This document shows, piece by piece, positions 1-64,000 of a stretch of DNA of 64,000 nucleotides; within the stretch, counting starts at the first letter, position 1; every line of letters starts with the position of its first letter. This DNA comes from Armatimonadetes bacterium Uphvl-Ar1 (GTDB lineage Bacteria; Armatimonadota; Fimbriimonadia; Fimbriimonadales; Fimbriimonadaceae), in assembly GCA_002162075.1 (NCBI GenBank), contig CP021423.1, positions 186,001 to 250,000 of the forward strand, written 5' to 3'. The notes beneath the pieces are model-generated. The model ran no database searches and was not told where the DNA came from. It saw only the letters and a list, made by a program, of their open reading frames with translations. A program made the position numbers and the translations under genes.

Positions 1-732
1 GCGAATGGGGATTGAATTGATTGATATCCATCTGAGTTCTCCGCTTGGATGATGAATCCCCATAACTACGTTGGTGAGGGGTTCTCCGGTGCGGAGAGTA
101 ATCATGGCTGGGTGTTCTTCGCCGGGGAAATCTGAGCCATCTTCGTGGATGGATCGCCACCGGGGGTCGATTGAGGTGCGGCCCATGAGTTGACCAGTGG
201 TGAGGCCGAGAATACGTTTGGCGGCGGGATTGCAGACAATAATTTCACCCTGGGTGTTTTGGACGACAATTCCTTCTTGCATTGCGTTCGTCATCGCCGT
301 GAGGATGGCTTCGTTTTCATTAATGCGTGTTCTGAGTTGGGCGTCGGCAGTGATATTTACGATTGTTGCGATATGGGCGAGTGGTTTGTTATCTTCGGAA
401 ATGAGAACGGTATCTAGTTTTACGTGGACGCAGGTGCCATCACGGCGGATGTAGCGGTGTTCTCCGTGGTATTCCTCGGTGTGTTCGATGGCACTGTTGA
501 CACAGGCCATAACGGTTGGTTTATCATCTGGGTGGAGGTTGTTGATCCATTCAAAGCCGCAGATTTTTTCGGGAGGCTGGTCAAGTAGATCGCAGTAGGC
601 TTGATTCACCGCGAGACAATTGCCGTCCAGTGTGCTGAGAAACATTGGAACGGGGAGTCGGTTCACTCTTCTCTCAAAATCGAGAATGATTTTTGCGAAA
701 GTCTCTGTTTTTGAATTTGCCACCTGATTCAC
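1..732 (-). CDS. PAS-domain sensor protein, N-terminal part (runs off the left edge)
   Basis: Reading leftwards from a GTG at 732, an open frame of 244 codons reaches the window edge. Two PAS domains are visible: one around residues 12-115 (core 'LDGNCLAVNQAYCDLL', PAC-like 'HRYIRRDGTCVHVKL') and a second starting near residue 135 ('AMQEGIVVQNTQGEIIVCN'). No membrane segment or signal peptide precedes them, so it is probably a cytoplasmic sensor. The output domain (kinase, GGDEF or other) lies outside the window and cannot be named. A second GTG at 723 is an alternative start. PAS domains bind small ligands or cofactors; the ligand cannot be told from sequence. No other gene is linked to it here. 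Confidence 0.8.
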   Translation of the reverse strand, partial: MNQVANSKTETFAKIILDFERRVNRLPVPMFLSTLDGNCLAVNQAYCDLLDQPPEKICGFEWINNLHPDDKPTVMACVNSAIEHTEEYHGEHRYIRRDGTCVHVKLDTVLISEDNKPLAHIATIVNITADAQLRTRINENEAILTAMTNAMQEGIVVQNTQGEIIVCNPAAKRILGLTTGQLMGRTSIDPRWRSIHEDGSDFPGEEHPAMITLRTGEPLTNVVMGIHHPSGELRWISINSIPIR

Positions 733-827
733 GATTCTAAGTAGAGTTTTGGCTCATGGAGATGGGTTCACGAGGCCTGCAACCGAATTCGGATTTTTTT
801 GTTTGGGTTCCAACAAGTTTTGGGTAC

Positions 828-983
828 TTAATGTTGGAATTGGTTGAGATTGAGGGAGACGGCTTGAGGGGATGGCGCTGATGGCGAGGGGGTGGGCGAT
901 TGGTTTGACGCAAGGGTGACGAGAGTGATCAGGGCGATGATTGCGCCGACGGTGTAGCTCTGAATGAGGCTTCGTTTATCCAC
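828..983 (-). CDS. possible 51-residue single-span membrane peptide
   Basis: A GTG-started frame encodes a short hydrophilic start, a hydrophobic stretch around residues 9-24 (YTVGAIIALITLVTLA) and a Pro/Ser-rich tail. It lies on the same strand as, and about 60 bases downstream of, the lipoprotein gene ending at 1045, so it could be a distal operon member. There is no ATG in frame and no homologue I recognise. The frame is open further upstream, so the start is uncertain. It may be a chance frame. Confidence 0.3.
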   Translation of the reverse strand: MDKRSLIQSYTVGAIIALITLVTLASNQSPTPSPSAPSPQAVSLNLNQFQH

Positions 984-1044
984 GATATAGGATTCGGTGG
1001 ATGCCAGTATTTTTGCAGGTGAGTTAGGGCTGAAGTCGGATGCT

Positions 1045-1749
1045 TTAGCGGTACTCTGCGGTGCCGGAGCCTTTGATTTGGATTCCTTTTGCGGTGAGGT
1101 TGATTGTGAAATCTTGGGTGGTTGGGGTGGTTTTGCCGAACGATAAAGTGGCAGAGATTTCGTCTGAGATCATATCGCTACCGGAGGGGGATTCGAAGTT
1201 GACGAAGTAGATTCCGCGACCGACGCTGGTTCCCGGTTTGGGGTAGGACTGTTTGCTTGATTGGGGTGAGCCAAATTTTGCGGGCTTCCAATTGATTTTG
1301 TGGTTTTGGAGGGGAAGTTTGAAATCGGTGGCAAAGATGATCGTGATTTGGTTTTCGGAGTCGAATGTGTCGGAGCCATCCATGATTTCGAGGTGGTATT
1401 TTTGAGCCTCGTCCGTAGTGCCGTTACTTGTGGCTTTATCGGACTCCTTAAATTTGAGGAGAGTGATGTTTTTGACGGGGAAAGTCTTACCGTTGATTTG
1501 GGCGGACAAGTTGGTGGTTTGGATTGCGGCAGTGTTGGGCGTGGAATTTGAGGATATGGGAACATCGCCGCCGGGAAGTTGACTGAGGACCTCGGCTGTC
1601 GATTTTTGGGTACCGGATTTCTTTGGTTTCGGGTTGCTGCTCTTGGTTGACTTTGGATTTTCGGCGATAGGTGTTGGGGCGGGCTGGGGGGCACAGCCAA
1701 GAATGAGGCTGAATGATGTTGCAACCAGGATTAAGGTCAACCGAGACAT
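1045..1749 (-). CDS. hypothetical lipoprotein
   Basis: This 234-residue protein begins with a lipoprotein signal (hydrophobic stretch, lipobox LILGC, Cys about residue 19) followed by a low-complexity Pro/Ser/Lys/Thr linker to about residue 65. The rest is beta-rich ('INGKTFPVKNITLLKF', 'YHLEIMDGSDTFDSENQITI') and looks like a small folded extracytoplasmic domain. I do not recognise a family. It would be anchored to a membrane by its lipidated Cys. It starts 26 bases after the M48 protease gene on the same strand, so the two are probably co-transcribed, hinting at an envelope role. Confidence 0.75.
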   Translation of the reverse strand: MSRLTLILVATSFSLILGCAPQPAPTPIAENPKSTKSSNPKPKKSGTQKSTAEVLSQLPGGDVPISSNSTPNTAAIQTTNLSAQINGKTFPVKNITLLKFKESDKATSNGTTDEAQKYHLEIMDGSDTFDSENQITIIFATDFKLPLQNHKINWKPAKFGSPQSSKQSYPKPGTSVGRGIYFVNFESPSGSDMISDEISATLSFGKTTPTTQDFTINLTAKGIQIKGSGTAEYR

Positions 1750-1774
1750 AGTTGGATATTCGGCTGAAAGTGGG

Positions 1775-2605
1775 TTATTTCCTTAGGTTTGTGGGGAGCC
1801 CGTTTGGGTAGGCGTTTTTGATGTTTTGCTCGATTCTGCCGATGCGGTTTTCGGGGGAAGGGTGAGTGGATGCGAATTCGGGTTGGCGAGATCCTCCGGA
1901 GGCTTTTTCGAGAATTTGCATAACCCCGATGAGGGCTCGGGGGTCGTAACCGGCTTCGACCATGAGCTGAATACCCCATTCGTCGGATTCGAGTTCGTCG
2001 TCGCGGCCGTATTTCATATTGAGCATGCTTCCGATCGCTTGGGCAACGGTTGCGGCTCCGGCGGAATCTGAAGCGGTGGCAACGGCGGTTGTGAGTCCGG
2101 TCGTGAGTTGCTGTTTCGCCATGTGCTCGGCTCCGTGGCGTTCGATGACGTGACCGATTTCGTGTCCTAGAACGCCAGCAAGTTGGCCTTCGGTTTCTAG
2201 TTGGTTGAAGAGGGCGCGGGTGATGAAGATTTGCCCGCCGGGGAGGGCGAAGGCGTTAACGGTTTTGGTGTCTGCGAGGAGGTGGAATTCGAATGTGTAC
2301 GGTGCCTTTTTGGCGATGGTGTTATGCGCTAGGTGTTGGCCGACCCGTTGGACTAGATCAAGATCTGGCCCGGAGGTGACTTGGCCTCCGTACTGGGCAG
2401 CCATGTGGGGGGCGGCTTGGAGGCCGAGAGCGATTTCCTGGTCAGCGGTGATATTGACGCGCTGGGACTCGCCGGTGACGGGGTTGGATTGGCTCGATCC
2501 GAAGTAGCCGACGATGGCGACAATCGCGATCACGAGGCCGATGAGGGGTGATCCCCGTCTTGCGGTTCGGGGCTGAGGGCCTTGGCGATATCCGGGTCGT
2601 CCCAT
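1775..2605 (-). CDS. M48-family zinc metalloprotease
   Basis: The 276-residue product has one membrane anchor near residues 21-36 (LIGLVIAIVAIVGYFG), then an M48 peptidase domain. The zinc motif HEIGH is at residues 148-152 and the third zinc ligand is probably Glu206 in 'DDELESDEWG'. The conserved 'NAFALPGGQIFITRAL' segment precedes the active site. Members of this group (LoiP/BepA/HtpX relatives) degrade or quality-control envelope proteins. The single N-terminal anchor suggests the catalytic domain faces the periplasm. It sits 9 bases after the GNAT gene and upstream of a lipoprotein gene, all on one strand, probably one operon. The assignment to M48 is firm; the substrate is unknown. Confidence 0.92.
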   Translation of the reverse strand: MGRPGYRQGPQPRTARRGSPLIGLVIAIVAIVGYFGSSQSNPVTGESQRVNITADQEIALGLQAAPHMAAQYGGQVTSGPDLDLVQRVGQHLAHNTIAKKAPYTFEFHLLADTKTVNAFALPGGQIFITRALFNQLETEGQLAGVLGHEIGHVIERHGAEHMAKQQLTTGLTTAVATASDSAGAATVAQAIGSMLNMKYGRDDELESDEWGIQLMVEAGYDPRALIGVMQILEKASGGSRQPEFASTHPSPENRIGRIEQNIKNAYPNGLPTNLRK

Positions 2606-2614
2606 CCCTTAAGT

Positions 2615-3580
2615 TTAATCGAGATTTGCGGGTCTTGTCATGGGTTGGTAGCGACGGTTGACGCGGAAACCATATTTGCCGTAGAAGTCGACGAGGGATG
2701 TCCAGTCGATGATGCATCGGTGGACTCCGAGGCGTTGAAGGTGCTGGAGTCCGGCGACGAGAAGGGCACCGCCAAGTTTGCGTCCGCGGACGCGTTGTGA
2801 TACGCCGATGGGGCCGAGGGCACCGGATTGTGGGCCAAGGTCTTCCTGCCAAACATATCCAGCGGTTGGGTGGTGGGAGGTGGAATAGTTTTGGGTGTAA
2901 GCAAAGCCTTCAATTGAGTCGCCTTGCCACAGGGCGATGATGTCCTCAAACTCTTTCCATTCTTTACATTTTTCGATCACCGTGTCGTAATGCCAGCGTC
3001 CGGGGAATTCTCGGATGAAGAATTCTTCGAGGGCGTTTATGTCGGTTGGGGAGCATGTCTTGACTTGAAGGTCTGGTTCGCTGAGTGGGGTGAGCCAATC
3101 GGGGTTGATAGAGAAATCGCGGAGGTCTCGCTCAAGGTCGTAGGCGAGGTCTCCGTCGCGATGGAAGCCGAGGGATTCGAGAAGGTTGATGAGTTCGGGG
3201 CATTCGGTGGGGACGCCGGGGAACATATGGCCTTGGTCTTGACCGAAGACGATGGGTTGTGATTTGGGGACTTGGGCGAGGAGGTGTTCGAGGAGTTTTT
3301 TGCCGTGTTTGAGCTTTGTGCAGGCGAATTGGCTGATATGGATGCGGTTGAGGTTGGGTTCGCCGAAGAGGACGCCGTAGGGGTCGGCTTTGGCAGCAAT
3401 GAAGGCTTGGGGCCCAAAAGAGTTGGTTAGGGTGAAAGAGAGCTCGGGGAGGAACGTATTGTTGATCAGCTTGTGGCGGAGGGTTTGTTCGGGGACACGG
3501 TATTTGGGGGGGTATGTTGCGTCCCAGATGGGTTCGACGTTAAATTCGAGATTAGGGTCGAGGGGGAGGATATTGCTCAA
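2615..3580 (-). CDS. GNAT-family N-acetyltransferase
   Basis: This is a 321-residue protein with a C-terminal GNAT domain: the acetyl-CoA-binding loop is 'VSQRVRGRKLGGALL' (about residues 255-270), followed by 'LGVHRCIIDWTSLVDFYGKYGF', the usual helix-strand end of the fold (split here for length only). The N-terminal half also resembles a degenerate GNAT domain, so it may be a tandem-GNAT protein. It would move an acetyl group from acetyl-CoA to an amine; the acceptor is unknown. The start overlaps the end of the gene at 3577-3966 by four bases (ATGA), indicating translational coupling. Confidence 0.8.
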   Translation of the reverse strand: MSNILPLDPNLEFNVEPIWDATYPPKYRVPEQTLRHKLINNTFLPELSFTLTNSFGPQAFIAAKADPYGVLFGEPNLNRIHISQFACTKLKHGKKLLEHLLAQVPKSQPIVFGQDQGHMFPGVPTECPELINLLESLGFHRDGDLAYDLERDLRDFSINPDWLTPLSEPDLQVKTCSPTDINALEEFFIREFPGRWHYDTVIEKCKEWKEFEDIIALWQGDSIEGFAYTQNYSTSHHPTAGYVWQEDLGPQSGALGPIGVSQRVRGRKLGGALLVAGLQHLQRLGVHRCIIDWTSLVDFYGKYGFRVNRRYQPMTRPANLD

Positions 3581-3966
3581 GAGACGGCGAGTTTACTTGG
3601 CTCGGTCAAGTGGAAGGCTTGTTTGACGGCGGTTTGGGTGAGTTGGAGGAGATCGCGTACGGTGCGGTCATCTTGGTGGAGCAGTTGGGTGAGGGTTGGC
3701 GATTGGAAGAGTTGCTCGAATGCGTCGAGGGGTTTTGTCCACGTGAGAGACTTGGGAGCTTCTGGGAGGTGTTGGGTGAGTTGTTTTTTGATGAAACGAT
3801 AGTTGTTGAGCATCCAATTTCGCTCGGCGGTGTATTGGGTTTCGAGACCGGGCGATTGTCCGTATTGGTTGGCGTCGGCGATGGTTTGGGCGAGTTTGGT
3901 GTAATGTTCGATGAAGGTCTTGGCGATTCGATCGGCGGGGATGGGGGCAAGTGGTTTTTGAATCAT
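3577..3966 (-). CDS. hypothetical protein, mostly helical, 129 residues
   Basis: A soluble, predominantly helical protein with no signal peptide and no membrane segment ('RIAKTFIEHYTKLAQTIADA', 'NNYRFIKKQLTQHLPEAP'). I do not recognise a family. Its ends overlap both neighbours by four bases (GNAT gene downstream, DUF1844-like gene upstream), so it is coupled in a tight operon and is very likely a real gene. The operon continues to the M48 protease and lipoprotein. Confidence 0.65.
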   Translation of the reverse strand: MIQKPLAPIPADRIAKTFIEHYTKLAQTIADANQYGQSPGLETQYTAERNWMLNNYRFIKKQLTQHLPEAPKSLTWTKPLDAFEQLFQSPTLTQLLHQDDRTVRDLLQLTQTAVKQAFHLTEPSKLAVS

Positions 3967-4253
3967 GAGTTGACCTCGTTGAGTTTTTGGATGTAGTTGA
4001 TTTTGAGGTTACTGACGAGGGTTTGGATTTGGCGTTTGTCGCTGTCGTCGAGTTGGGGGATGATGAATTCGCTCAGTTGGGAGACGACATCGACAGCGGT
4101 TTTGGCTTGGGTGAGGTCTTTTTCGATTTTGCCGGTGATGAGATCGTTTTGGAGGCCGAGTTTTTGCCACGCGATTCCGGCCATTTGGTCGATCATGACC
4201 ATGATGACTTGGTCGACGTCGATGGGTTGCGTTCCTTGCGGATCGTTGTTCAT
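3963..4253 (-). CDS. DUF1844-like small protein
   Basis: From an ATG at 4253 this encodes 96 residues: an acidic start, then a two-helix domain ('MIDQMAGIAWQKLGL', 'EKDLTQAKTAVDVVSQL', 'LVSNLKINYIQKLNEV') with the layout of DUF1844 proteins. A longer frame starts at 4328, but that would run through the vapBC operator, so the internal ATG, preceded by a weak purine stretch, is preferred. The function of DUF1844 is unknown. It is the first gene of a run of five on this strand and is divergent from vapBC, sharing a short control region. Confidence 0.7.
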   Translation of the reverse strand: MNNDPQGTQPIDVDQVIMVMIDQMAGIAWQKLGLQNDLITGKIEKDLTQAKTAVDVVSQLSEFIIPQLDDSDKRQIQTLVSNLKINYIQKLNEVNS

Positions 4254-4300
4254 CTCTGAATTTGTATACGTTTCTTGTTGGTGAAAGGGGTCAAGAATTT

Positions 4301-4346
4301 TCACCATGGTAGAAAGGTGGAACGCCATGGTAGAATTCCACCATGG
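4301..4346. promoter_or_regulatory. palindromic operator/promoter of the vapBC module
   Basis: Two direct copies of CCATGGTAGAA lie at 4304-4314 and 4325-4335. The second copy is part of a 22-base near-perfect inverted repeat, 4325-4346, with arms CCATGGT and ACCATGG around GAATTC; only one symmetric pair mismatches. The palindrome contains the vapB ATG (4343-4345). A -10-like TAGAAT at 4331-4336 ends only six bases before the ATG and no ribosome-binding site is present, which fits a leaderless transcript. VapB-type antitoxins normally autorepress by binding such repeats; binding here is inferred. Confidence 0.65.
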
Positions 4347-4600
4347 CTTTGAATATCAAGAACGAAGAGGTTTATCGGTTGGCGCGGAAGTTGGCGGATC
4401 AGCTTGGGGTGAGCATGACGGAGGCGGTGCGGGTGGCTTTGGAACAGGCAATTCGTCGCAATGAATCACCCACGGAGCTCGAACAGAGGCGAACTCAAGT
4501 GCACACTTTGTTGAAGGAGATTCGTTTGGCGATTCCAAATATGCCTTCGATGAGGGAGATTGACGAGGAGATGTATGATGAGATGGGGTTGCCGAGGTGA
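4343..4600 (+). CDS. vapB: VapB-type antitoxin
   Basis: An 85-residue protein of the PSK/VapB antitoxin type: an N-terminal ribbon-helix-helix-like DNA-binding part ('IKNEEVYRLARKLADQLGVS', 'MTEAVRVALEQAI') and a C-terminal tail ('MREIDEEMYDEMGLPR') that in this family wraps the toxin. Its stop overlaps the GTG start of the toxin gene (GTGA at 4597-4600). The start codon lies inside the palindromic operator and has no ribosome-binding site, suggesting leaderless, self-repressed expression. Confidence 0.88.
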   Translation: MALNIKNEEVYRLARKLADQLGVSMTEAVRVALEQAIRRNESPTELEQRRTQVHTLLKEIRLAIPNMPSMREIDEEMYDEMGLPR

Positions 4601-5010
4601 TTCTAGAGACATCAGCGTTGATTGCTTTGTTACGAAATGAAGACGAAGCGGATGACATTGAGAAATGTCTTGTGGAAGCAACTCAGCCGATCTTTATGTC
4701 AGCCGCGAGTTATTTGGAGGCAGGGATCGTAACCGATCGCAGTGGGGATGCCATCACTTCAGCTCGGCTTGACACCTTGCTGACACAACTGAGAGTGATT
4801 GTTGTTCCAGTTAGTTTTGCCCAGGCGCAAAAAGGCAGGGAACTCGCTCGAACTTTTGGCAAAGGAACAGGGCATCCAGCTCAGTTGAATTTTGGAGATT
4901 GTTTTGCCTTGGCTTTGAGCTTGGAATCGGATGAACGATTGCTCTACAAGGGCGAGGATTTCCGGCAGGCAGGAGTGCGGAATGCGCTCGATGACTTTAC
5001 TGCGCGTTGA
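4597..5010 (+). CDS. vapC: VapC-type PIN-domain ribonuclease toxin
   Basis: The 137-residue PIN-domain protein starts at a GTG overlapping the vapB stop. Acidic active-site positions are Glu4 ('MILETSALIAL'), Glu41 ('SAASYLEAGIV'), Asp101 ('LNFGDCFALALS') and Asp121. In most VapC proteins the first of these is Asp (V-D-T-S-A); here it is Glu, a conservative but unusual change. VapC toxins cut specific RNAs (tRNA or rRNA) and are neutralised by VapB. The last 14 bases overlap the 3' end of the convergent prepilin-like gene. Confidence 0.9.
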   Translation: MILETSALIALLRNEDEADDIEKCLVEATQPIFMSAASYLEAGIVTDRSGDAITSARLDTLLTQLRVIVVPVSFAQAQKGRELARTFGKGTGHPAQLNFGDCFALALSLESDERLLYKGEDFRQAGVRNALDDFTAR

Positions 5011-5755
5011 GGGATTGTCGCCAGAACCAATCGGATTCGATTTTTGATTGGGGGAAATTGCGGGTGTTGCCATCGGCGAAGATGAAGACGGCTTGCCCTT
5101 CGCTGGTGACTTCTTGCTTGTCGGCGTCCATTTTTGGAGTGCCACGATGGCGGAAGTCAACGTTCGGAACGCCGTTCCAGAATTCTGGTGGATCGAAGAA
5201 GTTGAATTTGTGCTTGGTTCCGGTTCCGTTTGGTCGCCAGGAGACATTGTAGAAAGCAGAAGTGACAAAGAGGGCGGAACGGGACGTATTTTCGAGGCTT
5301 GAAGACGATGCGGCACCAGAGCAGTTGGGGAACTGGCTGTAATCACTGCGCTCATGCATGTCGCTGCCGATGACTCCCCAGTTGTAGCCGATGCCGAGAT
5401 CATCACCGAACCAAGGCTCGGCGGTGAGGGTGGGGTCTTTGCTGAGTTTGCTTTTGATGTAAGGAGATATCAGCCCTTTGGTTGAATCGTACTCGTAGGT
5501 GTTGGTTTGGCGTCCGAACCAGGACTGGATAACTGGGCCGTCGGAGTACATTGCGAGGGGGAATGTGTCGTCGCTGTCGGCTTGGTAAAGCATGGTGGCG
5601 GTGTGCAGTTGCTTACCGGCCCGACCGACGCCCATTGTTTGGACGGCTCCTTTGGCTTGGACGAAGACAGGGAAGATAAACGCGGCGAGCATCGCGATGA
5701 TTGCGATGACGACGAGAAGTTCTATGAGAGTGAAAGCCCGGTTTTTCATTTTCAC
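4997..5755 (-). CDS. prepilin-like protein with H-X9-DG-type C-terminus (DUF1559-like)
   Basis: A 252-residue protein with a type IV prepilin N-terminus: basic leader, then 'FTLIELLVVIAIIAML' with the conserved Glu5 of the mature protein, followed by 'FPVFVQAKGA', the variant seen in large families in Armatimonadota. The C-terminal part contains the H...ADG arrangement ('VDFRHRGTP' then 'AVFIFADGNTR') of the DUF1559/H-X9-DG group. It would be processed by a prepilin peptidase and end up in a pilus-like or secretion-associated structure; no such machinery is nearby. The genuine start is probably the second Met (MKNRAF). Transcription ends against vapC. Confidence 0.85.
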   Translation of the reverse strand: MKMKNRAFTLIELLVVIAIIAMLAAFIFPVFVQAKGAVQTMGVGRAGKQLHTATMLYQADSDDTFPLAMYSDGPVIQSWFGRQTNTYEYDSTKGLISPYIKSKLSKDPTLTAEPWFGDDLGIGYNWGVIGSDMHERSDYSQFPNCSGAASSSSLENTSRSALFVTSAFYNVSWRPNGTGTKHKFNFFDPPEFWNGVPNVDFRHRGTPKMDADKQEVTSEGQAVFIFADGNTRNFPQSKIESDWFWRQSLNAQ

Positions 5756-5815
5756 CTTTTCTATTTTATGGGTGATTTATGAGAAAGACGATAGTTTTGC
5801 GGGGAAAGTTGGGAC

Positions 5816-5853
5816 AAAAAAATCCCCGTCCGGTTGGGGCGGGGATTTTTTTT
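5816..5853. terminator. bidirectional intrinsic terminator
   Basis: The hairpin AAAAAAATCCCCG / CGGGGATTTTTTT has an A-tract before it and a T-tract after it, so it can end transcription from either side. It serves the PEP-CTERM gene on the minus strand; there is no obvious plus-strand gene immediately upstream. Confidence 0.8.
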
Positions 5854-5864
5854 GTTGGGGGTGA

Positions 5865-6530
5865 TTATTTGCGCTTGCGTCGAGCAGCAGCGGCGGCGAG
5901 TCCGAGGCCAAGTACCATCATGGTTGCGGGTTCGGGAATTGCTTCTGCATCAACGATGATGTTGTCAACTCGGTTTGTTCCATTTAGAGGAGTTGTGCCA
6001 GTTGGGTTCGAGGTAGCGACCAATCGAACGAAGACTGTACTTGCGTTGTTTGTTGCTACTCCCAGAGATTGAGGTCCAAATGTTGACGGGACTGGCGTGG
6101 TCGCGGTCCATGTCACTTGAGGCACGACATAGTTGAACAAATCAGTGAAGTTAGTACCATCTGTACTGACAGAAACTTTGAAATCTGACGGACCCGTACT
6201 TGACCGATTTTGATCCCAAGTGATTGTTCCATTTTGAAATCCGGTGAGACTCACTTCGAACTGATAGTAATCTCCAATCGCCCATCCATTGGAACTCAAC
6301 GAGTTAGTTGACCCATTGCCAGCCGGAGTTGTCCAGTCGGTTGTGTTCGATGCGTGGAATCCACTTGCTGTTCCAACCCCAGTATCAGCAAGGATGCCAC
6401 TGATTGACGTGGAGTTACTCAGATCTGCCGGAGTGTTAACTTCGAATGACCAAGTGGCGATGTTGACGGCTTGGGCGGAAGCGCCGATTGCCAAAACGGC
6501 AATGGTGGTTGCGAAGGATGCAATTTTCAT
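5865..6530 (-). CDS. secreted PEP-CTERM protein
   Basis: The 221-residue product has a Sec signal peptide (about residues 1-22, cleavage after ASA-QA), a beta-rich body ('YYQFEVSLTGFQNGTITWDQ') resembling jelly-roll extracellular domains, and a C-terminal PEP-CTERM signal: 'IPEPATMMVLGLGLAAAAA' then RRKRK. Such tails are recognised by exosortases, which cut and attach proteins at the cell surface. No exosortase is in this window. The gene is monocistronic, with its own terminator. The ligand of the body is unknown. Confidence 0.88.
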   Translation of the reverse strand: MKIASFATTIAVLAIGASAQAVNIATWSFEVNTPADLSNSTSISGILADTGVGTASGFHASNTTDWTTPAGNGSTNSLSSNGWAIGDYYQFEVSLTGFQNGTITWDQNRSSTGPSDFKVSVSTDGTNFTDLFNYVVPQVTWTATTPVPSTFGPQSLGVATNNASTVFVRLVATSNPTGTTPLNGTNRVDNIIVDAEAIPEPATMMVLGLGLAAAAARRKRK

Positions 6531-6697
6531 TTGTTTGTTCCTCTTTGAGTGAGCTAAAAGGGTTGCCAGTGCGACCCGATTCAGTTGACATGCCCATTGT
6601 ATCGGTTGGAGGTTGTTGCGTGCGGGGTAGCGGGACTTGAATAAGGAATCTTAACGATTTAGGGACGTTTTTCTAGTATTTTTGCTAGTCTTTGAAC

Positions 6698-9600
6698 TCA
6701 AGAGATGCCAAGAGTTTGCCGTTGTGATTCGAGTTCTTCGTGGGCGGCGTTGATGGTGCGGAGAGCAGTGTGAACTGCTTCGACGGGTGAGCCTGTGATG
6801 GGCCAGATGAGGTGATCCATGCTCATGTAGGCGTCGCGCTTGGATTGAGCAATGATGCCAGGGATGCGGGGATGGAGTTGGTGGTTCTCGTGGAAGGTGA
6901 TTTTAAGGCGTCCTTGGTTACCGTCGATTTGGGTGATATGGAGGTCGCGGGCGGTGATTCGGGCGGACATGATGTCGATGGCGGTTCGGACTTCCTTTGG
7001 CATTTTGCCGTAGCGATCTTCGAGGTCGGCGGCGACTTCTCCGAGGGCGAGGGGGTTGCGGGCGGCCATGAGTTGTTTGTAGAAAAAGAGGCGCTGGGCG
7101 GGATCTTCGACATAGTTGGTTGGAATGAGAGCTTGGACGGGGAGGTCGATGCTCGGGAGGGGTTCGAGGCCAGCAAGGGGGTCTTCGTATCCGGTTGGAC
7201 GGTTTCCGTCGGCATAGGTTTTGAGGAATTGCACCTCGGATTCGATGAGTTGACTGTAAAGATCGTATCCAACGGCGTTCATTTGTCCGGATTGCTTGGC
7301 ACCGAGGAGGTCACCGGCGCCTCGGATTTGGAGGTCTCGGAAGGCGAGGGAGTAGCCGGAGCCGAGTTGGTTGAATTCGGCAAGGGCTTGGAGGCGATCG
7401 GTGCCGGCTTCGGTCAGTGATTTGTCGCCAGCGTAGAGGAGGTAGGCGTAGGCTTGACGGTCGGATCGTCCGACTCTTCCTCGCAATTGGTAGAGCTGGG
7501 AGAGGCCGAATTGGTCGGCATTTTCGACGATGAGGGTGTTGGCGTTGGGGATATCGAGTCCGGCTTCGACGATGGTGGTGCTGACGAGGACATCGATTTC
7601 GCCTTGGACGAATCCGACCATAACGGGTTCAAGCTCTTTCTCGTTCATTTGTCCATGGCCGACGGCGACGCGGGCTTGGGGGACGAGTTTTTTGATTTTT
7701 TCGGCGATGTGATAGATGCCGTTGACGCGGTTGAAGACGAAAAAGACTTGTCCGCCCCGAGCGAGTTCGCGGAGGATGGCTTCGCGGATGACTTCGTTTG
7801 ACTCTGGTCGGACGAAGGTGCGCACGGGGAGACGTCCGGGTGGAGGGTCGTTGATGAGCGACATTTGTCGGATGTTCATGAGGGCCATGCTGAGGGTGCG
7901 GGGAATAGGGGTGGCGCTCATGGAGAGGACATCAACATTGACACGGATGGCCTTGAGGGTTTCTTTGTGTTTGACTCCGAATTTCTGTTCTTCGTCAATG
8001 ATGAGGAGTCCGAGGTCTTGGAATTTGAGTTCTTTGGAGAGCAGCGAGTGGGTGCCGATGACGATGTTGACTCGGCCTGTGGGGAGTTGCTCGAGGGTTT
8101 TTCGACGTTCGCCGGAGTGGGTGAACCGGTTGAGGAGGGCGATATTGATGTCGAATCCGGCGAGGCGTTCGGAGAAGCTCCGGAAGTGTTGTTCGGAAAG
8201 GATGGTGGTGGGGCAGAGGAGGGCGACTTGTTTGCCAGCTTGGGCAACTTGGAATGCAGCGCGGACGGCGACCTCGGTTTTTCCGAATCCGACATCACCG
8301 CAGATCAGTCGATCCATGGGGTAATCGGTTTTGAGGTCGATTTTGACTTCGTTAATGGCTTGGAGTTGGGATGGGGTTTCGACGTAAGGGAAAGTATTTT
8401 CCATCTCTTGGATGGCGTCGGAATTGGATTCGTATGGGTCGCGTTGGACGGCTTTTCGTTCGGCGTATAGCTTGATCAAGTCCCTAGCGAACTCTCTGGC
8501 TTCCTCGCGAGCCTTGGCGACGGCTTTCTTCCACTCCCCCCCCGTTAACCGGTTGATTTTGGGGTCATCGTCAGATGGACTGATGTATTTTTGGATGCGG
8601 TCGAGTTGATCGGCGGGGACGAAAAGTTGATCTGGGGCTTTGTATTTGATGTGGAGATATTCTTTTTCGATGCCTTCTTGAGTTCTTTTGATGAGGCCTT
8701 GGAAGACTCCGATCCCGAAATTGATGTGGACGACGTAATCCCCGGGTTTGAGGTCGAGGACGGTGGTGATGGGCATCCCCTCGCTGAACTTTCTTTGGGG
8801 GAGTTTGAGTCGGGCGACGCCATAGAGTTCGTGGTCGGTGACGACGGCGAGTTTGGCTTTTGGGATAATGAATCCGGTGGCGGGGTTTCCATCGATTACA
8901 TAGAGGCCAGGGGGGAGGACATCTGACTCCTGATCCCAGGGGTGGCCTTCGTCGAGGGGGTGGGATAGATTTCGACGCCAGCGAGGATGGACTTTGTGCG
9001 GTTGGGTTGATCGGTGGTGAAGGTGACGGTGAGGTCTTGTTTGATCCAATTTTGGATGGCGCGGGTGAGGATTGTGGGTTGCCCTTTGTAGTTATCGATG
9101 GGAGCGGCTCCGATTTCAAATTCTTCTGTTTCGCTGATCCAGTTGGGGATCGCGTTCATTGAGGTGAGGCTGAGAAGGGTGGGGGCGGAACTGAAATGTT
9201 CGGGAGATTGGAGGAAATCGTAGGCTTCGGCGGAGAGGATTTCACCGCGTTGGTGGCGGTGGGCGAGGGCGTCGGCGAGTTCTTCAGCTTGGCGGTTGCA
9301 GGTGGCTTCGAGGTCGAGGGGCTCGTCGAGGATGAGGAGTCCGTCTTCGCTGAGGTAGTCGATGGCGCAGGGGCCGTCGGGTTGGATGAGGGAGCGATAG
9401 AGGTCTATCCGGTCGAAATAGGTTTGGTTTTGAAGGGCGATTCGGTCTTCGGTGATGAGTTCTTCGAGGCGTTTTGCGGCTTCGTCTGAGAGGGAGCCTG
9501 ATTCATGGAGGACGGCGCGCTGGAGGATTTCGTCGAGATCGAGTTCGGGGGACGGGATGACGGTTTCGCGTGAGATGCCAATGGAGAACTCGTCGGCGCG

Positions 9601-10248
9601 GTCGGTTGACCTTTGAGTCATGGGGTCGAAGTGGCGTAGGGATTCGATTTCGTCGCCGAAGAATTCGATGCGGATGGGGAGGTCGTAGCCGACGGGGAAG
9701 ATGTCGAGGATTCCGCCACGGCGGGAGAATTGGCCGGGGACACGGACGGGATCGGAGGTCTCGTAGCCGAGGCGGAGGAGCTTTTCGGCGGCTTCGCGGG
9801 AGTCAATTTCGTTGCCGGGGGAGAAGGTGAGGGTGTTTTCGGTAATGTCGAGGGGATGGAGGGTGCGTTCGAGCGCGGCTTGAGGGGTGGCGATAACGAT
9901 GCCGGGGGTTGCGGAGGCGAGGAATCGAAGGGAGCCGAGTCGGTCGGAGAGAGCAACGGTTTCGGGGGCGGCGTCTTCGAAGAGGGCGGAGAGTCCGGAG
10001 GGGAGAATATGGATATCGTCTGGGTTAGTGCCGTAGAGAATGAGCTTAGCTTGCCAGGTGAGGGCCGCGTCGTAGTTGCGAACGATGAGGAGGGTTTGGC
10101 GAGGGGTGTGGTGGTGGATTCCGGCGATGAGGCAGGGCCGGGCGCCCGCTGCGAGTTGTGACCAGGTGGTCGCGCCGGGAGCGAGTTGGGTTGCCTCAGA
10201 GATATGGGGGTTTTGGGTGAGGCGCCGCGCCAGTTGATGGAGGCGCAT
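6698..10248 (-). CDS. mfd: transcription-repair coupling factor Mfd (single apparent frameshift)
   Basis: Two overlapping frames together encode a complete Mfd. The N-terminal frame (10248 down to about 8930) has the UvrB-like damage-recognition part ('FSRRGGILDIFPVGYDLPI'). The C-terminal frame (about 8960 to 6698) has the CarD-like RNA-polymerase-interaction domain ('DYVVHINFGIGVFQGL'), the helicase motor with Walker A 'CGDVGFGKTE' and Walker B 'IIDEEQKFG', the 'IRGAGDLLG' translocation segment, and the C-terminal TRCF domain. Mfd displaces stalled RNA polymerase and recruits UvrA. The frame changes by -1 between about 8910 and 8962, a stretch with a G6 and a G5 run, so a missing base in the assembly is more likely than a broken gene. 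The start is divergent from the selenoprotein gene. Confidence 0.9.
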
Positions 10249-10331
10249 TCGTGGATTTGAGTATAGCGGGTGGCTCGGGGTGGTCCTTGGGGGTTAGAGC
10301 TTGGAAATTGGATTTGTGGAATAAGAAACGA

Positions 10332-10835
10332 ATGGCGCGGGTTGGATGGCGATTTGGGTTTGGGGTGATGGGGGTGATGGGTTTGATGATGTTTGGGGTT
10401 TTGGCGGGGTGTGGGAGCCGTGAGGGGAAGCCGATGCCGGAGTTTGCGATGAAGACGGTGGGGGGTGAGGCTTTTGGGAATAAGGATGTGCGGGGGCGGG
10501 TGGCGCTGTTTTATGTTTCGGGCGAGGGCTGAGGGGCTTGTGAGCCCGCCGGTCTGGCGGTGAAGCGGATTTTTGACAGTTACCCGAAGAAGCGGGTGGC
10601 GGTGGTGGCGGGGGATGCTTGGAACGATGATGTTTCGGGGGCGCGAGCGTTGTCGAAGAAGTTGGGGGTTCCGACGGTTGTAGGGATTCGGGAGGTTCAG
10701 CGCGACTTTGGGGCGACGGCGGTGCCGTTTTTTGTGGTGGTTGATCGTTCGGGTCGGGTGGTTTTTACTCAGTCGGGGTTTGGGGATGGTCAGGTGATAG
10801 AGGATGCGATTCACCGGGCTTTGGTGACGAAGTAG
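10332..10835 (+). CDS. candidate selenoprotein: TlpA-like thioredoxin lipoprotein with UxxC
   Basis: From the ATG at 10332 one frame runs to the TAG at 10833-10835, interrupted only by TGA at 10530-10532. Read through, it gives 167 residues: a lipoprotein signal (lipobox LAGC) and a redoxin domain ('ALFYVSGEG-U-GACEPAG', later 'ATAVPFFVVVDRSGRVVF', with the cis-Pro). The TGA falls at residue 67 exactly where thioredoxins have the first Cys of CxxC, leaving U-G-A-C with Cys70. A SECIS-like hairpin follows. An upstream GTG (10251) is unlikely because it would leave no room for a promoter next to the divergent mfd. It would be a membrane-anchored thiol/selenol oxidoreductase. Selenocysteine insertion needs SelA/B/C/D encoded elsewhere. 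The alternative is a nonsense mutation. Confidence 0.75.
10530..10560 (+). promoter_or_regulatory. bacterial SECIS-like hairpin after in-frame TGA
   Basis: After TGA (10530-10532) there are 18 bases before the apical loop. The stem CCGCC (10546-10550) pairs with GGCGG (10556-10560) around the loop GGTCT. A G in the first two loop positions and a 16-37-base distance from UGA are the usual features of bacterial SECIS elements, and GGUCU is the loop of the E. coli fdhF element as I recall it. A competing hairpin, GGGCT/AGCCC (10534-10538/10543-10547), is also possible. Confidence 0.6.
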
Positions 10836-10836
10836 G
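10724..10836 (+). repeat. 113-bp duplicated segment, copy A (3' end of the selenoprotein gene)
   Basis: This stretch, encoding the last 37 residues of the redoxin and its stop, recurs at 12098-12210 with only two or three base differences. Copy A is the functional gene end; copy B is detached. The pair brackets RHS and ankyrin material, so it marks a recombination or duplication event. Confidence 0.95.
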
Positions 10837-10893
10837 AGTGTTTGGACTTTTGAGTCCAGTGTTGTAGACTAGTGATGTATGGAGCGAGATTTG

Positions 10894-11022
10894 ATGTGGT
10901 ATGGATCTTGGGGTTACCCTGCGATGGCCCTTACTCGTAAGTTCCTCTGTTACGGTATCCATGCTCGTCACTATGCGGCGATTCGTGAGAATTGGACGGG
11001 TGTATTCCTTTCCAGCGATTAA
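10894..11022 (+). pseudogene. RHS-core fragment 1
   Basis: A 42-codon open stretch reads 'WYGSWGYPAMALTRKFL' and 'ARHYAAIRENWTGV', clearly homologous to the RHS repeat-associated core of the gene at 12341 ('WCGSWGYSAIALTRKFL', 'RARHYAAILGNWTSV'). The frame stops just where the intact copy continues 'DPLWPSE'. Nothing upstream encodes the rest of an RHS protein, so this is a relic, not a working gene. Confidence 0.8.
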
Positions 11023-11091
11023 CACAGGACTCTGATAACCGAAGAAAAGACAGGATGATGACTTTTAATTGATGTGGGATTTAGAAGCCGA

Positions 11092-11472
11092 ATGACACGC
11101 ACATGTGATTTCAACTGGAATTCTGTCCTCATCGGTTTTTTTATCCTTGCTTGCCTTGGATGCTCAAGACCACCCACAAGGGTGTCCCCACTTCATCAAG
11201 CAGCGGCATCTGGTGACTTAGAGACGACGCGATTGCTACTCCAAAGAGGTGATGATATCAATTCAAAAGATTCAGATGGAAATACTGCTCTCGTTCATGC
11301 CATATCAATGCAGCACTGGCATGTTGCTGATGAGTTGCTTGCACGGGGATGTCGTTTAGACTACAAAAACAGCTTAGGAATCAACCCTTTTGTTCAGTTT
11401 GCGAAGTACGGAAATAGTGATCAGAAAAAGTGGATCAACAGAAATTTTAAGGAGATTCTGGCGAGAGACTAG
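11092..11472 (+). CDS. ankyrin-repeat lipoprotein
   Basis: A 126-residue protein with a lipoprotein signal ('VLIGFFILACLGC', Cys lipidated) followed by two to three ankyrin repeats ('SPLHQAAASGDLETTRLLLQ', 'GNTALVHAISMQHWHVADEL'). It resembles the protein at 13686 in size, topology and repeats. Both sit just after RHS fragments. Ankyrin proteins have been proposed as immunity partners in polymorphic toxin loci, so an immunity role is possible but unproven. Base composition is more AT-rich than the housekeeping genes around the island. A GTG at 11074 is an alternative start. Confidence 0.75.
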   Translation: MTRTCDFNWNSVLIGFFILACLGCSRPPTRVSPLHQAAASGDLETTRLLLQRGDDINSKDSDGNTALVHAISMQHWHVADELLARGCRLDYKNSLGINPFVQFAKYGNSDQKKWINRNFKEILARD

Positions 11473-11533
11473 AAATTATAGGATATTACGATGAGCATGG
11501 TATATGGATCAAGCAGTAAAGCACAACAAAATC

Positions 11534-11659
11534 ATGAATGTGACGTCACCATCTTCTAAGCGGGGCTTGAAGCGTTGCGAGGTCTCCCAGATGGGGGTTG
11601 TGACGACCTTTGTTGGGAATGGGAGTGAGTATTTGCAGGATCGGAGCAAATGGGTGTAA
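11534..11659 (+). pseudogene. RHS/YD-repeat fragment 2
   Basis: A 41-residue stretch ends in 'VGNGSEYLQDRS', typical of the segment just before the RHS core. The DNA around 11620-11670 is nearly repeated at 12308-12353 ('GGGAG.GAGTATTTGCAGG' to 'TGGGTGTAACGAACTA'). The frame closes at TAA in the same place in both copies. It is a relic of a second RHS gene end. Confidence 0.65.
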
Positions 11660-11737
11660 CGAACTATTTAAGTCCTGGGGATGCGATATCGGTTTTTGAC
11701 TTGATTTTTGCAGTGCCAAAAACAGGGAATATTTTCA

Positions 11738-12073
11738 ATGACTAATTCCCAGGCTTCTCAGAGGCAAAAGAATTTCCGACTCCTTTTAATGTATTTTGCT
11801 GTAGTTTTTGCATTTTCATACATTCACAAATTATATCGTACGGCACTTCAGGATGAGCTCGTTCAAGAAGGCTTGTCAAGAAGGCAAGTGCTAGAATCAT
11901 TGCAATACAATACGAACAGTGGCATGGTGGGCGTGTTTTTGGGGTGGGTTTGCTTTATTTGCATATTGTACATAACTTATCATGAGCCAAGTATTTCCGA
12001 CAGAATTGTTGCATGGATTAGAAAAGTCCGAAAACTGGAAGTTGACGTGAATGAAGTTTCCGAAGAACTGTAG
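11738..12073 (+). CDS. hypothetical protein with two membrane spans
   Basis: From the ATG at 11738 (AGGGA seven to ten bases upstream) this encodes 111 residues with hydrophobic spans near residues 17-31 (LLLMYFAVVFAFSYI) and 65-83 (GMVGVFLGWVCFICILYIT), and a charged C-terminal tail. I recognise no family. It lies between an RHS fragment and copy B of the 113-bp repeat, in the AT-rich island. A membrane immunity or accessory protein for a lost toxin is one possibility. Confidence 0.55.
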   Translation: MTNSQASQRQKNFRLLLMYFAVVFAFSYIHKLYRTALQDELVQEGLSRRQVLESLQYNTNSGMVGVFLGWVCFICILYITYHEPSISDRIVAWIRKVRKLEVDVNEVSEEL

Positions 12074-12097
12074 AAGCAACGGAAGGTGGAAAGGGTG

Positions 12098-12210
12098 GCC
12101 GTTTTTTGTGGTGGTTGATCGTTCGGGTCGGGTGGTTTTTACTCAGTCGGGGTTTGGGGATGGCCAGGTGATTGAGGATGCGATTCACCGGGCTTTGGTG
12201 ACGAAGTAGG
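12098..12210 (+). repeat. 113-bp duplicated segment, copy B
   Basis: Near-identical to 10724-10836 but without the rest of the redoxin gene in front, so it encodes only an orphan C-terminal piece without a start. It directly precedes the RHS tip gene. The high identity implies a recent duplication. Confidence 0.95.
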
Positions 12211-12340
12211 GGTTTTGGTGGGAGTTTGATAAAGAAAAATTTTCGTTGGCGTACAAGAAATTTTGCTGTAGACTTGTCATAGAGTTCTCAGTCTTATCCC
12301 TCGTTTGGGATGGGAGCGAGTATTTGCAGGATCGAAGCTA

Positions 12341-13261
12341 ATGGGTGTAACGAACTACTTCAGTGTTGATGGTGAGGTGATTGCTGAGAGCGGTGCCGCT
12401 GGTTATTTGTCGTATCACCGTGACAATTTGGGTTCTGTTTGCGCTACGCTTGATAGCAGTGGAGCTTTGGTTCATCAGTACCAGTACAAGCCTTTTGGTG
12501 AACTATGGAGTGCAAGTGGAGTTGGTGCTCAGGATCGTCGTTTGCAGTGGTGTGGTTCTTGGGGTTATTCTGCGATAGCTTTGACTCGTAAGTTCCTGAG
12601 TTACTATGTTCGAGCTCGTCACTATGCAGCGATACTTGGGAATTGGACAAGTGTTGATCCGCTTTGGCCCTCTGAGATGGCTTATGGGTATGTGGAGAAC
12701 AGGGTGATGACGGGGGTGGATTATTGGGGGATGAGGAATTCCGTAAAAGGAAAGGTCCAAAAAAACAATGGATGTCAAGTGTACTATTGTACAATCCTCA
12801 CTGGAAAGTTGTTTCATTCTTTTGCTTGCGTTGATGGTCCAAATGGAGGTTGCGCCGGAGAAATATTTCCCAGCTTCTGGGGAGGACATGTTTATAACGC
12901 TTATGGGAAGCCGCAGATGAGGTGCAAAGAAATCCCTGGCGCAAGCTGTGAGTTGAAAAGCAGTGGAGATTGCACATATGCTGCGAGGGTATGCTTTGAG
13001 TTAAAGAAGCCGAAGACCGACGTAAATTATTGGGGAGAAGGAATGTGTCACTTCTATGCTGTCGGAGCGCTTTGCGATGCATGTGAAGCATATCGGTATG
13101 GGGGAAGGAGCCATGAAAAGTGCGTTTGTGAACAATGTGGCCAGGGGGACATGGGTGGAATGAGAATTGGCATTTCAAGTACAGGAGACTCTTACGTCTG
13201 TGGAGCAGCGGATTCCTCAAAGGCACGAATCTATGACCCAACCGTCGCGAGGAAGTATTGA
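12341..13261 (+). CDS. RHS-core C-terminal tip with Cys-rich domain
   Basis: The 306-residue frame starts inside RHS repeats ('YLSYHRDNLGSVCATLD', 'YQYKPFGELWSASG'), passes through the RHS core ('RARHYAAILGNWTSVDPLWP', 'NRVMTGVDYWGM', ending about residue 130) and continues with a variable tip of about 175 residues holding some 16 Cys. The tip has an early His ('TGKLFHSFACVDGPNGG') and a late Cys/His segment ('WGEGMCHFYAVGALCDAC'). Tips after the RHS core are usually exchangeable toxin domains; this one I cannot assign. Upstream RHS sequence is out of frame and the gene lacks the shell, so it is an orphan tip or a decayed gene. A TTG at 12305 is less likely as start. Confidence 0.65.
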   Translation: MGVTNYFSVDGEVIAESGAAGYLSYHRDNLGSVCATLDSSGALVHQYQYKPFGELWSASGVGAQDRRLQWCGSWGYSAIALTRKFLSYYVRARHYAAILGNWTSVDPLWPSEMAYGYVENRVMTGVDYWGMRNSVKGKVQKNNGCQVYYCTILTGKLFHSFACVDGPNGGCAGEIFPSFWGGHVYNAYGKPQMRCKEIPGASCELKSSGDCTYAARVCFELKKPKTDVNYWGEGMCHFYAVGALCDACEAYRYGGRSHEKCVCEQCGQGDMGGMRIGISSTGDSYVCGAADSSKARIYDPTVARKY

Positions 13262-13548
13262 GACATAGTAAAGGATTTAGATGGATGGTTGCGATAATAT
13301 GCATGCTAGTTATGTTGATCGCTTTAATGATTGGAAATACTGTGGCAATAATCAATGCGGTAGCACCTATAACAGATCAAGACGCTGAAGAAATGTTGCT
13401 AAAATATGGCGAAGAAGTTGATCCAGGCTCAATCCAAATTTCAAGAAATCCAACGCATTATTCAGGTAGAGTTATTGGTCGAGTAAAGCAGGGCTCGGAG
13501 TGGAAGCAAGTTGTCGTTACTGTGTACCATAAACCATTTGCTTTGTAG
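13258..13548 (+). CDS. small membrane-anchored protein, candidate immunity partner
   Basis: This overlaps the RHS tip stop by four bases (TTGA) and encodes up to 96 residues: one membrane span (about residues 10-33, 'MVAIICMLVMLIALMIG') and an extracytoplasmic domain ('ISRNPTHYSGRVIGRVKQGS'). An ATG at 13285 is an alternative start. A small gene coupled to the 3' end of an RHS tip gene is the usual position of an immunity gene, which is the basis for that suggestion. No family recognised. Confidence 0.55.
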   Translation: MRHSKGFRWMVAIICMLVMLIALMIGNTVAIINAVAPITDQDAEEMLLKYGEEVDPGSIQISRNPTHYSGRVIGRVKQGSEWKQVVVTVYHKPFAL

Positions 13549-13685
13549 ATTTTGCCAATGGCTTCCAATATAATGAATGAAAAGTTGTCATGGCGAGATT
13601 CCGAGAGGAGTTTTCAAAAAAGCTAAGTGGGTAGTGATGATGGAATTTTGCACTTTAGGAGAGATGGAGAGGTGGAGTTGGTAGT

Positions 13686-14096
13686 TTGAGCAATAAGTCA
13701 GCAAAGCAAACAATCTGCTCCATGGTGCTTTTGCTCGGCATTACGTGTGCTGCTCTAATGGCCTGGTGGGCAGTTGGGTTTGGCCAATCTTATATGCCTC
13801 CAGCTTTACACGAAGCAGCGCGACGCGGCGATATGAGTCAGGTGCGGAATTTAGTGGAGTCTGGGACAGATCCAAATCTACTCGATGATAACAAGAGGAC
13901 TGCGCTGCAACATGCAGTTGAGAATCAGCATTTTGGTGTTGCCGAGTATCTCTTGAAAAGAGGCGGAACTCTAGACGTGAAATCAACTCGCGGTCTCACT
14001 GGTCGCGATGAAATACTTTCGCGGGATTATTCTCATCTCCCAACTAAAAATCGACCGGATAACTGGGTGCATGGTGTTTATGATAAGTACAAATGA
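13686..14096 (+). CDS. ankyrin-repeat protein with N-terminal membrane anchor
   Basis: A TTG-started frame of 136 residues has a hydrophobic span near residues 11-32 ('MVLLLGITCAALMAWWAVG') and ankyrin repeats ('PALHEAARRGDMSQVRNLVE', 'RTALQHAVENQHFGVAEYLL'). It is a paralogue of the lipoprotein at 11092 but has no clear lipobox. It is the last gene of the AT-rich island and may belong to the RHS tip unit. Confidence 0.65.
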   Translation: MSNKSAKQTICSMVLLLGITCAALMAWWAVGFGQSYMPPALHEAARRGDMSQVRNLVESGTDPNLLDDNKRTALQHAVENQHFGVAEYLLKRGGTLDVKSTRGLTGRDEILSRDYSHLPTKNRPDNWVHGVYDKYK

Positions 14097-14188
14097 ATGT
14101 TGAAAATTTGAGGTTTACATATTTCAAACACGAAGTTTGCAATCTCAGTTACCCTCATCTTGACCTCGCACCAATTTGTCGTAATTGA

Positions 14189-15962
14189 TTAGCCGCCAAG
14201 TTGGTTGATTTGGGTTTGTATTTGCTGTTGGGTTGTGGGGTCGGAGGCGAAGGAGAGGGCTTGGTAGAGGGCTTCGCGGGCGGCAGTGGGATTTCCGGAG
14301 ACGCTCAGATTAGCGGAGGCTTGTTGGTACCGCTGGATGGCGCGGGATTTGATTTGGCCTTCTTGGTCGGGGGCGAGGAGAATGGCATCGCGGAATTTTT
14401 CGTTGGCGTCTCGCCAGAATTCGTTGCGGATGCGGGCGGTGGGGGTGTTTGCGCCTTGATCCACGAGAGTTTCGGCATCGAGGGTGAGGGTGTTGGGGTC
14501 GCCGGTGGGGAGGGGGTTGCGGATCACGCGCTCGGTTTCGGTTGGTTGCGATTGGTTTGAATCTTTTGGTGGTGCCGGTGCAGTGTTGGTAGGTTGAGCG
14601 GGATTAGCGGGTGGGGAGCTTTGGGGCTGGGTGCGGGCAGAATTTTCAGCGAATTCGGTGGAAGCTTCAGAGATCGAATTCAGGCCGTAGACAAGGAGAC
14701 CGCAGATTCCGCCGAGGATGAGGAATGCGGCGGCAAACCGGGCCAGGTTGGCACTTGCTTCGGGGGAGATGGTGACGAGTGGTTTTTTGGGAGGTGGGGG
14801 GTAATAGACGGGGATTTGGGAGGGGGGCGCGAGGGCTCCGCTATAGGCTTGAGGATAGTGGTTGCCGGGTGGGGCTTGTCCGGTTTGAGGCTGGGGGTAG
14901 GGCGAATAGGGAGCATAGATTACGCCGGACTGGGGGCGGGTTGGCTGTATTGGTATTGGTTGGTGGGAGGAGGGGGTTGGCCCATTTGGGCGATGGCGGC
15001 TTGGTTGGGGTTATAGAGGGGGTTTGGGGTGCCGTATGGGGTGACGGGGGAGTTGAGGAGTTGGTTGTAGGCTTGAGGCTGGTTGGGATTTTGGGGGGTG
15101 GGGCGTTGAAATGGGGGTTGGGGTCGAGGACGAGGTCGTTGAGAGAGCGGAGGGCGGTTTTGAGTTCGGTTATGAACTGTTCGCAGGAGGCTTGGCGGAG
15201 CTGGGGGGTTTTGTCGAGCGCTTTGATTACTACTTGCCAGACCATGGAATTGAGCCCGTTGATGGGGGCCGGTTCGGCGTTCATGATGGCGTAGGTGATG
15301 GAGACGACGCTGTCGCCGGTGAATGGTTTTTTTCCGGCGAGCATCTCGTAGAGGATGATGCCGAGGCTAAAGATATCGGAACGGGCGTCGATGTCGCGTC
15401 CGTTGATTTGTTCGGGGGACATGTAGGATGGGGTGCCAAAGACCTGACCATCCATGGTGATATTGGGCTCGAAGGTGAGTCGGGCGATGCCGAAGTCGGT
15501 GAGCTTGATGGCTCCGTTGGCGAGGATTTGGATATTTTCTGGTTTGACATCGCGGTGGACGACGCCGTGGTTGTGGGCGAAGACGAGGGCCTTGGCGATT
15601 TCGATTGAGATTTCGATGGCTTTATCGGTGGGGATTGTGCCTTGTTCTTCGAGGGTTTTGCGGAGGTTTTGGCCATCGAGGAACTCCATGGCGAGGTAGT
15701 AGCGGCCTGATTGTTCGGCGACATCGTATACGGTGACGATGTTGGGGTGGACGAGTGACCCGGCGGCTTTTGCTTCGCGCATGAAGCGTTTGATACGGTC
15801 GTCTTTTTGTTGGGTAGTGGCACCGGAGGGGACAGCGAGCTCTTTGACGGCGACGCGCCGGTTCATCACGGGATCGTAGCCTTCGTAGACGATGTCATTT
15901 GAACGGGCGATCTCGCGGATGATTTGGTATTTACCCAGTACGTCCGGCGGGGATTGGCTCAT
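14189..15962 (-). CDS. membrane Ser/Thr protein kinase (two apparent frameshifts)
   Basis: The kinase domain (from Met at 15962, residues about 10-265) shows the VAVKEL lysine, 'VVHRDVKPENIQI', 'KLTDFGIARL' and 'GTPSYMSPEQI'. The Gly-rich loop is degenerate: 'REIARSNDIVYEGYD' replaces GxGxxG. After it come a Pro/Gln/Asn-rich linker, a membrane span ('FAAAFLILGGICGLLVYGL') and a helical extracytoplasmic part ending at 14189. The linker is split over three frames by two -1 shifts, at about 15093-15098 (G6) and 14932-14940 (G5/G3). Each shift restores a sensible Pro/Gln-rich or Tyr/Pro-rich sequence, so one gene with two missing bases is likely. It would phosphorylate unknown proteins and sense an envelope signal. 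Confidence 0.8.
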
Positions 15963-16093
15963 TGAGTTAGTTTGATTATCGGTTTGGTTGTGTTTAGTTT
16001 GACGTCTGTTTTGGATTGTGGGGTGCGTTAATGTTTTGGATAGGGCTATGAAACGGTGGGGGCGTTCCGATAGTCATAATGAGTAGATAACTT

Positions 16094-16450
16094 GGGGGCG
16101 TCAGGCTTCGACAGAGCTGGATCGCTTTAGAGTTGCGAGCCGAGGTGCCGTTGGCCTCGTAAATAAGCGGCAAAAACATAACTGCAGAAGATAACAACTT
16201 CGCATACGCAGCCTAATTTGAGCTGCTCGTCGGCTGGTAGGGTGACTCTCTCGCCCAGTTAGACGTCGCAAATAGAGGATCGCCTGGCAGGTTCTGTTCG
16301 GACCGCAAGGGTTAAATTAATCGGACTGGACGATGTTTCAGCCTAGCCTTCGGGATTGGGCATCGTTGAGAACCAAAGTGAAGGAGACGCTCGTGGATAC
16401 TTTAGGGACGACAGTTTTGGAACCGGGTTCAATTCCCGGCGCCTCCACCA
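16094..16450 (+). ncRNA. ssrA: tmRNA
   Basis: The 5' end GGGGGCG (16094) pairs with CGCCTCC before the encoded terminal ACCA (to 16450), forming the tRNA-like acceptor stem. The T-arm 'GGTTCAATTCCC' is clear. The tag frame GCA AAA AAC ... GCC TAA encodes AKNITAEDNNFAYAA, ending in the AYAA/AA type recognised by ClpXP-like proteases. The RNA rescues stalled ribosomes and tags the nascent chain. Length about 357, normal for one-piece tmRNA. Confidence 0.95.
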
Positions 16451-16510
16451 AGTTTTTTGATTGTTGAGTGGGCTCATTCGAGTCTTCTGTATAGGGTAGC
16501 TGAGATTCAA

Positions 16511-16615
16511 CCCCTCCCGACCCTATCGGGCCACCCTCCCCAAATTTGGGGAGGGAATATTCGTATCGTTCCCTCCCGACCCTTTCGGGCTCCCCGTCCC
16601 AAACTTGGGAGGGAA
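16511..16615. repeat. two tandem copies of a CCCTCCC palindromic repeat
   Basis: Copy 1 (16511-16557) and copy 2 (16571-16615) share the plan CCCTCCCGACCCT-T-CGGGC...CCC-AAA-TTGGG-AGGGA: a small CCGA/TCGG hairpin followed by a palindrome (copy 1: CCTCCCCAAATTTGGGGAGG). A third copy is at 55497-55542 and related ones lie inside purK and ftcD and near 51900. The stretch lies between tmRNA and the LURP-one gene. Confidence 0.85.
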
Positions 16616-16754
16616 TTTTCAGTTCAAAGATTTGCGTTGATTAAGGGCAGTTTTTGTCATGATCACCTTCCTCTTGTACTGCTCCCTAAACTTGCATTGG
16701 CAAATTGCATTTCTGGACAAGTTCCGATTGTGATTTGAGTAGGGATTTGGTGAT

Positions 16755-17390
16755 ATGAATTGGGATATAGTTTTTCTTATGTCAATGCCGCCGACGATTC
16801 AGAATTCGCAACTTGGGATTTGGGAAGGGAACAATTACTATTTGAAGCGCAAGATTTTGAAGTTGGTGGGGGGGACGTTTCATATTTTTGATCCGAGTGG
16901 AGCGGAGATTTTGCGGGCAGAGAAGAAGGGTTTTAAGTTGAAGGAAGATATTCGGATCTTTGGTGGTCCGGGATTGCAGCAGGAATTGGTGGGGATTTTT
17001 GCGCGGCAGGTGATGGATTTCTCGGCTTCGTACGATGTGATTGATTCGGTGACGGGGAATCGATTGGCGGTTTTTCAGCGGAAGGGGTGGAAGTCGATTT
17101 TGCGAGATGAATGGGTTGTGCTGGACGCTCAGGAACGGGAATTGGGGCAGATGATGGAGGACAATATGGGATTGGCGCTACTTCGGCGGTTCCTTTCCAA
17201 TTTGATTCCGCAGAACTATGATTTGATTGGTTTGGATGGGAATCGGGCGGTTGACTTGAAGCAGAATTTCAACCCATTTTCTTACCATTTGAATGTGGAT
17301 TTTTTCAGTTCTCCAGCTCAGTTTGATCGTCGGATTGGGCTCGCGGGAGCGGTTCTTTTGGCGGCAATTGAGGGGCGTCAATCAGGATAG
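16755..17390 (+). CDS. LURP-one-related (tubby-C/scramblase-like) protein
   Basis: A 211-residue protein with the layout of the LURP-one family: 'NNYYLKRKILKLVGGTFHIF', 'GAEILRAEKKGFKLKEDIRI', 'SYDVIDSVTGNRLAVFQRKG', then 'SILRDEWVVLD' and a hydrophobic C-terminal helix ('GLAGAVLLAAIEGR'). These proteins fold as a twelve-strand barrel around a helix and are related to phospholipid scramblases; the bacterial role is unknown. ATGs at 16782 and 16788 are alternative starts. It has no obvious operon partner; the CaCA exchanger starts 82 bases later. Confidence 0.75.
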   Translation: MNWDIVFLMSMPPTIQNSQLGIWEGNNYYLKRKILKLVGGTFHIFDPSGAEILRAEKKGFKLKEDIRIFGGPGLQQELVGIFARQVMDFSASYDVIDSVTGNRLAVFQRKGWKSILRDEWVVLDAQERELGQMMEDNMGLALLRRFLSNLIPQNYDLIGLDGNRAVDLKQNFNPFSYHLNVDFFSSPAQFDRRIGLAGAVLLAAIEGRQSG

Positions 17391-17472
17391 TTACGATTTT
17401 CCATCGGGTGAACGTCCTGCTTGGTTTTGGGACTCTGCTGACGAAAGAATGATGATAGCGTAAGGTAGCGAC

Positions 17473-18447
17473 GTGAACGAGTTGTTGCTTCCGATTTTGT
17501 CCATTTTGGGTGGGCTTGTCCTGCTTGTTTGGAGTGCAGATAAGTTTGTTGATGGAGCGGCTCGTACGGCCCGGCACTTCGGGATGGCACCGCTCTTGAT
17601 TGGGATGGTGATTGTGGGTTTTGGGACGAGTGCGCCGGAGATGGTGGTGAGCTTGATGGCGGCTTTGGAGGGGAATCCGGGGATTGCTATGGGGAACGCC
17701 TATGGTTCGAATATTGGGAATATTACGTTGATTTTGGGGGTGACGGCTTTGATGGGGGCGATCGCGGTGCACTCGAATGTTTTGAAAAAGGAAATGCCGA
17801 TTTTGCTGACCATCACGGTGATGTCGGTCGCCTTGCTTTACGATGGTCAGCTTTCGCGGGCCGATGCTTGGATTTCGCTTGGGGTGTTTGCGGCCTATAT
17901 GGGTTGGGCGGTGTGGACGGGGATCAAGACCAAGCAGGATGCGCTGGGGGATGAAATGTCGGATGAGTATTTGGACAATCAGCCGATTGGGAAATCCATT
18001 ATGTGGTTGGTGATCGGGCTTATTCTTTTGATTATCAGTTCTCGATTCTTGGTTTGGGGAGCGGTCGAGGTGGCGACGGCGATGGGGGTGAGCGATTTGA
18101 TCGTTGGTTTGACGATTGTTGCAGTGGGGACGAGCTTGCCGGAATTAGCGAGTTCGATCATTGCGGCGCGGAAGGGCGAGCATGATATTGCGCTCGGTAA
18201 CATTGTTGGTTCGAACCTATTCAACACGCTTGCTGTAGTTGGAATTGCAGGAGCAGTTGCACCTATGAAGGTGCCGGGCGAAGTGTTTTGGCGGGATGGG
18301 ATGGTGATGATTGGGGTTACGGTTCTTTTGTTCCTGTTTTGCTATGGTTTTCGCGGAAAAGAAGGGCGAATCACTCGGCTAGAAGGTGGCATTCTCTTGT
18401 CGGGTTTCGTGGCTTATACAGGTTATCTGGTGACCACGGCGTTTTAG
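17473..18447 (+). CDS. CaCA-family Na+/Ca2+-type cation exchanger
   Basis: A 324-residue polytopic membrane protein (about ten spans) with the two alpha-repeat signatures of the YrbG/CaCA family: 'GFGTSAPEMVVS' with 'GNAYGSNIGNITLILG', and 'VGTSLPELASSI' with 'GNIVGSNLFNTLAVVG'. The conserved Glu in each repeat coordinates the cation. It exports Ca2+ (or another cation) in exchange for Na+ or H+. The start is GTG at 17473. A central hydrophilic loop ('DEMSDEYLDNQ') separates the halves. Confidence 0.92.
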   Translation: MNELLLPILSILGGLVLLVWSADKFVDGAARTARHFGMAPLLIGMVIVGFGTSAPEMVVSLMAALEGNPGIAMGNAYGSNIGNITLILGVTALMGAIAVHSNVLKKEMPILLTITVMSVALLYDGQLSRADAWISLGVFAAYMGWAVWTGIKTKQDALGDEMSDEYLDNQPIGKSIMWLVIGLILLIISSRFLVWGAVEVATAMGVSDLIVGLTIVAVGTSLPELASSIIAARKGEHDIALGNIVGSNLFNTLAVVGIAGAVAPMKVPGEVFWRDGMVMIGVTVLLFLFCYGFRGKEGRITRLEGGILLSGFVAYTGYLVTTAF

Positions 18448-18552
18448 AATTGGTGGGAACTGGTACAGTGGGGTGTCTTAGGTTTTGTAGCTGGTTCCCT
18501 CGCTTGCACGGGTTTTTTTGGGTTCGTCCCAGTTTATGGCCCGGAGTGATTT

Positions 18553-18747
18553 ATGGCAGACGAAATTTCAGTTGGAAGTGTTGTGACGTTGACGAGTGCG
18601 GTCAATGGGAATGAGAAAGGGACGAAGTGTACGGTTTTAGAGATGATGCGCGGGGGCTATCTTTATTTGGTGGTTGAGGGCGGTGATCCGGAAAAGGATG
18701 CTTTTTCGATTGCGGCTTTTGAAGTTGAGCCATCGGCTCCGGTTTAG
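18553..18747 (+). CDS. small conserved-looking protein, 64 residues
   Basis: A short soluble protein ('EISVGSVVTLTSAVNGNEKG', 'CTVLEMMRGGYLYLVVEG') with the look of a small beta-barrel (SH3-like) protein. It has an ATG, GC-rich codon use like its neighbours, and sits 105 bases after the exchanger. No family recognised; function unknown. Confidence 0.55.
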   Translation: MADEISVGSVVTLTSAVNGNEKGTKCTVLEMMRGGYLYLVVEGGDPEKDAFSIAAFEVEPSAPV

Positions 18748-18880
18748 TCGGGGGTCGAGAACTCTCAAATCCTATTTAGAGCGCAGAAATACCAAAAAAG
18801 TCGGTTTGAACTGACTTTTCTGGAAGTTATGGAGAGAAATTCCGAGTATTTGTCGAATATGTCAGCGATAGGTGACATAG

Positions 18881-19930
18881 TTATTCGCCGCAGAGTTCTT
18901 TGTACATCGCGATGACTTTGCGGACGTAGTTTTGGGTTTCGCGGTAGGGGGGGACGCCGTTGTGCTTTTTGACGGCTCCGGGGCCGGCGTTATAGGCGGC
19001 GAGGGCAAGGACAAGTCCTTCAAATGAGTCACCCGTCTTGTTGGTGTATTTATCGAGGTGTCCGCGCAGGAGCTTGATGGTGCCGTAGAGGTTTTGGTCG
19101 GTGTCGTAGCTATTGCTGACGCCGAGTCCGCGGGCGGTTCCGGGCATGAGTTGTCCGAGGCCCTGAGCTCCAGCGTGCGAGCGAGCGTTTGGGTTGAAAT
19201 TCGATTCGCAGATCACGAGGGCCATCACGAGGCGGGGGTCAACGCCGTAGTGGGCAGAGTAAGCGAGGATAGTTTCGGCGATATCTTGAGCTTTGGCGGG
19301 CGAGAGCTTTCGGTTGCGCTTTTGGATAAATTCGGTGTAAGGGCCGACAAGGGTAAGGAATTCTGCGCTGAGGCCGGGGGAGTCTTTGAGTGGGGAAGCG
19401 CTGGGTTTGGGGATGTTGCCAGGGAGACGGGTGGGAGATGATCCGCTTCGGCTTGATGGAGTTGAATTGCGTTGCTGGGCGGCGGCTTTTTTAGCGGCTT
19501 CTTCGGCCTTTTTGCGGGCGATGGCAATCTGTTCGGCTTCCCAGGCGGCGATTGGTCCTTCGGCGGTGGCCATGATGAGGACGGAATCAACGGGGGCGTT
19601 TTCGTTTTGTCGATTGGCTTTGATGAGAAGGCGGGCGGTTGTGTTGGAGGTCTTGAGCCAACTGGGGGCATTGGTCGCGGAGATGAAGAGTTCGCGTTTG
19701 GTGTCGGGGTTTTCGAGGACAAGGAGTTGACCTCTAGAAGATTCGAGGAAGCCCCGGATGACGCCGCGGACTTCGAGGACACGTTCGCCGACGAATGTCT
19801 CGAGTGCGGCGGGGGAAGTCGCTTGGGCGACGCCGTTTTGCTTCCGAACGGTGAGATATTCGTTGAAGGTTTGGGCGTGAGATAAGACAGGAAGAACGAG
19901 GAGAGTAAGAGGGAGGAGTTTTTTGATCAT
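18881..19930 (-). CDS. secreted lytic transglycosylase (SLT domain)
   Basis: From the ATG at 19930 the 349-residue protein has a Sec signal peptide (ending near HAQ, residue 20), an OB-like domain (residues about 45-125), a Lys/Ala-rich linker and a C-terminal SLT domain: catalytic Glu242 in 'VICESNFNP', 'GAQGLGQLMPGTARGLGV' and 'ALAAYNAGPGAVKKH'. It cleaves peptidoglycan glycan chains in the periplasm. A longer frame upstream reads through the tRNA gene and is rejected. The tRNA-Ser gene lies 20 bases upstream. Confidence 0.92.
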   Translation of the reverse strand: MIKKLLPLTLLVLPVLSHAQTFNEYLTVRKQNGVAQATSPAALETFVGERVLEVRGVIRGFLESSRGQLLVLENPDTKRELFISATNAPSWLKTSNTTARLLIKANRQNENAPVDSVLIMATAEGPIAAWEAEQIAIARKKAEEAAKKAAAQQRNSTPSSRSGSSPTRLPGNIPKPSASPLKDSPGLSAEFLTLVGPYTEFIQKRNRKLSPAKAQDIAETILAYSAHYGVDPRLVMALVICESNFNPNARSHAGAQGLGQLMPGTARGLGVSNSYDTDQNLYGTIKLLRGHLDKYTNKTGDSFEGLVLALAAYNAGPGAVKKHNGVPPYRETQNYVRKVIAMYKELCGE

Positions 19931-19950
19931 TTTGGCTCCTGGGGTGGACA

Positions 19951-20038
19951 TGGCGGACAGGCCGGGATTCGAACCCGGGAAGGGTTGCCCCTTACCCACT
20001 TAGCAGGCGGGCGCTTTCGTCCACTCAGCCACCTGTCC
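19951..20038 (-). tRNA. tRNA-Ser (anticodon GCU)
   Basis: The reverse complement starts GGACAGG and ends CCTGTCC-G-CCA. The anticodon loop CTGCTAA gives GCU. The D-arm (GTGGCTGAGTGG), the long variable arm (GGGTAAGGGGCAACCCTTCC part) and the T-arm GGTTCGAATCC are all normal for a class II serine tRNA. CCA is encoded. Confidence 0.97.
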
Positions 20039-20088
20039 GTGCGGTGCATATATTACCATGATCGGTTGGACGGTGCCAATGGTTCAGT

Positions 20089-20772
20089 CTATTTGCTGGG
20101 GCCGTTCTCTTTCATTGATTCGAGAAAATCTTGGTAGGTTCGTCCGGGTTCCTCGTTGAACTGTTCTTCAAGGATGATGATTGACTGAATTCGGTCGAGT
20201 CTGAAAACTCGGAAGTCATCTTTGAGTTCGCACCATGCGGTGAGAGTCCATACTTTTGCCCACATTTCAACCTGTAGCGGCCTGACGATTCGCTGGGTTG
20301 AAGATCCTTGTGTGTTTCGGTAGTTGAGATCAATCTTCTGATGAGCTTGGATGGCCTGAAGGATAGGGCCAATGGGCAGAATCATGTTCTCGTTCGGAGC
20401 GAGATGGGGGAGAATTGAGAGGGGAAGTGAGCTTGGGTTTCTTTGCGTTGTGTCGCCAATTTTTGTGATGAGGTCTTGGGCCGCAGCTTGGAGAATGTGA
20501 TCTTGGGTCTTAGCCACGTATTGGAGCCCGATTGTAACAGCGATGAGTTCGGTCCTGGTTAAGTTGAGAGGAGGGAGAAAAGCGGGGGCCGTAAGTTGGA
20601 ATCCTTGGCGCGGTCGCCCCGTGATTTGGAATCCTGATTCGTTGAGGGAATCGATATCCCGATAAATCGTCCTGACCGACACTCCGACCCTTTGGGCAAT
20701 ACTCTCTGCGGTTGAGATGTGTTGATTTCTCAGTGCTTGGAGGATTTCGAAGTGTCGGTCAGTTTTTGTCAT
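20089..20772 (-). CDS. HTH/WYL-domain transcriptional regulator (YafY-like)
   Basis: A 227-residue protein with an N-terminal winged helix ('ISTAESIAQRVGVSVRTIYR', 'DIDSLNESGFQITG') and a WYL domain ('KIDLNYRNTQGSSTQRIVRP', 'WTLTAWCELKDDFRVFRLD'). WYL proteins sense small molecules or nucleic acid and regulate nearby genes. The start overlaps by four bases the upstream gene at 20769-21068, so the pair is coupled; the regulator may respond to the substrate of that protein or control the pair itself. Confidence 0.88.
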   Translation of the reverse strand: MTKTDRHFEILQALRNQHISTAESIAQRVGVSVRTIYRDIDSLNESGFQITGRPRQGFQLTAPAFLPPLNLTRTELIAVTIGLQYVAKTQDHILQAAAQDLITKIGDTTQRNPSSLPLSILPHLAPNENMILPIGPILQAIQAHQKIDLNYRNTQGSSTQRIVRPLQVEMWAKVWTLTAWCELKDDFRVFRLDRIQSIIILEEQFNEEPGRTYQDFLESMKENGPSK

Positions 20773-21068
20773 GGAGCGATGATCGTTAGGTGTTTCAGTT
20801 CAAATTGCTCAAAGTCGATCAAAGCAACGTATGAGTTTGTTCGGGGATCAGATTCAAATGCTTTCATTGCGTTTTTCGCGGCTTCCATTGAATCCCACTG
20901 CACGATGTCGAACCAGAGGTTTGAATCGGCAGATTTAGCTAGTGTTCTTTGAATGAACCCTGGGATGGCTTGGGCGACTTCGTTACTGAGGTCGAATGCT
21001 GCCCGCATTTCTTGGTCGGTACTGCCGGGTTTGGCGGCAAACGTGACGTGTTCAATGATGTTGTTCAT
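20769..21068 (-). CDS. small dimeric alpha/beta-barrel protein (ABM-like)
   Basis: From the ATG at 21068 this encodes 99 residues: 'IIEHVTFAAKPGSTDQEMRA', 'IPGFIQRTLAKSADSNLWFD', 'IVQWDSMEAAKNAMKAFESD', the strand-helix pattern of ferredoxin-like antibiotic-biosynthesis-monooxygenase-type proteins. I call the fold, not a reaction. Its stop overlaps the WYL regulator start. The longer frame from 21122 is less likely because the AAAGAGAC stretch before 21068 is a better ribosome-binding site. Confidence 0.65.
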   Translation of the reverse strand: MNNIIEHVTFAAKPGSTDQEMRAAFDLSNEVAQAIPGFIQRTLAKSADSNLWFDIVQWDSMEAAKNAMKAFESDPRTNSYVALIDFEQFELKHLTIIAP

Positions 21069-21166
21069 AGTCTCTTTGGAGCAATTGGCTCCTGGACTAC
21101 TGTTGCTTTTGAATGTTGACACATTCTGTCAGTATTGAGTCTTTCTGGGATCGGGATAGACTGGCA

Positions 21167-22336
21167 ATGATGAAAGCGAAGAAAGTGGTGGTTTTGCGGA
21201 ATGGGGCCCGGCGGAAGTTTGAGAAGGGGTTTCCGTGGTTCCAGCGCAATGATGTGCGGATGCCGGAAGAATTAGGGCAGGGGGAGCTTGTGCGGATCGA
21301 GGGGCAGGACGGGAGTTTTCTGGGGATTGGGATGGCGAATCGGGGGGCAAGATTCCCGGTCAAGATATTGACAACTGAAGATCGGGCGATTGACGGGGCA
21401 TTTTTTCGGGAACGCTTGGACGCGGCTTGGGCATACCGGGCGGGCATGGAATTGGAGTCGAATGCTTGGCGATGGGTGCATGGCGAGGCAGATGGCCTTC
21501 CGGGGCTGATTGTGGATTGGTTTGATGGGCACGTGGCGGTACAGGTGCGGAATGCAGGGATGGAACGGCTCAAGGATGTTTGGGCACCGGTGCTGGCGGA
21601 GCGGGCGAAGAGTGTCTATGAGCGATCGGACATGGCGGGCCGGAAGGAGGAGGGACTCGAAGATGTAAATGGTCAGCTTTCGGGCGATACGCCGGACCGG
21701 GTCGAGATTTTTGAGCGGAATGTGAAGTATTTGGTGCCGATCAAGGATGGTCTGAAGACTGGTCACTTTTTGGATCAGCGAAATTCTCGTTACCGATTTG
21801 CGGATCGGGTGAAAACGGGGGAGAAGGTTTTGGACTTGTTCTGCTACACGGGCGGATTTTCGGTTGTGGGGGCGGTAGTGGGCGCAGAAAGCTTGGGGGT
21901 TGATTTGAAGTATGTGGCGGTCGAAACCGCACGGGCGAACGCGATTGCTAACGGGGTCGATGTGCCATTTGTTCAGGGCAATGCTTTTGACTATGTGGCG
22001 AAGGACGCCGAAGCATCTGGGCCCTATGATTGGGTGATTTTGGATCCGCCGGCGATTGGGAAGACCAAGGAGACTCGGGAGTCGCTGAAGTGGGGGATTT
22101 GGAAGTTGGTCCACGACGCGTTGCCGTTGCTTGCGGCGAACGGGAAGATGGTGGTGTGCGCCTGTACATGGCAGATGAATGTGGATGATTGCTGGGAGGT
22201 GATTCAGCTTGCGGCGGGCGACCAGGGGGTCCGGGTGGTTTTAGAGGAGGTGACGTTGCAGGATTTGGATCACCCGGCGGTGGCTCATTTTCCGCAGAGC
22301 TTGTATTTGAAGTGCTTGTGGGTGCGGCGGGTTTGA
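21167..22336 (+). CDS. class I SAM-dependent (rRNA cytosine-5 type) methyltransferase, RlmI-like
   Basis: The 389-residue product has an N-terminal PUA-like domain ('VVLRNGARRKFEKGFPWFQR', 'ELVRIEGQDGSFLGIGMANR') and a Rossmann methyltransferase domain: SAM motif 'VLDLFCYTGGFSVVGAVVGA', acidic 'SLGVDLKYVAVETARANA', catalytic motif 'YDWVILDPPAIGKTK' and the late Cys pair 'MVVCACTWQM'. This is the layout of RlmI/YccW enzymes that methylate C5 of a 23S rRNA cytosine; the exact target is not provable here. ATG at 21170 is equally possible. Confidence 0.85.
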   Translation: MMKAKKVVVLRNGARRKFEKGFPWFQRNDVRMPEELGQGELVRIEGQDGSFLGIGMANRGARFPVKILTTEDRAIDGAFFRERLDAAWAYRAGMELESNAWRWVHGEADGLPGLIVDWFDGHVAVQVRNAGMERLKDVWAPVLAERAKSVYERSDMAGRKEEGLEDVNGQLSGDTPDRVEIFERNVKYLVPIKDGLKTGHFLDQRNSRYRFADRVKTGEKVLDLFCYTGGFSVVGAVVGAESLGVDLKYVAVETARANAIANGVDVPFVQGNAFDYVAKDAEASGPYDWVILDPPAIGKTKETRESLKWGIWKLVHDALPLLAANGKMVVCACTWQMNVDDCWEVIQLAAGDQGVRVVLEEVTLQDLDHPAVAHFPQSLYLKCLWVRRV

Positions 22337-22340
22337 ATAT

Positions 22341-22377
22341 AAAAAAAGTGCTGGCGCTCTATTAGGCGACAGCACTT
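22341..22377. terminator. intrinsic terminator of rplY
   Basis: On the minus strand AAGTGCTG, then a short mismatch and GCG pairing, loops back to CAGCACTT and is followed by a run of T. It lies 14 bases after the rplY stop. On the plus strand the A-tract precedes the stem, so it could also end the methyltransferase transcript weakly. Confidence 0.75.
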
Positions 22378-22390
22378 CGAGATTTTGGAC

Positions 22391-23056
22391 TTATTCGGCA
22401 GCGGCTTCTTCGACAGGAGCTTCAGCAGTCGCTTCTTCAGTAGTTTCAGCGGCATCTTCTTCGGTTGCTTCTTCACCCATAGCAGCTTCGGAATCGAGAG
22501 CGGTCATACCGCGGAGTTGCTTGGTTGATGCGAGAACAGTTTGATCCGAGTGGAGGAATTCAATTTTGTCGCCGTATTTGAGGTCGCCAACAACGAGTTT
22601 GTCGTTTTGTCGGAGTTTGGAAGCGTCCACAAGGATTTGGTCGGGAAGATCCTTCACCTTGGCTTTGATGGTGAGTTGGTTCATGGGAACCATGAGGGTT
22701 GCGGCACGCTTGGTGACGGCAACGGGGGTGCCTTCAACGACGACGGGGATGTTTACCTTGACTACATCTTCGTCGGTGATTTCCATGACGGTGAGGTGGG
22801 TGACTTGTCGGCTGACGGGGTCACGCTGTACATCCTTCATGATGACTTTGGAAGATTTGCCTTCGACATCAACGTCGAAGATAGCGACACCAGAGATATC
22901 GTGGAAAAGGGCTCGTGCGGCGACTCGGTCGGCTTGAACTTTCTGGGTGACTCCGCCTTTGGCGATGAGGGCCATGGGGAGGACGCCTGATTTGAGGAGT
23001 CGTCGAGTGCCGGCAGAAGATGCGTCGGCGCGGGTTTGGAGTTGCAACGTAGCCAT
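22391..23056 (-). CDS. rplY: 50S ribosomal protein L25/Ctc
   Basis: The 221-residue protein has the N-terminal L25 domain that binds 5S rRNA and the C-terminal TL5/Ctc beta domain ('HLTVMEITDEDVVKVNIPVV', 'RAATLMVPMNQLTIKAKVKD', 'LPDQILVDASKL'), ending in an Ala/Glu-rich acidic tail. This long form is normal outside the enterics. It is monocistronic with its own terminator. Confidence 0.92.
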   Translation of the reverse strand: MATLQLQTRADASSAGTRRLLKSGVLPMALIAKGGVTQKVQADRVAARALFHDISGVAIFDVDVEGKSSKVIMKDVQRDPVSRQVTHLTVMEITDEDVVKVNIPVVVEGTPVAVTKRAATLMVPMNQLTIKAKVKDLPDQILVDASKLRQNDKLVVGDLKYGDKIEFLHSDQTVLASTKQLRGMTALDSEAAMGEEATEEDAAETTEEATAEAPVEEAAAE

Positions 23057-23186
23057 TTTGAGAAACCGTCCTGTGTTGTCCGCTGTGATAGGTTTGAGTT
23101 TGGGTTCCAGCGAACCAAAATTTCACAAGCGGTAAAAGATACCTTGGGTGGGGTGGAATGAGGTGGGGGACCTAGGGTTATTGGGG

Positions 23187-24525
23187 CTATGTCAACGATT
23201 CTTGCCAGGATTCCATGAATGCTTGTCTCGCCGCGATGGCTTGGTTACGGCAGTTGGAGCCGGAGACGTTGATGTGGCCCATCTTTCTACCGGGGCGGGA
23301 TTCGGCTTTTCCGTACCAGTGGAGGTGGGCTTGGGGGTGATGGGCAAAAAGTGTTTGTCGGGCGTGGAGGAGGGCTTTGGCGGCGGTTGTTTCGGGGGTT
23401 TCTTGGTTGAGCCAGTCGGGGCTGGGGGTCTGTTCTTCAACTCCGATTGGGGTAGGGGATGCCTCAGAAATGGGAGATTCTGCGGGATTTGTGCCCCACC
23501 CCTTCCCCTCCCCCCGGGGAGGGGGGAACGATGAATGATTGCTGGCCCCGATGAATCGGGTTCTCTCTCCCCAAGCTTGGGGAGGGAAGCACTCATTTCA
23601 GCCTGAATGCCGAGGATGTTGACCATGCAGGTGTCGGCTCCGGTGGGGAGTGCGCACGGGAAGCCCATGGCGAGGCGGACATGCTGTTCAAACTGGCTGA
23701 CGCCACCCCAATCGAGGGTGTAGTGGCCAGTGTTGTGAGGGCGGGGGGCGATTTCGTTGATCCGGAAGGTTCCAGGAGAGGTTTCAAATAGTTCGACACC
23801 GAAGAGGCCGTATCCTTGGACGGCTTCGACGGCAGCGATTGCGGCCTCTGAGGCATCGATTCCGGCGGGGAAGACCTGGTCACAGACGTGATTGACTTGG
23901 ACCGTTTCCATGGTTGGGAATGTTCCGGTTTCGGTCTTTGATCGGTAGACCATGACGGCGAGCTCGCGGGAGAAAGGGACGAATTGCTCGGCCATCCAGT
24001 TGCCTTGATCGATGAGGGGGCGGTGGGAGTCGAATTCTTCACGGCTGCGAGCGTAACGGGTGCCTTTGCCGTCGTATCCGCCGAATCGGGCTTTGAGAAC
24101 CATGGGGAATCCGATTTTCTCGATCGCTTCGCTGTAGTCACCTTCGAGGGGAACGGCAAGGGGGAAGGGGCACCATGTCGGTGATAGGCTTCGCGCTGGA
24201 GGAGTTTATCTTGGATGGTGGCAAGGGTGAGGATGCCGGGGGTGAGGCAGGATTCGTCGCGACCAGCAATGATGAGCGCTTGTTTGATGGTTTGTGCGGG
24301 GATGAATTCGTTTTCGAGGGTGACGCGTGAGGCCGCGTTGAAGAGGTGGGCGACGGCTTCGGGGTCATTGAGCTCGCCGTGCATGGCGGGTGCGATTTGG
24401 GAGGCGGGGGTTTTTTCGCCCGGATCGAGGCTGATGCAGGTGAGGCCCATCCGTTGGGCGGCCATGATGGACATTCGGGCGAGTTGACCGCCGCCGAGAA
24501 ATCCAAGATCGTAAACGAGGCTCAT
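23187..24525 (-). CDS. purK: 5-(carboxyamino)imidazole ribonucleotide synthase PurK (two apparent frameshifts, repeat insertion)
   Basis: Three consecutive frames together form PurK, an ATP-grasp enzyme that carboxylates AIR in purine synthesis. Frame 1 starts 'LGFLGGGQLARMSIMAAQRM'; frame 2 holds 'FPMVLKARFGGYDGKGT', 'VELFETSPGTFRINEIAPRP' and 'HNTGHYTLDWGGVSQFEQHV'; frame 3 ends 'LHWYGKAESRPGRKMGHINV'. The shifts are both -1, at about 24160-24180 (C4TTC5 context) and about 23424-23428 (G5). Between 'TCMVNILGIQAE' and the last frame there are about 55 extra codons containing a palindromic repeat. The start overlaps the ftcD stop by four bases. No purE is nearby. Confidence 0.85.
23492..23588. 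repeat. CCCTCCCC palindromic repeat inside purK
   Basis: The segment starts GTGCCCCACCCCTTCCCC, forms a CCCCTCC/GGGGAGG hairpin (about 23507-23526), then CCCGAT-GA-ATCGGG and the palindrome CTCCCCAAGCTTGGGGAG. Its plan matches the intergenic copies at 16511-16615 and 55497-55542. It is translated as part of purK, giving a Pro/Gly/Arg-rich insertion not expected in PurK. Confidence 0.75.
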
Positions 24526-25556
24526 GATTGGTTCCAGTCAGTTTGCCAGGAGGTGGCTTGTCGGGTGGGGACGATTTGGGCCGGTCGAGGATGAATTTTG
24601 AGTGTTCGTTCGAGGTCGGTGTCGCGGATTACCCCTATAAGTTGGGTGTAAGGCTCGTGGTGGCCCTGTTTGGCGGCGAGGTCTTCGATATACGAGATGA
24701 CTTCATCGAAGTTCGTAGTGTCGGGCTGGGTGATGTTCAGGCTGACTTGAGCGATTTCTTGGGCTTGGAGTTCGAGGCCGAGGGCTCGAACTCCGGCGAA
24801 TAGCGGGTTGTTGGCTTGGCGTTCGTGGCGAATTTGGGCGGCGATGTGCTTCATGGTTTTGAATGCGCCAGGGGTGTTCGGAAAGTTGATATTGAGAGCG
24901 ATGAGGAAATTGCGCCATCCAAGGACGGTAGCGCCAAGGTGGGGGTGGGCTTGGTTTGGGCCGAAGTCGGGGTTGAGGGGACGGTTGATGAGTTCACCGA
25001 ATCCGCCTTTTCTGAGATTGGGGAGAGACTTTCCGGGGGCGGAGTGTTCGTACAGGAAAATGGGGATATGGTGGGTTTGTGCGAGGATTTGGGCGGTTTC
25101 GGTGATGAATGATTGGAGGGTGGATTCTTGAGTTTGCGTCTGGATGTATTTTGCTGGGTTGGAGTTGTAGTCAACCATTCCTAAACCCGATTCACCAGAA
25201 ATTCCATGTATATTTGTGCCCCACCCCTCCCCCGCAGGGAGGGAGGAATGAGCTTCACCCTTTGCACAAAGTTCAGGAATGGGGATGAAGGGGCAGACGT
25301 CGAGGCCTCCGATGCGCGGATGGACTCCGGTGTGTCGCTGGAGGTTGATGGCGGGGAGGAGGATTTCGGCGAGTCCGAGGAGGGTTTGTTGGACGTTGTG
25401 GGGCGTACCGGAGAAAGCGGTAACCGTTCGGTTGTGATCGATATCGGCTTCGGCGAAATGTACGGTGACGGGTGTGCTTTCGAGAAAATCGAATGCTTGA
25501 CGGAGCACGGTGCGTTCCCGACCGATTGACCAGTTGGGGACGGCGAGGATTGGCAT
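24522..25556 (-). CDS. ftcD: glutamate formimidoyltransferase (FTCD N-terminal type), with a repeat-derived insertion
   Basis: A 344-residue protein related to the transferase half of FTCD, which moves the formimino group of N-formiminoglutamate to tetrahydrofolate in histidine breakdown. Visible: 'MPILAVPNWSIGRERTVLRQ', 'VTVHFAEADIDHNRTVTAFS', 'HTGHPRIGGLDVCPFIP'-like segment (HTGVHPRIGGLDVCPFIP), 'HPHLGATVLGWRNFLIALNI'. Between 'CPFIPIPELCAKG' and 'KYIQTQTQES' about 30 residues ('HSSLPAGEGWG') derive from a palindromic repeat. No cyclodeaminase domain is attached. It overlaps purK, placing it in a folate/purine setting. Confidence 0.85.
   Translation of the reverse strand: MPILAVPNWSIGRERTVLRQAFDFLESTPVTVHFAEADIDHNRTVTAFSGTPHNVQQTLLGLAEILLPAINLQRHTGVHPRIGGLDVCPFIPIPELCAKGEAHSSLPAGEGWGTNIHGISGESGLGMVDYNSNPAKYIQTQTQESTLQSFITETAQILAQTHHIPIFLYEHSAPGKSLPNLRKGGFGELINRPLNPDFGPNQAHPHLGATVLGWRNFLIALNINFPNTPGAFKTMKHIAAQIRHERQANNPLFAGVRALGLELQAQEIAQVSLNITQPDTTNFDEVISYIEDLAAKQGHHEPYTQLIGVIRDTDLERTLKIHPRPAQIVPTRQATSWQTDWNQS
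25214..25246. repeat. CCCTCCC hairpin repeat inside ftcD
   Basis: TTGTGCCCCACCCC leads into CCCTCCC (25225-25231), loop CCGCA, GGGAGGG (25237-25243). The lead-in ATTTGTGCCCCACCCC is shared with the purK copy. It is read in frame and yields 'SSLPAGEGWG' in the protein. Confidence 0.75.
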
Positions 25557-25565
25557 TTTGGGGTT

Positions 25566-26330
25566 TTACTTCATGACGAAGTTGAAGCCGCTATCGAGAT
25601 AGATTATTTGTCCTGTGATTCCGCTGCTGAGTTCTGAGCAGAGGTAGACGGCGTTGAGTCCGCACTCGTGTTGACCAAATGGACGTTTGAGGGGGACGTA
25701 TTCTTCGACGTTTCGGATTTTTTCGGCGAGACCTTTGACTCCTCGGGCGGAGAGAGTGTTGATGGGTCCGGGGGAGAGGGTATTGACCCGAATTCCACGA
25801 TCTCCGAGGTCTACGGCGAGGTAGCGAACGGCGGATTCGAGGGCGGCTTTGGCGACGCCCATGACGTTGTAGTTAGCGGCAGCGCGGGTCGAGCCGATGT
25901 AGGAAAGGGTGACGATGCTTGCGTCTTCGTTGAAAAGGGGTTCGAGAGTTCGGCATGCAGCCACGAGGGAATAAGCCGAGACTTCGAGGGCGAGGTTGAA
26001 GCCGGCGCGTGATGTTTCGATGAATCGGTTTTGGAGGTCTTCTCGATCGGCAAATGCGGCGGCGTGGACGAAGAAGTCTATTTTGCCGAATCGGGCTTTG
26101 ACTTCATCGTGCAGGCGGCTGAGGTCTTCTTCGGATGAGAAATCGCAGGTGATGGCGGAGAGTCTTTCTTGGCCCTCGATGAGTTTTTCGACTTTGCCGA
26201 GGAATTTTTCGTTTTGGGCTCCGACGGCGATGGTGGCTCCGTGTTGATGGAGAGCTTCGACAATGCCCCATCCAATACTGTTGTTATTTGAAACGTTTAG
26301 GACGAGCCCCTTTTTCCCTTCGAGCAACAT
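25566..26330 (-). CDS. fabI: enoyl-[acyl-carrier-protein] reductase FabI
   Basis: A 254-residue short-chain dehydrogenase with FabI features: cofactor segment 'GLVLNVSNNNSIGWGIVEAL', 'FFVHAAAFADREDL', catalytic Tyr144, Tyr154 and Lys161 ('NYNVMGVAKAALESAVRYLA'), and 'GIRVNTLSPGPINTLSARG'. It makes the last reduction in each fatty-acid elongation round using NAD(P)H. It is followed on the same strand by ftcD 9 bases later; the functional link is not obvious. Confidence 0.92.
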   Translation of the reverse strand: MLLEGKKGLVLNVSNNNSIGWGIVEALHQHGATIAVGAQNEKFLGKVEKLIEGQERLSAITCDFSSEEDLSRLHDEVKARFGKIDFFVHAAAFADREDLQNRFIETSRAGFNLALEVSAYSLVAACRTLEPLFNEDASIVTLSYIGSTRAAANYNVMGVAKAALESAVRYLAVDLGDRGIRVNTLSPGPINTLSARGVKGLAEKIRNVEEYVPLKRPFGQHECGLNAVYLCSELSSGITGQIIYLDSGFNFVMK

Positions 26331-26373
26331 GGGGTTGAGGTTACCCGGTGAAGTTTCGGGGGTTTAGGGTTCG

Positions 26374-26817
26374 TTATGGGTTTGGTTCGAAGGCAGTCAA
26401 ATAAAAGTCGCGGCGATGGTCGTCGATGAGGGTGTATCCGGTTATCTTGTCGCCTTGTATGTTGTAGACCATTGTATTTGGGAATTCGGGGTCAGGCGAG
26501 AGGGCGGTGAAAGAACTTGCGGTGATTTCCGTGATTTTGAATTCGAGGCTGATTTCGGTGGGAAGCACAGACGAGAGATCTTCCTTGAGGTGGAGAATAG
26601 TCAGTTTGAGCTGATCATCTTCCGGGAAAATTCTGAGCAACTCAACATATCGAACACCGCGAGAACTGGTGCACTGGAAAGTCCCGATGAGGGTGTTATT
26701 GTGGGCATTGGCCCAGGTTTCTGTGGCGGGATTACCTTCGTAAGTGCCTTGCCAGTGTCCGGTAAGCCACTTGAGTTGGTCGACGGTTTGAGTTGGGAGG
26801 GTTGCGGAATTTGACAT
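26374..26817 (-). CDS. DUF6265-like small protein
   Basis: A 147-residue soluble protein: 'QLKWLTGHWQGTYEGNPATE', 'HNNTLIGTFQCTSSRGVRYV', 'ELLRIFPEDDQLKLTILHLK', a lipocalin-like pattern matching the DUF6265 family (function unknown). It is a paralogue of the protein at 27083-27553. It ends 43 bases before the fabI start on the same strand. Confidence 0.7.
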   Translation of the reverse strand: MSNSATLPTQTVDQLKWLTGHWQGTYEGNPATETWANAHNNTLIGTFQCTSSRGVRYVELLRIFPEDDQLKLTILHLKEDLSSVLPTEISLEFKITEITASSFTALSPDPEFPNTMVYNIQGDKITGYTLIDDHRRDFYLTAFEPNP

Positions 26818-26895
26818 GCGGAAAGCCCTCCAGTTTGTACCCGCTTACACCTGCGGAAGCAATCTCATTTGTGAGTGTTTTGTTAGGAAAAGCAC

Positions 26896-26927
26896 AAAAA
26901 AATGGTGCTCCTTCTCAGGGGAGCACC
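26896..26927 (-). terminator. intrinsic terminator after the second DUF6265 gene
   Basis: GGTGCTCC (26904-26911) pairs with GGAGCACC (26920-26927); on the minus strand it is followed by a run of seven T. It lies downstream of the minus-strand gene ending at 27083. Confidence 0.8.
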
Positions 26928-27082
26928 GATACCCTCTTTTTCAGCTTCTGTTTTCCCTGGATGCTGAATCTGCAAGTCTCTGTCGGACTTGTCATTCTTC
27001 ATGATTGGGTTTTGGCCGGCGAATCTTTAGGATTAGATACCGAGGAGATAGATTGTGAGGCTGGGGATGATATTGTGCAGAT

Positions 27083-27553
27083 TCAGAAGTAAGAGAGGTC
27101 GAGAGAACTCTTTGGTGCAGGATGAAATTTGAAAGTAAATTGCTCTCCGCAAGGTTCGCCGATTGTCATAGCTGACCGGAGGGTGTCCCCATCTCGTTGA
27201 TATTTCACGTAGGCCCCCTCACTCAAATCATCAGTAAAGAGGGACATTGAGTTTTCGGTTAATTCGTGAAGGAAGAACCTGCACGGCTCGGGTTGTCCTG
27301 CAGGGTCGGAGAGATCACCTTTGAAAAATCGAACTGTTGCTTCTACATAGCCTTTTTCATCGGTGAATGCGACGAGTTCAAATCTGATAACTTTGCCGTC
27401 GAGGTGATGGCGAAAGATTGCAGTGAGATTATTTCCAGTTGGTTGACCCCAGATTTCTTCTACCCATCCTTCTGCACCACGACCGTGCCATGTTCCGACC
27501 ATGAATGAGATGTCTTGAAGAGTGCTTGGAAGGGGGTGCGGGAGTGTATTCAT
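27083..27553 (-). CDS. DUF6265-like small protein (second copy)
   Basis: A 156-residue protein: 'LQDISFMVGTWHGRGAEGWV', 'EEIWGQPTGNNLTAIFRHHL', 'VIRFELVAFTDEKGYVEATV'. The same plan as the neighbour at 26374 but divergent sequence, so an old duplication. Probably a small-ligand-binding beta-barrel; no function known. It has its own promoter region (27554-27730) and terminator. Confidence 0.7.
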   Translation of the reverse strand: MNTLPHPLPSTLQDISFMVGTWHGRGAEGWVEEIWGQPTGNNLTAIFRHHLDGKVIRFELVAFTDEKGYVEATVRFFKGDLSDPAGQPEPCRFFLHELTENSMSLFTDDLSEGAYVKYQRDGDTLRSAMTIGEPCGEQFTFKFHPAPKSSLDLSYF

Positions 27554-27730
27554 GGAATCGCGAGTTCTTCTGGGTTACATTTCCTTTTGACGTATTCGAC
27601 TTTGAAACATTACTGGTTGATGGTACTTTGATAGTGTTGGATCAAAGGAGTTGACTTAAGTCCTATTAATTACTGGGAAATGATGAATGTCTGAATTTGG
27701 AATACTTCAAATGATGTTAATGTTTTAATC

Positions 27731-30373
27731 TCATCCAGTAGATTGCATTCCGGCGGCGAGTCCGGCAATTGTTTGGAGGAGGGCTTGCTCGATATCGGCC
27801 GATGGTTTTGATCTCATTTTCTGAATGAGATGTGTTTGCATAATGTTGAGGGGGAGAGTTAGCGGGTTACGGAATTCGACCGTTTGGCGGACAACTTTAC
27901 TATTTGCCATGAGGTCTTTTGTTTGCTTGATTTGGAGGATGAGGGACTTGGTGAGATTGAATTCCTCGGAGATACGACAGTGGAATTTTTCGGCAAGTAT
28001 TTGATCTGGTACGAGGGTGGAATAGAGTATGGCGGTTTCGAGGTGAGCGCGGGTGAGTTCCAGTTCGGCGTTTTCGATGACAGTGGCGAAGAATGGCCAT
28101 TCGCGGTACATGGTTTGAAGTTGATCGATTGGAATGGTGGCAAGTCCGGTTCCTAGTCCGTACCAACCGGGGACGACGTATCTTGATTGCACCCAGGCAA
28201 AGTTCCAAGGGATTGCTCTCAGTCCATCGAGGGAGTCCAGCTTTTTCCCGGGTCTCATTACGGGCCGTGATGCGATGCTCAGCTTGGAAATGAACTCGAT
28301 GGGCGAGGCGGCGAGGTAGAACTCGAGGAATTGAGGATCGTTGTAGATGAGGTCGCGATAGGCAATTTTTGAGGCTTGGGAGATGGTTTCGGCGGCTTGT
28401 CTGAATTCGGGATTTGTAGCTCCGGACTGGGTTTTTCGGGCGGCTCCGGCGAGACATGCGCTGGCGATTTGTTCCAAGTGGCGGTGAGCGATGGGACGAA
28501 GTGAGTATCGGAATGAGATGACTTCGCCTTGTTCGGTGAATCTAATGTCGCCGCTGAATGAACCAGATGGTTGAGAGAGGATCGCTTTGTTTGCGCGACC
28601 GCCGCCTCGTCCGACAGTGCCGCCTCGACCGTGGAAGAACCGAAGCTTAATGGAGTGTTCCTTTGCAATTTGACTGAGATCTGATTGAGCTTTGTGGAGA
28701 GACCAGTTGGCAGTGAAATAGCCTCCGTCTTTCGAACTGTCGCTGTATCCGAGCATAACTTCCTGCCGGTGAGATCGCGAACTGAGAATGGAGAGATAGA
28801 GGGGAGATGAGAACAAATCTCGCAGAAGTGAGTTTCCAAGTTCGAGGTCATCGATAGTTTCGAGGAGGGGTACGAAGTCGATTGATGACTCCGGGTTTGC
28901 GTTCTGGTAGTGGAGGAGGCCAGAATCCTTGGCAAGGACAACGGCTTCGAGAAGGTCGCTGAGGCCGTGGGTCATTGAGATGATGTAGCAGTTAATGCTG
29001 GAAGCGCCGAACTGCTTGTGAGCTTTTTTGATTGTTCGGAAGACTTTGCGGGTGGCTTCGCATTTGCTTGTTCCGCGCCAAGCTTGGTCTACCATTGGAC
29101 GTGGGTTGCTGATTTCTTTGAGGAGGAGAGCCACTTTTTCCGGTTCTTCGAGTTGAGAGTAAGCGTCGGTGGAATCCAGTTCGCCAGTGGCATGAAAAAG
29201 TTCACTGATTGCGGTGACATGTTCATCGGAGTGCTGGCGGATATCGAGGGGAATGATTCCTCCTGGGAAAGCCCGGATGATCCGTAGAAGCCTTGGGAAT
29301 AGTCCAGTTGAGGCGAAGGCAGAGTTATTCGATTCGCGAAGTGTATTTTCGATATTGGACAGCTGGGCGAGGAGGTCTGAGTGGGGAAGGGTGGTTACTT
29401 GCTCAGCCAGTGCATTGAATTGCTCCTGAAGCGGCATTTGGTCACCGCTCGTTGACGGGACATGGGCGGCTGACTGTGAAGCTTCTCGGGCGAGTCTTTG
29501 GAGGAGTGTTGTGACCGTATTAATGAATGTTTGACGGTGCTTGTTTAGGGTTTCTAATGTGACTTCGGGGGTGACGGCGGGATTGCCATCTCGGTCACCG
29601 CCGACCCAGGATCGGTAGGTGATGGTTTGGCTGAGGTCGGGGGCGGGTGAGTTAAATTCGGATGTCCAGGCATGTTCAAAATCACGCTGGATCCAGGAAG
29701 CGACGCGAAGAATTGTCCTTTCGAAGTAATAGAGTGCGTTGTCGACTTCGTCGAGGACAGTCATTCCGCCGGGTTCTTGTTCGGCAGTTTGCCAAAGCGT
29801 GGTGATATTACGGATCAGGTCTTGTTCGACCATTTGGTCGGAATTGAGGGGGCGGCTTAGGTCAACGTCATTTCTTGAGTCAGAGATTTCGACAAGGTTG
29901 CGGGCAATTGATTCGAGTTTATCGAGGACGACTCTTCGACGGGCTTCGGTGGGGTGGGCGGTGAGGGTGGGGACGACGTGAAGACTTTGGAGAAGTTGTC
30001 GGAGTTCTTGTTCGGAGTGTGAGATTTTGAGGTGGGATATTGTTTGTCGGATCGATTCGGGTCGATCTGGTCGGCTCCGGTTGACCCGTACAATTTCCTT
30101 TTGTTCGGCGATATTGATGAGTTGGAAGAGGATCGTGTAAGCCCGGGCGACTTTTTGGATGGTTCGGGGATTTGTGAAGGCGGGGATATCTTGTTCGATG
30201 TTGGCTTGAGGATTGGATTTCGCGAGTTGATGAATGGCCTGAGCGGCGTCGAGAATTGATTCGCCTTCTTGGGTTTGGACAACTTGCCCGAGGATGTCAT
30301 CAAGGAGGATCAGGTCTCGCTGAAGAGGTTCGGAGAGCCCGACGGGATCAAGGTTCAGGAACGAGCGGCTCAC
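27731..30373 (-). CDS. ppc: phosphoenolpyruvate carboxylase
   Basis: The 880-residue protein is full length for bacterial PEPC. The catalytic His140 is in 'LTAHPTEARRR'; other signatures are 'YRSWVGGDRDGNPAVT', 'GYSDSSKDGGYFTANWSLHK' and 'FFHGRGGTVGRGGG'. It adds bicarbonate to PEP to form oxaloacetate, refilling the TCA cycle. The C-terminus ends in Met-Gln-Ser-Thr-Gly close to the conserved end of the family. It is monocistronic. Confidence 0.97.
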   Translation of the reverse strand: MSRSFLNLDPVGLSEPLQRDLILLDDILGQVVQTQEGESILDAAQAIHQLAKSNPQANIEQDIPAFTNPRTIQKVARAYTILFQLINIAEQKEIVRVNRSRPDRPESIRQTISHLKISHSEQELRQLLQSLHVVPTLTAHPTEARRRVVLDKLESIARNLVEISDSRNDVDLSRPLNSDQMVEQDLIRNITTLWQTAEQEPGGMTVLDEVDNALYYFERTILRVASWIQRDFEHAWTSEFNSPAPDLSQTITYRSWVGGDRDGNPAVTPEVTLETLNKHRQTFINTVTTLLQRLAREASQSAAHVPSTSGDQMPLQEQFNALAEQVTTLPHSDLLAQLSNIENTLRESNNSAFASTGLFPRLLRIIRAFPGGIIPLDIRQHSDEHVTAISELFHATGELDSTDAYSQLEEPEKVALLLKEISNPRPMVDQAWRGTSKCEATRKVFRTIKKAHKQFGASSINCYIISMTHGLSDLLEAVVLAKDSGLLHYQNANPESSIDFVPLLETIDDLELGNSLLRDLFSSPLYLSILSSRSHRQEVMLGYSDSSKDGGYFTANWSLHKAQSDLSQIAKEHSIKLRFFHGRGGTVGRGGGRANKAILSQPSGSFSGDIRFTEQGEVISFRYSLRPIAHRHLEQIASACLAGAARKTQSGATNPEFRQAAETISQASKIAYRDLIYNDPQFLEFYLAASPIEFISKLSIASRPVMRPGKKLDSLDGLRAIPWNFAWVQSRYVVPGWYGLGTGLATIPIDQLQTMYREWPFFATVIENAELELTRAHLETAILYSTLVPDQILAEKFHCRISEEFNLTKSLILQIKQTKDLMANSKVVRQTVEFRNPLTLPLNIMQTHLIQKMRSKPSADIEQALLQTIAGLAAGMQSTG

Positions 30374-30407
30374 GGCTACGTTTTACCGCTTTCTATTGTT
30401 AAATAGT

Positions 30408-30429
30408 GACCCCACCTTTTGGTGGGGTC
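30408..30429 (-). terminator. intrinsic terminator of the sigma-factor operon
   Basis: GACCCCACC (30408-30416), loop TTTT, GGTGGGGTC (30421-30429): a perfect nine-base stem between the stop at 30445 and the ppc start. The T-tract after it on the minus strand is short (ACTATTTAAC). Confidence 0.7.
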
Positions 30430-30444
30430 CTCGCATTGGGAGAA

Positions 30445-31086
30445 TTAAAATTCGCTTAGCGACTTTAGCTCTCGTTCGGCCTGAGTTACTTGAGTTCCGG
30501 CGAGAAACTCATTGAATTTTTGCGTTACGGGGTGGCTGTCACCGACTCGTTGCGATACGAGGATTACGCCGATGATCACAATGAACCCAAAGGCAACGTT
30601 ACAAAAAATCCATAACGGATTGACCTTGGTGAGCACGGACGGGCCGAGGAGGGTTTGGAACAGTAGGATGGGAAATGTAAACCATCCGACTAATGACGTA
30701 GCGAAGAATTGCTTTGCCCCTTTCACTCGGAAGCGTTTGATTTCCGCAAGACGTGTTTGAGTTTCAACTATTGGGTCAGTCCATTCTAGCTTTTGGATGA
30801 GAACGAGTTGCCAAATTGAATGTGCGATGGCAGCAATTGCAAGGCAGTGAATGAACAGAGCGGGAAGTGCGAGGGCGGGACTCCCTGTGAGAGCACCGAA
30901 ATTGTCACCCAAAAATCCTCCAGTCCAAAGGAGGGTTAGGGCGCCGATGACGATTTCAAGGATCGGTTCTTTTCGCAATGGAGCTTGTACTTTTTGAGTA
31001 ATCGTGGTTGCCTTGAGTGCTTCTTCCATATGATTTACTCTTGAGTTGAGTTCGGTCCAGCTAGATTTGAGTTCATTTAGTTCCAA
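30445..31086 (-). CDS. multi-span membrane protein, candidate partner of the ECF sigma factor
   Basis: A 213-residue protein with a short soluble start ('MELNELKSSWTELNSRVNHM', helical), then four hydrophobic spans ('ILEIVIGALTLLWTGGFLG', 'ALPALFIHCLAIAAIAHSIW', 'FFATSLVGWFTFPILLF', 'FCNVAFGFIVIIGVILV'). It overlaps the sigma gene by ten bases. Genes in this position often regulate the sigma factor, but the classic anti-sigma zinc motif is absent, so an anti-sigma role is inference only. Confidence 0.7.
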   Translation of the reverse strand: MELNELKSSWTELNSRVNHMEEALKATTITQKVQAPLRKEPILEIVIGALTLLWTGGFLGDNFGALTGSPALALPALFIHCLAIAAIAHSIWQLVLIQKLEWTDPIVETQTRLAEIKRFRVKGAKQFFATSLVGWFTFPILLFQTLLGPSVLTKVNPLWIFCNVAFGFIVIIGVILVSQRVGDSHPVTQKFNEFLAGTQVTQAERELKSLSEF

Positions 31087-31583
31087 GTGTTTTTTTCCTG
31101 TGCTTCAAGTTGTTGTCGGAGTTGCGCTTTTATGCGACTGATTCGTGTGGCGATATTTCCTGGTGTTGTGCCAATAATTTCGGCGATTTGTGACTGGGGT
31201 AAATCGTCTAGCGAGAGGCTGAGAATGGCGCGGCTTACGGGGTCTAGATTGTCAATCAACTGACGCAGGATTTGAGTGCGATCGTCCGTGTAGTTTTCGG
31301 GAGCGGGAATGGTTTCTGGCAGTTCGACCGTAGTTCCCTTTTTGGAATGGATTCGGAACCAGGAAATTGCAGTGTTGAGGGAGACCTTGTATGCCCAAGT
31401 TGAGAATGACTGTTCGGAGTTGTATTTTGGAAATGCTTTCCAAAGATTGAGTTTGATTTCCTGAACAAGATCTTGCTGATCTTCAATCTTGCGGGCATAG
31501 GTGGAAGTTACGCGAAAGATAAGCCCCTGATGTGCTTCAACAAGGGTCTGAAACTTGATTTGGTCGTCGACCCGTTTGGTCAT
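31077..31583 (-). CDS. ECF-type RNA polymerase sigma factor
   Basis: From the ATG at 31583, preceded by GGAG, this gives 168 residues. Region 2 ('QDLVQEIKLNLWKAFPKYNS', 'FSTWAYKVSLNTAISWFR') and region 4 ('PVSRAILSLSLDDLPQSQIA', 'EIIGTTPGNIATRISRIKAQ') are clear. It directs polymerase to a specific regulon. It overlaps the membrane protein gene downstream and probably controls its own operon; no matching promoter could be identified by eye. Confidence 0.9.
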   Translation of the reverse strand: MTKRVDDQIKFQTLVEAHQGLIFRVTSTYARKIEDQQDLVQEIKLNLWKAFPKYNSEQSFSTWAYKVSLNTAISWFRIHSKKGTTVELPETIPAPENYTDDRTQILRQLIDNLDPVSRAILSLSLDDLPQSQIAEIIGTTPGNIATRISRIKAQLRQQLEAQEKNTWN

Positions 31584-31648
31584 TGTTTGCTCCACGATGA
31601 AGTGATTCGCACGTGGAGCGATTATCTTACACGAGACCTAGGCTGTTT

Positions 31649-33295
31649 TCAGACGAGTTCAATGATGGGGACGACGATTGGGCGTTGCTTGGTGGATCGC
31701 CAGAGGAGTTTTCCGGAGGCTTCGACGATTTCGGTTGCCATGTGGTCGCTGGATTTGAGTTCAGCGGGTTGGTAGCGCGTTAGGATCGTGCAGAGATCAT
31801 CGAGGACGTCTTCAATGTCTTTGGGGGTCGCGTTCATGCCTCGGATGTCGGCGCGGGGTCTTCCGAGCATTTCGCCAGTTTGCGTATCGATTACAAGGGT
31901 GATGACACAGACTCCGTCGTGAGCGAGGGTGTGCCGTTGCCGGAGGACATTTTCGTTGATCGGTGAGTGACTGTTTTGATCGATGAAGACTTCTCCGAAG
32001 GGGACTTCGTCGACAACCCAGGCAGATTCTTCGTCGATATTGAGGGTTTGTCCGTTTTCGAGGACGAAGATACGATGGGGTTCGTGACCACCTTTGACCA
32101 AAAGGTCAGTCATTGCTTTTTGGTGTCTTGGTTCGCCGTGGACAGGAGCAACGTAGAACGGCTTGGTGAGCGCGATCATGTGCTTGACTTCTTCTTCATA
32201 GGCGTGACCCGAAGTATGAACGGGGGTTTCGTGGTCGGTGATGACATTTGCACCCTGGCGGATGAGGTTGTTGACGGTGCGCCAGATGGGGCCTTCGTTG
32301 CCGGGGATGGGTCGGGCCGAGTAGATGATTGTGTCGCCTTTGCGGACTTTGAGCCGGCTGTATTCTCGGCGAGACATTTGGCTGAGCGCCGCTTTTGGTT
32401 CTCCTTGGGAGCCGGTGACGATGAACACGACTTTGTTGTTGGGGAGCTTGTGAGCGTCGTCAATGGGGATTGTGTCTTCGCGATCAACGTTGATGTAGCC
32501 AAGGCGGCGACACATGTTGAAGGTCATTTCCATGCGGCGACCGGCGATGCTGACTTTTCGACCAGTGGCTTTTGCGGCATCGCAGATTTGTTGCATCCGG
32601 TGGATGTTGGAGCTAAATTGGGTGACGAGGACTCGACCTTCGGCTTGATGGAACAGCTTTTTGAGTGATGGTCCGACTTCGGACTCGGAGGGTGACCAGC
32701 CTTCTCGCTCGACGTTTGTGGAATCGCACAGGAGAAGGAGGACGCCTTCTTCTCCGAGTTCCTTGAGGCGGTCTTCGTCAGTTGTCAGCTTGTCGACGGG
32801 GGTTCTGTCAAATTTGAAGTCAGCAGTGAAGAGGACTATGCCTTCATCAGTATGGAATGCGATGGCGTTGGTTTCGGGGATGGAGTGGGTGATGCGAATG
32901 GGCTCAATTTCCATTTCCCCGAGTTTGAATTTCTCCCCTGGCGTCATGCGTTGGAAATTGACTTCGACATTGCGGGCTCTTTCTTCGAGCTTCATGGCGA
33001 CCATTGCTTGGGTGAGGGGGGTGCAGTAGAGGGGAAGATTAAATTCTCGGAGGAGGTAAGCGAGGGCGCCGACGTGGTCTTCATGGGCATGAGTGATGAC
33101 GATGCCCCGGACTTTATCGCGATTTTCGAGGATGTAAGTAAAGTCGGGGATGACGATATCTACTCCGTAATGTTCTTCGTGAGGGAAGGAGATTCCGCAG
33201 TCCACGATGATAATGTCTTTTTCTGTTTCGACGACGGTGCAGTTTTTTCCGATTTCGCCAGTTCCACCGAGGGGAATAATTTTGAGGGAGGGCAT
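31649..33295 (-). CDS. rnj: ribonuclease J
   Basis: The 548-residue metallo-beta-lactamase/beta-CASP RNase has the metal motif HAHEDH at residues 69-74, beta-CASP elements ('RVLVTQFSSNIHRMQQICDA', 'VFIVTGSQGEPKAALSQMSR') and the 'HTSGHAYEEEV' segment, plus the C-terminal J domain. RNase J has 5'-3' exonuclease and endonuclease activity and is a core mRNA decay and rRNA maturation enzyme in bacteria without RNase E. Length is normal. Confidence 0.95.
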   Translation of the reverse strand: MPSLKIIPLGGTGEIGKNCTVVETEKDIIIVDCGISFPHEEHYGVDIVIPDFTYILENRDKVRGIVITHAHEDHVGALAYLLREFNLPLYCTPLTQAMVAMKLEERARNVEVNFQRMTPGEKFKLGEMEIEPIRITHSIPETNAIAFHTDEGIVLFTADFKFDRTPVDKLTTDEDRLKELGEEGVLLLLCDSTNVEREGWSPSESEVGPSLKKLFHQAEGRVLVTQFSSNIHRMQQICDAAKATGRKVSIAGRRMEMTFNMCRRLGYINVDREDTIPIDDAHKLPNNKVVFIVTGSQGEPKAALSQMSRREYSRLKVRKGDTIIYSARPIPGNEGPIWRTVNNLIRQGANVITDHETPVHTSGHAYEEEVKHMIALTKPFYVAPVHGEPRHQKAMTDLLVKGGHEPHRIFVLENGQTLNIDEESAWVVDEVPFGEVFIDQNSHSPINENVLRQRHTLAHDGVCVITLVIDTQTGEMLGRPRADIRGMNATPKDIEDVLDDLCTILTRYQPAELKSSDHMATEIVEASGKLLWRSTKQRPIVVPIIELV

Positions 33296-33386
33296 AGAAG
33301 GGTTTGAGGGTACCTTGGGTGGGTCAGTTGACCTCGGGTTTGTTCGGCATGGGAACTACAGGAAGGTGGGTCTGCTTTAGGAGAGC

Positions 33387-33956
33387 ATGACGAGTTGGAA
33401 ATGGACAGCGGGGGTTGTGGTTTTGGCGATGGGTTTGCTTGGCTGCGCACCTGAAAAAGTTGAGGTTCCGCCGACAAAGGAAGTTGTAGTGAGTAATGCG
33501 CCGAGTGAGGCGGGTGGTTCTCTTTCGGAGACGGTTGCGGTTGGAAAGGCCGCACCTGATTTTGAGATTTTGGATGAGAACGGCAAGAGTTGGAAGTTAT
33601 CGGATTATCGGGGGAAGACGGTGTTGCTTGATTTTTGGGGGTTCTGGTGCCCATATTGCGTGAAGGAGTTGCCGGAGCTGAGGAAGTACCACGACGAATT
33701 GGAGGCAAGGGGGCTTGTGCTGATCGGCATGAATAACGACTCGGAGCCAGCGAGCGAGATCAAGAAGCAGTTGGCAAAAAGCGTGGTCAATTGGCGGCAG
33801 GGAATGATTGGTGATGGTCACGAGTTGGACAAGGATTACGATGTGAGTGCTTATCCGACTAAGGTGTTGGTTGATCCGGATGGGATGATTGTTAACATTG
33901 ACAATTTCATTGATCAGGCGACAATTGAGAAGTATCTGCCAAAGTCGGTCAACTGA
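33387..33956 (+). CDS. TlpA-like thioredoxin lipoprotein with CxxC
   Basis: The 189-residue protein has a lipoprotein signal ('VVVLAMGLLGC'), a Pro/Ser linker, and a TlpA/ResA-like redoxin domain: 'APDFEILDENGKSWKLSDYR', active site 'LLDFWGFWCPYCVKELPEL', cis-Pro in 'DVSAYPTKVLVDPDG'. A good AGGAG ribosome-binding site precedes the ATG. Membrane-anchored thiol reductases of this type serve cytochrome c maturation or reduce envelope disulfides. It is followed 16 bases later by a paralogue in which the first active-site Cys is replaced by TGA; the two align without gaps through the domain. Confidence 0.92.
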   Translation: MTSWKWTAGVVVLAMGLLGCAPEKVEVPPTKEVVVSNAPSEAGGSLSETVAVGKAAPDFEILDENGKSWKLSDYRGKTVLLDFWGFWCPYCVKELPELRKYHDELEARGLVLIGMNNDSEPASEIKKQLAKSVVNWRQGMIGDGHELDKDYDVSAYPTKVLVDPDGMIVNIDNFIDQATIEKYLPKSVN

Positions 33957-33972
33957 GATACACTGATGGGTG

Positions 33973-34560
33973 ATGAGCAGTTCTAGAACAGGTTTGGCTC
34001 TGGTTTTAGTTGGTTTGCTTTTGGTGGGCTGTGGTCCGACACCGGCACCAACGGTTGCCCCACAATCGAATAGTGAGGGAAAGGCTCCGGACGAGGTGGC
34101 GGTTGAAGCTCCCAAGGTGGTGGGGATGGAATCGCTTTCCAAAACGGTTGTGGTTGGGAAAGAGGCACCTGACTTTACGATCAAAGATGCGGATGGGCAA
34201 GAGTGGACGCTTTCTGATTATCGGGGCAAGACGGTCTTATTGGACTTTTGGGCGTTTTGGTGAAGCAGTTGTGTTGAGGAGCTCGGTGAGCTCCGAAAGT
34301 GGAACGACGAACTGGGCGGCGACGATTTTGTGATGATCGGAATGAATGCTGATCCGGAGTCGGCTCAAGAGCTGAAGCCACGCCTGGAAAAAGCGAAAGT
34401 GAATTGGCGTCAGGGCTTGATGGGTGAGGAGCATCCTTTGATGGATGATTATCAGATTCCTGGCTACCCGACAAAGATCGTGATTGATCCGGAAGGGGTG
34501 GTGAAGTTCATTGACCACTTTGTGGATGAAGCCCAATTGAAAGAGTTCTTGAAGAAGTGA
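33973..34560 (+). CDS. candidate selenoprotein: TlpA-like thioredoxin lipoprotein with UxxC
   Basis: One frame from the ATG at 33973 to the TGA at 34558-34560 is interrupted only by TGA at 34261-34263. Read through as Sec it gives 195 residues: lipoprotein signal ('VLVGLLLVGC'), linker, and a redoxin domain with 'LLDFWAFW-U-SSCVEELGEL'. U97 aligns exactly with the first Cys of the CxxC of the upstream paralogue ('FWGFWCPYC'), and similarity continues for about 95 residues after the TGA ('IGMNADPESAQELKPRLEKA'; 'PGYPTKIVIDPEG'), which argues against a dead gene. A strong SECIS-like hairpin follows. It would be a membrane-anchored selenol/thiol oxidoreductase co-expressed with its Cys paralogue. 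Confidence 0.85.
34261..34294 (+). promoter_or_regulatory. bacterial SECIS-like hairpin after in-frame TGA
   Basis: TGA (34261-34263) is followed after 14 bases by the perfect stem GGAGCTC (34278-34284) / GAGCTCC (34288-34294) with loop GGT. The loop begins 21 bases after the TGA and starts with G, within the usual limits for bacterial SECIS elements. The corresponding place in the Cys paralogue (33652 onwards) reads GCCGGAGCTGAGGAAGTACC and cannot form this stem. Confidence 0.7.
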
Positions 34561-34572
34561 ATTTTCAATAAT

Positions 34573-34608
34573 GCGGAGGCTAAATTGAGTTAGCTTCCGC
34601 CTTTGATT
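34573..34608 (+). terminator. terminator of the TlpA pair
   Basis: GCGGAGGCTAA (34573-34583) pairs with TTAGCTTCCGC (34590-34600) with one G-T pair, followed by CTTTGATTTT. The right arm overlaps the stop of the convergent thioredoxin gene. Confidence 0.65.
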
Positions 34609-35141
34609 TTCTTGGCGTTTTCTTTGAGTGAGACCTCGGCTTTTGCGAGTTCGGGGATGGTGAGCTTTGACGTGGTTTTGATCATTTTCATGAAATGTGC
34701 GATTTCAAAGTCCTCGACGGGGAAGCCGATGTTGCTGGGCTTCTTTGTGGGATCTTCGCTTGTGCGAAGGCTGGTTTGGAGAGTTTTGCCCGCTGGGTCG
34801 ATGATGGCGAAGAAGGGGATTCCTTGCTGGTTGCCGCCGAGTTTGGTTTTGTAGTCGTTTGCGCCGGGATTTTCGAGGGATTTTTTGTCTTCGGCTTCAT
34901 CGACAATGAGGGTGACGATGATGTACTGCTTTGCAACCATTTGGCCGGGTTCAGTTTTGGTTAGCCAGTCGTCCATTCGGTGGCACCAGGTACACCAGGA
35001 AGCAGAGAATTTGACGAGGATGTTCTTTTTCTGTTCTTGGGCTTGAGCTTGTGCTTTTTGGATAATCGACTCGGTTGAATCTGCGGCGAAAGCGTGGATA
35101 GCGATCAAAATTGCCGCTAAAGTGGAGAGTGCCCTTTTCAT
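34590..35141 (-). CDS. secreted thioredoxin-fold protein
   Basis: A 183-residue protein with a Sec signal peptide (ends about AFA-AD, residue 20) and a thioredoxin-like domain with Cys pair 'FSASWCTWCHRMDDWL', 'YIIVTLIVDEAEDK', 'QQGIPFFAIIDPAGK'. The WCxWCH form is typical of the DUF255/thioredoxin-7 type. It would work in the periplasm. It is convergent with the Sec/Cys TlpA pair and 30 bases downstream of ychF, so three thiol-redox proteins cluster here. Confidence 0.85.
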   Translation of the reverse strand: MKRALSTLAAILIAIHAFAADSTESIIQKAQAQAQEQKKNILVKFSASWCTWCHRMDDWLTKTEPGQMVAKQYIIVTLIVDEAEDKKSLENPGANDYKTKLGGNQQGIPFFAIIDPAGKTLQTSLRTSEDPTKKPSNIGFPVEDFEIAHFMKMIKTTSKLTIPELAKAEVSLKENAKKIKGGS

Positions 35142-35171
35142 CTTCCTATCTTAACTGATTTGTCTTCTCAA

Positions 35172-36263
35172 CTATACATTGAAGAGGAAGTGGAGTACGT
35201 CGCCTTCTTGGACGACGTATTCTTTTCCTTCGGATCGGACTTTGCCTTTGGCTTTAGCGGCGGCCATGTTGCCGTTATCAACAAGGTCTTGGTAGGCGAC
35301 AGTTTCGGCACGGATGAAGCCTTTTTCAAAGTCGGTGTGGATGACGGCGGCGGCTTGAGGGGCTTTCATGCCTTTGGTGATCGTCCAGGCGCGGGTTTCT
35401 TTGGGGCCGGTGGTGAAATAGGTTTGGAGGCCGAGAAGATCGTATGTGTGGCGGATCAGGTTTTGGAGTCCTGATTCTTTGATGCCGAGGGATTCGAGGA
35501 ATTCGGCGCGGTCTTCTTCTGGGAGTTCGATGAGTTCAGCTTCGATTTGAGCGGAGATGATCACGAGGTCGTTGCCTTCGGATGCCGCATGGGTGGCGAC
35601 TTTAGTTGTCCAGTCGTTTCCGGTATTGATATCGGCTTCGCTGACGTTGGCGGCATAAATGACGGGCTTTGCGGAGAGGAGTCCGAGGTGTTTGATTGCA
35701 GCCCGTTGTTCTTCATCGAGAGTGGCTTCGCGGGCTGGCTTGCCATCTTCGAGGAGGGGCATGATTTGTTCGAGGGCTTCGAGTTCTGGTTTAGCGTCCT
35801 TATTGGTTTTGGCATCTTTGCGTACGCGTTCGATACGTTTTTCGACCTGGCTGAGGTCGGCGAGGATGAGTTCGAGGGAGATGATGTCGATATCTCGGAG
35901 GGGGTCAACAGAGCCGTGGACGTGGGTGATGTCGTCGTTATCAAAGCACCGAACAACATGGATGATGGCGTCGACTTCGCGAATGTTGGCGAGGAATTGG
36001 TTGCCGAGGCCCTCGCCTTTGGATGCGCCTTTGACGAGGCCGGCAATGTCAACGAATTCGACGCGGGCGGGAAGGATTTGTTCGGAACCGGAGATTTTGG
36101 CGAGGACATCGAGCCGTGGATCGGGGACGCTGACCATTCCGACGTTGGGTTCGATGGTGCAGAAGGGGAAGTTTGCGGCTTGGGCTTGCGCGTTGGCAAC
36201 GACGGCGTTGAAGAGGGTTGATTTCCCGACGTTGGGGAGTCCGACGATTCCGGCTTGGAGCAT
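35172..36263 (-). CDS. ychF: redox-linked ribosome-binding ATPase YchF
   Basis: The 363-residue protein has the P-loop '[14 protein letters not shown]' (residues 8-21), switch segment '[20 protein letters not shown]', a coiled-coil insert and the C-terminal TGS domain ('[16 protein letters not shown]'). The G4 position reads '[10 protein letters not shown]' instead of NKxD, matching the known ATP preference of YchF/OLA1. It binds ribosomes and affects stress responses. The likely operon includes the thioredoxin downstream. Confidence 0.96.
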
Positions 36264-36287
36264 TGGATTGATTATGGCGGATGGGGT

Positions 36288-36360
36288 GAATTGACCCGGG
36301 GGGCGGAGCCCCGCCGTTATCGGCGGGGCGAGGGCTTGGCTTCGGGCCCCGGGTCAATTC
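36288..36360. repeat. 73-bp nested palindrome between ychF and the M24 peptidase
   Basis: Outer arms GAATTGACCCGGGG (36288-36301) and CCCCGGGTCAATTC (36347-36360) are perfect complements. Inside lies a second perfect hairpin GCCCCGCCG-TTAT-CGGCGGGGC (36308-36329) and a third imperfect arm. It can fold into a branched (cruciform/Y) structure, like REP/ERIC-type elements. The sequence differs from the CCCTCCCC family. Confidence 0.85.
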
Positions 36361-36399
36361 GTTTTATGTTGTCAGATCGGAGTGAGATAGAATGCTGTC

Positions 36400-37482
36400 A
36401 TGGCAGATTATGCGAGTCGTCGAATGGAGTTAGGTCGGGTTTTACGGGAAGCGGGAATTGATTCTTTTATTGCGACGACTCCAATCACGATGGGCTACTA
36501 TTCGGGATTTTTTGAGGGGGGAGGGGAGCGATTGATGGCTTTGGTCCTCGATCAATCGGGCGGAATGCGTCTTTTTTGCCCGGCTCTTAGCGTGAACCAG
36601 GCAACGCGATGTGGGATTGAAGATGTGCGAGGATTTGTTGATGGCGAGGATCCAGCCGAGGCGATCAAATCTTCAGGATTGAAGGGTCGTGTTGCCGTTG
36701 ATGATGAAATGCTGGCTTCGATCCTGCTTCGATTTCAGGGTTGGTTACCAGATGTGAATTTTAGCGCAGGAAGTAGGCTCGCGGGTCAGGTGATGCGATG
36801 CAAAAACCAGTCGGAGCTGGACGAGCTATTCCGAGCTGGGAAGATGGCAGATGTTGCATTCGAGGCGGTACGTGGATCGATCCGAGCGGGTGAGCGCGAA
36901 TCAGATGTCGGCGGGCGTTTGGAAGCTGCGATGAAGGCGGAAGGGGGGCGACCGATGTTCGCGATTGTGGCGACGGGAGCCAACGGGGCAGAGCCGCACC
37001 ACCACTCTGACGAAACGGTTTTGGCGGGTGGTGATGTGATGATCATGGATTTTGGGTGTGAGGCGGGTGGATACATGAGTGACATCACGCGCACGGTTTC
37101 TATCGGAGAACCTCGTGATCCGGATGCCGATCGGGTGTATCAAATTGTGCTTGATGCGCACAATGCAGCTCGCGCCGTGATTCGTCCAGGGGTGACGGCG
37201 GGTGAGATTGATGGCGCGGCTCGAAAAGTCATCGAAGCAGCAGGCTATGGCGAGTACTTTGTTCACAGAACGGGGCATGGGTTAGGGATGCGTGTTCATG
37301 AGGAGCCTTACATCATGCCGGGGAGTGACGAGGTCATTTTAGAAGGTGATTGCTTTAGTATTGAGCCGGGGATATATTTGCCGGGTCGGTTTGGGGTTCG
37401 GATCGAAAATATCGTGACTTGTACTGCTGATGGTCACGCAAGTTTTAATGTTGAGCCCCCAAGCAGTTTGATTCGGGTCTGA
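36400..37482 (+). CDS. M24-family Xaa-Pro aminopeptidase
   Basis: The 360-residue protein has a creatinase/prolidase N-domain and the M24 'pita-bread' domain with five metal ligands: Asp in 'IMDFGCEAGGYMSDITRTVS' (two Asp), His in 'HRTGHGLGMRVHEEPYI', Glu in 'CFSIEPGIYLP' and Glu in 'GVRIENIVTC'. It removes an N-terminal residue preceding Pro from peptides or cleaves X-Pro dipeptides; which of the two cannot be told. The start is ATG 40 bases after the nested palindrome. A terminator shared with the convergent PEP-CTERM gene follows. Confidence 0.92.
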   Translation: MADYASRRMELGRVLREAGIDSFIATTPITMGYYSGFFEGGGERLMALVLDQSGGMRLFCPALSVNQATRCGIEDVRGFVDGEDPAEAIKSSGLKGRVAVDDEMLASILLRFQGWLPDVNFSAGSRLAGQVMRCKNQSELDELFRAGKMADVAFEAVRGSIRAGERESDVGGRLEAAMKAEGGRPMFAIVATGANGAEPHHHSDETVLAGGDVMIMDFGCEAGGYMSDITRTVSIGEPRDPDADRVYQIVLDAHNAARAVIRPGVTAGEIDGAARKVIEAAGYGEYFVHRTGHGLGMRVHEEPYIMPGSDEVILEGDCFSIEPGIYLPGRFGVRIENIVTCTADGHASFNVEPPSSLIRV

Positions 37483-37520
37483 CAAAAAAAGCGGGAGAGG
37501 CAAATGCCTATCCCGCTTGA
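37483..37520. terminator. bidirectional terminator (copy 1 of a duplicated 3' end)
   Basis: AAAAAAA-GCGGGAGAGGCA-AA-TGCCTATCCCGC follows the peptidase stop directly; the A-tract makes it a terminator for the minus-strand PEP-CTERM gene. An almost identical hairpin lies at 38341-38375. Confidence 0.8.
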
Positions 37521-37539
37521 GTATATGGGTTTTATGAGT

Positions 37540-38226
37540 TTACTTTTTGTTTCGTCGTCGGCGGGCGATGAGGCTAGCACCAGCGGCGAGAGCGATCATT
37601 GTCATTGGTTCGGGAACGGCTTCAGCGCTGAAGACGAGGTTTTCAGCGGTTCCATCGTTGTAAGTTCCGCCACCAATTCGATCAAATGTGACCGTAAAGT
37701 TGATGGATCGAGTGCCGTTAGCGATGATTCCATTGGCTTCTCGGAACTGCATGCTGGTGACGTTGTTTCTCTCGGCGGCGGTTACGTTGCCGATCACGGA
37801 TGAACTGAGGACGGAGTTATCCGCATTGAGAAAGTCAACGGTCAAGAATGCGAAGTCTTCTTGGGAAGACCATCCACCAAACCAACCGCTGACGTTGAAG
37901 GCAGCATTTCCGGCGTCGATTGTTGCGAAATCAGCGGCATCAATGACGAAAGACTGATTGATGGTGTTGAGGTCGTTGTTACCTCCCCCGACAAACTTGT
38001 TGCCGTCGCTCCACACTCCGAAGGGAACTTCCCACCAAGTTGCGGGGCCATATTCACCAACGGTTGTGAGGCCGTTCCAGTCGGGGACGACGACGCTTCC
38101 GCCATTGACGGCGGTGACTCCGGCTTCAAAGCTACCGTTTTTGATAACGTTGCCGGAAAAGATGGACTGAGCTGATGCGAGAGATGCAAAAGCGATGGCA
38201 CCAAGGGCGAATGTGATTTTTTTCAT
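37540..38226 (-). CDS. secreted PEP-CTERM protein
   Basis: From the ATG at 38226 (GAGGA upstream) this gives 228 residues: Sec signal peptide (to about SAQS), a beta-sandwich carbohydrate-binding-like body ('NVIKNGSFEAGVTAVNGGSV', 'WNGLTTVGEYGPATWWEVPF', typical of the 'N-G-S-F-E' jelly-roll family) and the sorting tail 'VPEPMTMIALAAGASLIA' with RRRRNKK. It is probably exported and processed by an exosortase. Its 3' end is homologous to that of the next gene. Confidence 0.88.
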   Translation of the reverse strand: MKKITFALGAIAFASLASAQSIFSGNVIKNGSFEAGVTAVNGGSVVVPDWNGLTTVGEYGPATWWEVPFGVWSDGNKFVGGGNNDLNTINQSFVIDAADFATIDAGNAAFNVSGWFGGWSSQEDFAFLTVDFLNADNSVLSSSVIGNVTAAERNNVTSMQFREANGIIANGTRSINFTVTFDRIGGGTYNDGTAENLVFSAEAVPEPMTMIALAAGASLIARRRRNKK

Positions 38227-38340
38227 TTGTTTTTCCTCTGCAAAATGCAGTTGAATCTCCGGCAATCCGGTATTCCAAATCCAGTTTCAGGGAACCAAGT
38301 TACGAGGAAATTAAGAAGCCCGGAATGGGGCAAGATTTAA

Positions 38341-38375
38341 CAAAAAAAGCGGGAGAGGCATTTGCCTTTCCCGCT
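38341..38375 (-). terminator. terminator (copy 2 of a duplicated 3' end)
   Basis: AAAAAAA-GCGGGAGAGGCA-TT-TGCCTTTCCCGC, nearly the same as 37483-37520, ends the second PEP-CTERM gene. Confidence 0.8.
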
Positions 38376-38397
38376 TGAGTATATGGGTTTTTGACTT

Positions 38398-39138
38398 TTA
38401 CTTTTTGTTTCGTCGTTTGCGGGCGATGATGCCTGCACCGGCGGCAAGAGCGATCATTGTCATCGGCTCGGGAATTGCTTCGGGCGGATCTTCGTTGCTT
38501 GTGACTACGAATGGGATTGCAGCGAGCGGCAATAGGAATGCCGGATTGAACGATGCGCCACCACTTGAGATAATGCTTGAAACATCCATTGGAGCGGCTG
38601 CTGGAAACGCCAATGCAGAAGATTCGATATCTGCGGGCAACGTTGATGCAACTAAGTCGGTTGGGGTTCCCTGGGGAACGGTAACAACTTGGGCTGGTTC
38701 AACGATGTTTGCCGTTACGGGTTGCTCCATAGCAACTGATGTGCTGTCGGTTCCGCGAACCATGGGGTTTCCGCATGACTCTTTGAGGACGATCGTGCCT
38801 TCTTGGTCAACCCAGACTTTCGTTCCGGCTTTATAGAAAATTGCTCGAGCGCGTAGCTCTTCTGATTCGGGAACGTTGTAGACGAGGTAGACGCCGTCTT
38901 CTTTGAGAGTGTCGAGCTTGAGGGTGTTGAAGTATTCAATTACTCCGGCTCGAGACATCCCAAAGTGTCGCATAAAGCGATTCATGACTTGGTCGTCTGA
39001 TTGGACTTGCTTCATCAAGGCACTGTGCGTTGTGGCCGGCTTGTTGAGGAAGCTATTGGGTTCGGTTCTCGCGGCTGCGATTCCGACTACCATTATTGCG
39101 ACTAAGATTGCCGCTACTTTCGTGATCTTTGTGTTCAT
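38398..39138 (-). CDS. PEP-CTERM protein with unknown body
   Basis: From the ATG at 39138 (GGAG upstream) this encodes 246 residues: an N-terminal hydrophobic signal/anchor ('VAAILVAIMVVGIAAA'), a helical domain ('MNRFMRHFGMSRAGVIEYFN', 'LKEDGVYLVYNVPESEELRA'), a long Ser/Ala/Pro-rich stretch and the tail 'IPEPMTMIALAAGAGIIA' with RKRRNKK. The body is unrelated to that of the previous gene although the tails and terminators are almost identical. The longer frame from 39282 is less likely. Function unknown; surface-sorted. Confidence 0.8.
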   Translation of the reverse strand: MNTKITKVAAILVAIMVVGIAAARTEPNSFLNKPATTHSALMKQVQSDDQVMNRFMRHFGMSRAGVIEYFNTLKLDTLKEDGVYLVYNVPESEELRARAIFYKAGTKVWVDQEGTIVLKESCGNPMVRGTDSTSVAMEQPVTANIVEPAQVVTVPQGTPTDLVASTLPADIESSALAFPAAAPMDVSSIISSGGASFNPAFLLPLAAIPFVVTSNEDPPEAIPEPMTMIALAAGAGIIARKRRNKK

Positions 39139-39318
39139 AAACCCACTCCGGATAAGACGGTCAGGCACCAATCGTGCCAACACGCCAACGAATTGATCAA
39201 ATTTGATCAGATACTGGTATATGATACATGGATATAGGTTCAATGTTGCAATTCCCAGGCCCAAATGAGTCTCATCCGGCAATTGTGTGGGGATAAGTAT
39301 TTGCCGTTGAAATTGTAT

Positions 39319-40026
39319 TTAAATTTCGAGGTCTTGCTCTTGAAGCATTTTCCGGCTTCTTTGTGCGTGCTCGATGATTTCGAGTGCGTCTTTGGCGGCG
39401 GCTTGTTCGGCTTCTTTTTTGGATCGTCCGGTACCTTCTGAGATGACATCGTCATCGAAGACGACGCTGACGGTGAACCTCTTTTCGTGGGCGAATCCGT
39501 TCTCGCGGCTGACCCGGTATGTGGGTGTTTTCCGCCATAGGGCTTGGGAGATTTCTTGCAGTCTAGATTTGAAGTCATTGGGGCTGACATCACCGGAGCT
39601 GATTTGCATGAGATAGCTGTCGAGCTGTTCGAGGACAAACCACCGGGCTTTTTCGAGTCCTGATTCGATATAGATTGCACCGATGATTGCTTCAAAAATA
39701 TCGCATAGGATGCCAGGGCGGTTGCGACCGCCGGTAGATTCTTCTCCGGGTCCGAGTTCGAGAAGTTGATCAAGTCCGAGGGCGAGAGCGCGGTCGGCAA
39801 GTGGGGCTTCTTGAACTACGGAGGCTCGGGCTTTTGACATCATGCCTTGATCCCAATCGGCGTGGTGTTCGTAGAGATATTGAGCGATGACAAGCCCCAA
39901 GACAGCATCGCCGTAGAATTCCAGTCGCTCGTAAGAGTCGGTTACCGAATTCTCAGCGGCGGATCGGTGCCGCATTGCCAGTTTGAAAAGTGCTTCGCTT
40001 TTAAGGGGGATCGGCTTGGGGATCAT
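39319..40026 (-). CDS. rnc: ribonuclease III
   Basis: The 235-residue protein has the RNase III signature 'SYERLEFYGDAVLGLVIAQY' (usual ERLEFLGDAVL), the second metal-site segment 'ILCDIFEAIIGAIYIESGLE' and a C-terminal double-stranded-RNA-binding domain ('PTYRVSRENGFAHEKRFTVS', 'GTGRSKKEAEQAAAKDALEI'). It processes rRNA precursors and structured RNAs. It overlaps the aspC stop by four bases. Confidence 0.95.
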   Translation of the reverse strand: MIPKPIPLKSEALFKLAMRHRSAAENSVTDSYERLEFYGDAVLGLVIAQYLYEHHADWDQGMMSKARASVVQEAPLADRALALGLDQLLELGPGEESTGGRNRPGILCDIFEAIIGAIYIESGLEKARWFVLEQLDSYLMQISSGDVSPNDFKSRLQEISQALWRKTPTYRVSRENGFAHEKRFTVSVVFDDDVISEGTGRSKKEAEQAAAKDALEIIEHAQRSRKMLQEQDLEI

Positions 40027-41207
40027 GAGAGGTCGGCGAGGGTGTTTTTTAGTCGGGTGATTCCCTCGGTGATTTGGTCAGGGCTGGTGGCGTAGCTAAG
40101 GCGGAGGTGTCCGGGGGCGTAAAAAACGGAGCCGGGGACGGTGGCAATATGGGCGGTTTCGAGGAGGTGATTGGCGAGAGTTATGTCGTTGCTGATTGAG
40201 CCTTTAAGATGGGGTTCGACATTGATGAAGAAGTAAAACGCACCTTTGGGGTCGTTGACAGAGCATCCGGGAATCTGACGAATCAGGTCGAGACCGAGCG
40301 ATCGGCGATTGGTGAAGGAATCGATCATGCCTTGAACGAGAGATGGGTCGGAATCGAGCGCAGCTGCGGCTCCGATTTGGGCAAATGTGGTGGCGTTTGA
40401 CGTGACTTGATCTTGGAGGTTGGCCATCGCAGCGGCAATGTGGGGACTTGAGACGGTGAATCCGACCCGCCAACCGGTCATGGCGTAGGTTTTTGAAACC
40501 CCGAGAATGGTGATTGTTTGTTCTGCGACATCTTTGCTGAGGCTGGCAAAGCTTGTGTGATTGTGATCGTAGGTGATGCGTTCGTAGATTTCGTCGCTGA
40601 TGATGGTGAGATTGTGACGAAGGGCGATCGCGGCAACTTCTTTGATGAGGTTGCGATCCCAAGCACCTCCGGTGGGATTGCTGGGAGTGTTGCAAATTAT
40701 TGCCTTGGTACGCGGCGTGATTGCGGCTTTGATTTGATCAGGGTGGGGGCAGAAGTTGTTCTCGACATCGGTTGGAATTACGACAATTTGGCCACCCGCG
40801 AGAGCGACTTGGTCAGCGTAGGTCATCCAGAACGGGGCGAAGAGAATGACTTCGTCTCCGGGATTGAGAAGCACTTGAAGGGCGTTGTAGACACTATGTT
40901 TGGCTCCGCATGAGACGACGATTTGATTTGCCTCGGCGGAAAATTTGTTCTCTCGCTTGACTTTCCGTTGGATGGCTTCGACAAGAGTTGGGTGGCCTTT
41001 TGATGGTGCGTACTTGGTGAATCCGTCGTCGAGGGCTTGTTTTGCCGCGGCGATGATGGGTTCGGGGGTGTTGAAATCGGGTTCTCCAGCGGCAAACGAG
41101 ATGACATCTAAACCTGCGACTTTCATCTCGCGGGCTTTTGCGGTCATTGCGAGGGTGGGGGATGGTTTGATGAGGCCGCAACGGTCGCTGAGATTGGTCT
41201 GCACCAC
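40023..41207 (-). CDS. aspC: aspartate/aromatic-type aminotransferase (class I, AspC-like)
   Basis: The 394-residue PLP enzyme has 'ISFAAGEPDFNTPEPIIAAA', 'NTPSNPTGGAWDRNLIKEVA', 'IISDEIYERITYDHNH' and the PLP lysine in 'GVSKTYAMTGWRVGF'. It belongs to the Bacillus/Thermus-type aspartate aminotransferases that convert aspartate and 2-oxoglutarate. It is transcribed with rnc. Its start is only 31 bases from the divergent permease gene. Confidence 0.92.
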   Translation of the reverse strand: MVQTNLSDRCGLIKPSPTLAMTAKAREMKVAGLDVISFAAGEPDFNTPEPIIAAAKQALDDGFTKYAPSKGHPTLVEAIQRKVKRENKFSAEANQIVVSCGAKHSVYNALQVLLNPGDEVILFAPFWMTYADQVALAGGQIVVIPTDVENNFCPHPDQIKAAITPRTKAIICNTPSNPTGGAWDRNLIKEVAAIALRHNLTIISDEIYERITYDHNHTSFASLSKDVAEQTITILGVSKTYAMTGWRVGFTVSSPHIAAAMANLQDQVTSNATTFAQIGAAAALDSDPSLVQGMIDSFTNRRSLGLDLIRQIPGCSVNDPKGAFYFFINVEPHLKGSISNDITLANHLLETAHIATVPGSVFYAPGHLRLSYATSPDQITEGITRLKNTLADLS

Positions 41208-41238
41208 GATTTTCAGTTTACCGGAGTATGCTGGCGGG

Positions 41239-42234
41239 GTGAGTCAACGGGATCGCGGATTTGTGGTGGGGGTCGCGATTTTTGTGGTGCTATTGAGCTT
41301 GGTTTATCTGGGGTTTTCGGGATCGGTTGCTCTGGGTTTTTCTGGGGTTGTTGATGGGATTTTGGGCCGCGAGGAGTTGGCTACGACGGTGATTTGGCAG
41401 TTAAGGTTGCCCAGGTTGGTGGCGGGTTTGATTGCAGGATTTGGACTTGGGGCGGTAGGGGCAGTTTTTCAGACTTTACTCAGAAACCCGTTGGCGGAGC
41501 CTTATGTAATGGGAGTCAGCAGCGGAGCGGGGGTTGCAGGTGCGCTAGTTATATCATTTGGTTTAGGGGGTGTTTTAGGTGGAAGTTTGATGAGTTTGGG
41601 CGGAGTCGTAGGCGGGATTTTGACTTTGGGTTTGGTCTTTGGGTTATCTGGTTGGTCGAAGAAAAGTGATGTAGTTCGTTTGATTTTGAGTGGGGTTGTT
41701 GTGGGGTCGATGTTGGCATCGGTCACGACATTGGTTTTACTTTTTGGTGGGAAAGACACAAATGTCGTTATGCGATGGTTGCTTGGGAGTTTGACTCCAA
41801 TGCATTGGGAGCGGGTTGGGGTGATGGCGTTATTTGTAGGGATAGCATTTGGGCTTGCTTGGCGACAAGCACGGGTGCTCAATGCTTTTGCCTTTAGCGA
41901 GGAGTTGGCGGGTCGGTTGGGAGTTGATTCTCGGCGGGTATTGATTGGTCAACTGGTGGCCGGGACGTGTGCAGTCGGGGCAATCGTGGGGAGTGCGGGG
42001 ATTATTGGATTTGTTGGACTTGTGGCACCTCATTTGGCGAGGAGTTTGGTGGGGCCAGATTTGAGACGGTGCTTGGGTTTGAGTGGTTGGTTGGGGGCGG
42101 GGTTGATTGTGGGGTCAGACTTTTTGGCGCAACGGATTTGGTCGGGGGCCGAGTTGCCAGTTGGGGCGGTAACGGCGGTTGTGGGTTCTCCGTTGCTCTT
42201 GGTATTGCTACGACGAAGTGTTTATCGGGTCTGA
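41239..42234 (+). CDS. FecCD-type iron/B12 ABC transporter permease
   Basis: A GTG-started frame of 331 residues with about nine membrane spans and the FecCD signatures: 'RLPRLVAGLIAGFGLGAVGA', 'QTLLRNPLAEPYVMGVSSGA', 'GRLGVDSRRVLIGQLVAGT', 'GFVGLVAPHLARSLVGPDLR'. Such permeases import ferric siderophores, haem or cobalamin with an ATPase and a binding protein; neither is next to it, so the rest of the importer must be elsewhere. The upstream frame to 40945 overlaps aspC and is rejected. Confidence 0.92.
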   Translation: MSQRDRGFVVGVAIFVVLLSLVYLGFSGSVALGFSGVVDGILGREELATTVIWQLRLPRLVAGLIAGFGLGAVGAVFQTLLRNPLAEPYVMGVSSGAGVAGALVISFGLGGVLGGSLMSLGGVVGGILTLGLVFGLSGWSKKSDVVRLILSGVVVGSMLASVTTLVLLFGGKDTNVVMRWLLGSLTPMHWERVGVMALFVGIAFGLAWRQARVLNAFAFSEELAGRLGVDSRRVLIGQLVAGTCAVGAIVGSAGIIGFVGLVAPHLARSLVGPDLRRCLGLSGWLGAGLIVGSDFLAQRIWSGAELPVGAVTAVVGSPLLLVLLRRSVYRV

Positions 42235-42235
42235 G

Positions 42236-43390
42236 TCACTTTGCGTAAGGGTTGCAGAGGGGGTCGCCGACGACGATGTCTTTCCACTTGACAACAGGGG
42301 ATGCGGCGTAAAAGCTTTCGGCGAGATTGAATCCCTGGACGTATCGGTCGAAGAGGATGTCGGGCTGGGCGAGGGCGAAGGTGTACGGCTCTGAGACGTA
42401 GCCCTTGACCCCGGTGACACCTTGGGCGATGAGTTCAACGATGAGAGATTGGCCACCGACGGTGGGTTTGAACGTACGTCCGCTGGTACTGACGAATGTT
42501 TCGCTGAGGGCTCCGGGGAGAAATTTGACTTGTTTGTAGACCTCTGGTTTGAAGGCACCGTCGTTACTTCCCCATGAAACGTAACCCATAACGGGTTCGG
42601 ATGGAGCGGTGAAGGTATCGGTCGTTTCGAGAGTTGTTGTGAAGCCTTTTCGAACAAGATTATCTGAAGATCTCTCCATCAATGATTGAAGCAGGCCGTA
42701 GCTCGTCGCTTTTCGATTTCCGGCCTGGTCAAAGAAGAATGGCCCTTTAGTTGGTGTCGCGGCCAGAGAATTGTCAATTAGTCTCTTGGCATCCTCAACG
42801 GTATATCCGATCAGCCGAGTGACGAGGTAGATGTTGTATTTCGCGCTTGTAAATCGGGTCGTAGCTCCGTAATACGGGTTAGCTGATCTCTCAATATTGT
42901 CTCTTTTTAGTTCGGTGATTGCCGGGATTTTGGAATTAATGGTTGCAAGGTGACCGTCTACTGAGTATCCGCCGTCGTGATCTAATCTTATGGGAATTCC
43001 ATCGGTGAGGACAATGTAGTTGATGGGATTCAGTGAGTTCTTTAGAGCTTCTTGGACGGGAGCTTTGATCCCGGAATTGAATTCTTGTGTAGAAATGTTT
43101 TCCGTCGTCGACACATTTATGATGATGACGTTCTCTTTTGGGATTTTACGTTTTGCACGATAGTACGCACCAATTTCTCGACTGTCAGAGCTGGCTGAAT
43201 TGATAACGAGGAGGACTTGGTTTGCTTCGGTTTCTGATATTCGTTGAGGGGCAATGACGGGCTCTGGGGTTGGGATTAAGATGCCGGGTCGGTTGACGAA
43301 AGTTAAGGGTTTTGATCCATCGGATGGGCCGCAGGCGGTGAGAAGCCCTGCTGTGCAAAGAAATGTGGCGAGGATGGTCAGGGCTTTCAT
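42236..43390 (-). CDS. TIGR03790-family lipoprotein
   Basis: A 384-residue protein with a lipoprotein signal ('FLCTAGLLTAC') and the family's start 'NQVLLVINSASSDSREIGAY' and 'YRAKRKIPKENVIIINVSTT', then 'INYIVLTDGIPIRL', 'GPFFFDQAGNRKATSYG' and 'VKWKDIVVGDPLCNPYAK'. The end resembles family members that finish near a GDPL motif. The family is of unknown function, found in exported proteins of several phyla. It is convergent with the permease, with one base between stops. Confidence 0.85.
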   Translation of the reverse strand: MKALTILATFLCTAGLLTACGPSDGSKPLTFVNRPGILIPTPEPVIAPQRISETEANQVLLVINSASSDSREIGAYYRAKRKIPKENVIIINVSTTENISTQEFNSGIKAPVQEALKNSLNPINYIVLTDGIPIRLDHDGGYSVDGHLATINSKIPAITELKRDNIERSANPYYGATTRFTSAKYNIYLVTRLIGYTVEDAKRLIDNSLAATPTKGPFFFDQAGNRKATSYGLLQSLMERSSDNLVRKGFTTTLETTDTFTAPSEPVMGYVSWGSNDGAFKPEVYKQVKFLPGALSETFVSTSGRTFKPTVGGQSLIVELIAQGVTGVKGYVSEPYTFALAQPDILFDRYVQGFNLAESFYAASPVVKWKDIVVGDPLCNPYAK

Positions 43391-43493
43391 ATTTGGTTAG
43401 ACGTATTTTGGCCTGCAAGATGAGTGCCGATTGCAAGAATTGAAGCGATTTTGAGGTTTGTGTCGTCTTGGGTTGGGAAGGACAGACGCACGG

Positions 43494-44021
43494 ATGCAGA
43501 GTTCACTATTTGATTCGGCCCCAGCTACGGGCAATTTTGTGAGGCGTGAAGCTCGTTTGAGTTCTACGTCCTGTTTTGAGACGACTTTAGGATTGATGGT
43601 TGCGGAGACTTACGGCGGTCGGTTGACTTCGTTGAAATTTGTTGCTGAGGGGCGGATCGGCATTGGCTGCGCGTTGGGGGAGCGAGTCGCGGAGCAAATG
43701 GGTGCTTATTTGGTTGGTGATCGTGAGGAGTTTGATGTGCCTTTGCGGTTGATGGGGACGCCGTTTCAGGTGCGGGTTTGGAAGGCTTTGCAGGACGTTC
43801 CCTTTGGGGCGACCGTGTGTTACTCCGACTTAGCGGAGCGTTTGGGGGTGAGAAATGGACAGCGGGCGGTGGGGATGGCGAATCGGGTGAATCCGGTGGC
43901 GGTGATTGTGCCTTGTCATCGGGTGATTCAGGCGGATGGTCAGCTGTGCGGCTATGCGGGGGGATTGTGGCGGAAGCAGCAGTTGTTGGGGTTAGAGAGT
44001 GGTCAGCGGGGGTTGTTTTGA
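43494..44021 (+). CDS. ogt: methylated-DNA--protein-cysteine methyltransferase
   Basis: From the ATG at 43494 this is a 175-residue protein with the active-site 'VIVPCHRVIQADGQLCGYAG' (acceptor Cys141), the DNA-binding 'TPFQVRVWKALQDVPFGATV' and 'CYSDLAERLGV' segments. It repairs O6-alkylguanine by irreversible transfer to its Cys. It is monocistronic; a large hairpin follows 16 bases after the stop. Confidence 0.93.
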   Translation: MQSSLFDSAPATGNFVRREARLSSTSCFETTLGLMVAETYGGRLTSLKFVAEGRIGIGCALGERVAEQMGAYLVGDREEFDVPLRLMGTPFQVRVWKALQDVPFGATVCYSDLAERLGVRNGQRAVGMANRVNPVAVIVPCHRVIQADGQLCGYAGGLWRKQQLLGLESGQRGLF

Positions 44022-44037
44022 CGGTGTTCAAACAACA

Positions 44038-44102
44038 AAAGAGAGACTAACCACATTCCTCAACAGGGACCGCAAGTCGTGAGGCATGGGTTGTCTCTCT
44101 TT
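44038..44102. other. 65-base extended hairpin between ogt and the DegT gene
   Basis: Arms AAAGAGAGAC (44038-44047) and GTCTCTCTTT (44093-44102) are perfect; inside, AACC/GGTT, CAT/ATG, CCTCA/TGAGG and GAC/GTC pair in register around the loop CGCAA, with single-base bulges. About 25 base pairs in all. It could be a terminator for ogt, a palindromic repeat or a structured small RNA; no long T-tract follows (GTCCTTCT). Confidence 0.6.
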
Positions 44103-44232
44103 GTCCTTCTACTGGAGACTTGGCGGGAAGGATGCAAAACGGGTGTTTTTTCTTCTCCGTCGATTGGGAAGACTCGATTTTGGAGGCTAGAGTTCGGTTG
44201 ATGCGGACCTGTGGCCCAGGCAAAAATTGGTG

Positions 44233-45362
44233 TTATGCCTTTGCTACTTGCTTCATGCCGACGAATGCTTTGATTTCGTTTGCGACGTTTTCTGCTTGTT
44301 CGAGGGTCATGTGCTGGTGAACGGGGATGCTGAGGCACTGCTTGCTTACAATTTCGGTGATGGGCAGGGAGCCTTCTCCATTGGCATACATCGCGTAAGG
44401 GGAGTGGAGGTGGAGCGGGACGGGATAAAAGATTGCCGAGCCGATTCCTTTTTCCTTGAGGTGTTCCATTAATCCGTCGCGCTTGTCGCTTTGGATCGTG
44501 AATTGGTGCCAAACGTGGTTGTTTCCTTCGTAGGTTCGGGGAAGAATGATATCAGCGTCTTTGAGAGCGTCGAGGTAGTAGTTGGCGATGCGATTCCGGT
44601 TTTCATGCCAGTCATCAAGGCGGGCGATTTTGCTGACAAGAACAGCGGCTTGGAGTTCGGCGAGGCGTGATGTGTAGCCGACCTCATCATAATAGTAGCG
44701 TTCGCGTCCCATCCCGTGAATGCGGAGGCTGAGGCAGCGGCGGTGGACTTCATCGTCGTTGGTGAGGATCATTCCACCATCGCCAGCGGCACCGAGGTTC
44801 TTAGTGACGTAAAAACTGATCCCGGATGCAATGCCGAAGTTCCCGGTGTAGGTTCCGTTGTGGTGACTGTAGATGTTTTGGGCGGAGTCTTCGAGGATAA
44901 GCAGGTTGTGCTTCTCGGCGATTGCTTTGATCGCGGTGACGTCGGCAAGTTGTCCGAAGAGGTGGACGGGGAGAATTGCTTTGGTTTTGGGGTGATGGCG
45001 GCTTCGATCTTGGCGGGATCAATGCACATCGTTTCCCGGTCGATGTCGACGAAAACGGGGATTGCACCGAGTTGGACTACGGTTTCGGCGGTTGCCACAA
45101 AGGTGAATGCGGTTGTGATGACCTCGTCGCCAGGGCCGATGTCACAGGCTTGCATGGCGATGCGAAGGGCATCGGTGCCGCTGTTGACGCAGATGGCGTG
45201 CTTGACACCGTGGCGATTGGCGATTGTTTCCTCAAGCTCTTTGTTGTATTTGCCGAGGACATACGCGCCGGTAGAGAGGATCTCGGCAATTGCGGGATCC
45301 AAGGTGCCCTTTACTTCTTCGTATTGGGATTTGAGGTCAATGAACGGTACGTTCACAGGCAT
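44233..45362 (-). CDS. DegT/DnrJ/EryC1/StrS-family sugar aminotransferase (one apparent frameshift)
   Basis: Frame 1 (from 45362) begins 'VPFIDLKSQYEEVKGTLDPA' and holds 'NSGTDALRIAMQACDIGPGD'; frame 2 continues 'GQLADVTAIKAIAEKHNLLI', 'LEDSAQ', the PLP lysine region 'YVTKNLGAAGDGGMILTNDD' and the end at 44233. The join is a -1 shift at 44985-44992 (TTTTGGGG); adding one G/C restores 'AAITPKTKAILPVHLFGQ'. These enzymes transaminate keto-sugars for cell-surface glycans; no other glycan gene is adjacent. A real gene with a sequence error is the likely explanation. Confidence 0.88.
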
Positions 45363-45435
45363 GATAATACTTGGTTAGATGGATCGGTTGGGGGAAGGTT
45401 TTGGATGAGTCGGGTTGATTAGGTAAAAGGGTGGG

Positions 45436-46014
45436 GTGTTGAAGTTGGATTATCCGGTGATCCTGGCGAGTGGTAGCCCTCGCCGGCGCGAGTTACTTGG
45501 GAAATTAGTGGCTGAATTTAATGTTGTGGTGGCGGATGTGGATGAGGATGCTTTGACGGTCGAAGATCCCGAGCAGACAGCCCGGATTTTGGCGCGTGAA
45601 AAAGCTTTGACGGTTTACGCCGATCATCGGGATTCGATTGTGATTGGAGGAGATACAGTTGTTGCTTTGGAAATTGACGGGGTTTTGACTCAGCTCAGTA
45701 AGCCAGTTGATGAAGCGGATGCAGTGCGGATGCTTGGGCTTTTGAGCGGTCGAACACATACGGTGATCACAGGGGTTTGTGTGAAGTGGCCGAAAGGGAT
45801 TTCGGTTTTTGCGGAGCGAAGCGAGGTGACATTTGGGGTGATGAGTAAGGGTCAAATTGCGGCTTATGTTGAATCAGGTGAGCCGATGGACAAGGCGGGG
45901 GCATATGGGTTGCAGGGGGGAGCACGGCAATATGTGACTCAGATCAAAGGGGATATGGAGAATGTTATCGGGCTTCCGGTTGATCGATTGAGAGAAGCGT
46001 TACGGGAAATCTGA
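45436..46014 (+). CDS. maf: Maf-like nucleoside triphosphate pyrophosphatase
   Basis: A GTG-started protein of 192 residues with the Maf signature 'VILASGSPRRRELLGKLV', 'KALTVYADHRDSIVIGGDTV' and 'PMDKAGAYGLQGGARQYVTQ'. Maf proteins hydrolyse non-canonical or canonical (dTTP/UTP) nucleotides, cleaning the pool and affecting septation. The last 15 bases overlap the 3' end of the convergent DUF4386 gene. Confidence 0.93.
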   Translation: MLKLDYPVILASGSPRRRELLGKLVAEFNVVVADVDEDALTVEDPEQTARILAREKALTVYADHRDSIVIGGDTVVALEIDGVLTQLSKPVDEADAVRMLGLLSGRTHTVITGVCVKWPKGISVFAERSEVTFGVMSKGQIAAYVESGEPMDKAGAYGLQGGARQYVTQIKGDMENVIGLPVDRLREALREI

Positions 46015-46707
46015 CTCGTTAATGTTGAGTTCTTTTTGGATTCGGATGAATTTGATGCCGAGTGCGATCATCCATAAATGCGAGAGTACGCCGCATATTG
46101 TGAGAACAGGGCCGAGGTCAAAACCGATGAGTTCAACTGCAGGCACGAAAAGAACGCCAGCCGTGAGATATGTCAATACAGCCCAGATTCTTCCGAATTG
46201 CTTTGATTTGCTCATGGCGTGGGCTACGGCAACAGCCCAAATTGCGGCGAAGAGTGAGACGCCGAGGTATTCGCCGATGCTTCCTGCAAGTGAATTTATT
46301 GACGCAAATACAATTGCAATCATTTCTTTGGAGCTTGAATTGGCTTGGGCGTCCATTTGGGCTAAGAGAGGCATTACGGTGAGCCAACGTATTATTCCAA
46401 TAGATCTGGCGAGGGTTGAAAGAGCGGCGGCTCCGATTGCGATTTCATTATTCTTTGGGCGAATTGCTTGGATGGTGAGAGTTGCGGTGATGAAAAAGAG
46501 AACTGAGTAGGCCAGGTAGGCGATGTATCCAATCTTGATTGACACAGCTTGGGAAATCATGCGGGGCAGTGCGATGCTGGCGGGGTCGCTGAGTGAAGCC
46601 GGCCACCCGATTGCGGAGCCCAGAACTGTGAGGGGAATGGCGATCAGAAGTGCTTGGGCGATCAGGAGCCATCCGGTCGCTTTGTAGTTTGAGGGCTTGA
46701 TTTCCAT
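46000..46707 (-). CDS. DUF4386 membrane protein
   Basis: From the ATG at 46707 this gives 235 residues with about six membrane spans ('GWLLIAQALLIAIPLTVLGS', 'IGYIAYLAYSVLFFITATLT', 'IWAVAVAHAMS', 'LTYLTAGVLFVPAVELIGF') in the DUF4386 pattern. Function unknown. An upstream ATG at 46740 would make the protein start by translating one of two palindromic operator-like sites, so the start at 46707 is preferred. The paired palindromes suggest repression by a dedicated regulator that is not adjacent. Confidence 0.8.
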   Translation of the reverse strand: MEIKPSNYKATGWLLIAQALLIAIPLTVLGSAIGWPASLSDPASIALPRMISQAVSIKIGYIAYLAYSVLFFITATLTIQAIRPKNNEIAIGAAALSTLARSIGIIRWLTVMPLLAQMDAQANSSSKEMIAIVFASINSLAGSIGEYLGVSLFAAIWAVAVAHAMSKSKQFGRIWAVLTYLTAGVLFVPAVELIGFDLGPVLTICGVLSHLWMIALGIKFIRIQKELNINESDFP

Positions 46708-46712
46708 GACAG

Positions 46713-46761
46713 TGTTGACGGTGTCAACATAGGATTCCATATGTAAGTTGACATTGTCAAC
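46713..46761. promoter_or_regulatory. two in-phase operator-like palindromes
   Basis: GTTGAC-GGT-GTCAAC (46714-46728, extended to TGTTGAC...GTCAACA) and GTTGAC-ATT-GTCAAC (46747-46761) have identical six-base arms and three-base spacers. Their centres are 33 bases apart, close to three helical turns, so both would face the same side of DNA. They lie just upstream of the preferred DUF4386 start. A dimeric repressor site pair is inferred. Confidence 0.65.
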
Positions 46762-46883
46762 AGCTAAAAGGATTTTTAGGCTTTCGGTTTATGTTGGGGG
46801 TGAATCTTTTGGAGGAAGCATTAACAGAAATAATTGACAGTGCATCAGGTTTGCGTTTAGACTATGGGATAGGTGATTAACCG

Positions 46884-48467
46884 ATGATGCTCCGAACGAT
46901 TTTAGTAGTGATGATGCTGTGGGGTGGGGTGATTGGTTGGGGGCAGTCGTTTGACGAGAATCCTTTGATCGTTGCGGCTCGGCAGTTTGGGGCCAAGGGG
47001 CTCGGAAAAGAAGTTGATTCGGGATCGGCGCTGAAATATACGCCGAATGGGAAACTCGATTTTAAGGGCAAGTATTTGAAGAAGTTCGAATCTGACAAGG
47101 AGATTCAGGATTTCTACAAACAAGTCTTCGATTCTGGGTTTGAGGAATTTCGGAAGCAATCAATTGAGCGAAAAGCGCAGAATGACGCTGCTTATGCCTA
47201 CGCGTTTTCGGTCAACCTGATGGATTCGATCATCCAAGGTGAAGAAGCTTCGGACGAAATGGTGGATCACTTAGCGGGGCAAGTGAGAGCGGCTCTAAAA
47301 TCGGTGAAAGCGACGAACGCTCAGAAACAAGAGTTTGCTGAATGGGCACTTTGTGAGTCATTCGTCGTTGTGGGGTTTGCGGCGGCACTCGGCGAGACGG
47401 AGGATTCCCTGAAGAAATTGATGGACGTTGCTGAGGCGACTTTTACAACTTTAACGGGTGCAAAGCCTGAGCGGGCTCGACGTGAATCCGGAATCCTATT
47501 GATTGCAGCCGATCCTGTTTCTTCTGCGAATACGAGCGAGGTAGTAGGTGGATTGGCACCAGGTTTTAGTTTTTCGGTTCCGAGTGGTTGGGAATCAAAA
47601 GAAGGATGGATTGTCGGTTCGATGGAGCATTACGGCAATATGGTGGGAGCGAATATTCGAATGTTGCCGGCAATGAAACCGACGAGTGACTTGGGGGCGA
47701 CGCTGCGATCGTTGTGGAAGCAATATACGCCGAAAGGGTTGGTCAACAATTTTTCTGGGATGGTTTTCCGGCGATATGTTGGAGATGGTGTTCCGGCGCA
47801 CTTTATATGTGGTCGCGGTCAGCAGGATGGGGAGACTTGGGATTCTTTGTTCTCGCTCTACATTGTTGATTGCGGCGATTATTGGCAACCGTTTGTTCTT
47901 GCTCAGACTTGGTGGGATCCGAGTGGATTTGCACCCGGCGCGAGTATGACGGCGAGCTTGAGTTATGGTGGTTCGGCGGATTTGGGCGAGGTGTTTCTTA
48001 AAACAATTCGCAACCCCAAAACCAAGGGTGCAGCATTGGTTGATGCATCGGCACTAGTGGGTGATTTTCATTTTGGCAATGGTGCAAGCATGAACTGGGT
48101 GAATGTCTATACTGGGGCAACTTCTACAACATTTTTGAGTTACGGTGGGTCGTTGAGTTTGGCGAAGAACGGAACATTTAGCTACACATATTCGAGCGCA
48201 AGTGGTGCAGTTGGAGCGACTTCATTTAGAGGAGCCAAGGGCAAGGGAACCTGGACATTGAAAGGGGATATATTGACGTGTAAATGGTCGGAATATGACC
48301 AGGGGGATGGCTATAAGGCGAAGGATTATGTTTACCGAGTTGCAGGAGTTGTCTTGTTTGAAGGAGGGGAGAAGGTTCTCGTTTTGAAGCAAGATTTAGA
48401 TAAGCCGATCAACGCAGTAACGGTGACAGATTCATCGGATTACTACACAACGCGGAAGAAAGGCTGA
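46884..48467 (+). CDS. secreted protein with DUF6683-like N-terminal and lipocalin-like C-terminal parts
   Basis: The 527-residue protein has a signal peptide (about residues 1-20, ending GWGQS). Residues about 95-180 ('NDAAYAYAFSVNLMDSIIQG', 'KQEFAEWALCESFVVVGFAA') resemble DUF6683. A middle beta domain (about 215-385) starts 'GFSFSVPSGWESKEGWIVGS', and the C-terminal part (from about 395: 'LVGDFHFGNGASMNWVNVYT', 'GTWTLKGDILTCKWSEY') looks like a small lipocalin-type barrel. No catalytic motif is evident. It overlaps the cupin gene by one base (TGATG), suggesting coupling. Confidence 0.7.
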   Translation: MMLRTILVVMMLWGGVIGWGQSFDENPLIVAARQFGAKGLGKEVDSGSALKYTPNGKLDFKGKYLKKFESDKEIQDFYKQVFDSGFEEFRKQSIERKAQNDAAYAYAFSVNLMDSIIQGEEASDEMVDHLAGQVRAALKSVKATNAQKQEFAEWALCESFVVVGFAAALGETEDSLKKLMDVAEATFTTLTGAKPERARRESGILLIAADPVSSANTSEVVGGLAPGFSFSVPSGWESKEGWIVGSMEHYGNMVGANIRMLPAMKPTSDLGATLRSLWKQYTPKGLVNNFSGMVFRRYVGDGVPAHFICGRGQQDGETWDSLFSLYIVDCGDYWQPFVLAQTWWDPSGFAPGASMTASLSYGGSADLGEVFLKTIRNPKTKGAALVDASALVGDFHFGNGASMNWVNVYTGATSTTFLSYGGSLSLAKNGTFSYTYSSASGAVGATSFRGAKGKGTWTLKGDILTCKWSEYDQGDGYKAKDYVYRVAGVVLFEGGEKVLVLKQDLDKPINAVTVTDSSDYYTTRKKG

Positions 48468-48958
48468 TGGGCTTGATTGAAGGGTGTTTGAACTCAGTTT
48501 GTCCGTGGAGTGGCAATCCGGTTGCGGCGGATAGTTTGACGGTATGGGAGGGCCGTGTTGTGGGCTTTTGTAATCCGGGGTGCCGGTCAGATTTCGATGC
48601 AGGTCAAGGAGATATTGCGAAAGCAGTTGGATTTTTTGAGAAGTGCTTGATGGAAATTGAGTGGGCAAAGACTTTCTATAAGATGACAGCATCCTTGGGT
48701 GGAGGTGTTAGGTTTAATGAGGTTTTTCGTGACCGAGGAATCTCGGTGGAGATTTATTCCCCGGATGGGGAGGACAAGCAGACTCCACACGATCGGGATG
48801 AAATTTACTTGGTGAAGTCTGGCTCAGGAGTATTTGATCGGGCGGGTGAGCGGGTGAATTTTAGGGTTGGTGATCTCATCTTCGTGCCCAAAGGAGTCGA
48901 GCATCGGTTTACAGAATTTTCCGATGATTTTGTGACTTGGGTCATTTTTTATTCATGA
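48467..48958 (+). CDS. two-Cys metal-site plus cupin protein
   Basis: The 163-residue protein starts with a small Cys-containing module ('CPWSGNPVAADSLTVWEGRV', 'VGFCNPGCRSDF') seen also in front of other domains, and continues with a cupin barrel ('DRDEIYLVKSGSGVFDRAGE', 'RVNFRVGDLIFVPKGVEHRF'). The cupin His/Glu ligands are present (H-D-R-D-E, and H in GVEHRF). It may bind a metal and a small ligand; the reaction is unknown. It is translationally coupled to the gene before it. Confidence 0.75.
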   Translation: MGLIEGCLNSVCPWSGNPVAADSLTVWEGRVVGFCNPGCRSDFDAGQGDIAKAVGFFEKCLMEIEWAKTFYKMTASLGGGVRFNEVFRDRGISVEIYSPDGEDKQTPHDRDEIYLVKSGSGVFDRAGERVNFRVGDLIFVPKGVEHRFTEFSDDFVTWVIFYS

Positions 48959-48959
48959 A

Positions 48960-50233
48960 TTATTGGATGATCACGTTTCTGGGTTCGACCTTTTCTTGAG
49001 AGACCTTGTATGCTGTGGACAGCGCATTTGAAGTAGCTTCGGCGGATTCAGGGGTTGCGGCATGGACTCGGAACAGCGGTTGATTTGTTTGAATCTGGTC
49101 GCCTATTTGGACGAGGGTTTCGATGCCGACGGAGTAATCGATGGGGTCACCTTTGGATTTTCGTCCACCGCCGAGTTCAACGACTTGGAGGCCGACGATT
49201 TCGGCGTCAATTGATTTGATCCAACCGGGTTCATTGTGGTGAAGGACTTCGTGAATGTGGGATGCGGATTGCCACTCTTCGTGATCGAAAATCTCGGATG
49301 ACCCCCTTGAGCAGTGACCCATTGGCGCATTTTCATGAGGGCGGCACCGGAATCAATTGCGAATGCGGGATCGGCGAGGATGCCGCAATTTTCGAGAGTG
49401 ATTTGGGCAAGATGGATACAGAGATCTCGGAATCGTCCGGTCTCTTGTCCTTGAAGGATTCGGATCGCTTCTTTGATTTCGAGCGCGTTTCCGGCCGTTC
49501 GACCGAGGGGTTGATCCATATCGGTGACAGCAGTGCGGATTTTGAGTCCGGCGGCGGTGCCAACTTTTGTGAGGGCATCGGCGAGGCGACGGGCTTCAGC
49601 CGGGGTTTCCATGAACGCCCCTGAACCACATTTGACGTCGAGAGTAACGTGGTCGGCTCCACCAGCGATTTTCTTACTGAGGATACTGCTGACAATGAGG
49701 GGCAGGCAGGGTACTGTCGCGGTTACGTCGCGGAGAGCGTAAAGGGTTTTATCGGCGGGGGCTAGGCTCGGGGTTTGTCCGGTGAGAGCGATACCGATGT
49801 GGTTGGCTTGGGCCTTCATTTGTTCGGGGGTGAGATCGGTTCGGAATCCGGGAATGCTGGCGAGTTTATCGATGGTGCCACCAGTTTTTCCGAGACCGGG
49901 ACCGGACATTTTGACAACCGTTAGTCCGCATGCTGCGAGGATGGGGAGGAGGACGATGGTGGTTTTGTCGCCGACACCGCCGGTGCTGTGTTTGTCGGCC
50001 CATGGGGTGGGGAGTCCGGAGAGGTCGACTCGGTCACCTGATTCGGCCATTGCTCGGGTGAGGTCGGCGGTTTCTTGATCGGTCAGCCCATTGATGTAGA
50101 CAGCCATGAGCCATGCGGCGAGTTGGTAATCCGGGATGGTTCCGGTGGCGGCTCCTTGGGCGATGAAGGCGATTTCTTCGGTGGTGAGGATTTGTTGGTC
50201 GCGCTTTTTGGTGATGATGGTGATGGGGTTCAT
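48960..50233 (-). CDS. deoA: thymidine/pyrimidine-nucleoside phosphorylase (one apparent frameshift)
   Basis: Frame 1 (from 50233) contains the family's phosphate/nucleoside sites 'DKHSTGGVGDKTTIVLLPIL' and 'KMSGPGLGKTGGTIDKLASI' and 'LDVKCGSGAFMETPAEARRL'. Frame 2 (to 48960) supplies the C-terminal domain 'VVELGGGRKSKGDPIDYSVG'. A -1 shift at 49302-49306 (G5, on the coding strand CAAGGGGGTCAT) separates them; one more G restores the reading. The enzyme splits thymidine or uridine into base and sugar phosphate. Its ATG overlaps the toxin stop, so it is translationally coupled to the TA module. Confidence 0.9.
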
Positions 50234-50544
50234 TTTGTTTCAGTCTGCATTTCGCCTGGTTCGATAACGGTAACTGTTACGGTCAAACTGTGATCATCAA
50301 CATGATAATAGACAATGTAATTCTGAATGGTGACTTTGCGATACTTGGTGGGGCGATCAAATCGGTCGTAATGAACGGGGAATTTGTACGGGAAGCTCCC
50401 AATTTCGTTTAGCTCTCGAAAAAAGCGATTCCGCCAATTTCTTGCGTTTTGAGGGTTACCTCTTCCGGCGATGTACTTGGCTTGGTCAAGGATCACTGAT
50501 TGAGCTTCTATGACGATATTGACCTTATAATCCGAGGATTTCAT
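50230..50544 (-). CDS. RelE/ParE-type toxin
   Basis: A 104-residue protein with the ParE/RelE pattern: 'VNIVIEAQSVILDQAKYIAG', 'ARNWRNRFFRELNEIGSFPY', 'RKVTIQNYIVYYHVDDHSLT'. ParE-like toxins attack gyrase, RelE-like ones cut mRNA on the ribosome; which one is not decidable. It overlaps the antitoxin gene by 20 bases and its stop overlaps the deoA start by four. Confidence 0.85.
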   Translation of the reverse strand: MKSSDYKVNIVIEAQSVILDQAKYIAGRGNPQNARNWRNRFFRELNEIGSFPYKFPVHYDRFDRPTKYRKVTIQNYIVYYHVDDHSLTVTVTVIEPGEMQTETK

Positions 50545-50803
50545 CGACCTCTTTCATGACTTGATCTAGCGTGACGACTTCTCCACGTTCGATTTGCTCA
50601 AGCCCACGCTGGAGCTTATGATCGATTGCTTCTCGACTCAGAAAAACCATTTGTTCGTAGTCGCTTGAATTAATGATGACGACTTCGGATTGTCCATTGA
50701 CGGTGAGGGCGATGGGTTCCTTTGTTTCTTTCACTTGCTGGATTAACTTCTTCGCGTTGCGAGTGAAAGTTGTGACACTATGGATGTTTGATGGGCGGAT
50801 CAT
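50525..50803 (-). CDS. Phd/YefM-type antitoxin
   Basis: A 92-residue protein with the N-terminal Phd/YefM DNA-binding fold ('SVTTFTRNAKKLIQQVKETK', 'EPIALTVNGQSEVVIINSSD') and a charged C-terminal helix ('GLEQIERGEVVTLDQVMKEV') that would neutralise the toxin. It lies 37 bases after mtnA and starts the TA pair within a nucleoside-salvage gene run. Confidence 0.88.
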   Translation of the reverse strand: MIRPSNIHSVTTFTRNAKKLIQQVKETKEPIALTVNGQSEVVIINSSDYEQMVFLSREAIDHKLQRGLEQIERGEVVTLDQVMKEVDEILGL

Positions 50804-50840
50804 GTTATTCTATGACGAATTCGACGTGTAATTAGTTGCA

Positions 50841-51812
50841 TTATTTAATGTTGAATGGTGGGGTCAGGATGCCTTGCTCGGTCACGATTGCGGTGATGAG
50901 GGTGCCGGGGGTTACATCGAAGGCGGGGTTATAGACGGGGCAGTTGTCAGGGGCGATTTGGATGGACTCCGCGTGGGTCAGTTCGGTGGAATCACGTTCT
51001 TCGATGGGGATGTGGTCGCCAGTAGGAAGGTTGGGGTCTAGAGTTGAAGATGGTGCGGCGATGACGAACGGGATGTTGTGGTGGTGGGCGAGGACGGCGA
51101 GCATGTAGGTACCGATTTTGTTGGCGGTGTCGCCGTTTGCGGTGATGCGGTCAGCTCCGGCGACGACAAAGTCGATTTTCCCGGCTCTCATGAGTGAAGC
51201 GGCGGCTGAGTCGGCGATGCTGTGGAAGGGTATTTTGTCGTGGAGGAGTTCAAACGCGGTGAGCCGGAGACCCTGTTGGCGGGGCCGAGTTTCGCAGGAA
51301 TAGACATGTTTGACTTTGCCTTGTTGGTGAGCGGTGCGGATGATACCGAGAGCGGTTCCGTGGCCCGCGGTGGCGAGGGATCCGGTGTTGCAGATGGTGA
51401 GGACGGTTGCTTCTTCGGGAACGAGAGTGGCTCCGGACTCTCCGATTTTGTGGTTCATTGAGAGGTCTTCAGCTTCGATGGCTTGGGCTTCGGCGAGGAC
51501 GGATTCGGGTGATTTGTCGGTTAAGGCATCGAGTCGGTCGAGAGCCCAAAAGAGGTTGACGGCGGTGGGCCGTGATTCGGCAAGGGTTTGTTTAGCCTGG
51601 CTCCAATCGGCTTGGTTTAAGGCGGCGAGGGCCATGCCGTAGGCGGCAGCTACTCCGATTGCGGGGGCGCCACGGACGGTCATATTACGGATTGATTCGG
51701 CGACCTGAATGTGGTCAGAGTGGGCGATCCAGGCGGTGTGGGTGGGGAGGATTCGTTGGTCGAGGAGGTGGAGGGTGTTGTCTTCGAATTTGATGCAACG
51801 GAGGGCGGGCAT
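50841..51812 (-). CDS. mtnA: S-methyl-5-thioribose-1-phosphate isomerase
   Basis: From the ATG at 51812 (which fits the family start 'MPALRCIKFEDNTLHLLDQR') this is 323 residues with 'NMTVRGAPAIGVAAAYGMAL', 'VLTICNTGSLATAGHGTALG', catalytic Cys in 'VYSCETRPRQQGLRLTAFEL' and Asp in 'VVAGADRITANGDTANKIGT'. It isomerises MTR-1-P to MTRu-1-P in methionine salvage. An in-frame extension to 51878 adds a basic stretch not seen in the family. It heads the run mtnA-phd-parE-deoA. Confidence 0.93.
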   Translation of the reverse strand: MPALRCIKFEDNTLHLLDQRILPTHTAWIAHSDHIQVAESIRNMTVRGAPAIGVAAAYGMALAALNQADWSQAKQTLAESRPTAVNLFWALDRLDALTDKSPESVLAEAQAIEAEDLSMNHKIGESGATLVPEEATVLTICNTGSLATAGHGTALGIIRTAHQQGKVKHVYSCETRPRQQGLRLTAFELLHDKIPFHSIADSAAASLMRAGKIDFVVAGADRITANGDTANKIGTYMLAVLAHHHNIPFVIAAPSSTLDPNLPTGDHIPIEERDSTELTHAESIQIAPDNCPVYNPAFDVTPGTLITAIVTEQGILTPPFNIK

Positions 51813-51880
51813 TGAATGGAGATTACCTACTGCCTTGCGTTTCCCCTGTTTGAGAAACTTTTCCATGGTATTTTTCATCC

Positions 51881-51920
51881 ATTCCCCCCACCCCTTCCCC
51901 TCCCCTACCGGGGAGGGATG
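51881..51920. repeat. CCCTCCCC palindromic repeat upstream of mtnA
   Basis: CCCCCCACCCCTTCCCCTCCCC leads into the perfect stem CCCTCCCC (51898-51905)/GGGGAGGG (51910-51917). The lead-in CCCCACCCCTTCCCCTCCCC is shared with the copy inside purK. Confidence 0.8.
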
Positions 51921-51951
51921 AAACGATGAGACTACTAAAAATAAGTTTGGT

Positions 51952-53187
51952 CTACTTCAGTACATCAAGGGTTTGGAAGGTGCCGCCGAGGACAACACCG
52001 GAGTCGTTACCCATCCAGTTATCGAGTGCGGTGGCGTAGACCTGCCGGAAATCGATTTTGAATTCGAGGTCACCGTCGTTGAGGTTATTGAGGTCGGGCT
52101 TGGGGCCGTGGAATCCGCCTTTGACGTTCTTCCCGATGAGGAACATGGGGGCAGCTTTTCCGTGGTCAGTTCCTTCGGAACCGTTCTCGTATGTGCGGCG
52201 ACCAAATTCTGAGAAGACGAGGGTCATGACTTTGTCGGCTTTGCCGATGGCTTCGAGTTCTGATTGGAATGCGGCGATGGCGTCGGAGAAGCCCTTCATG
52301 AGGGTTTCGTGGGATGCGCCTTGTCGGGCGTGGGTGTCGAATCCGCCAACACTGAGGTAGATCACTCGGGTTTGGGGTGAAGTCGCGATGATTTGGGCAA
52401 TTTGTTTGAAACCGCGACCGAATGCGTGATCCCCATAGTTATTTTTGGGTTCAAATTTGCTGAGATTTGTTTTGAGGGCACTGATGGCATCGAGGGCGGT
52501 GTTGTTGGCCATTTGGATTTGGCGAACAGATGAGCCTTCGGCACCAGCCATGCCCTGGATTTCTCGGAGCATGCGTTCGGCGTCGGGGTCTCCGACCATT
52601 TGTTGGACGTCGCCGAGGGAGGCGAAGCAGGGGATTGAGGCTTGCTTGGCGGTGAGGGCGAGCGGGCGTTCGGTGCTGAGTCCGAGGGCAGCGATGGGGT
52701 CGAGCTTGGCCCCTGATTCACAATTTTTGTCGAAGGCACGACCGATCCAGCCGTACTTGAGGGCTCCGTCGGGGCTGGCGGATTGCCAGATGTCCATGGA
52801 TTTGAAGTGGGATCGGTTGGAATTGGGGTAGCCAACGTTATTGATGACGGCGACTTGGCCTTTTTGGAAGAGCTCGGCAAAACCGGTCATTGCGGGATGG
52901 AAGCCGAGGCCATCGGTTGCTTTGATGACTTGGTCTGGTTTGAAGCCGAGGGTCGGACGGAGTTTGGCGTATTGAGGGTCGAGGTAGGGGATGACGGTGT
53001 TGAGGCCGTCGTTTCCGCCGGAGAACTGGCAGACAACGAGCACGTTATCGGGGTCTACTTTTCGACCGTTGGCAAGTTTGACGACATCGGCACGGGCGAT
53101 GGCGGAGAGCCATGAGGGGGCCATGAGTCCGACGGCGAGGACTCCGCCGCGGACAAATAAATCTCTTCTTGTGATGTCGTTTTCCAT
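51952..53187 (-). CDS. DUF1501 protein with Tat signal
   Basis: The 411-residue protein starts with a twin-arginine signal ('TRRDLFVRGGVLAVGLMAP') and continues with the DUF1501 sulfatase-like fold: 'VLVVCQFSGGNDGLNTVIPY', 'FKSMDIWQSASPDGALKYGW', 'VIYLSVGGFDTHARQGASHE', 'VMTLVFSEFGRRTYENGSEG', 'TDHGKAAPMFLIGKNVKGGF'. These exported proteins are abundant in Planctomycetes and relatives, usually next to a DUF1800 gene; none is adjacent here. The substrate is unknown. Confidence 0.92.
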   Translation of the reverse strand: MENDITRRDLFVRGGVLAVGLMAPSWLSAIARADVVKLANGRKVDPDNVLVVCQFSGGNDGLNTVIPYLDPQYAKLRPTLGFKPDQVIKATDGLGFHPAMTGFAELFQKGQVAVINNVGYPNSNRSHFKSMDIWQSASPDGALKYGWIGRAFDKNCESGAKLDPIAALGLSTERPLALTAKQASIPCFASLGDVQQMVGDPDAERMLREIQGMAGAEGSSVRQIQMANNTALDAISALKTNLSKFEPKNNYGDHAFGRGFKQIAQIIATSPQTRVIYLSVGGFDTHARQGASHETLMKGFSDAIAAFQSELEAIGKADKVMTLVFSEFGRRTYENGSEGTDHGKAAPMFLIGKNVKGGFHGPKPDLNNLNDGDLEFKIDFRQVYATALDNWMGNDSGVVLGGTFQTLDVLK

Positions 53188-53325
53188 GGTTTTGTTTGGC
53201 TTCCTGTTCTATTGTATGCAAAGTCGGGACGGAAGTCAGGCATGTTTGTTCAGTTTTTTTAATTTTTAAATGTGTTAAGCTGGGAATGTTTGGGGGGCTT
53301 TGAGTGTTCCACTTGAGAGATTGAA

Positions 53326-53751
53326 TTGAAAACTCGCGGATTGATTTCCCGCCAGGTCGGGTCATATGGTGCGGCGACGGTGCTTTCGGTGCTGACTTTG
53401 GCGGTGTTTGCTTATTCCAAGGACACGGGGCCGGAGAGTACGGTGAGGCGGTATCACCAGTCGATTATTGACGGGGAGATCTCTGATTTAGCCAAAGTGA
53501 CAATTGGGACGGACGGAGCGCAGGAGCAGCTTCGGATGATCGTGACGGGGGCTTTGCGACAAAGTGAAGGGGTGACTTTGGGGCGGGTTCGGCAGGATGG
53601 GCGCGAGGCTTATGCGGATGTTGTTTATGTTTTGCCAGGGGGTCGGGGGATGACAACTTTGCGGTTTATGGTTCGCAAGCCAAATTTGAAGTGGAAGATT
53701 GACAGTGAGGGAACGTTGCGGCTCCTGAGCCGGATGAATCAGTTTGAGTGA
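53326..53751 (+). CDS. membrane-anchored hypothetical protein (NTF2-like body)
   Basis: A TTG-started protein of 141 residues with one N-terminal span ('VGSYGAATVLSVLTLAVFAY') and a small alpha/beta body ('GPESTVRRYHQSIIDGEISD', 'REAYADVVYVLPGGRGMTTL', 'WKIDSEGTLRLL') in the style of DUF4878/NTF2-like lipoproteins. It is followed 20 bases later by a similar gene, so they form a pair. Function unknown. Confidence 0.65.
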   Translation: MKTRGLISRQVGSYGAATVLSVLTLAVFAYSKDTGPESTVRRYHQSIIDGEISDLAKVTIGTDGAQEQLRMIVTGALRQSEGVTLGRVRQDGREAYADVVYVLPGGRGMTTLRFMVRKPNLKWKIDSEGTLRLLSRMNQFE

Positions 53752-53771
53752 GGATACAATAGGGAGAAGTT

Positions 53772-54209
53772 ATGACGAAGCGCGCAGGAAAGATTCACTG
53801 GATGACGATTACGGCAATTGTCGGAGCGGTTTTGATGGTTGGGATTTTGATGTCGGGCGGCGATGATCCGGCGGGTCGTGCGGCGACCTTCATGTCGGCT
53901 CTGGCGCGGGGGGATGCGAAAACTTTGGCGGAGAGTACTTATGTCGAAGGAAGGTCTCAGGAGGAGATTTTGAAAGAGTGGGAGAAATCGGTTGAGGATG
54001 CGAAGCATTACCGTTTTAAGTTTAAGATCAAAGGGGCACAGCCGACGGGTGAGACAGCTCAGGTGCGAATGGGCGTTTGGCGGAATTTCTCTCCGGGGGC
54101 TTATGACGAGAATTTCCAGCTTGAGTTGGTGAAGCGGGATGGGAAGTGGAAGGTTCGTGGGAATGGGATTAGTCGGGAGATGTATCCGTTCTTGCCGAGA
54201 TTTGACTAA
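53772..54209 (+). CDS. membrane-anchored hypothetical protein (DUF4878-like)
   Basis: A 145-residue protein with an N-terminal span ('ITAIVGAVLMVGILM') and an NTF2-like body ('PAGRAATFMSALARGDAKTL', 'FQLELVKRDGKWKVRGNGIS'). AGGGAGAA precedes the ATG. It appears related in plan to the preceding gene; a terminator follows. Function unknown. Confidence 0.7.
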   Translation: MTKRAGKIHWMTITAIVGAVLMVGILMSGGDDPAGRAATFMSALARGDAKTLAESTYVEGRSQEEILKEWEKSVEDAKHYRFKFKIKGAQPTGETAQVRMGVWRNFSPGAYDENFQLELVKRDGKWKVRGNGISREMYPFLPRFD

Positions 54210-54227
54210 GGCAACACATGAGTGATT

Positions 54228-54264
54228 AAGCCGTCGGGAATCTTTCTCGGCGGCTTTGTTGTTT
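54228..54264 (+). terminator. intrinsic terminator
   Basis: AAGCCGTCG (54228-54236) pairs with CGGCGGCTT (54248-54256) including one T-G pair, followed by TGTTGTTTT. It ends the transcript of the gene pair 53326-54209. Confidence 0.8.
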
Positions 54265-54271
54265 TAGAAAT

Positions 54272-55357
54272 ATGCGCAAATGGTTTTTGCTGGCGGGGGT
54301 ATTGGTTTCAGGATTTGGTTTGGGCTGTTTGTGGGATCGGGACACGGTGGCCATGGAATTGAAAGGGATGCCGGAGATTCAGAATGTAATCGCTGGTCGC
54401 TTTGAGAGAAACCCAGATTTGTTTTATGAGATGCGGATTGAGAGAATCACTCAGGCTGGTTCGGCGATGAAATTTGAAGAGTATTTTGATGTCGCGGTGG
54501 CCTTTGATCGGTTAGGCCAACACGATGAGGCGATTGGATGGATTGACCAATTTGACGAGCGAATATCGAAAGTGAAGATGGGGGACGAAGAGTGGAAAGA
54601 GCTAAGTTACAAGCGAAATGCAAATTTAGGGACATTTTTTGTTCATCGTGGGTTGAAGAAGGGCGATGATGGGATGGGTGATTTGAAGAAAGGTTTGTCT
54701 TTGTTGGAACGCGCCGTTGAGATCAATCCTCAGGCGCATTTTGGTCGAGAGAAGGTTCAGATTGCTTTGGTGCAAGATCGAATCATGGAGATCGAGTCAG
54801 GATTTGGGTTAACTGAAATTGACTTATCTCGAGAGGAAATTCGGGAGGGGGTGATTGGGATGATGGTGTTGGGCAATGCCTGGGAGTCGGCGCGGGTGTG
54901 GAGTTGGCTCTTGGGAGCCATTGACAGAGAGGATGGGAATGTAGCGGATTTGATTGTCCAGAGGATTAACGAGATTGATACGAAGTTTGACCGGTATGAG
55001 CTGCAATTGCCGGAACCACTCGACGGGCCCCATTTGGAGCCGGAAGCAGGCAAGAGTAAGGGTAAGGAGGTTTATGGAATTTTGAGGATGAATGGTGATC
55101 AGTGGTCAAAAAAGCGGGAAGAGTTTTTGGTCGCTGGGTTGCAATCGGGGCGGCATCCGGATTCCGACGTGGATTTTTGGGAGGGTTACGAGGAGGTTCC
55201 AGCGGCAGTGATCGAGGATAGTGTTGTAGAGCGTTGGGTGCGGTGGTGGTCAAATCCCCGGAATGTTTTCTTCGCGGGGTTTGGCGGTTCGATCATGGGA
55301 GTAACCGGCCTTTATTTTTGGCTGAAACGGCGGAAGCGGGTTTTGGTCGGGAGGTAG
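54272..55357 (+). CDS. hypothetical protein, TPR-like, anchored at both ends
   Basis: A 361-residue protein: an N-terminal signal with possible lipobox ('LLAGVLVSGFGLGC'), a helical TPR-like region ('YFDVAVAFDRLGQHDEAIGW', 'KGLSLLERAVEINPQAHFGR'), a linker, and a C-terminal span ('VFFAGFGGSIMGVTGLYFWL') followed by RRKR. If the C-terminal span is real, the middle is extracytoplasmic and the tail cytoplasmic. No family recognised. The ATG comes eight bases after the preceding terminator. Confidence 0.65.
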   Translation: MRKWFLLAGVLVSGFGLGCLWDRDTVAMELKGMPEIQNVIAGRFERNPDLFYEMRIERITQAGSAMKFEEYFDVAVAFDRLGQHDEAIGWIDQFDERISKVKMGDEEWKELSYKRNANLGTFFVHRGLKKGDDGMGDLKKGLSLLERAVEINPQAHFGREKVQIALVQDRIMEIESGFGLTEIDLSREEIREGVIGMMVLGNAWESARVWSWLLGAIDREDGNVADLIVQRINEIDTKFDRYELQLPEPLDGPHLEPEAGKSKGKEVYGILRMNGDQWSKKREEFLVAGLQSGRHPDSDVDFWEGYEEVPAAVIEDSVVERWVRWWSNPRNVFFAGFGGSIMGVTGLYFWLKRRKRVLVGR

Positions 55358-55659
55358 TTTCGTGGTCCAGGTTTTGTTATTGGCTTTGCTCTCGGTGACC
55401 TCACCCCCAACCCCCTCTCCATTGAAACGGAGAGGGGGCCTCTAGTGTTGTTGAGATTCCGGGTTACACCCGGAATGACAATAGTTTGAAAAACAACCCC
55501 TCCCGGCCCTTGCGGGCCACCCTCCCCAAGCTTGGTGAGGGATTTTTTTTTCAATGAGTAGTAGGGTGTTTGGCGGGGTTGGGCCTGTTAAGAAATGAGC
55601 GTGAAGCGGTATTTTGCGGAGGGCTTTCGGAATGAAGGCTTGATTCAGGTTCGGTTTTT
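55358..55659. repeat. gene-free stretch with three palindromic repeats
   Basis: Three elements lie in tandem: CCCCCTCTCC/GGAGAGGGGG (55411-55420/55429-55438, perfect ten-base stem), TTCCGGGT-TAC-ACCCGGAA (55457-55475) followed by TGACAA, and a copy of the CCCTCCC repeat (55497-55542) ending in nine T, which could act as a terminator for the gene at 54272. The last 100 bases hold the typA promoter region; no motif is clear. Confidence 0.8.
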
Positions 55660-57480
55660 ATGGCAGCAAACGTTCGCAATTTGGGGATCATCGCTCACGT
55701 TGATCATGGCAAGACGACATTGGTCGATGCAATTTTTAAGCAAGCGGGTTTGTTCCGGGTGAACGAGTCGGTGAGTGATCGGGTCATGGACTCGAACGAT
55801 TTGGAGCGGGAGCGGGGGATTACGATTTTGAGTAAGGTGGCGAGTTGCATTTATGGCGGGGTGAAAATCAATATCGTCGATACGCCGGGCCACGCGGACT
55901 TTGGGGGAGAAGTTGAGCGTGTTTTGTCCATGGTAGATGGTGTTCTTTTGATCGTTGATGCCTGTGAGGGCCCGATGCCGCAGACGCGATTTGTTCTCAA
56001 GAAAGCGTTTGAAAACAATCTGAAGGTTGTTTGCTGTGTGAACAAGATTGACCGGGAAGGGGCGCGGCCACAAGAGGCTTACGACAAGACGATTGACTTG
56101 TTTATTGATTTGGGAGCGGATGAGGAGGATTTGTTCTTCCCGGTGCTTTACACGAGTGGGGCGGGGGGATTTGCGCGAACTTCTCCAGATGGCGAAGAGC
56201 AGGATATGCAGGCGTTATTGGAGGCGATTGTTAAGGAGATTCCTGAGCCCAAAGTGACGGATGAGGGGCCGATGCAACTCCAGATAAATAACTTGGACTA
56301 CTCGGACTATTTGGGTCGGATTTTTGGCGGGAAATTGCTGAGGGGTCGTTGCCGAGTTGGAGATCGGTGCACGATTGTTGGCGAAGGGGGTAAGCGGGGG
56401 AATTTCAACGTAACGAAGGTTTGGATCTACGAAGGATTGAAGCTTAAGGAAGTTGAAGTTGGTGAGCCAGGGGAAATTGTCATGATTTCTGGCTACGATG
56501 AAGTGTTGATCGGGGACACGGTTTGCGATGCTCAGCATGTGGAAGTTCTGCCGCGCATTGAGGTTGAGCCGAGCACGTTGACGATGAATTTTTATGCGAA
56601 CAATTCTCCGTTGGCGGGCAAGGATGGCGGGAAGTTCTTGACGATCCACAAGATTCGGGAACGATTGGAGAAGGAAGAGAAAGTTTCGGTTAGTTTGAAA
56701 CTGGATCGAAGTGCTCCGGCGGATGTTGTCCGAGCGGCAGCGCGGGGAGAAATGCAGCTATCGGTCTTGATTGAGACGATGCGACGGGAAGGCTTTGAGA
56801 TGGCGATAGCGCGACCGGAGGTTATTTTCCGAGAAGTTGACGGAAAACGGCATGAACCGGTTGAGGAATTGACCTGTGAGTTTGACGATGAGGGGATGGG
56901 GGACGTGATGGAAGAGCTGAGTCGAAGAAAGGCTTTGATCACGAACATGGAGCCTTTGGGTACGGGTCGGAGCCGAGTTGTGGCGACAATTCCGACACGG
57001 GGGTTGATTGGCCTGCGCAGTGTCTATCTGACGATGACCCGAGGGACGGGGATTATGGCAAGTATTTTTGTTGGCTATGAGCCTTACAAGGGCTCGATTG
57101 AGAGTCGAACAAACGGAAGTTTGATTTCCAAGGATCCGGGCAAGATCACGAGATATGCTTATGAAGATGTCCAGGAAAGAGGAATATTTTTCTATCCGGT
57201 TGGAACGGAAGTTTACGGCGGGATGATCATCGGGGCGAATGCTCGTGAGGATGATATGGTGGTTAATGTGACGAAAGTGAAAGCGGCAAACAACATCCGG
57301 TCAGCGAACTCGGAGAATACGGTTGTTTTGGATACTCACCGCGATTTCAGTTTGGAACAGGCGTTGGCTTGGTTGCGGGATGATGAGCTATTGGAAGTCA
57401 CGCCGAAGTATTTGCGGTTCCGGAAGAAGTTGTTGGATCACTCGGAGCGACGCGTGGCGGAACGACGGTCGCCGGATTAG
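55660..57480 (+). CDS. typA: ribosome-associated GTPase TypA/BipA
   Basis: The 606-residue GTPase has G1 '[16 protein letters not shown]', G2 in '[20 protein letters not shown]', G3 '[20 protein letters not shown]', G4 '[18 protein letters not shown]', an EF-G-like domain and the BipA C-terminal domain. It aids 50S assembly, especially under stress or cold. Normal length. Confidence 0.97.
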
Positions 57481-57500
57481 ACTAAGAAGTTGGTTTGAGC

Positions 57501-57533
57501 AAAAAAAAATCGCGGGGTTTCTGAAGCCCCGCG
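57501..57533 (-). terminator. intrinsic terminator on the minus strand
   Basis: CGCGGGG (57511-57517) pairs with CCCCGCG (57527-57533); on the minus strand the stem is followed by nine T. The only minus-strand candidate upstream is the 30-residue frame at 57707-57799, about 170 bases away, so an untranslated RNA may end here. On the plus strand it follows the typA stop by about 20 bases without a T-tract. Confidence 0.75.
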
Positions 57534-57706
57534 TACGAACTGCTTTTCGTGATCGTATGCGTGCGAGTGAATTCTGATGCCCACTTCTTTTGGATGCCCT
57601 CGTAATCGTTCCTCCAAGGTCAACCGCACGCCGCGACAGTTGTATTCTTCGGCAGGATTGTTAAGAAAAGAAGGCAATTTGGGACTCTTTGGGAGGAAAT
57701 AGGACT

Positions 57707-57799
57707 TTAGCGAGCGATAAAGGGATAGGCGATAGCGGTGAGGCAGGCGATCAGAGTCGTGATCATGATGAGATCGAGGAGTCGAAATCGATTTGCCAT
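57707..57799 (-). CDS. possible 30-residue membrane peptide resembling a prepilin helix
   Basis: ATG at 57799 opens a 30-codon frame: a short start (MANRFR) then 'LLDLIMITTLIACLTAIAYP' and FIAR. The spacing of hydrophobic residues and the P-F-x-x-A end resemble the prepilin helix at 5755 ('LIELLVVIAIIAMLAAFIFP'). It lies in a 409-base stretch without other genes (57481-57889) and its strand has a good terminator. No strong ribosome-binding site is seen. It may be a small membrane protein. Confidence 0.4.
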   Translation of the reverse strand: MANRFRLLDLIMITTLIACLTAIAYPFIAR

Positions 57800-57889
57800 A
57801 GCCTTGTGGAAAAGTCTGACTCCAAATTGTTAAGAGGGGTTTAGGGGTGAAGGACTTGCGAGGAAATTTAGTTCGGATAGACTCGAAGC

Positions 57890-58486
57890 GTGGTTTTGGT
57901 GATCGACAACTTTGACAGCTTCACATACAACTTGGTGCATTACCTTGGGATATTGGGGGCGGAGGTACTAGTGAAGCGGAATAACGAAGTGAGTTTGGGC
58001 GAGATTGACGATTTAAATCCGGCAGGGATTCTGTTGAGTCCGGGGCCATGTTCCCCAAAAGAGTCGGGGGTTTGCCGATTGGTGAGCGATGCGGCTTTGG
58101 CGGGGCATTATGCGAAACGAGGAACACCCGTTTTTGGCGTTTGTTTGGGGCACCAGACGCTTGGTGACTTGAGCGGCGGTTATATTCGGCGAGCGAAGAC
58201 AATCATGCATGGCAAGGCGAGTCAAGTGGAGCATGATGGTCGCGGAGTCTTCGTTGGGATGCCGACACCATTTTCTGCGGTTCGGTATCACTCGTTGGTA
58301 GTAGATGAGGAGAAGATGCCGGATGTTTTTGAAGTGTCGGCGCGCAGTTTGGATGATGGTGAGGTTCAGGGAATTCGACACCGCGAGCTACCGATTGAGG
58401 GTGTTCAGTTTCATCCGGAGTCGATCCTGACGGAGAATGGTCTGCGGATTGTGGAGAATTTTGTGGGGATGTGCCGTCCGAGTTAG
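57890..58486 (+). CDS. pabA: glutamine amidotransferase of aminodeoxychorismate/anthranilate synthase
   Basis: A GTG-started protein of 198 residues with the class I amidotransferase triad: Cys85 in 'VFGVCLGHQTLGDLSGG', His175 and Glu177 in 'GVQFHPESILT'. Early 'VLVIDNFDSFTYNLVHYLG' and 'ILLSPGPCSPKESG' are typical of TrpG/PabA. It supplies ammonia to a chorismate-converting partner for folate or tryptophan synthesis; the partner is not adjacent, so the choice between pabA and trpG is open. The folate-using thyX lies nearby. Confidence 0.88.
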   Translation: MVLVIDNFDSFTYNLVHYLGILGAEVLVKRNNEVSLGEIDDLNPAGILLSPGPCSPKESGVCRLVSDAALAGHYAKRGTPVFGVCLGHQTLGDLSGGYIRRAKTIMHGKASQVEHDGRGVFVGMPTPFSAVRYHSLVVDEEKMPDVFEVSARSLDDGEVQGIRHRELPIEGVQFHPESILTENGLRIVENFVGMCRPS

Positions 58487-58938
58487 GCTGGTTCGATACT
58501 AAACATTTCGATTTGCCAGATATTGTCTTTGAGAATGAGGTCGAGTCGGACGCGTGCTTTGCCTTTTTGGAATGTGGCTCGATTCTCGTATTTGGCGCGG
58601 ATGATGGGGTCTTTGCCTTTTCGTTCGGCGTTGCTGATGGTTGCGCGGCCCTTGCCTGATTGGAATTCACCGAGGGCTTTGTTATTGCCATCCAGGGTCT
58701 TTTGAAATTGGTCGAGCGTGAAGGCGGATTTGTATTCTTTGGTGCTTAGGGTCGTGAGAGTTTTGGCGCTGTAGTCGCGGAGAATCTGCTTGGTGTAGGT
58801 GTCGCCGAAATTTTTGGCTTCGGCTTCTCGTTTGGAGACGACTGCGGAAACTGGGCTCAGCAGATACATGAATCCGCCGCAACATGCGAACATGAGGACG
58901 GCGAAGACGATCAGGCCATATTTGAAGCCGTTGTTCAT
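58483..58938 (-). CDS. hypothetical membrane-anchored protein
   Basis: A 151-residue protein with one N-terminal span ('GLIVFAVLMFACCGGFMYLL'), a Lys-rich helical part ('KNFGDTYTKQILRDYSAKTL') and a beta end ('KARVRLDLILKDNIWQIEMF'), similar in plan to the DUF4878/NTF2-like proteins at 53326-54209. It overlaps the stop of pabA by four bases tail to tail. Function unknown. Confidence 0.7.
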   Translation of the reverse strand: MNNGFKYGLIVFAVLMFACCGGFMYLLSPVSAVVSKREAEAKNFGDTYTKQILRDYSAKTLTTLSTKEYKSAFTLDQFQKTLDGNNKALGEFQSGKGRATISNAERKGKDPIIRAKYENRATFQKGKARVRLDLILKDNIWQIEMFSIEPA

Positions 58939-59068
58939 TATTTCCCGGTAGTGTTATCGGTGGATTTTGGAGCTTGATTTAGGCTTGAGTGGGGCTTGCT
59001 TGGAATCAAGCAATTTGGGGAAAGTTCGTCTCGGGATTGATGGATTTTAAGTTAATCTTTGGGGCGAA

Positions 59069-59950
59069 ATGGCGCGGGTGATTGTTGAGTCGGCGGAGCA
59101 GCTTTTGGATCAAGAGATTCCGGTTTTGGACAAGGGGTTTGTCCGGCTGGTTGATTATATGGGGAGTGATGAGCGGATTGTGCAATCAGCGCGTGTGAGT
59201 TATGGTTCGGGCACAAAAAGTTTCCGGCAAGATAAGGGCTTGATCAACTATTTGATGCGGAACGAACACACGAGTCCGTTCGAGCAAGTGATTTTGACCT
59301 TTCATACCAAGATGCCCATCTTTGTGGCGCGGCAATGGGTTCGTCATCGCACCGCGCGTTTGAACGAGATCAGTGGTCGGTATTCGATCATGAAGGACGA
59401 GTTTTATGTGCCGGATGCGGCGCAGATGCGGGGACAAAGCGAGGACAACAAACAGGCGAGAAGTGAAGAAGTTGTCGCTTCTGCCGGGGACATGATCGCG
59501 GAGATGGAAGCGGATCAGAAGTTGATTTATGACCATTACACGGGGATGGTCGAAGGGGGGTTAGCGCGGGAGATTGCGCGATCCAATTTGCCGCTTTCGC
59601 TTTACACGGAATGGTATTGGCAGATTGACCTTCATAACCTGTTCCGGTTCCTGCACTTGAGGATGGATAGCCATGCTCAGTACGAAATTCGAGTTTACGC
59701 AGAGGCGATGGCGCGATGCGCAAAGGCGGTTGCGCCGATCGCTTATGATGCTTTTGAGGAACACATTCTCAATTCTGTTCGGTTGTCGCGGCAGGAATGT
59801 GTGGCGATGGCAGCGATCATGAATGGCCAGGCGAATCCTTTGGAGGGCCGTAGTTTGGCAATTTTTGAATCAAAGTTAGAAAAACTACGATCAATTCAGA
59901 TGCCAGCGGAAGATGAGCTCTTGCCGGACGTTGCGGTTACGCCAAGTTAA
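59069..59950 (+). CDS. thyX: FAD-dependent thymidylate synthase ThyX
   Basis: The 293-residue protein has the ThyX signature RHRx7S at residues 92-102 ('RHRTARLNEIS'), 'ARVSYGSGTKSFRQDKGLIN', 'YLMRNEHTSPFEQV' and 'SLYTEWYWQIDLHNLFRFLH'. It makes dTMP from dUMP with methylene-tetrahydrofolate, NADPH and FAD. No thyA is in the window. It is convergent with the MerR gene, two bases apart. Confidence 0.97.
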   Translation: MARVIVESAEQLLDQEIPVLDKGFVRLVDYMGSDERIVQSARVSYGSGTKSFRQDKGLINYLMRNEHTSPFEQVILTFHTKMPIFVARQWVRHRTARLNEISGRYSIMKDEFYVPDAAQMRGQSEDNKQARSEEVVASAGDMIAEMEADQKLIYDHYTGMVEGGLAREIARSNLPLSLYTEWYWQIDLHNLFRFLHLRMDSHAQYEIRVYAEAMARCAKAVAPIAYDAFEEHILNSVRLSRQECVAMAAIMNGQANPLEGRSLAIFESKLEKLRSIQMPAEDELLPDVAVTPS

Positions 59951-59952
59951 GT

Positions 59953-64000: not shown

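Follow-up and report, generated by a model that had tools for sequence, protein, structure and literature searches.

An in-frame UGA that is very probably read as selenocysteine in a redoxin lipoprotein gene of Armatimonadetes bacterium Uphvl-Ar1

Introduction

The locus at 10332-10835 of the analysed window (the whole stretch of 64,000 nucleotides, to which all positions given here refer unless stated otherwise) holds a redoxin-like gene with a stop codon in its middle, and raises the question whether that codon is read as selenocysteine (Sec) or marks a gene that is broken, split or read through in some other manner. Here, we argue that it is very probably a functional selenoprotein gene, and we infer Sec incorporation at its UGA. 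In mechanistic terms, codon 67 would be decoded as Sec by SelB and tRNA-Sec, under the direction of a hairpin whose GGU-type apical loop lies 18 nt downstream of the UGA. The features discussed below are collected in Table 1.

Table 1. Coordinates of the features discussed in the text (window positions, except for SelD)
Feature	Position	Strand	Evidence
Probable UxxC Redoxin/ResA-like lipoprotein selenoprotein gene	10332..10835	+	translation with TGA = Sec, Pfam, predicted thioredoxin fold
Predicted signal peptide; lipobox L-A-G-C (its Cys is residue 27)	10332..10412	+	sequence
Probable Sec codon TGA, position 1 of the U-G-A-C redox motif	10530..10532	+	both orthologs have TGA, the distant homologs all Cys
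Putative bacterial SECIS hairpin, core CCGCC-GGTCT-GGCGG	10546..10560 (loop 10551-10555)	+	sequence, folding, ortholog comparison
Cys tandem paralog of the 33973 gene, FWGFW-C-PYC	33387..33956	+	
Second candidate selenoprotein gene, ResA/TlpA-like, FWAFW-U-SSC (TGA at 34261-34263)	33973..34560	+	conserved TGA, hairpin
SelD, TGA in frame at the active-site codon (KCAG-U-ASK)	G000:C1:2772333-2773256 (L009)		

Reading frame, homologs and selection

Read directly from the sequence, the frame runs from the ATG at 10332 to a TAG at 10833-10835, and the TGA is its sole interruption. With TGA translated as Sec the product comprises 167 residues, and Sec67 lies in the context FYVSGEG-U-GAC-EPAG, where U67-G-A-C70 forms a UxxC motif. 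The initial annotation had proposed that the TGA stands where a CxxC motif has its first Cys, and both the frame and the homologs bear this out: the next relatives (~31-35% identical) have Cys at the Sec position (e.g., the L022 relative, with SGIG-C-SPC and a lipobox), as do 27/27 of the distant homologs in which the motif could be aligned.

A search of the family (85 genomes) and the phylum (291 genomes) recovered two orthologs, from two other species of the genus (93% and ~66-69% identical); in both, the corresponding codon is TGA and there is no further internal stop. The mfd neighbourhood matches the window in both of them, indicating that gene order was kept. The gene was not found in five of the eight species of the genus, though all five have selA. 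No relative was found in phage records and viral contigs, and a scan of genome contigs returned only the 93% ortholog (contig BC.035) and two distant matches.

The sequence past the TGA appears to be under purifying selection. Compared with the 93% ortholog, dN and dS were 0.009 and 0.155 after the TGA (0.012 and 0.224 before it), while the differences after the TGA were distributed over the three codon positions as 3/0/10 against the 93% ortholog and 25/16/63 against the 66-69% ortholog (for which dS is saturated). Both the dN/dS values and the codon-position pattern argue that the 3' part is translated, and held under constraint, in the frame of the 5' part.

The organism has a full set of Sec genes: its genome (2.985 Mb in one contig) encodes SelB (352 bits), SelA (430 bits), SelD (348 bits) and tRNA-Sec (73.9 bits), all above their family cut-offs, and SelA occurs throughout the genus (8/8 genomes) and in 142/291 genomes from the phylum. 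Judging from its sequence, SelD is itself a selenoprotein in this genome, because a TGA lies in frame at the active-site codon of its gene.

These observations bear on three other explanations. A pseudogene, in which a nonsense mutation inactivated a CxxC redoxin, would fit the absence of the gene from 5/8 species of the genus, but it is hard to reconcile with a TGA shared by three species whose identity falls as low as 66-69%, with the intact and selectively constrained frame past it, or with the full Sec system of the genome; we regard it as highly improbable. We give equally little credence to a two-part or truncated gene, in which the TGA would end a short secreted peptide and translation would restart downstream (e.g., at the GTG at 10560): a 91-aa downstream ORF with a GTG start does exist, yet a single thioredoxin fold requires both halves, all homologs have a Cys aligned to the TGA, and the G-A-C-E between the TGA and the GTG is conserved. 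The least probable, to the point of being negligible, is the readthrough of UGA as another amino acid (by suppression or reassignment); nothing specific speaks for it, although a hairpin could in principle promote readthrough, and it is opposed by the Cys at the aligned position of the homologs, by the complete Sec machinery and by the use of TGA as an ordinary stop elsewhere (e.g., in the CxxC gene ending at 33956). The initial annotation had held that the organism decodes UGA as Sec in envelope thiol proteins and that nonsense mutation is unlikely; machinery, conservation and selection, together with the hairpin described below, support this claim.

A candidate SECIS hairpin downstream of the UGA

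The hairpin named in the initial annotation (CCGCC-GGTCT-GGCGG, with a G-G-U-C-U loop 18 bases after the TGA) was readily found in the sequence: the CCGCC/GGCGG stem is a perfect 5 bp and the loop starts exactly 18 nt past the TGA. The SECIS element of E. coli fdhF has a GGUCU apical loop 18 nt after its UGA; loop and spacing are common to both elements, whereas the stem sequence differs and no counterpart of the bulged U was identified in the hairpin described here.

A strict rule (five Watson-Crick pairs and a loop starting with GGT, 14-22 nt after a TGA), framed once the hairpin had already been seen, was passed on the + strand of the window by this hairpin alone among ~1844 TGA triplets, and on the - strand by one among ~703. 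The published bSECIS model (PMC13188914, Fig. 2) asks for an upper stem of 4-16 bp under a loop of 3-9 nt that has G in its first two positions, at a spacing of 16-37 nt and with an MFE no higher than -7.5, and it likewise accommodates the hairpin (5 nt GGUCU, 5 bp, 18 nt; -13.6 for the stretch, or -11.8 when this hairpin is imposed). As scanned here, in a form looser than the strict rule, this model also passes 802 of the 1844 + strand TGAs (43%), and the fit to it, taken alone, is weak evidence. A genome-wide count of the TGA-N-GGT pattern was tried as a SECIS indicator and proved uninformative, as it gave thousands of matches.

Folded without constraint, the 45 nt past the TGA favour a competing pairing (-13.6 kcal/mol, versus -11.8 kcal/mol with CCGCC-GGUCU-GGCGG imposed). 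With the 9-13 nt next to the TGA masked, as they are in a ribosome with the UGA in its A site, the hairpin becomes the minimum (-8.8 to -9.7); the ribosome would thus break the competing pairing and free the hairpin. This competing fold, along with the presence of the gene in three species only, are the points that we count against the Sec reading.

The comparison of relatives links the hairpin to the TGA. All ten stem bases are the same in the divergent (66-69%) ortholog, although 70 of the 100 codons after the TGA differ; its hairpin reaches 8 bp and -13 kcal/mol, and the changes nearby affect the last loop base and positions outside the core, one of them extending the stem. When only the sequence beyond the ribosome (from ~11 nt after the UGA) was folded, a hairpin of the CCGCC-GGUCU-GGCGG type with a GGU/GUC loop formed in 3/3 TGA members, and the same folding produced no hairpin with a GG- or GU-starting loop in any of the 27 Cys homologs (a few of which show other hairpins, some having a G among the first two loop bases).

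A companion UGA gene

The ResA/TlpA-like gene at 33973 shows the same combination of UGA conservation and hairpin linkage. Its TGA is kept in four species (that of the window and those of genomes G078, G079 and G083), and a GAGCTC-GGT-GAGCTC hairpin occurs in each of the four TGA copies, being absent from the Cys tandem paralog at 33387 and from other Cys homologs. The two redoxin genes had been described as unlinked, which agrees with the 23.6 kb that separate them. In both SECIS candidates GGU follows the C that ends the 5' stem strand, a feature in which the SelD hairpin has no obvious share. The stretch at 33387-34560 holds CxxC and UxxC ResA-like lipoprotein genes in tandem.

Genomic surroundings

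The neighbourhood of the 10332 gene differs from that of its closest relative. About 3.35 kb of the window (10843-14189) are missing from BC.035, in which sequence matching the window from 14190 comes almost immediately after the candidate selenoprotein gene. Besides an ORF with an Rhs core (12305-13261), the extra segment contains two small proteins of the ankyrin type as well as repeated pieces, resembling an Rhs tip region. Within it, 12098-12217 repeats the final 119-120 nt of the selenoprotein gene region (10724-10842) at 97%, stop codon included, which suggests a duplication during insertion of the segment; BC.035 has a single copy of this piece. On the other side, mfd (- strand, 6698-10248) lacks one base at 8957 relative to BC.035 and so falls into two ORFs, while in BC.035 the frame is open for ~1210 codons; the break is either a real frameshift or an assembly error.

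Domain, fold and likely role

The product scores 32.5 bits against Pfam Redoxin (PF08534; gathering score 26.6) and slightly less, 27.5 bits, against AhpC-TSA (PF00578), also above the cut-off. Its AlphaFold2 model has a thioredoxin fold, with pLDDT mostly >90 outside the N-terminus (high confidence beyond residue 30). Among solved structures, ResA gave the top matches in fold and in sequence; ResA from Bacillus came first, followed by other anchored thiol-disulfide oxidoreductases. The product scores 26 against the ResA profile NF002854 (NCBIfam), far below its curated cut-off of 170 bits; it is ResA-like by fold, yet not classed as ResA. In the alignment the columns of the CxxC motif are invariant, and so is P132, the Pro that precedes strand 4 at the usual cis-Pro site.

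The product is most likely an envelope thiol-disulfide oxidoreductase. It would be exported and lipid-anchored, and in its thioredoxin-like domain, of the ResA/TlpA type, catalysis would fall to the pair of Sec67 (the attacking residue) and Cys70 (the resolving one). In the 66-69% ortholog (L021, 1441-1560) the N-terminus is hydrophobic and the lipobox Cys is absent, so anchoring appears to differ among species. No operon partner points to a substrate: the divergent mfd lies upstream and the inserted Rhs-type segment downstream.

Relationship to known selenoprotein families

Reviews list a 'Redoxin family protein' (PF08534, UxxC) among the predicted selenoprotein families (PMC13188914, PMC9312934), together with a 'Prx-like thiol:disulfide oxidoreductase' (PF00578, UxxC/UxxU; PMC13188914, PMC1088965). 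With the former, the 10332 gene has in common the Pfam Redoxin domain, Sec as the first residue of a CxxC-type motif and a downstream bSECIS-like hairpin; it is placed there by domain and motif, while its lipobox and narrow spread may set it apart. With the latter, to which it is likened by domain and motif as well, it shares the AhpC-TSA domain and the thioredoxin-like UxxC, but it fits PF08534 slightly better. It is predicted to have the anchored extracytoplasmic thioredoxin fold of the membrane-anchored oxidoreductases ResA, TlpA and CcmG, but differs from them in having Sec for the first Cys and is only ~20% identical in sequence. To take the find as singular was therefore an overstatement, since UxxC redoxins are already known as predicted selenoproteins; the 10332 gene is apparently a new member of this listed kind, restricted to part of one genus. 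A literature search combining Fimbriimonadales/Armatimonadota with selenocysteine or selenoprotein found nothing on the subject.

More tentatively, and with the odds rather against it, the gene may represent a genus-restricted subfamily of lipid-anchored UxxC redoxins (with an SGEGUGAC signature) acting on its own particular substrate. On this reading the lineage would also place Sec in several distinct envelope thiol proteins, with a C-GGU apical recognition motif common to their SECIS elements.

Implications

Usual annotation of 10332-10835 would give two fragments or a truncated gene. Read with Sec, the locus adds a firmly supported selenoprotein to a phylum in which half of the examined genomes have selA. 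The UGA/Cys paralog pair at 33387-34560 is a natural experiment on Cys-to-Sec exchange, and the 10332 gene, the 33973 gene and SelD present UGA in three contexts within a single genome, a set from which the SelB recognition rules of this lineage may be derived.
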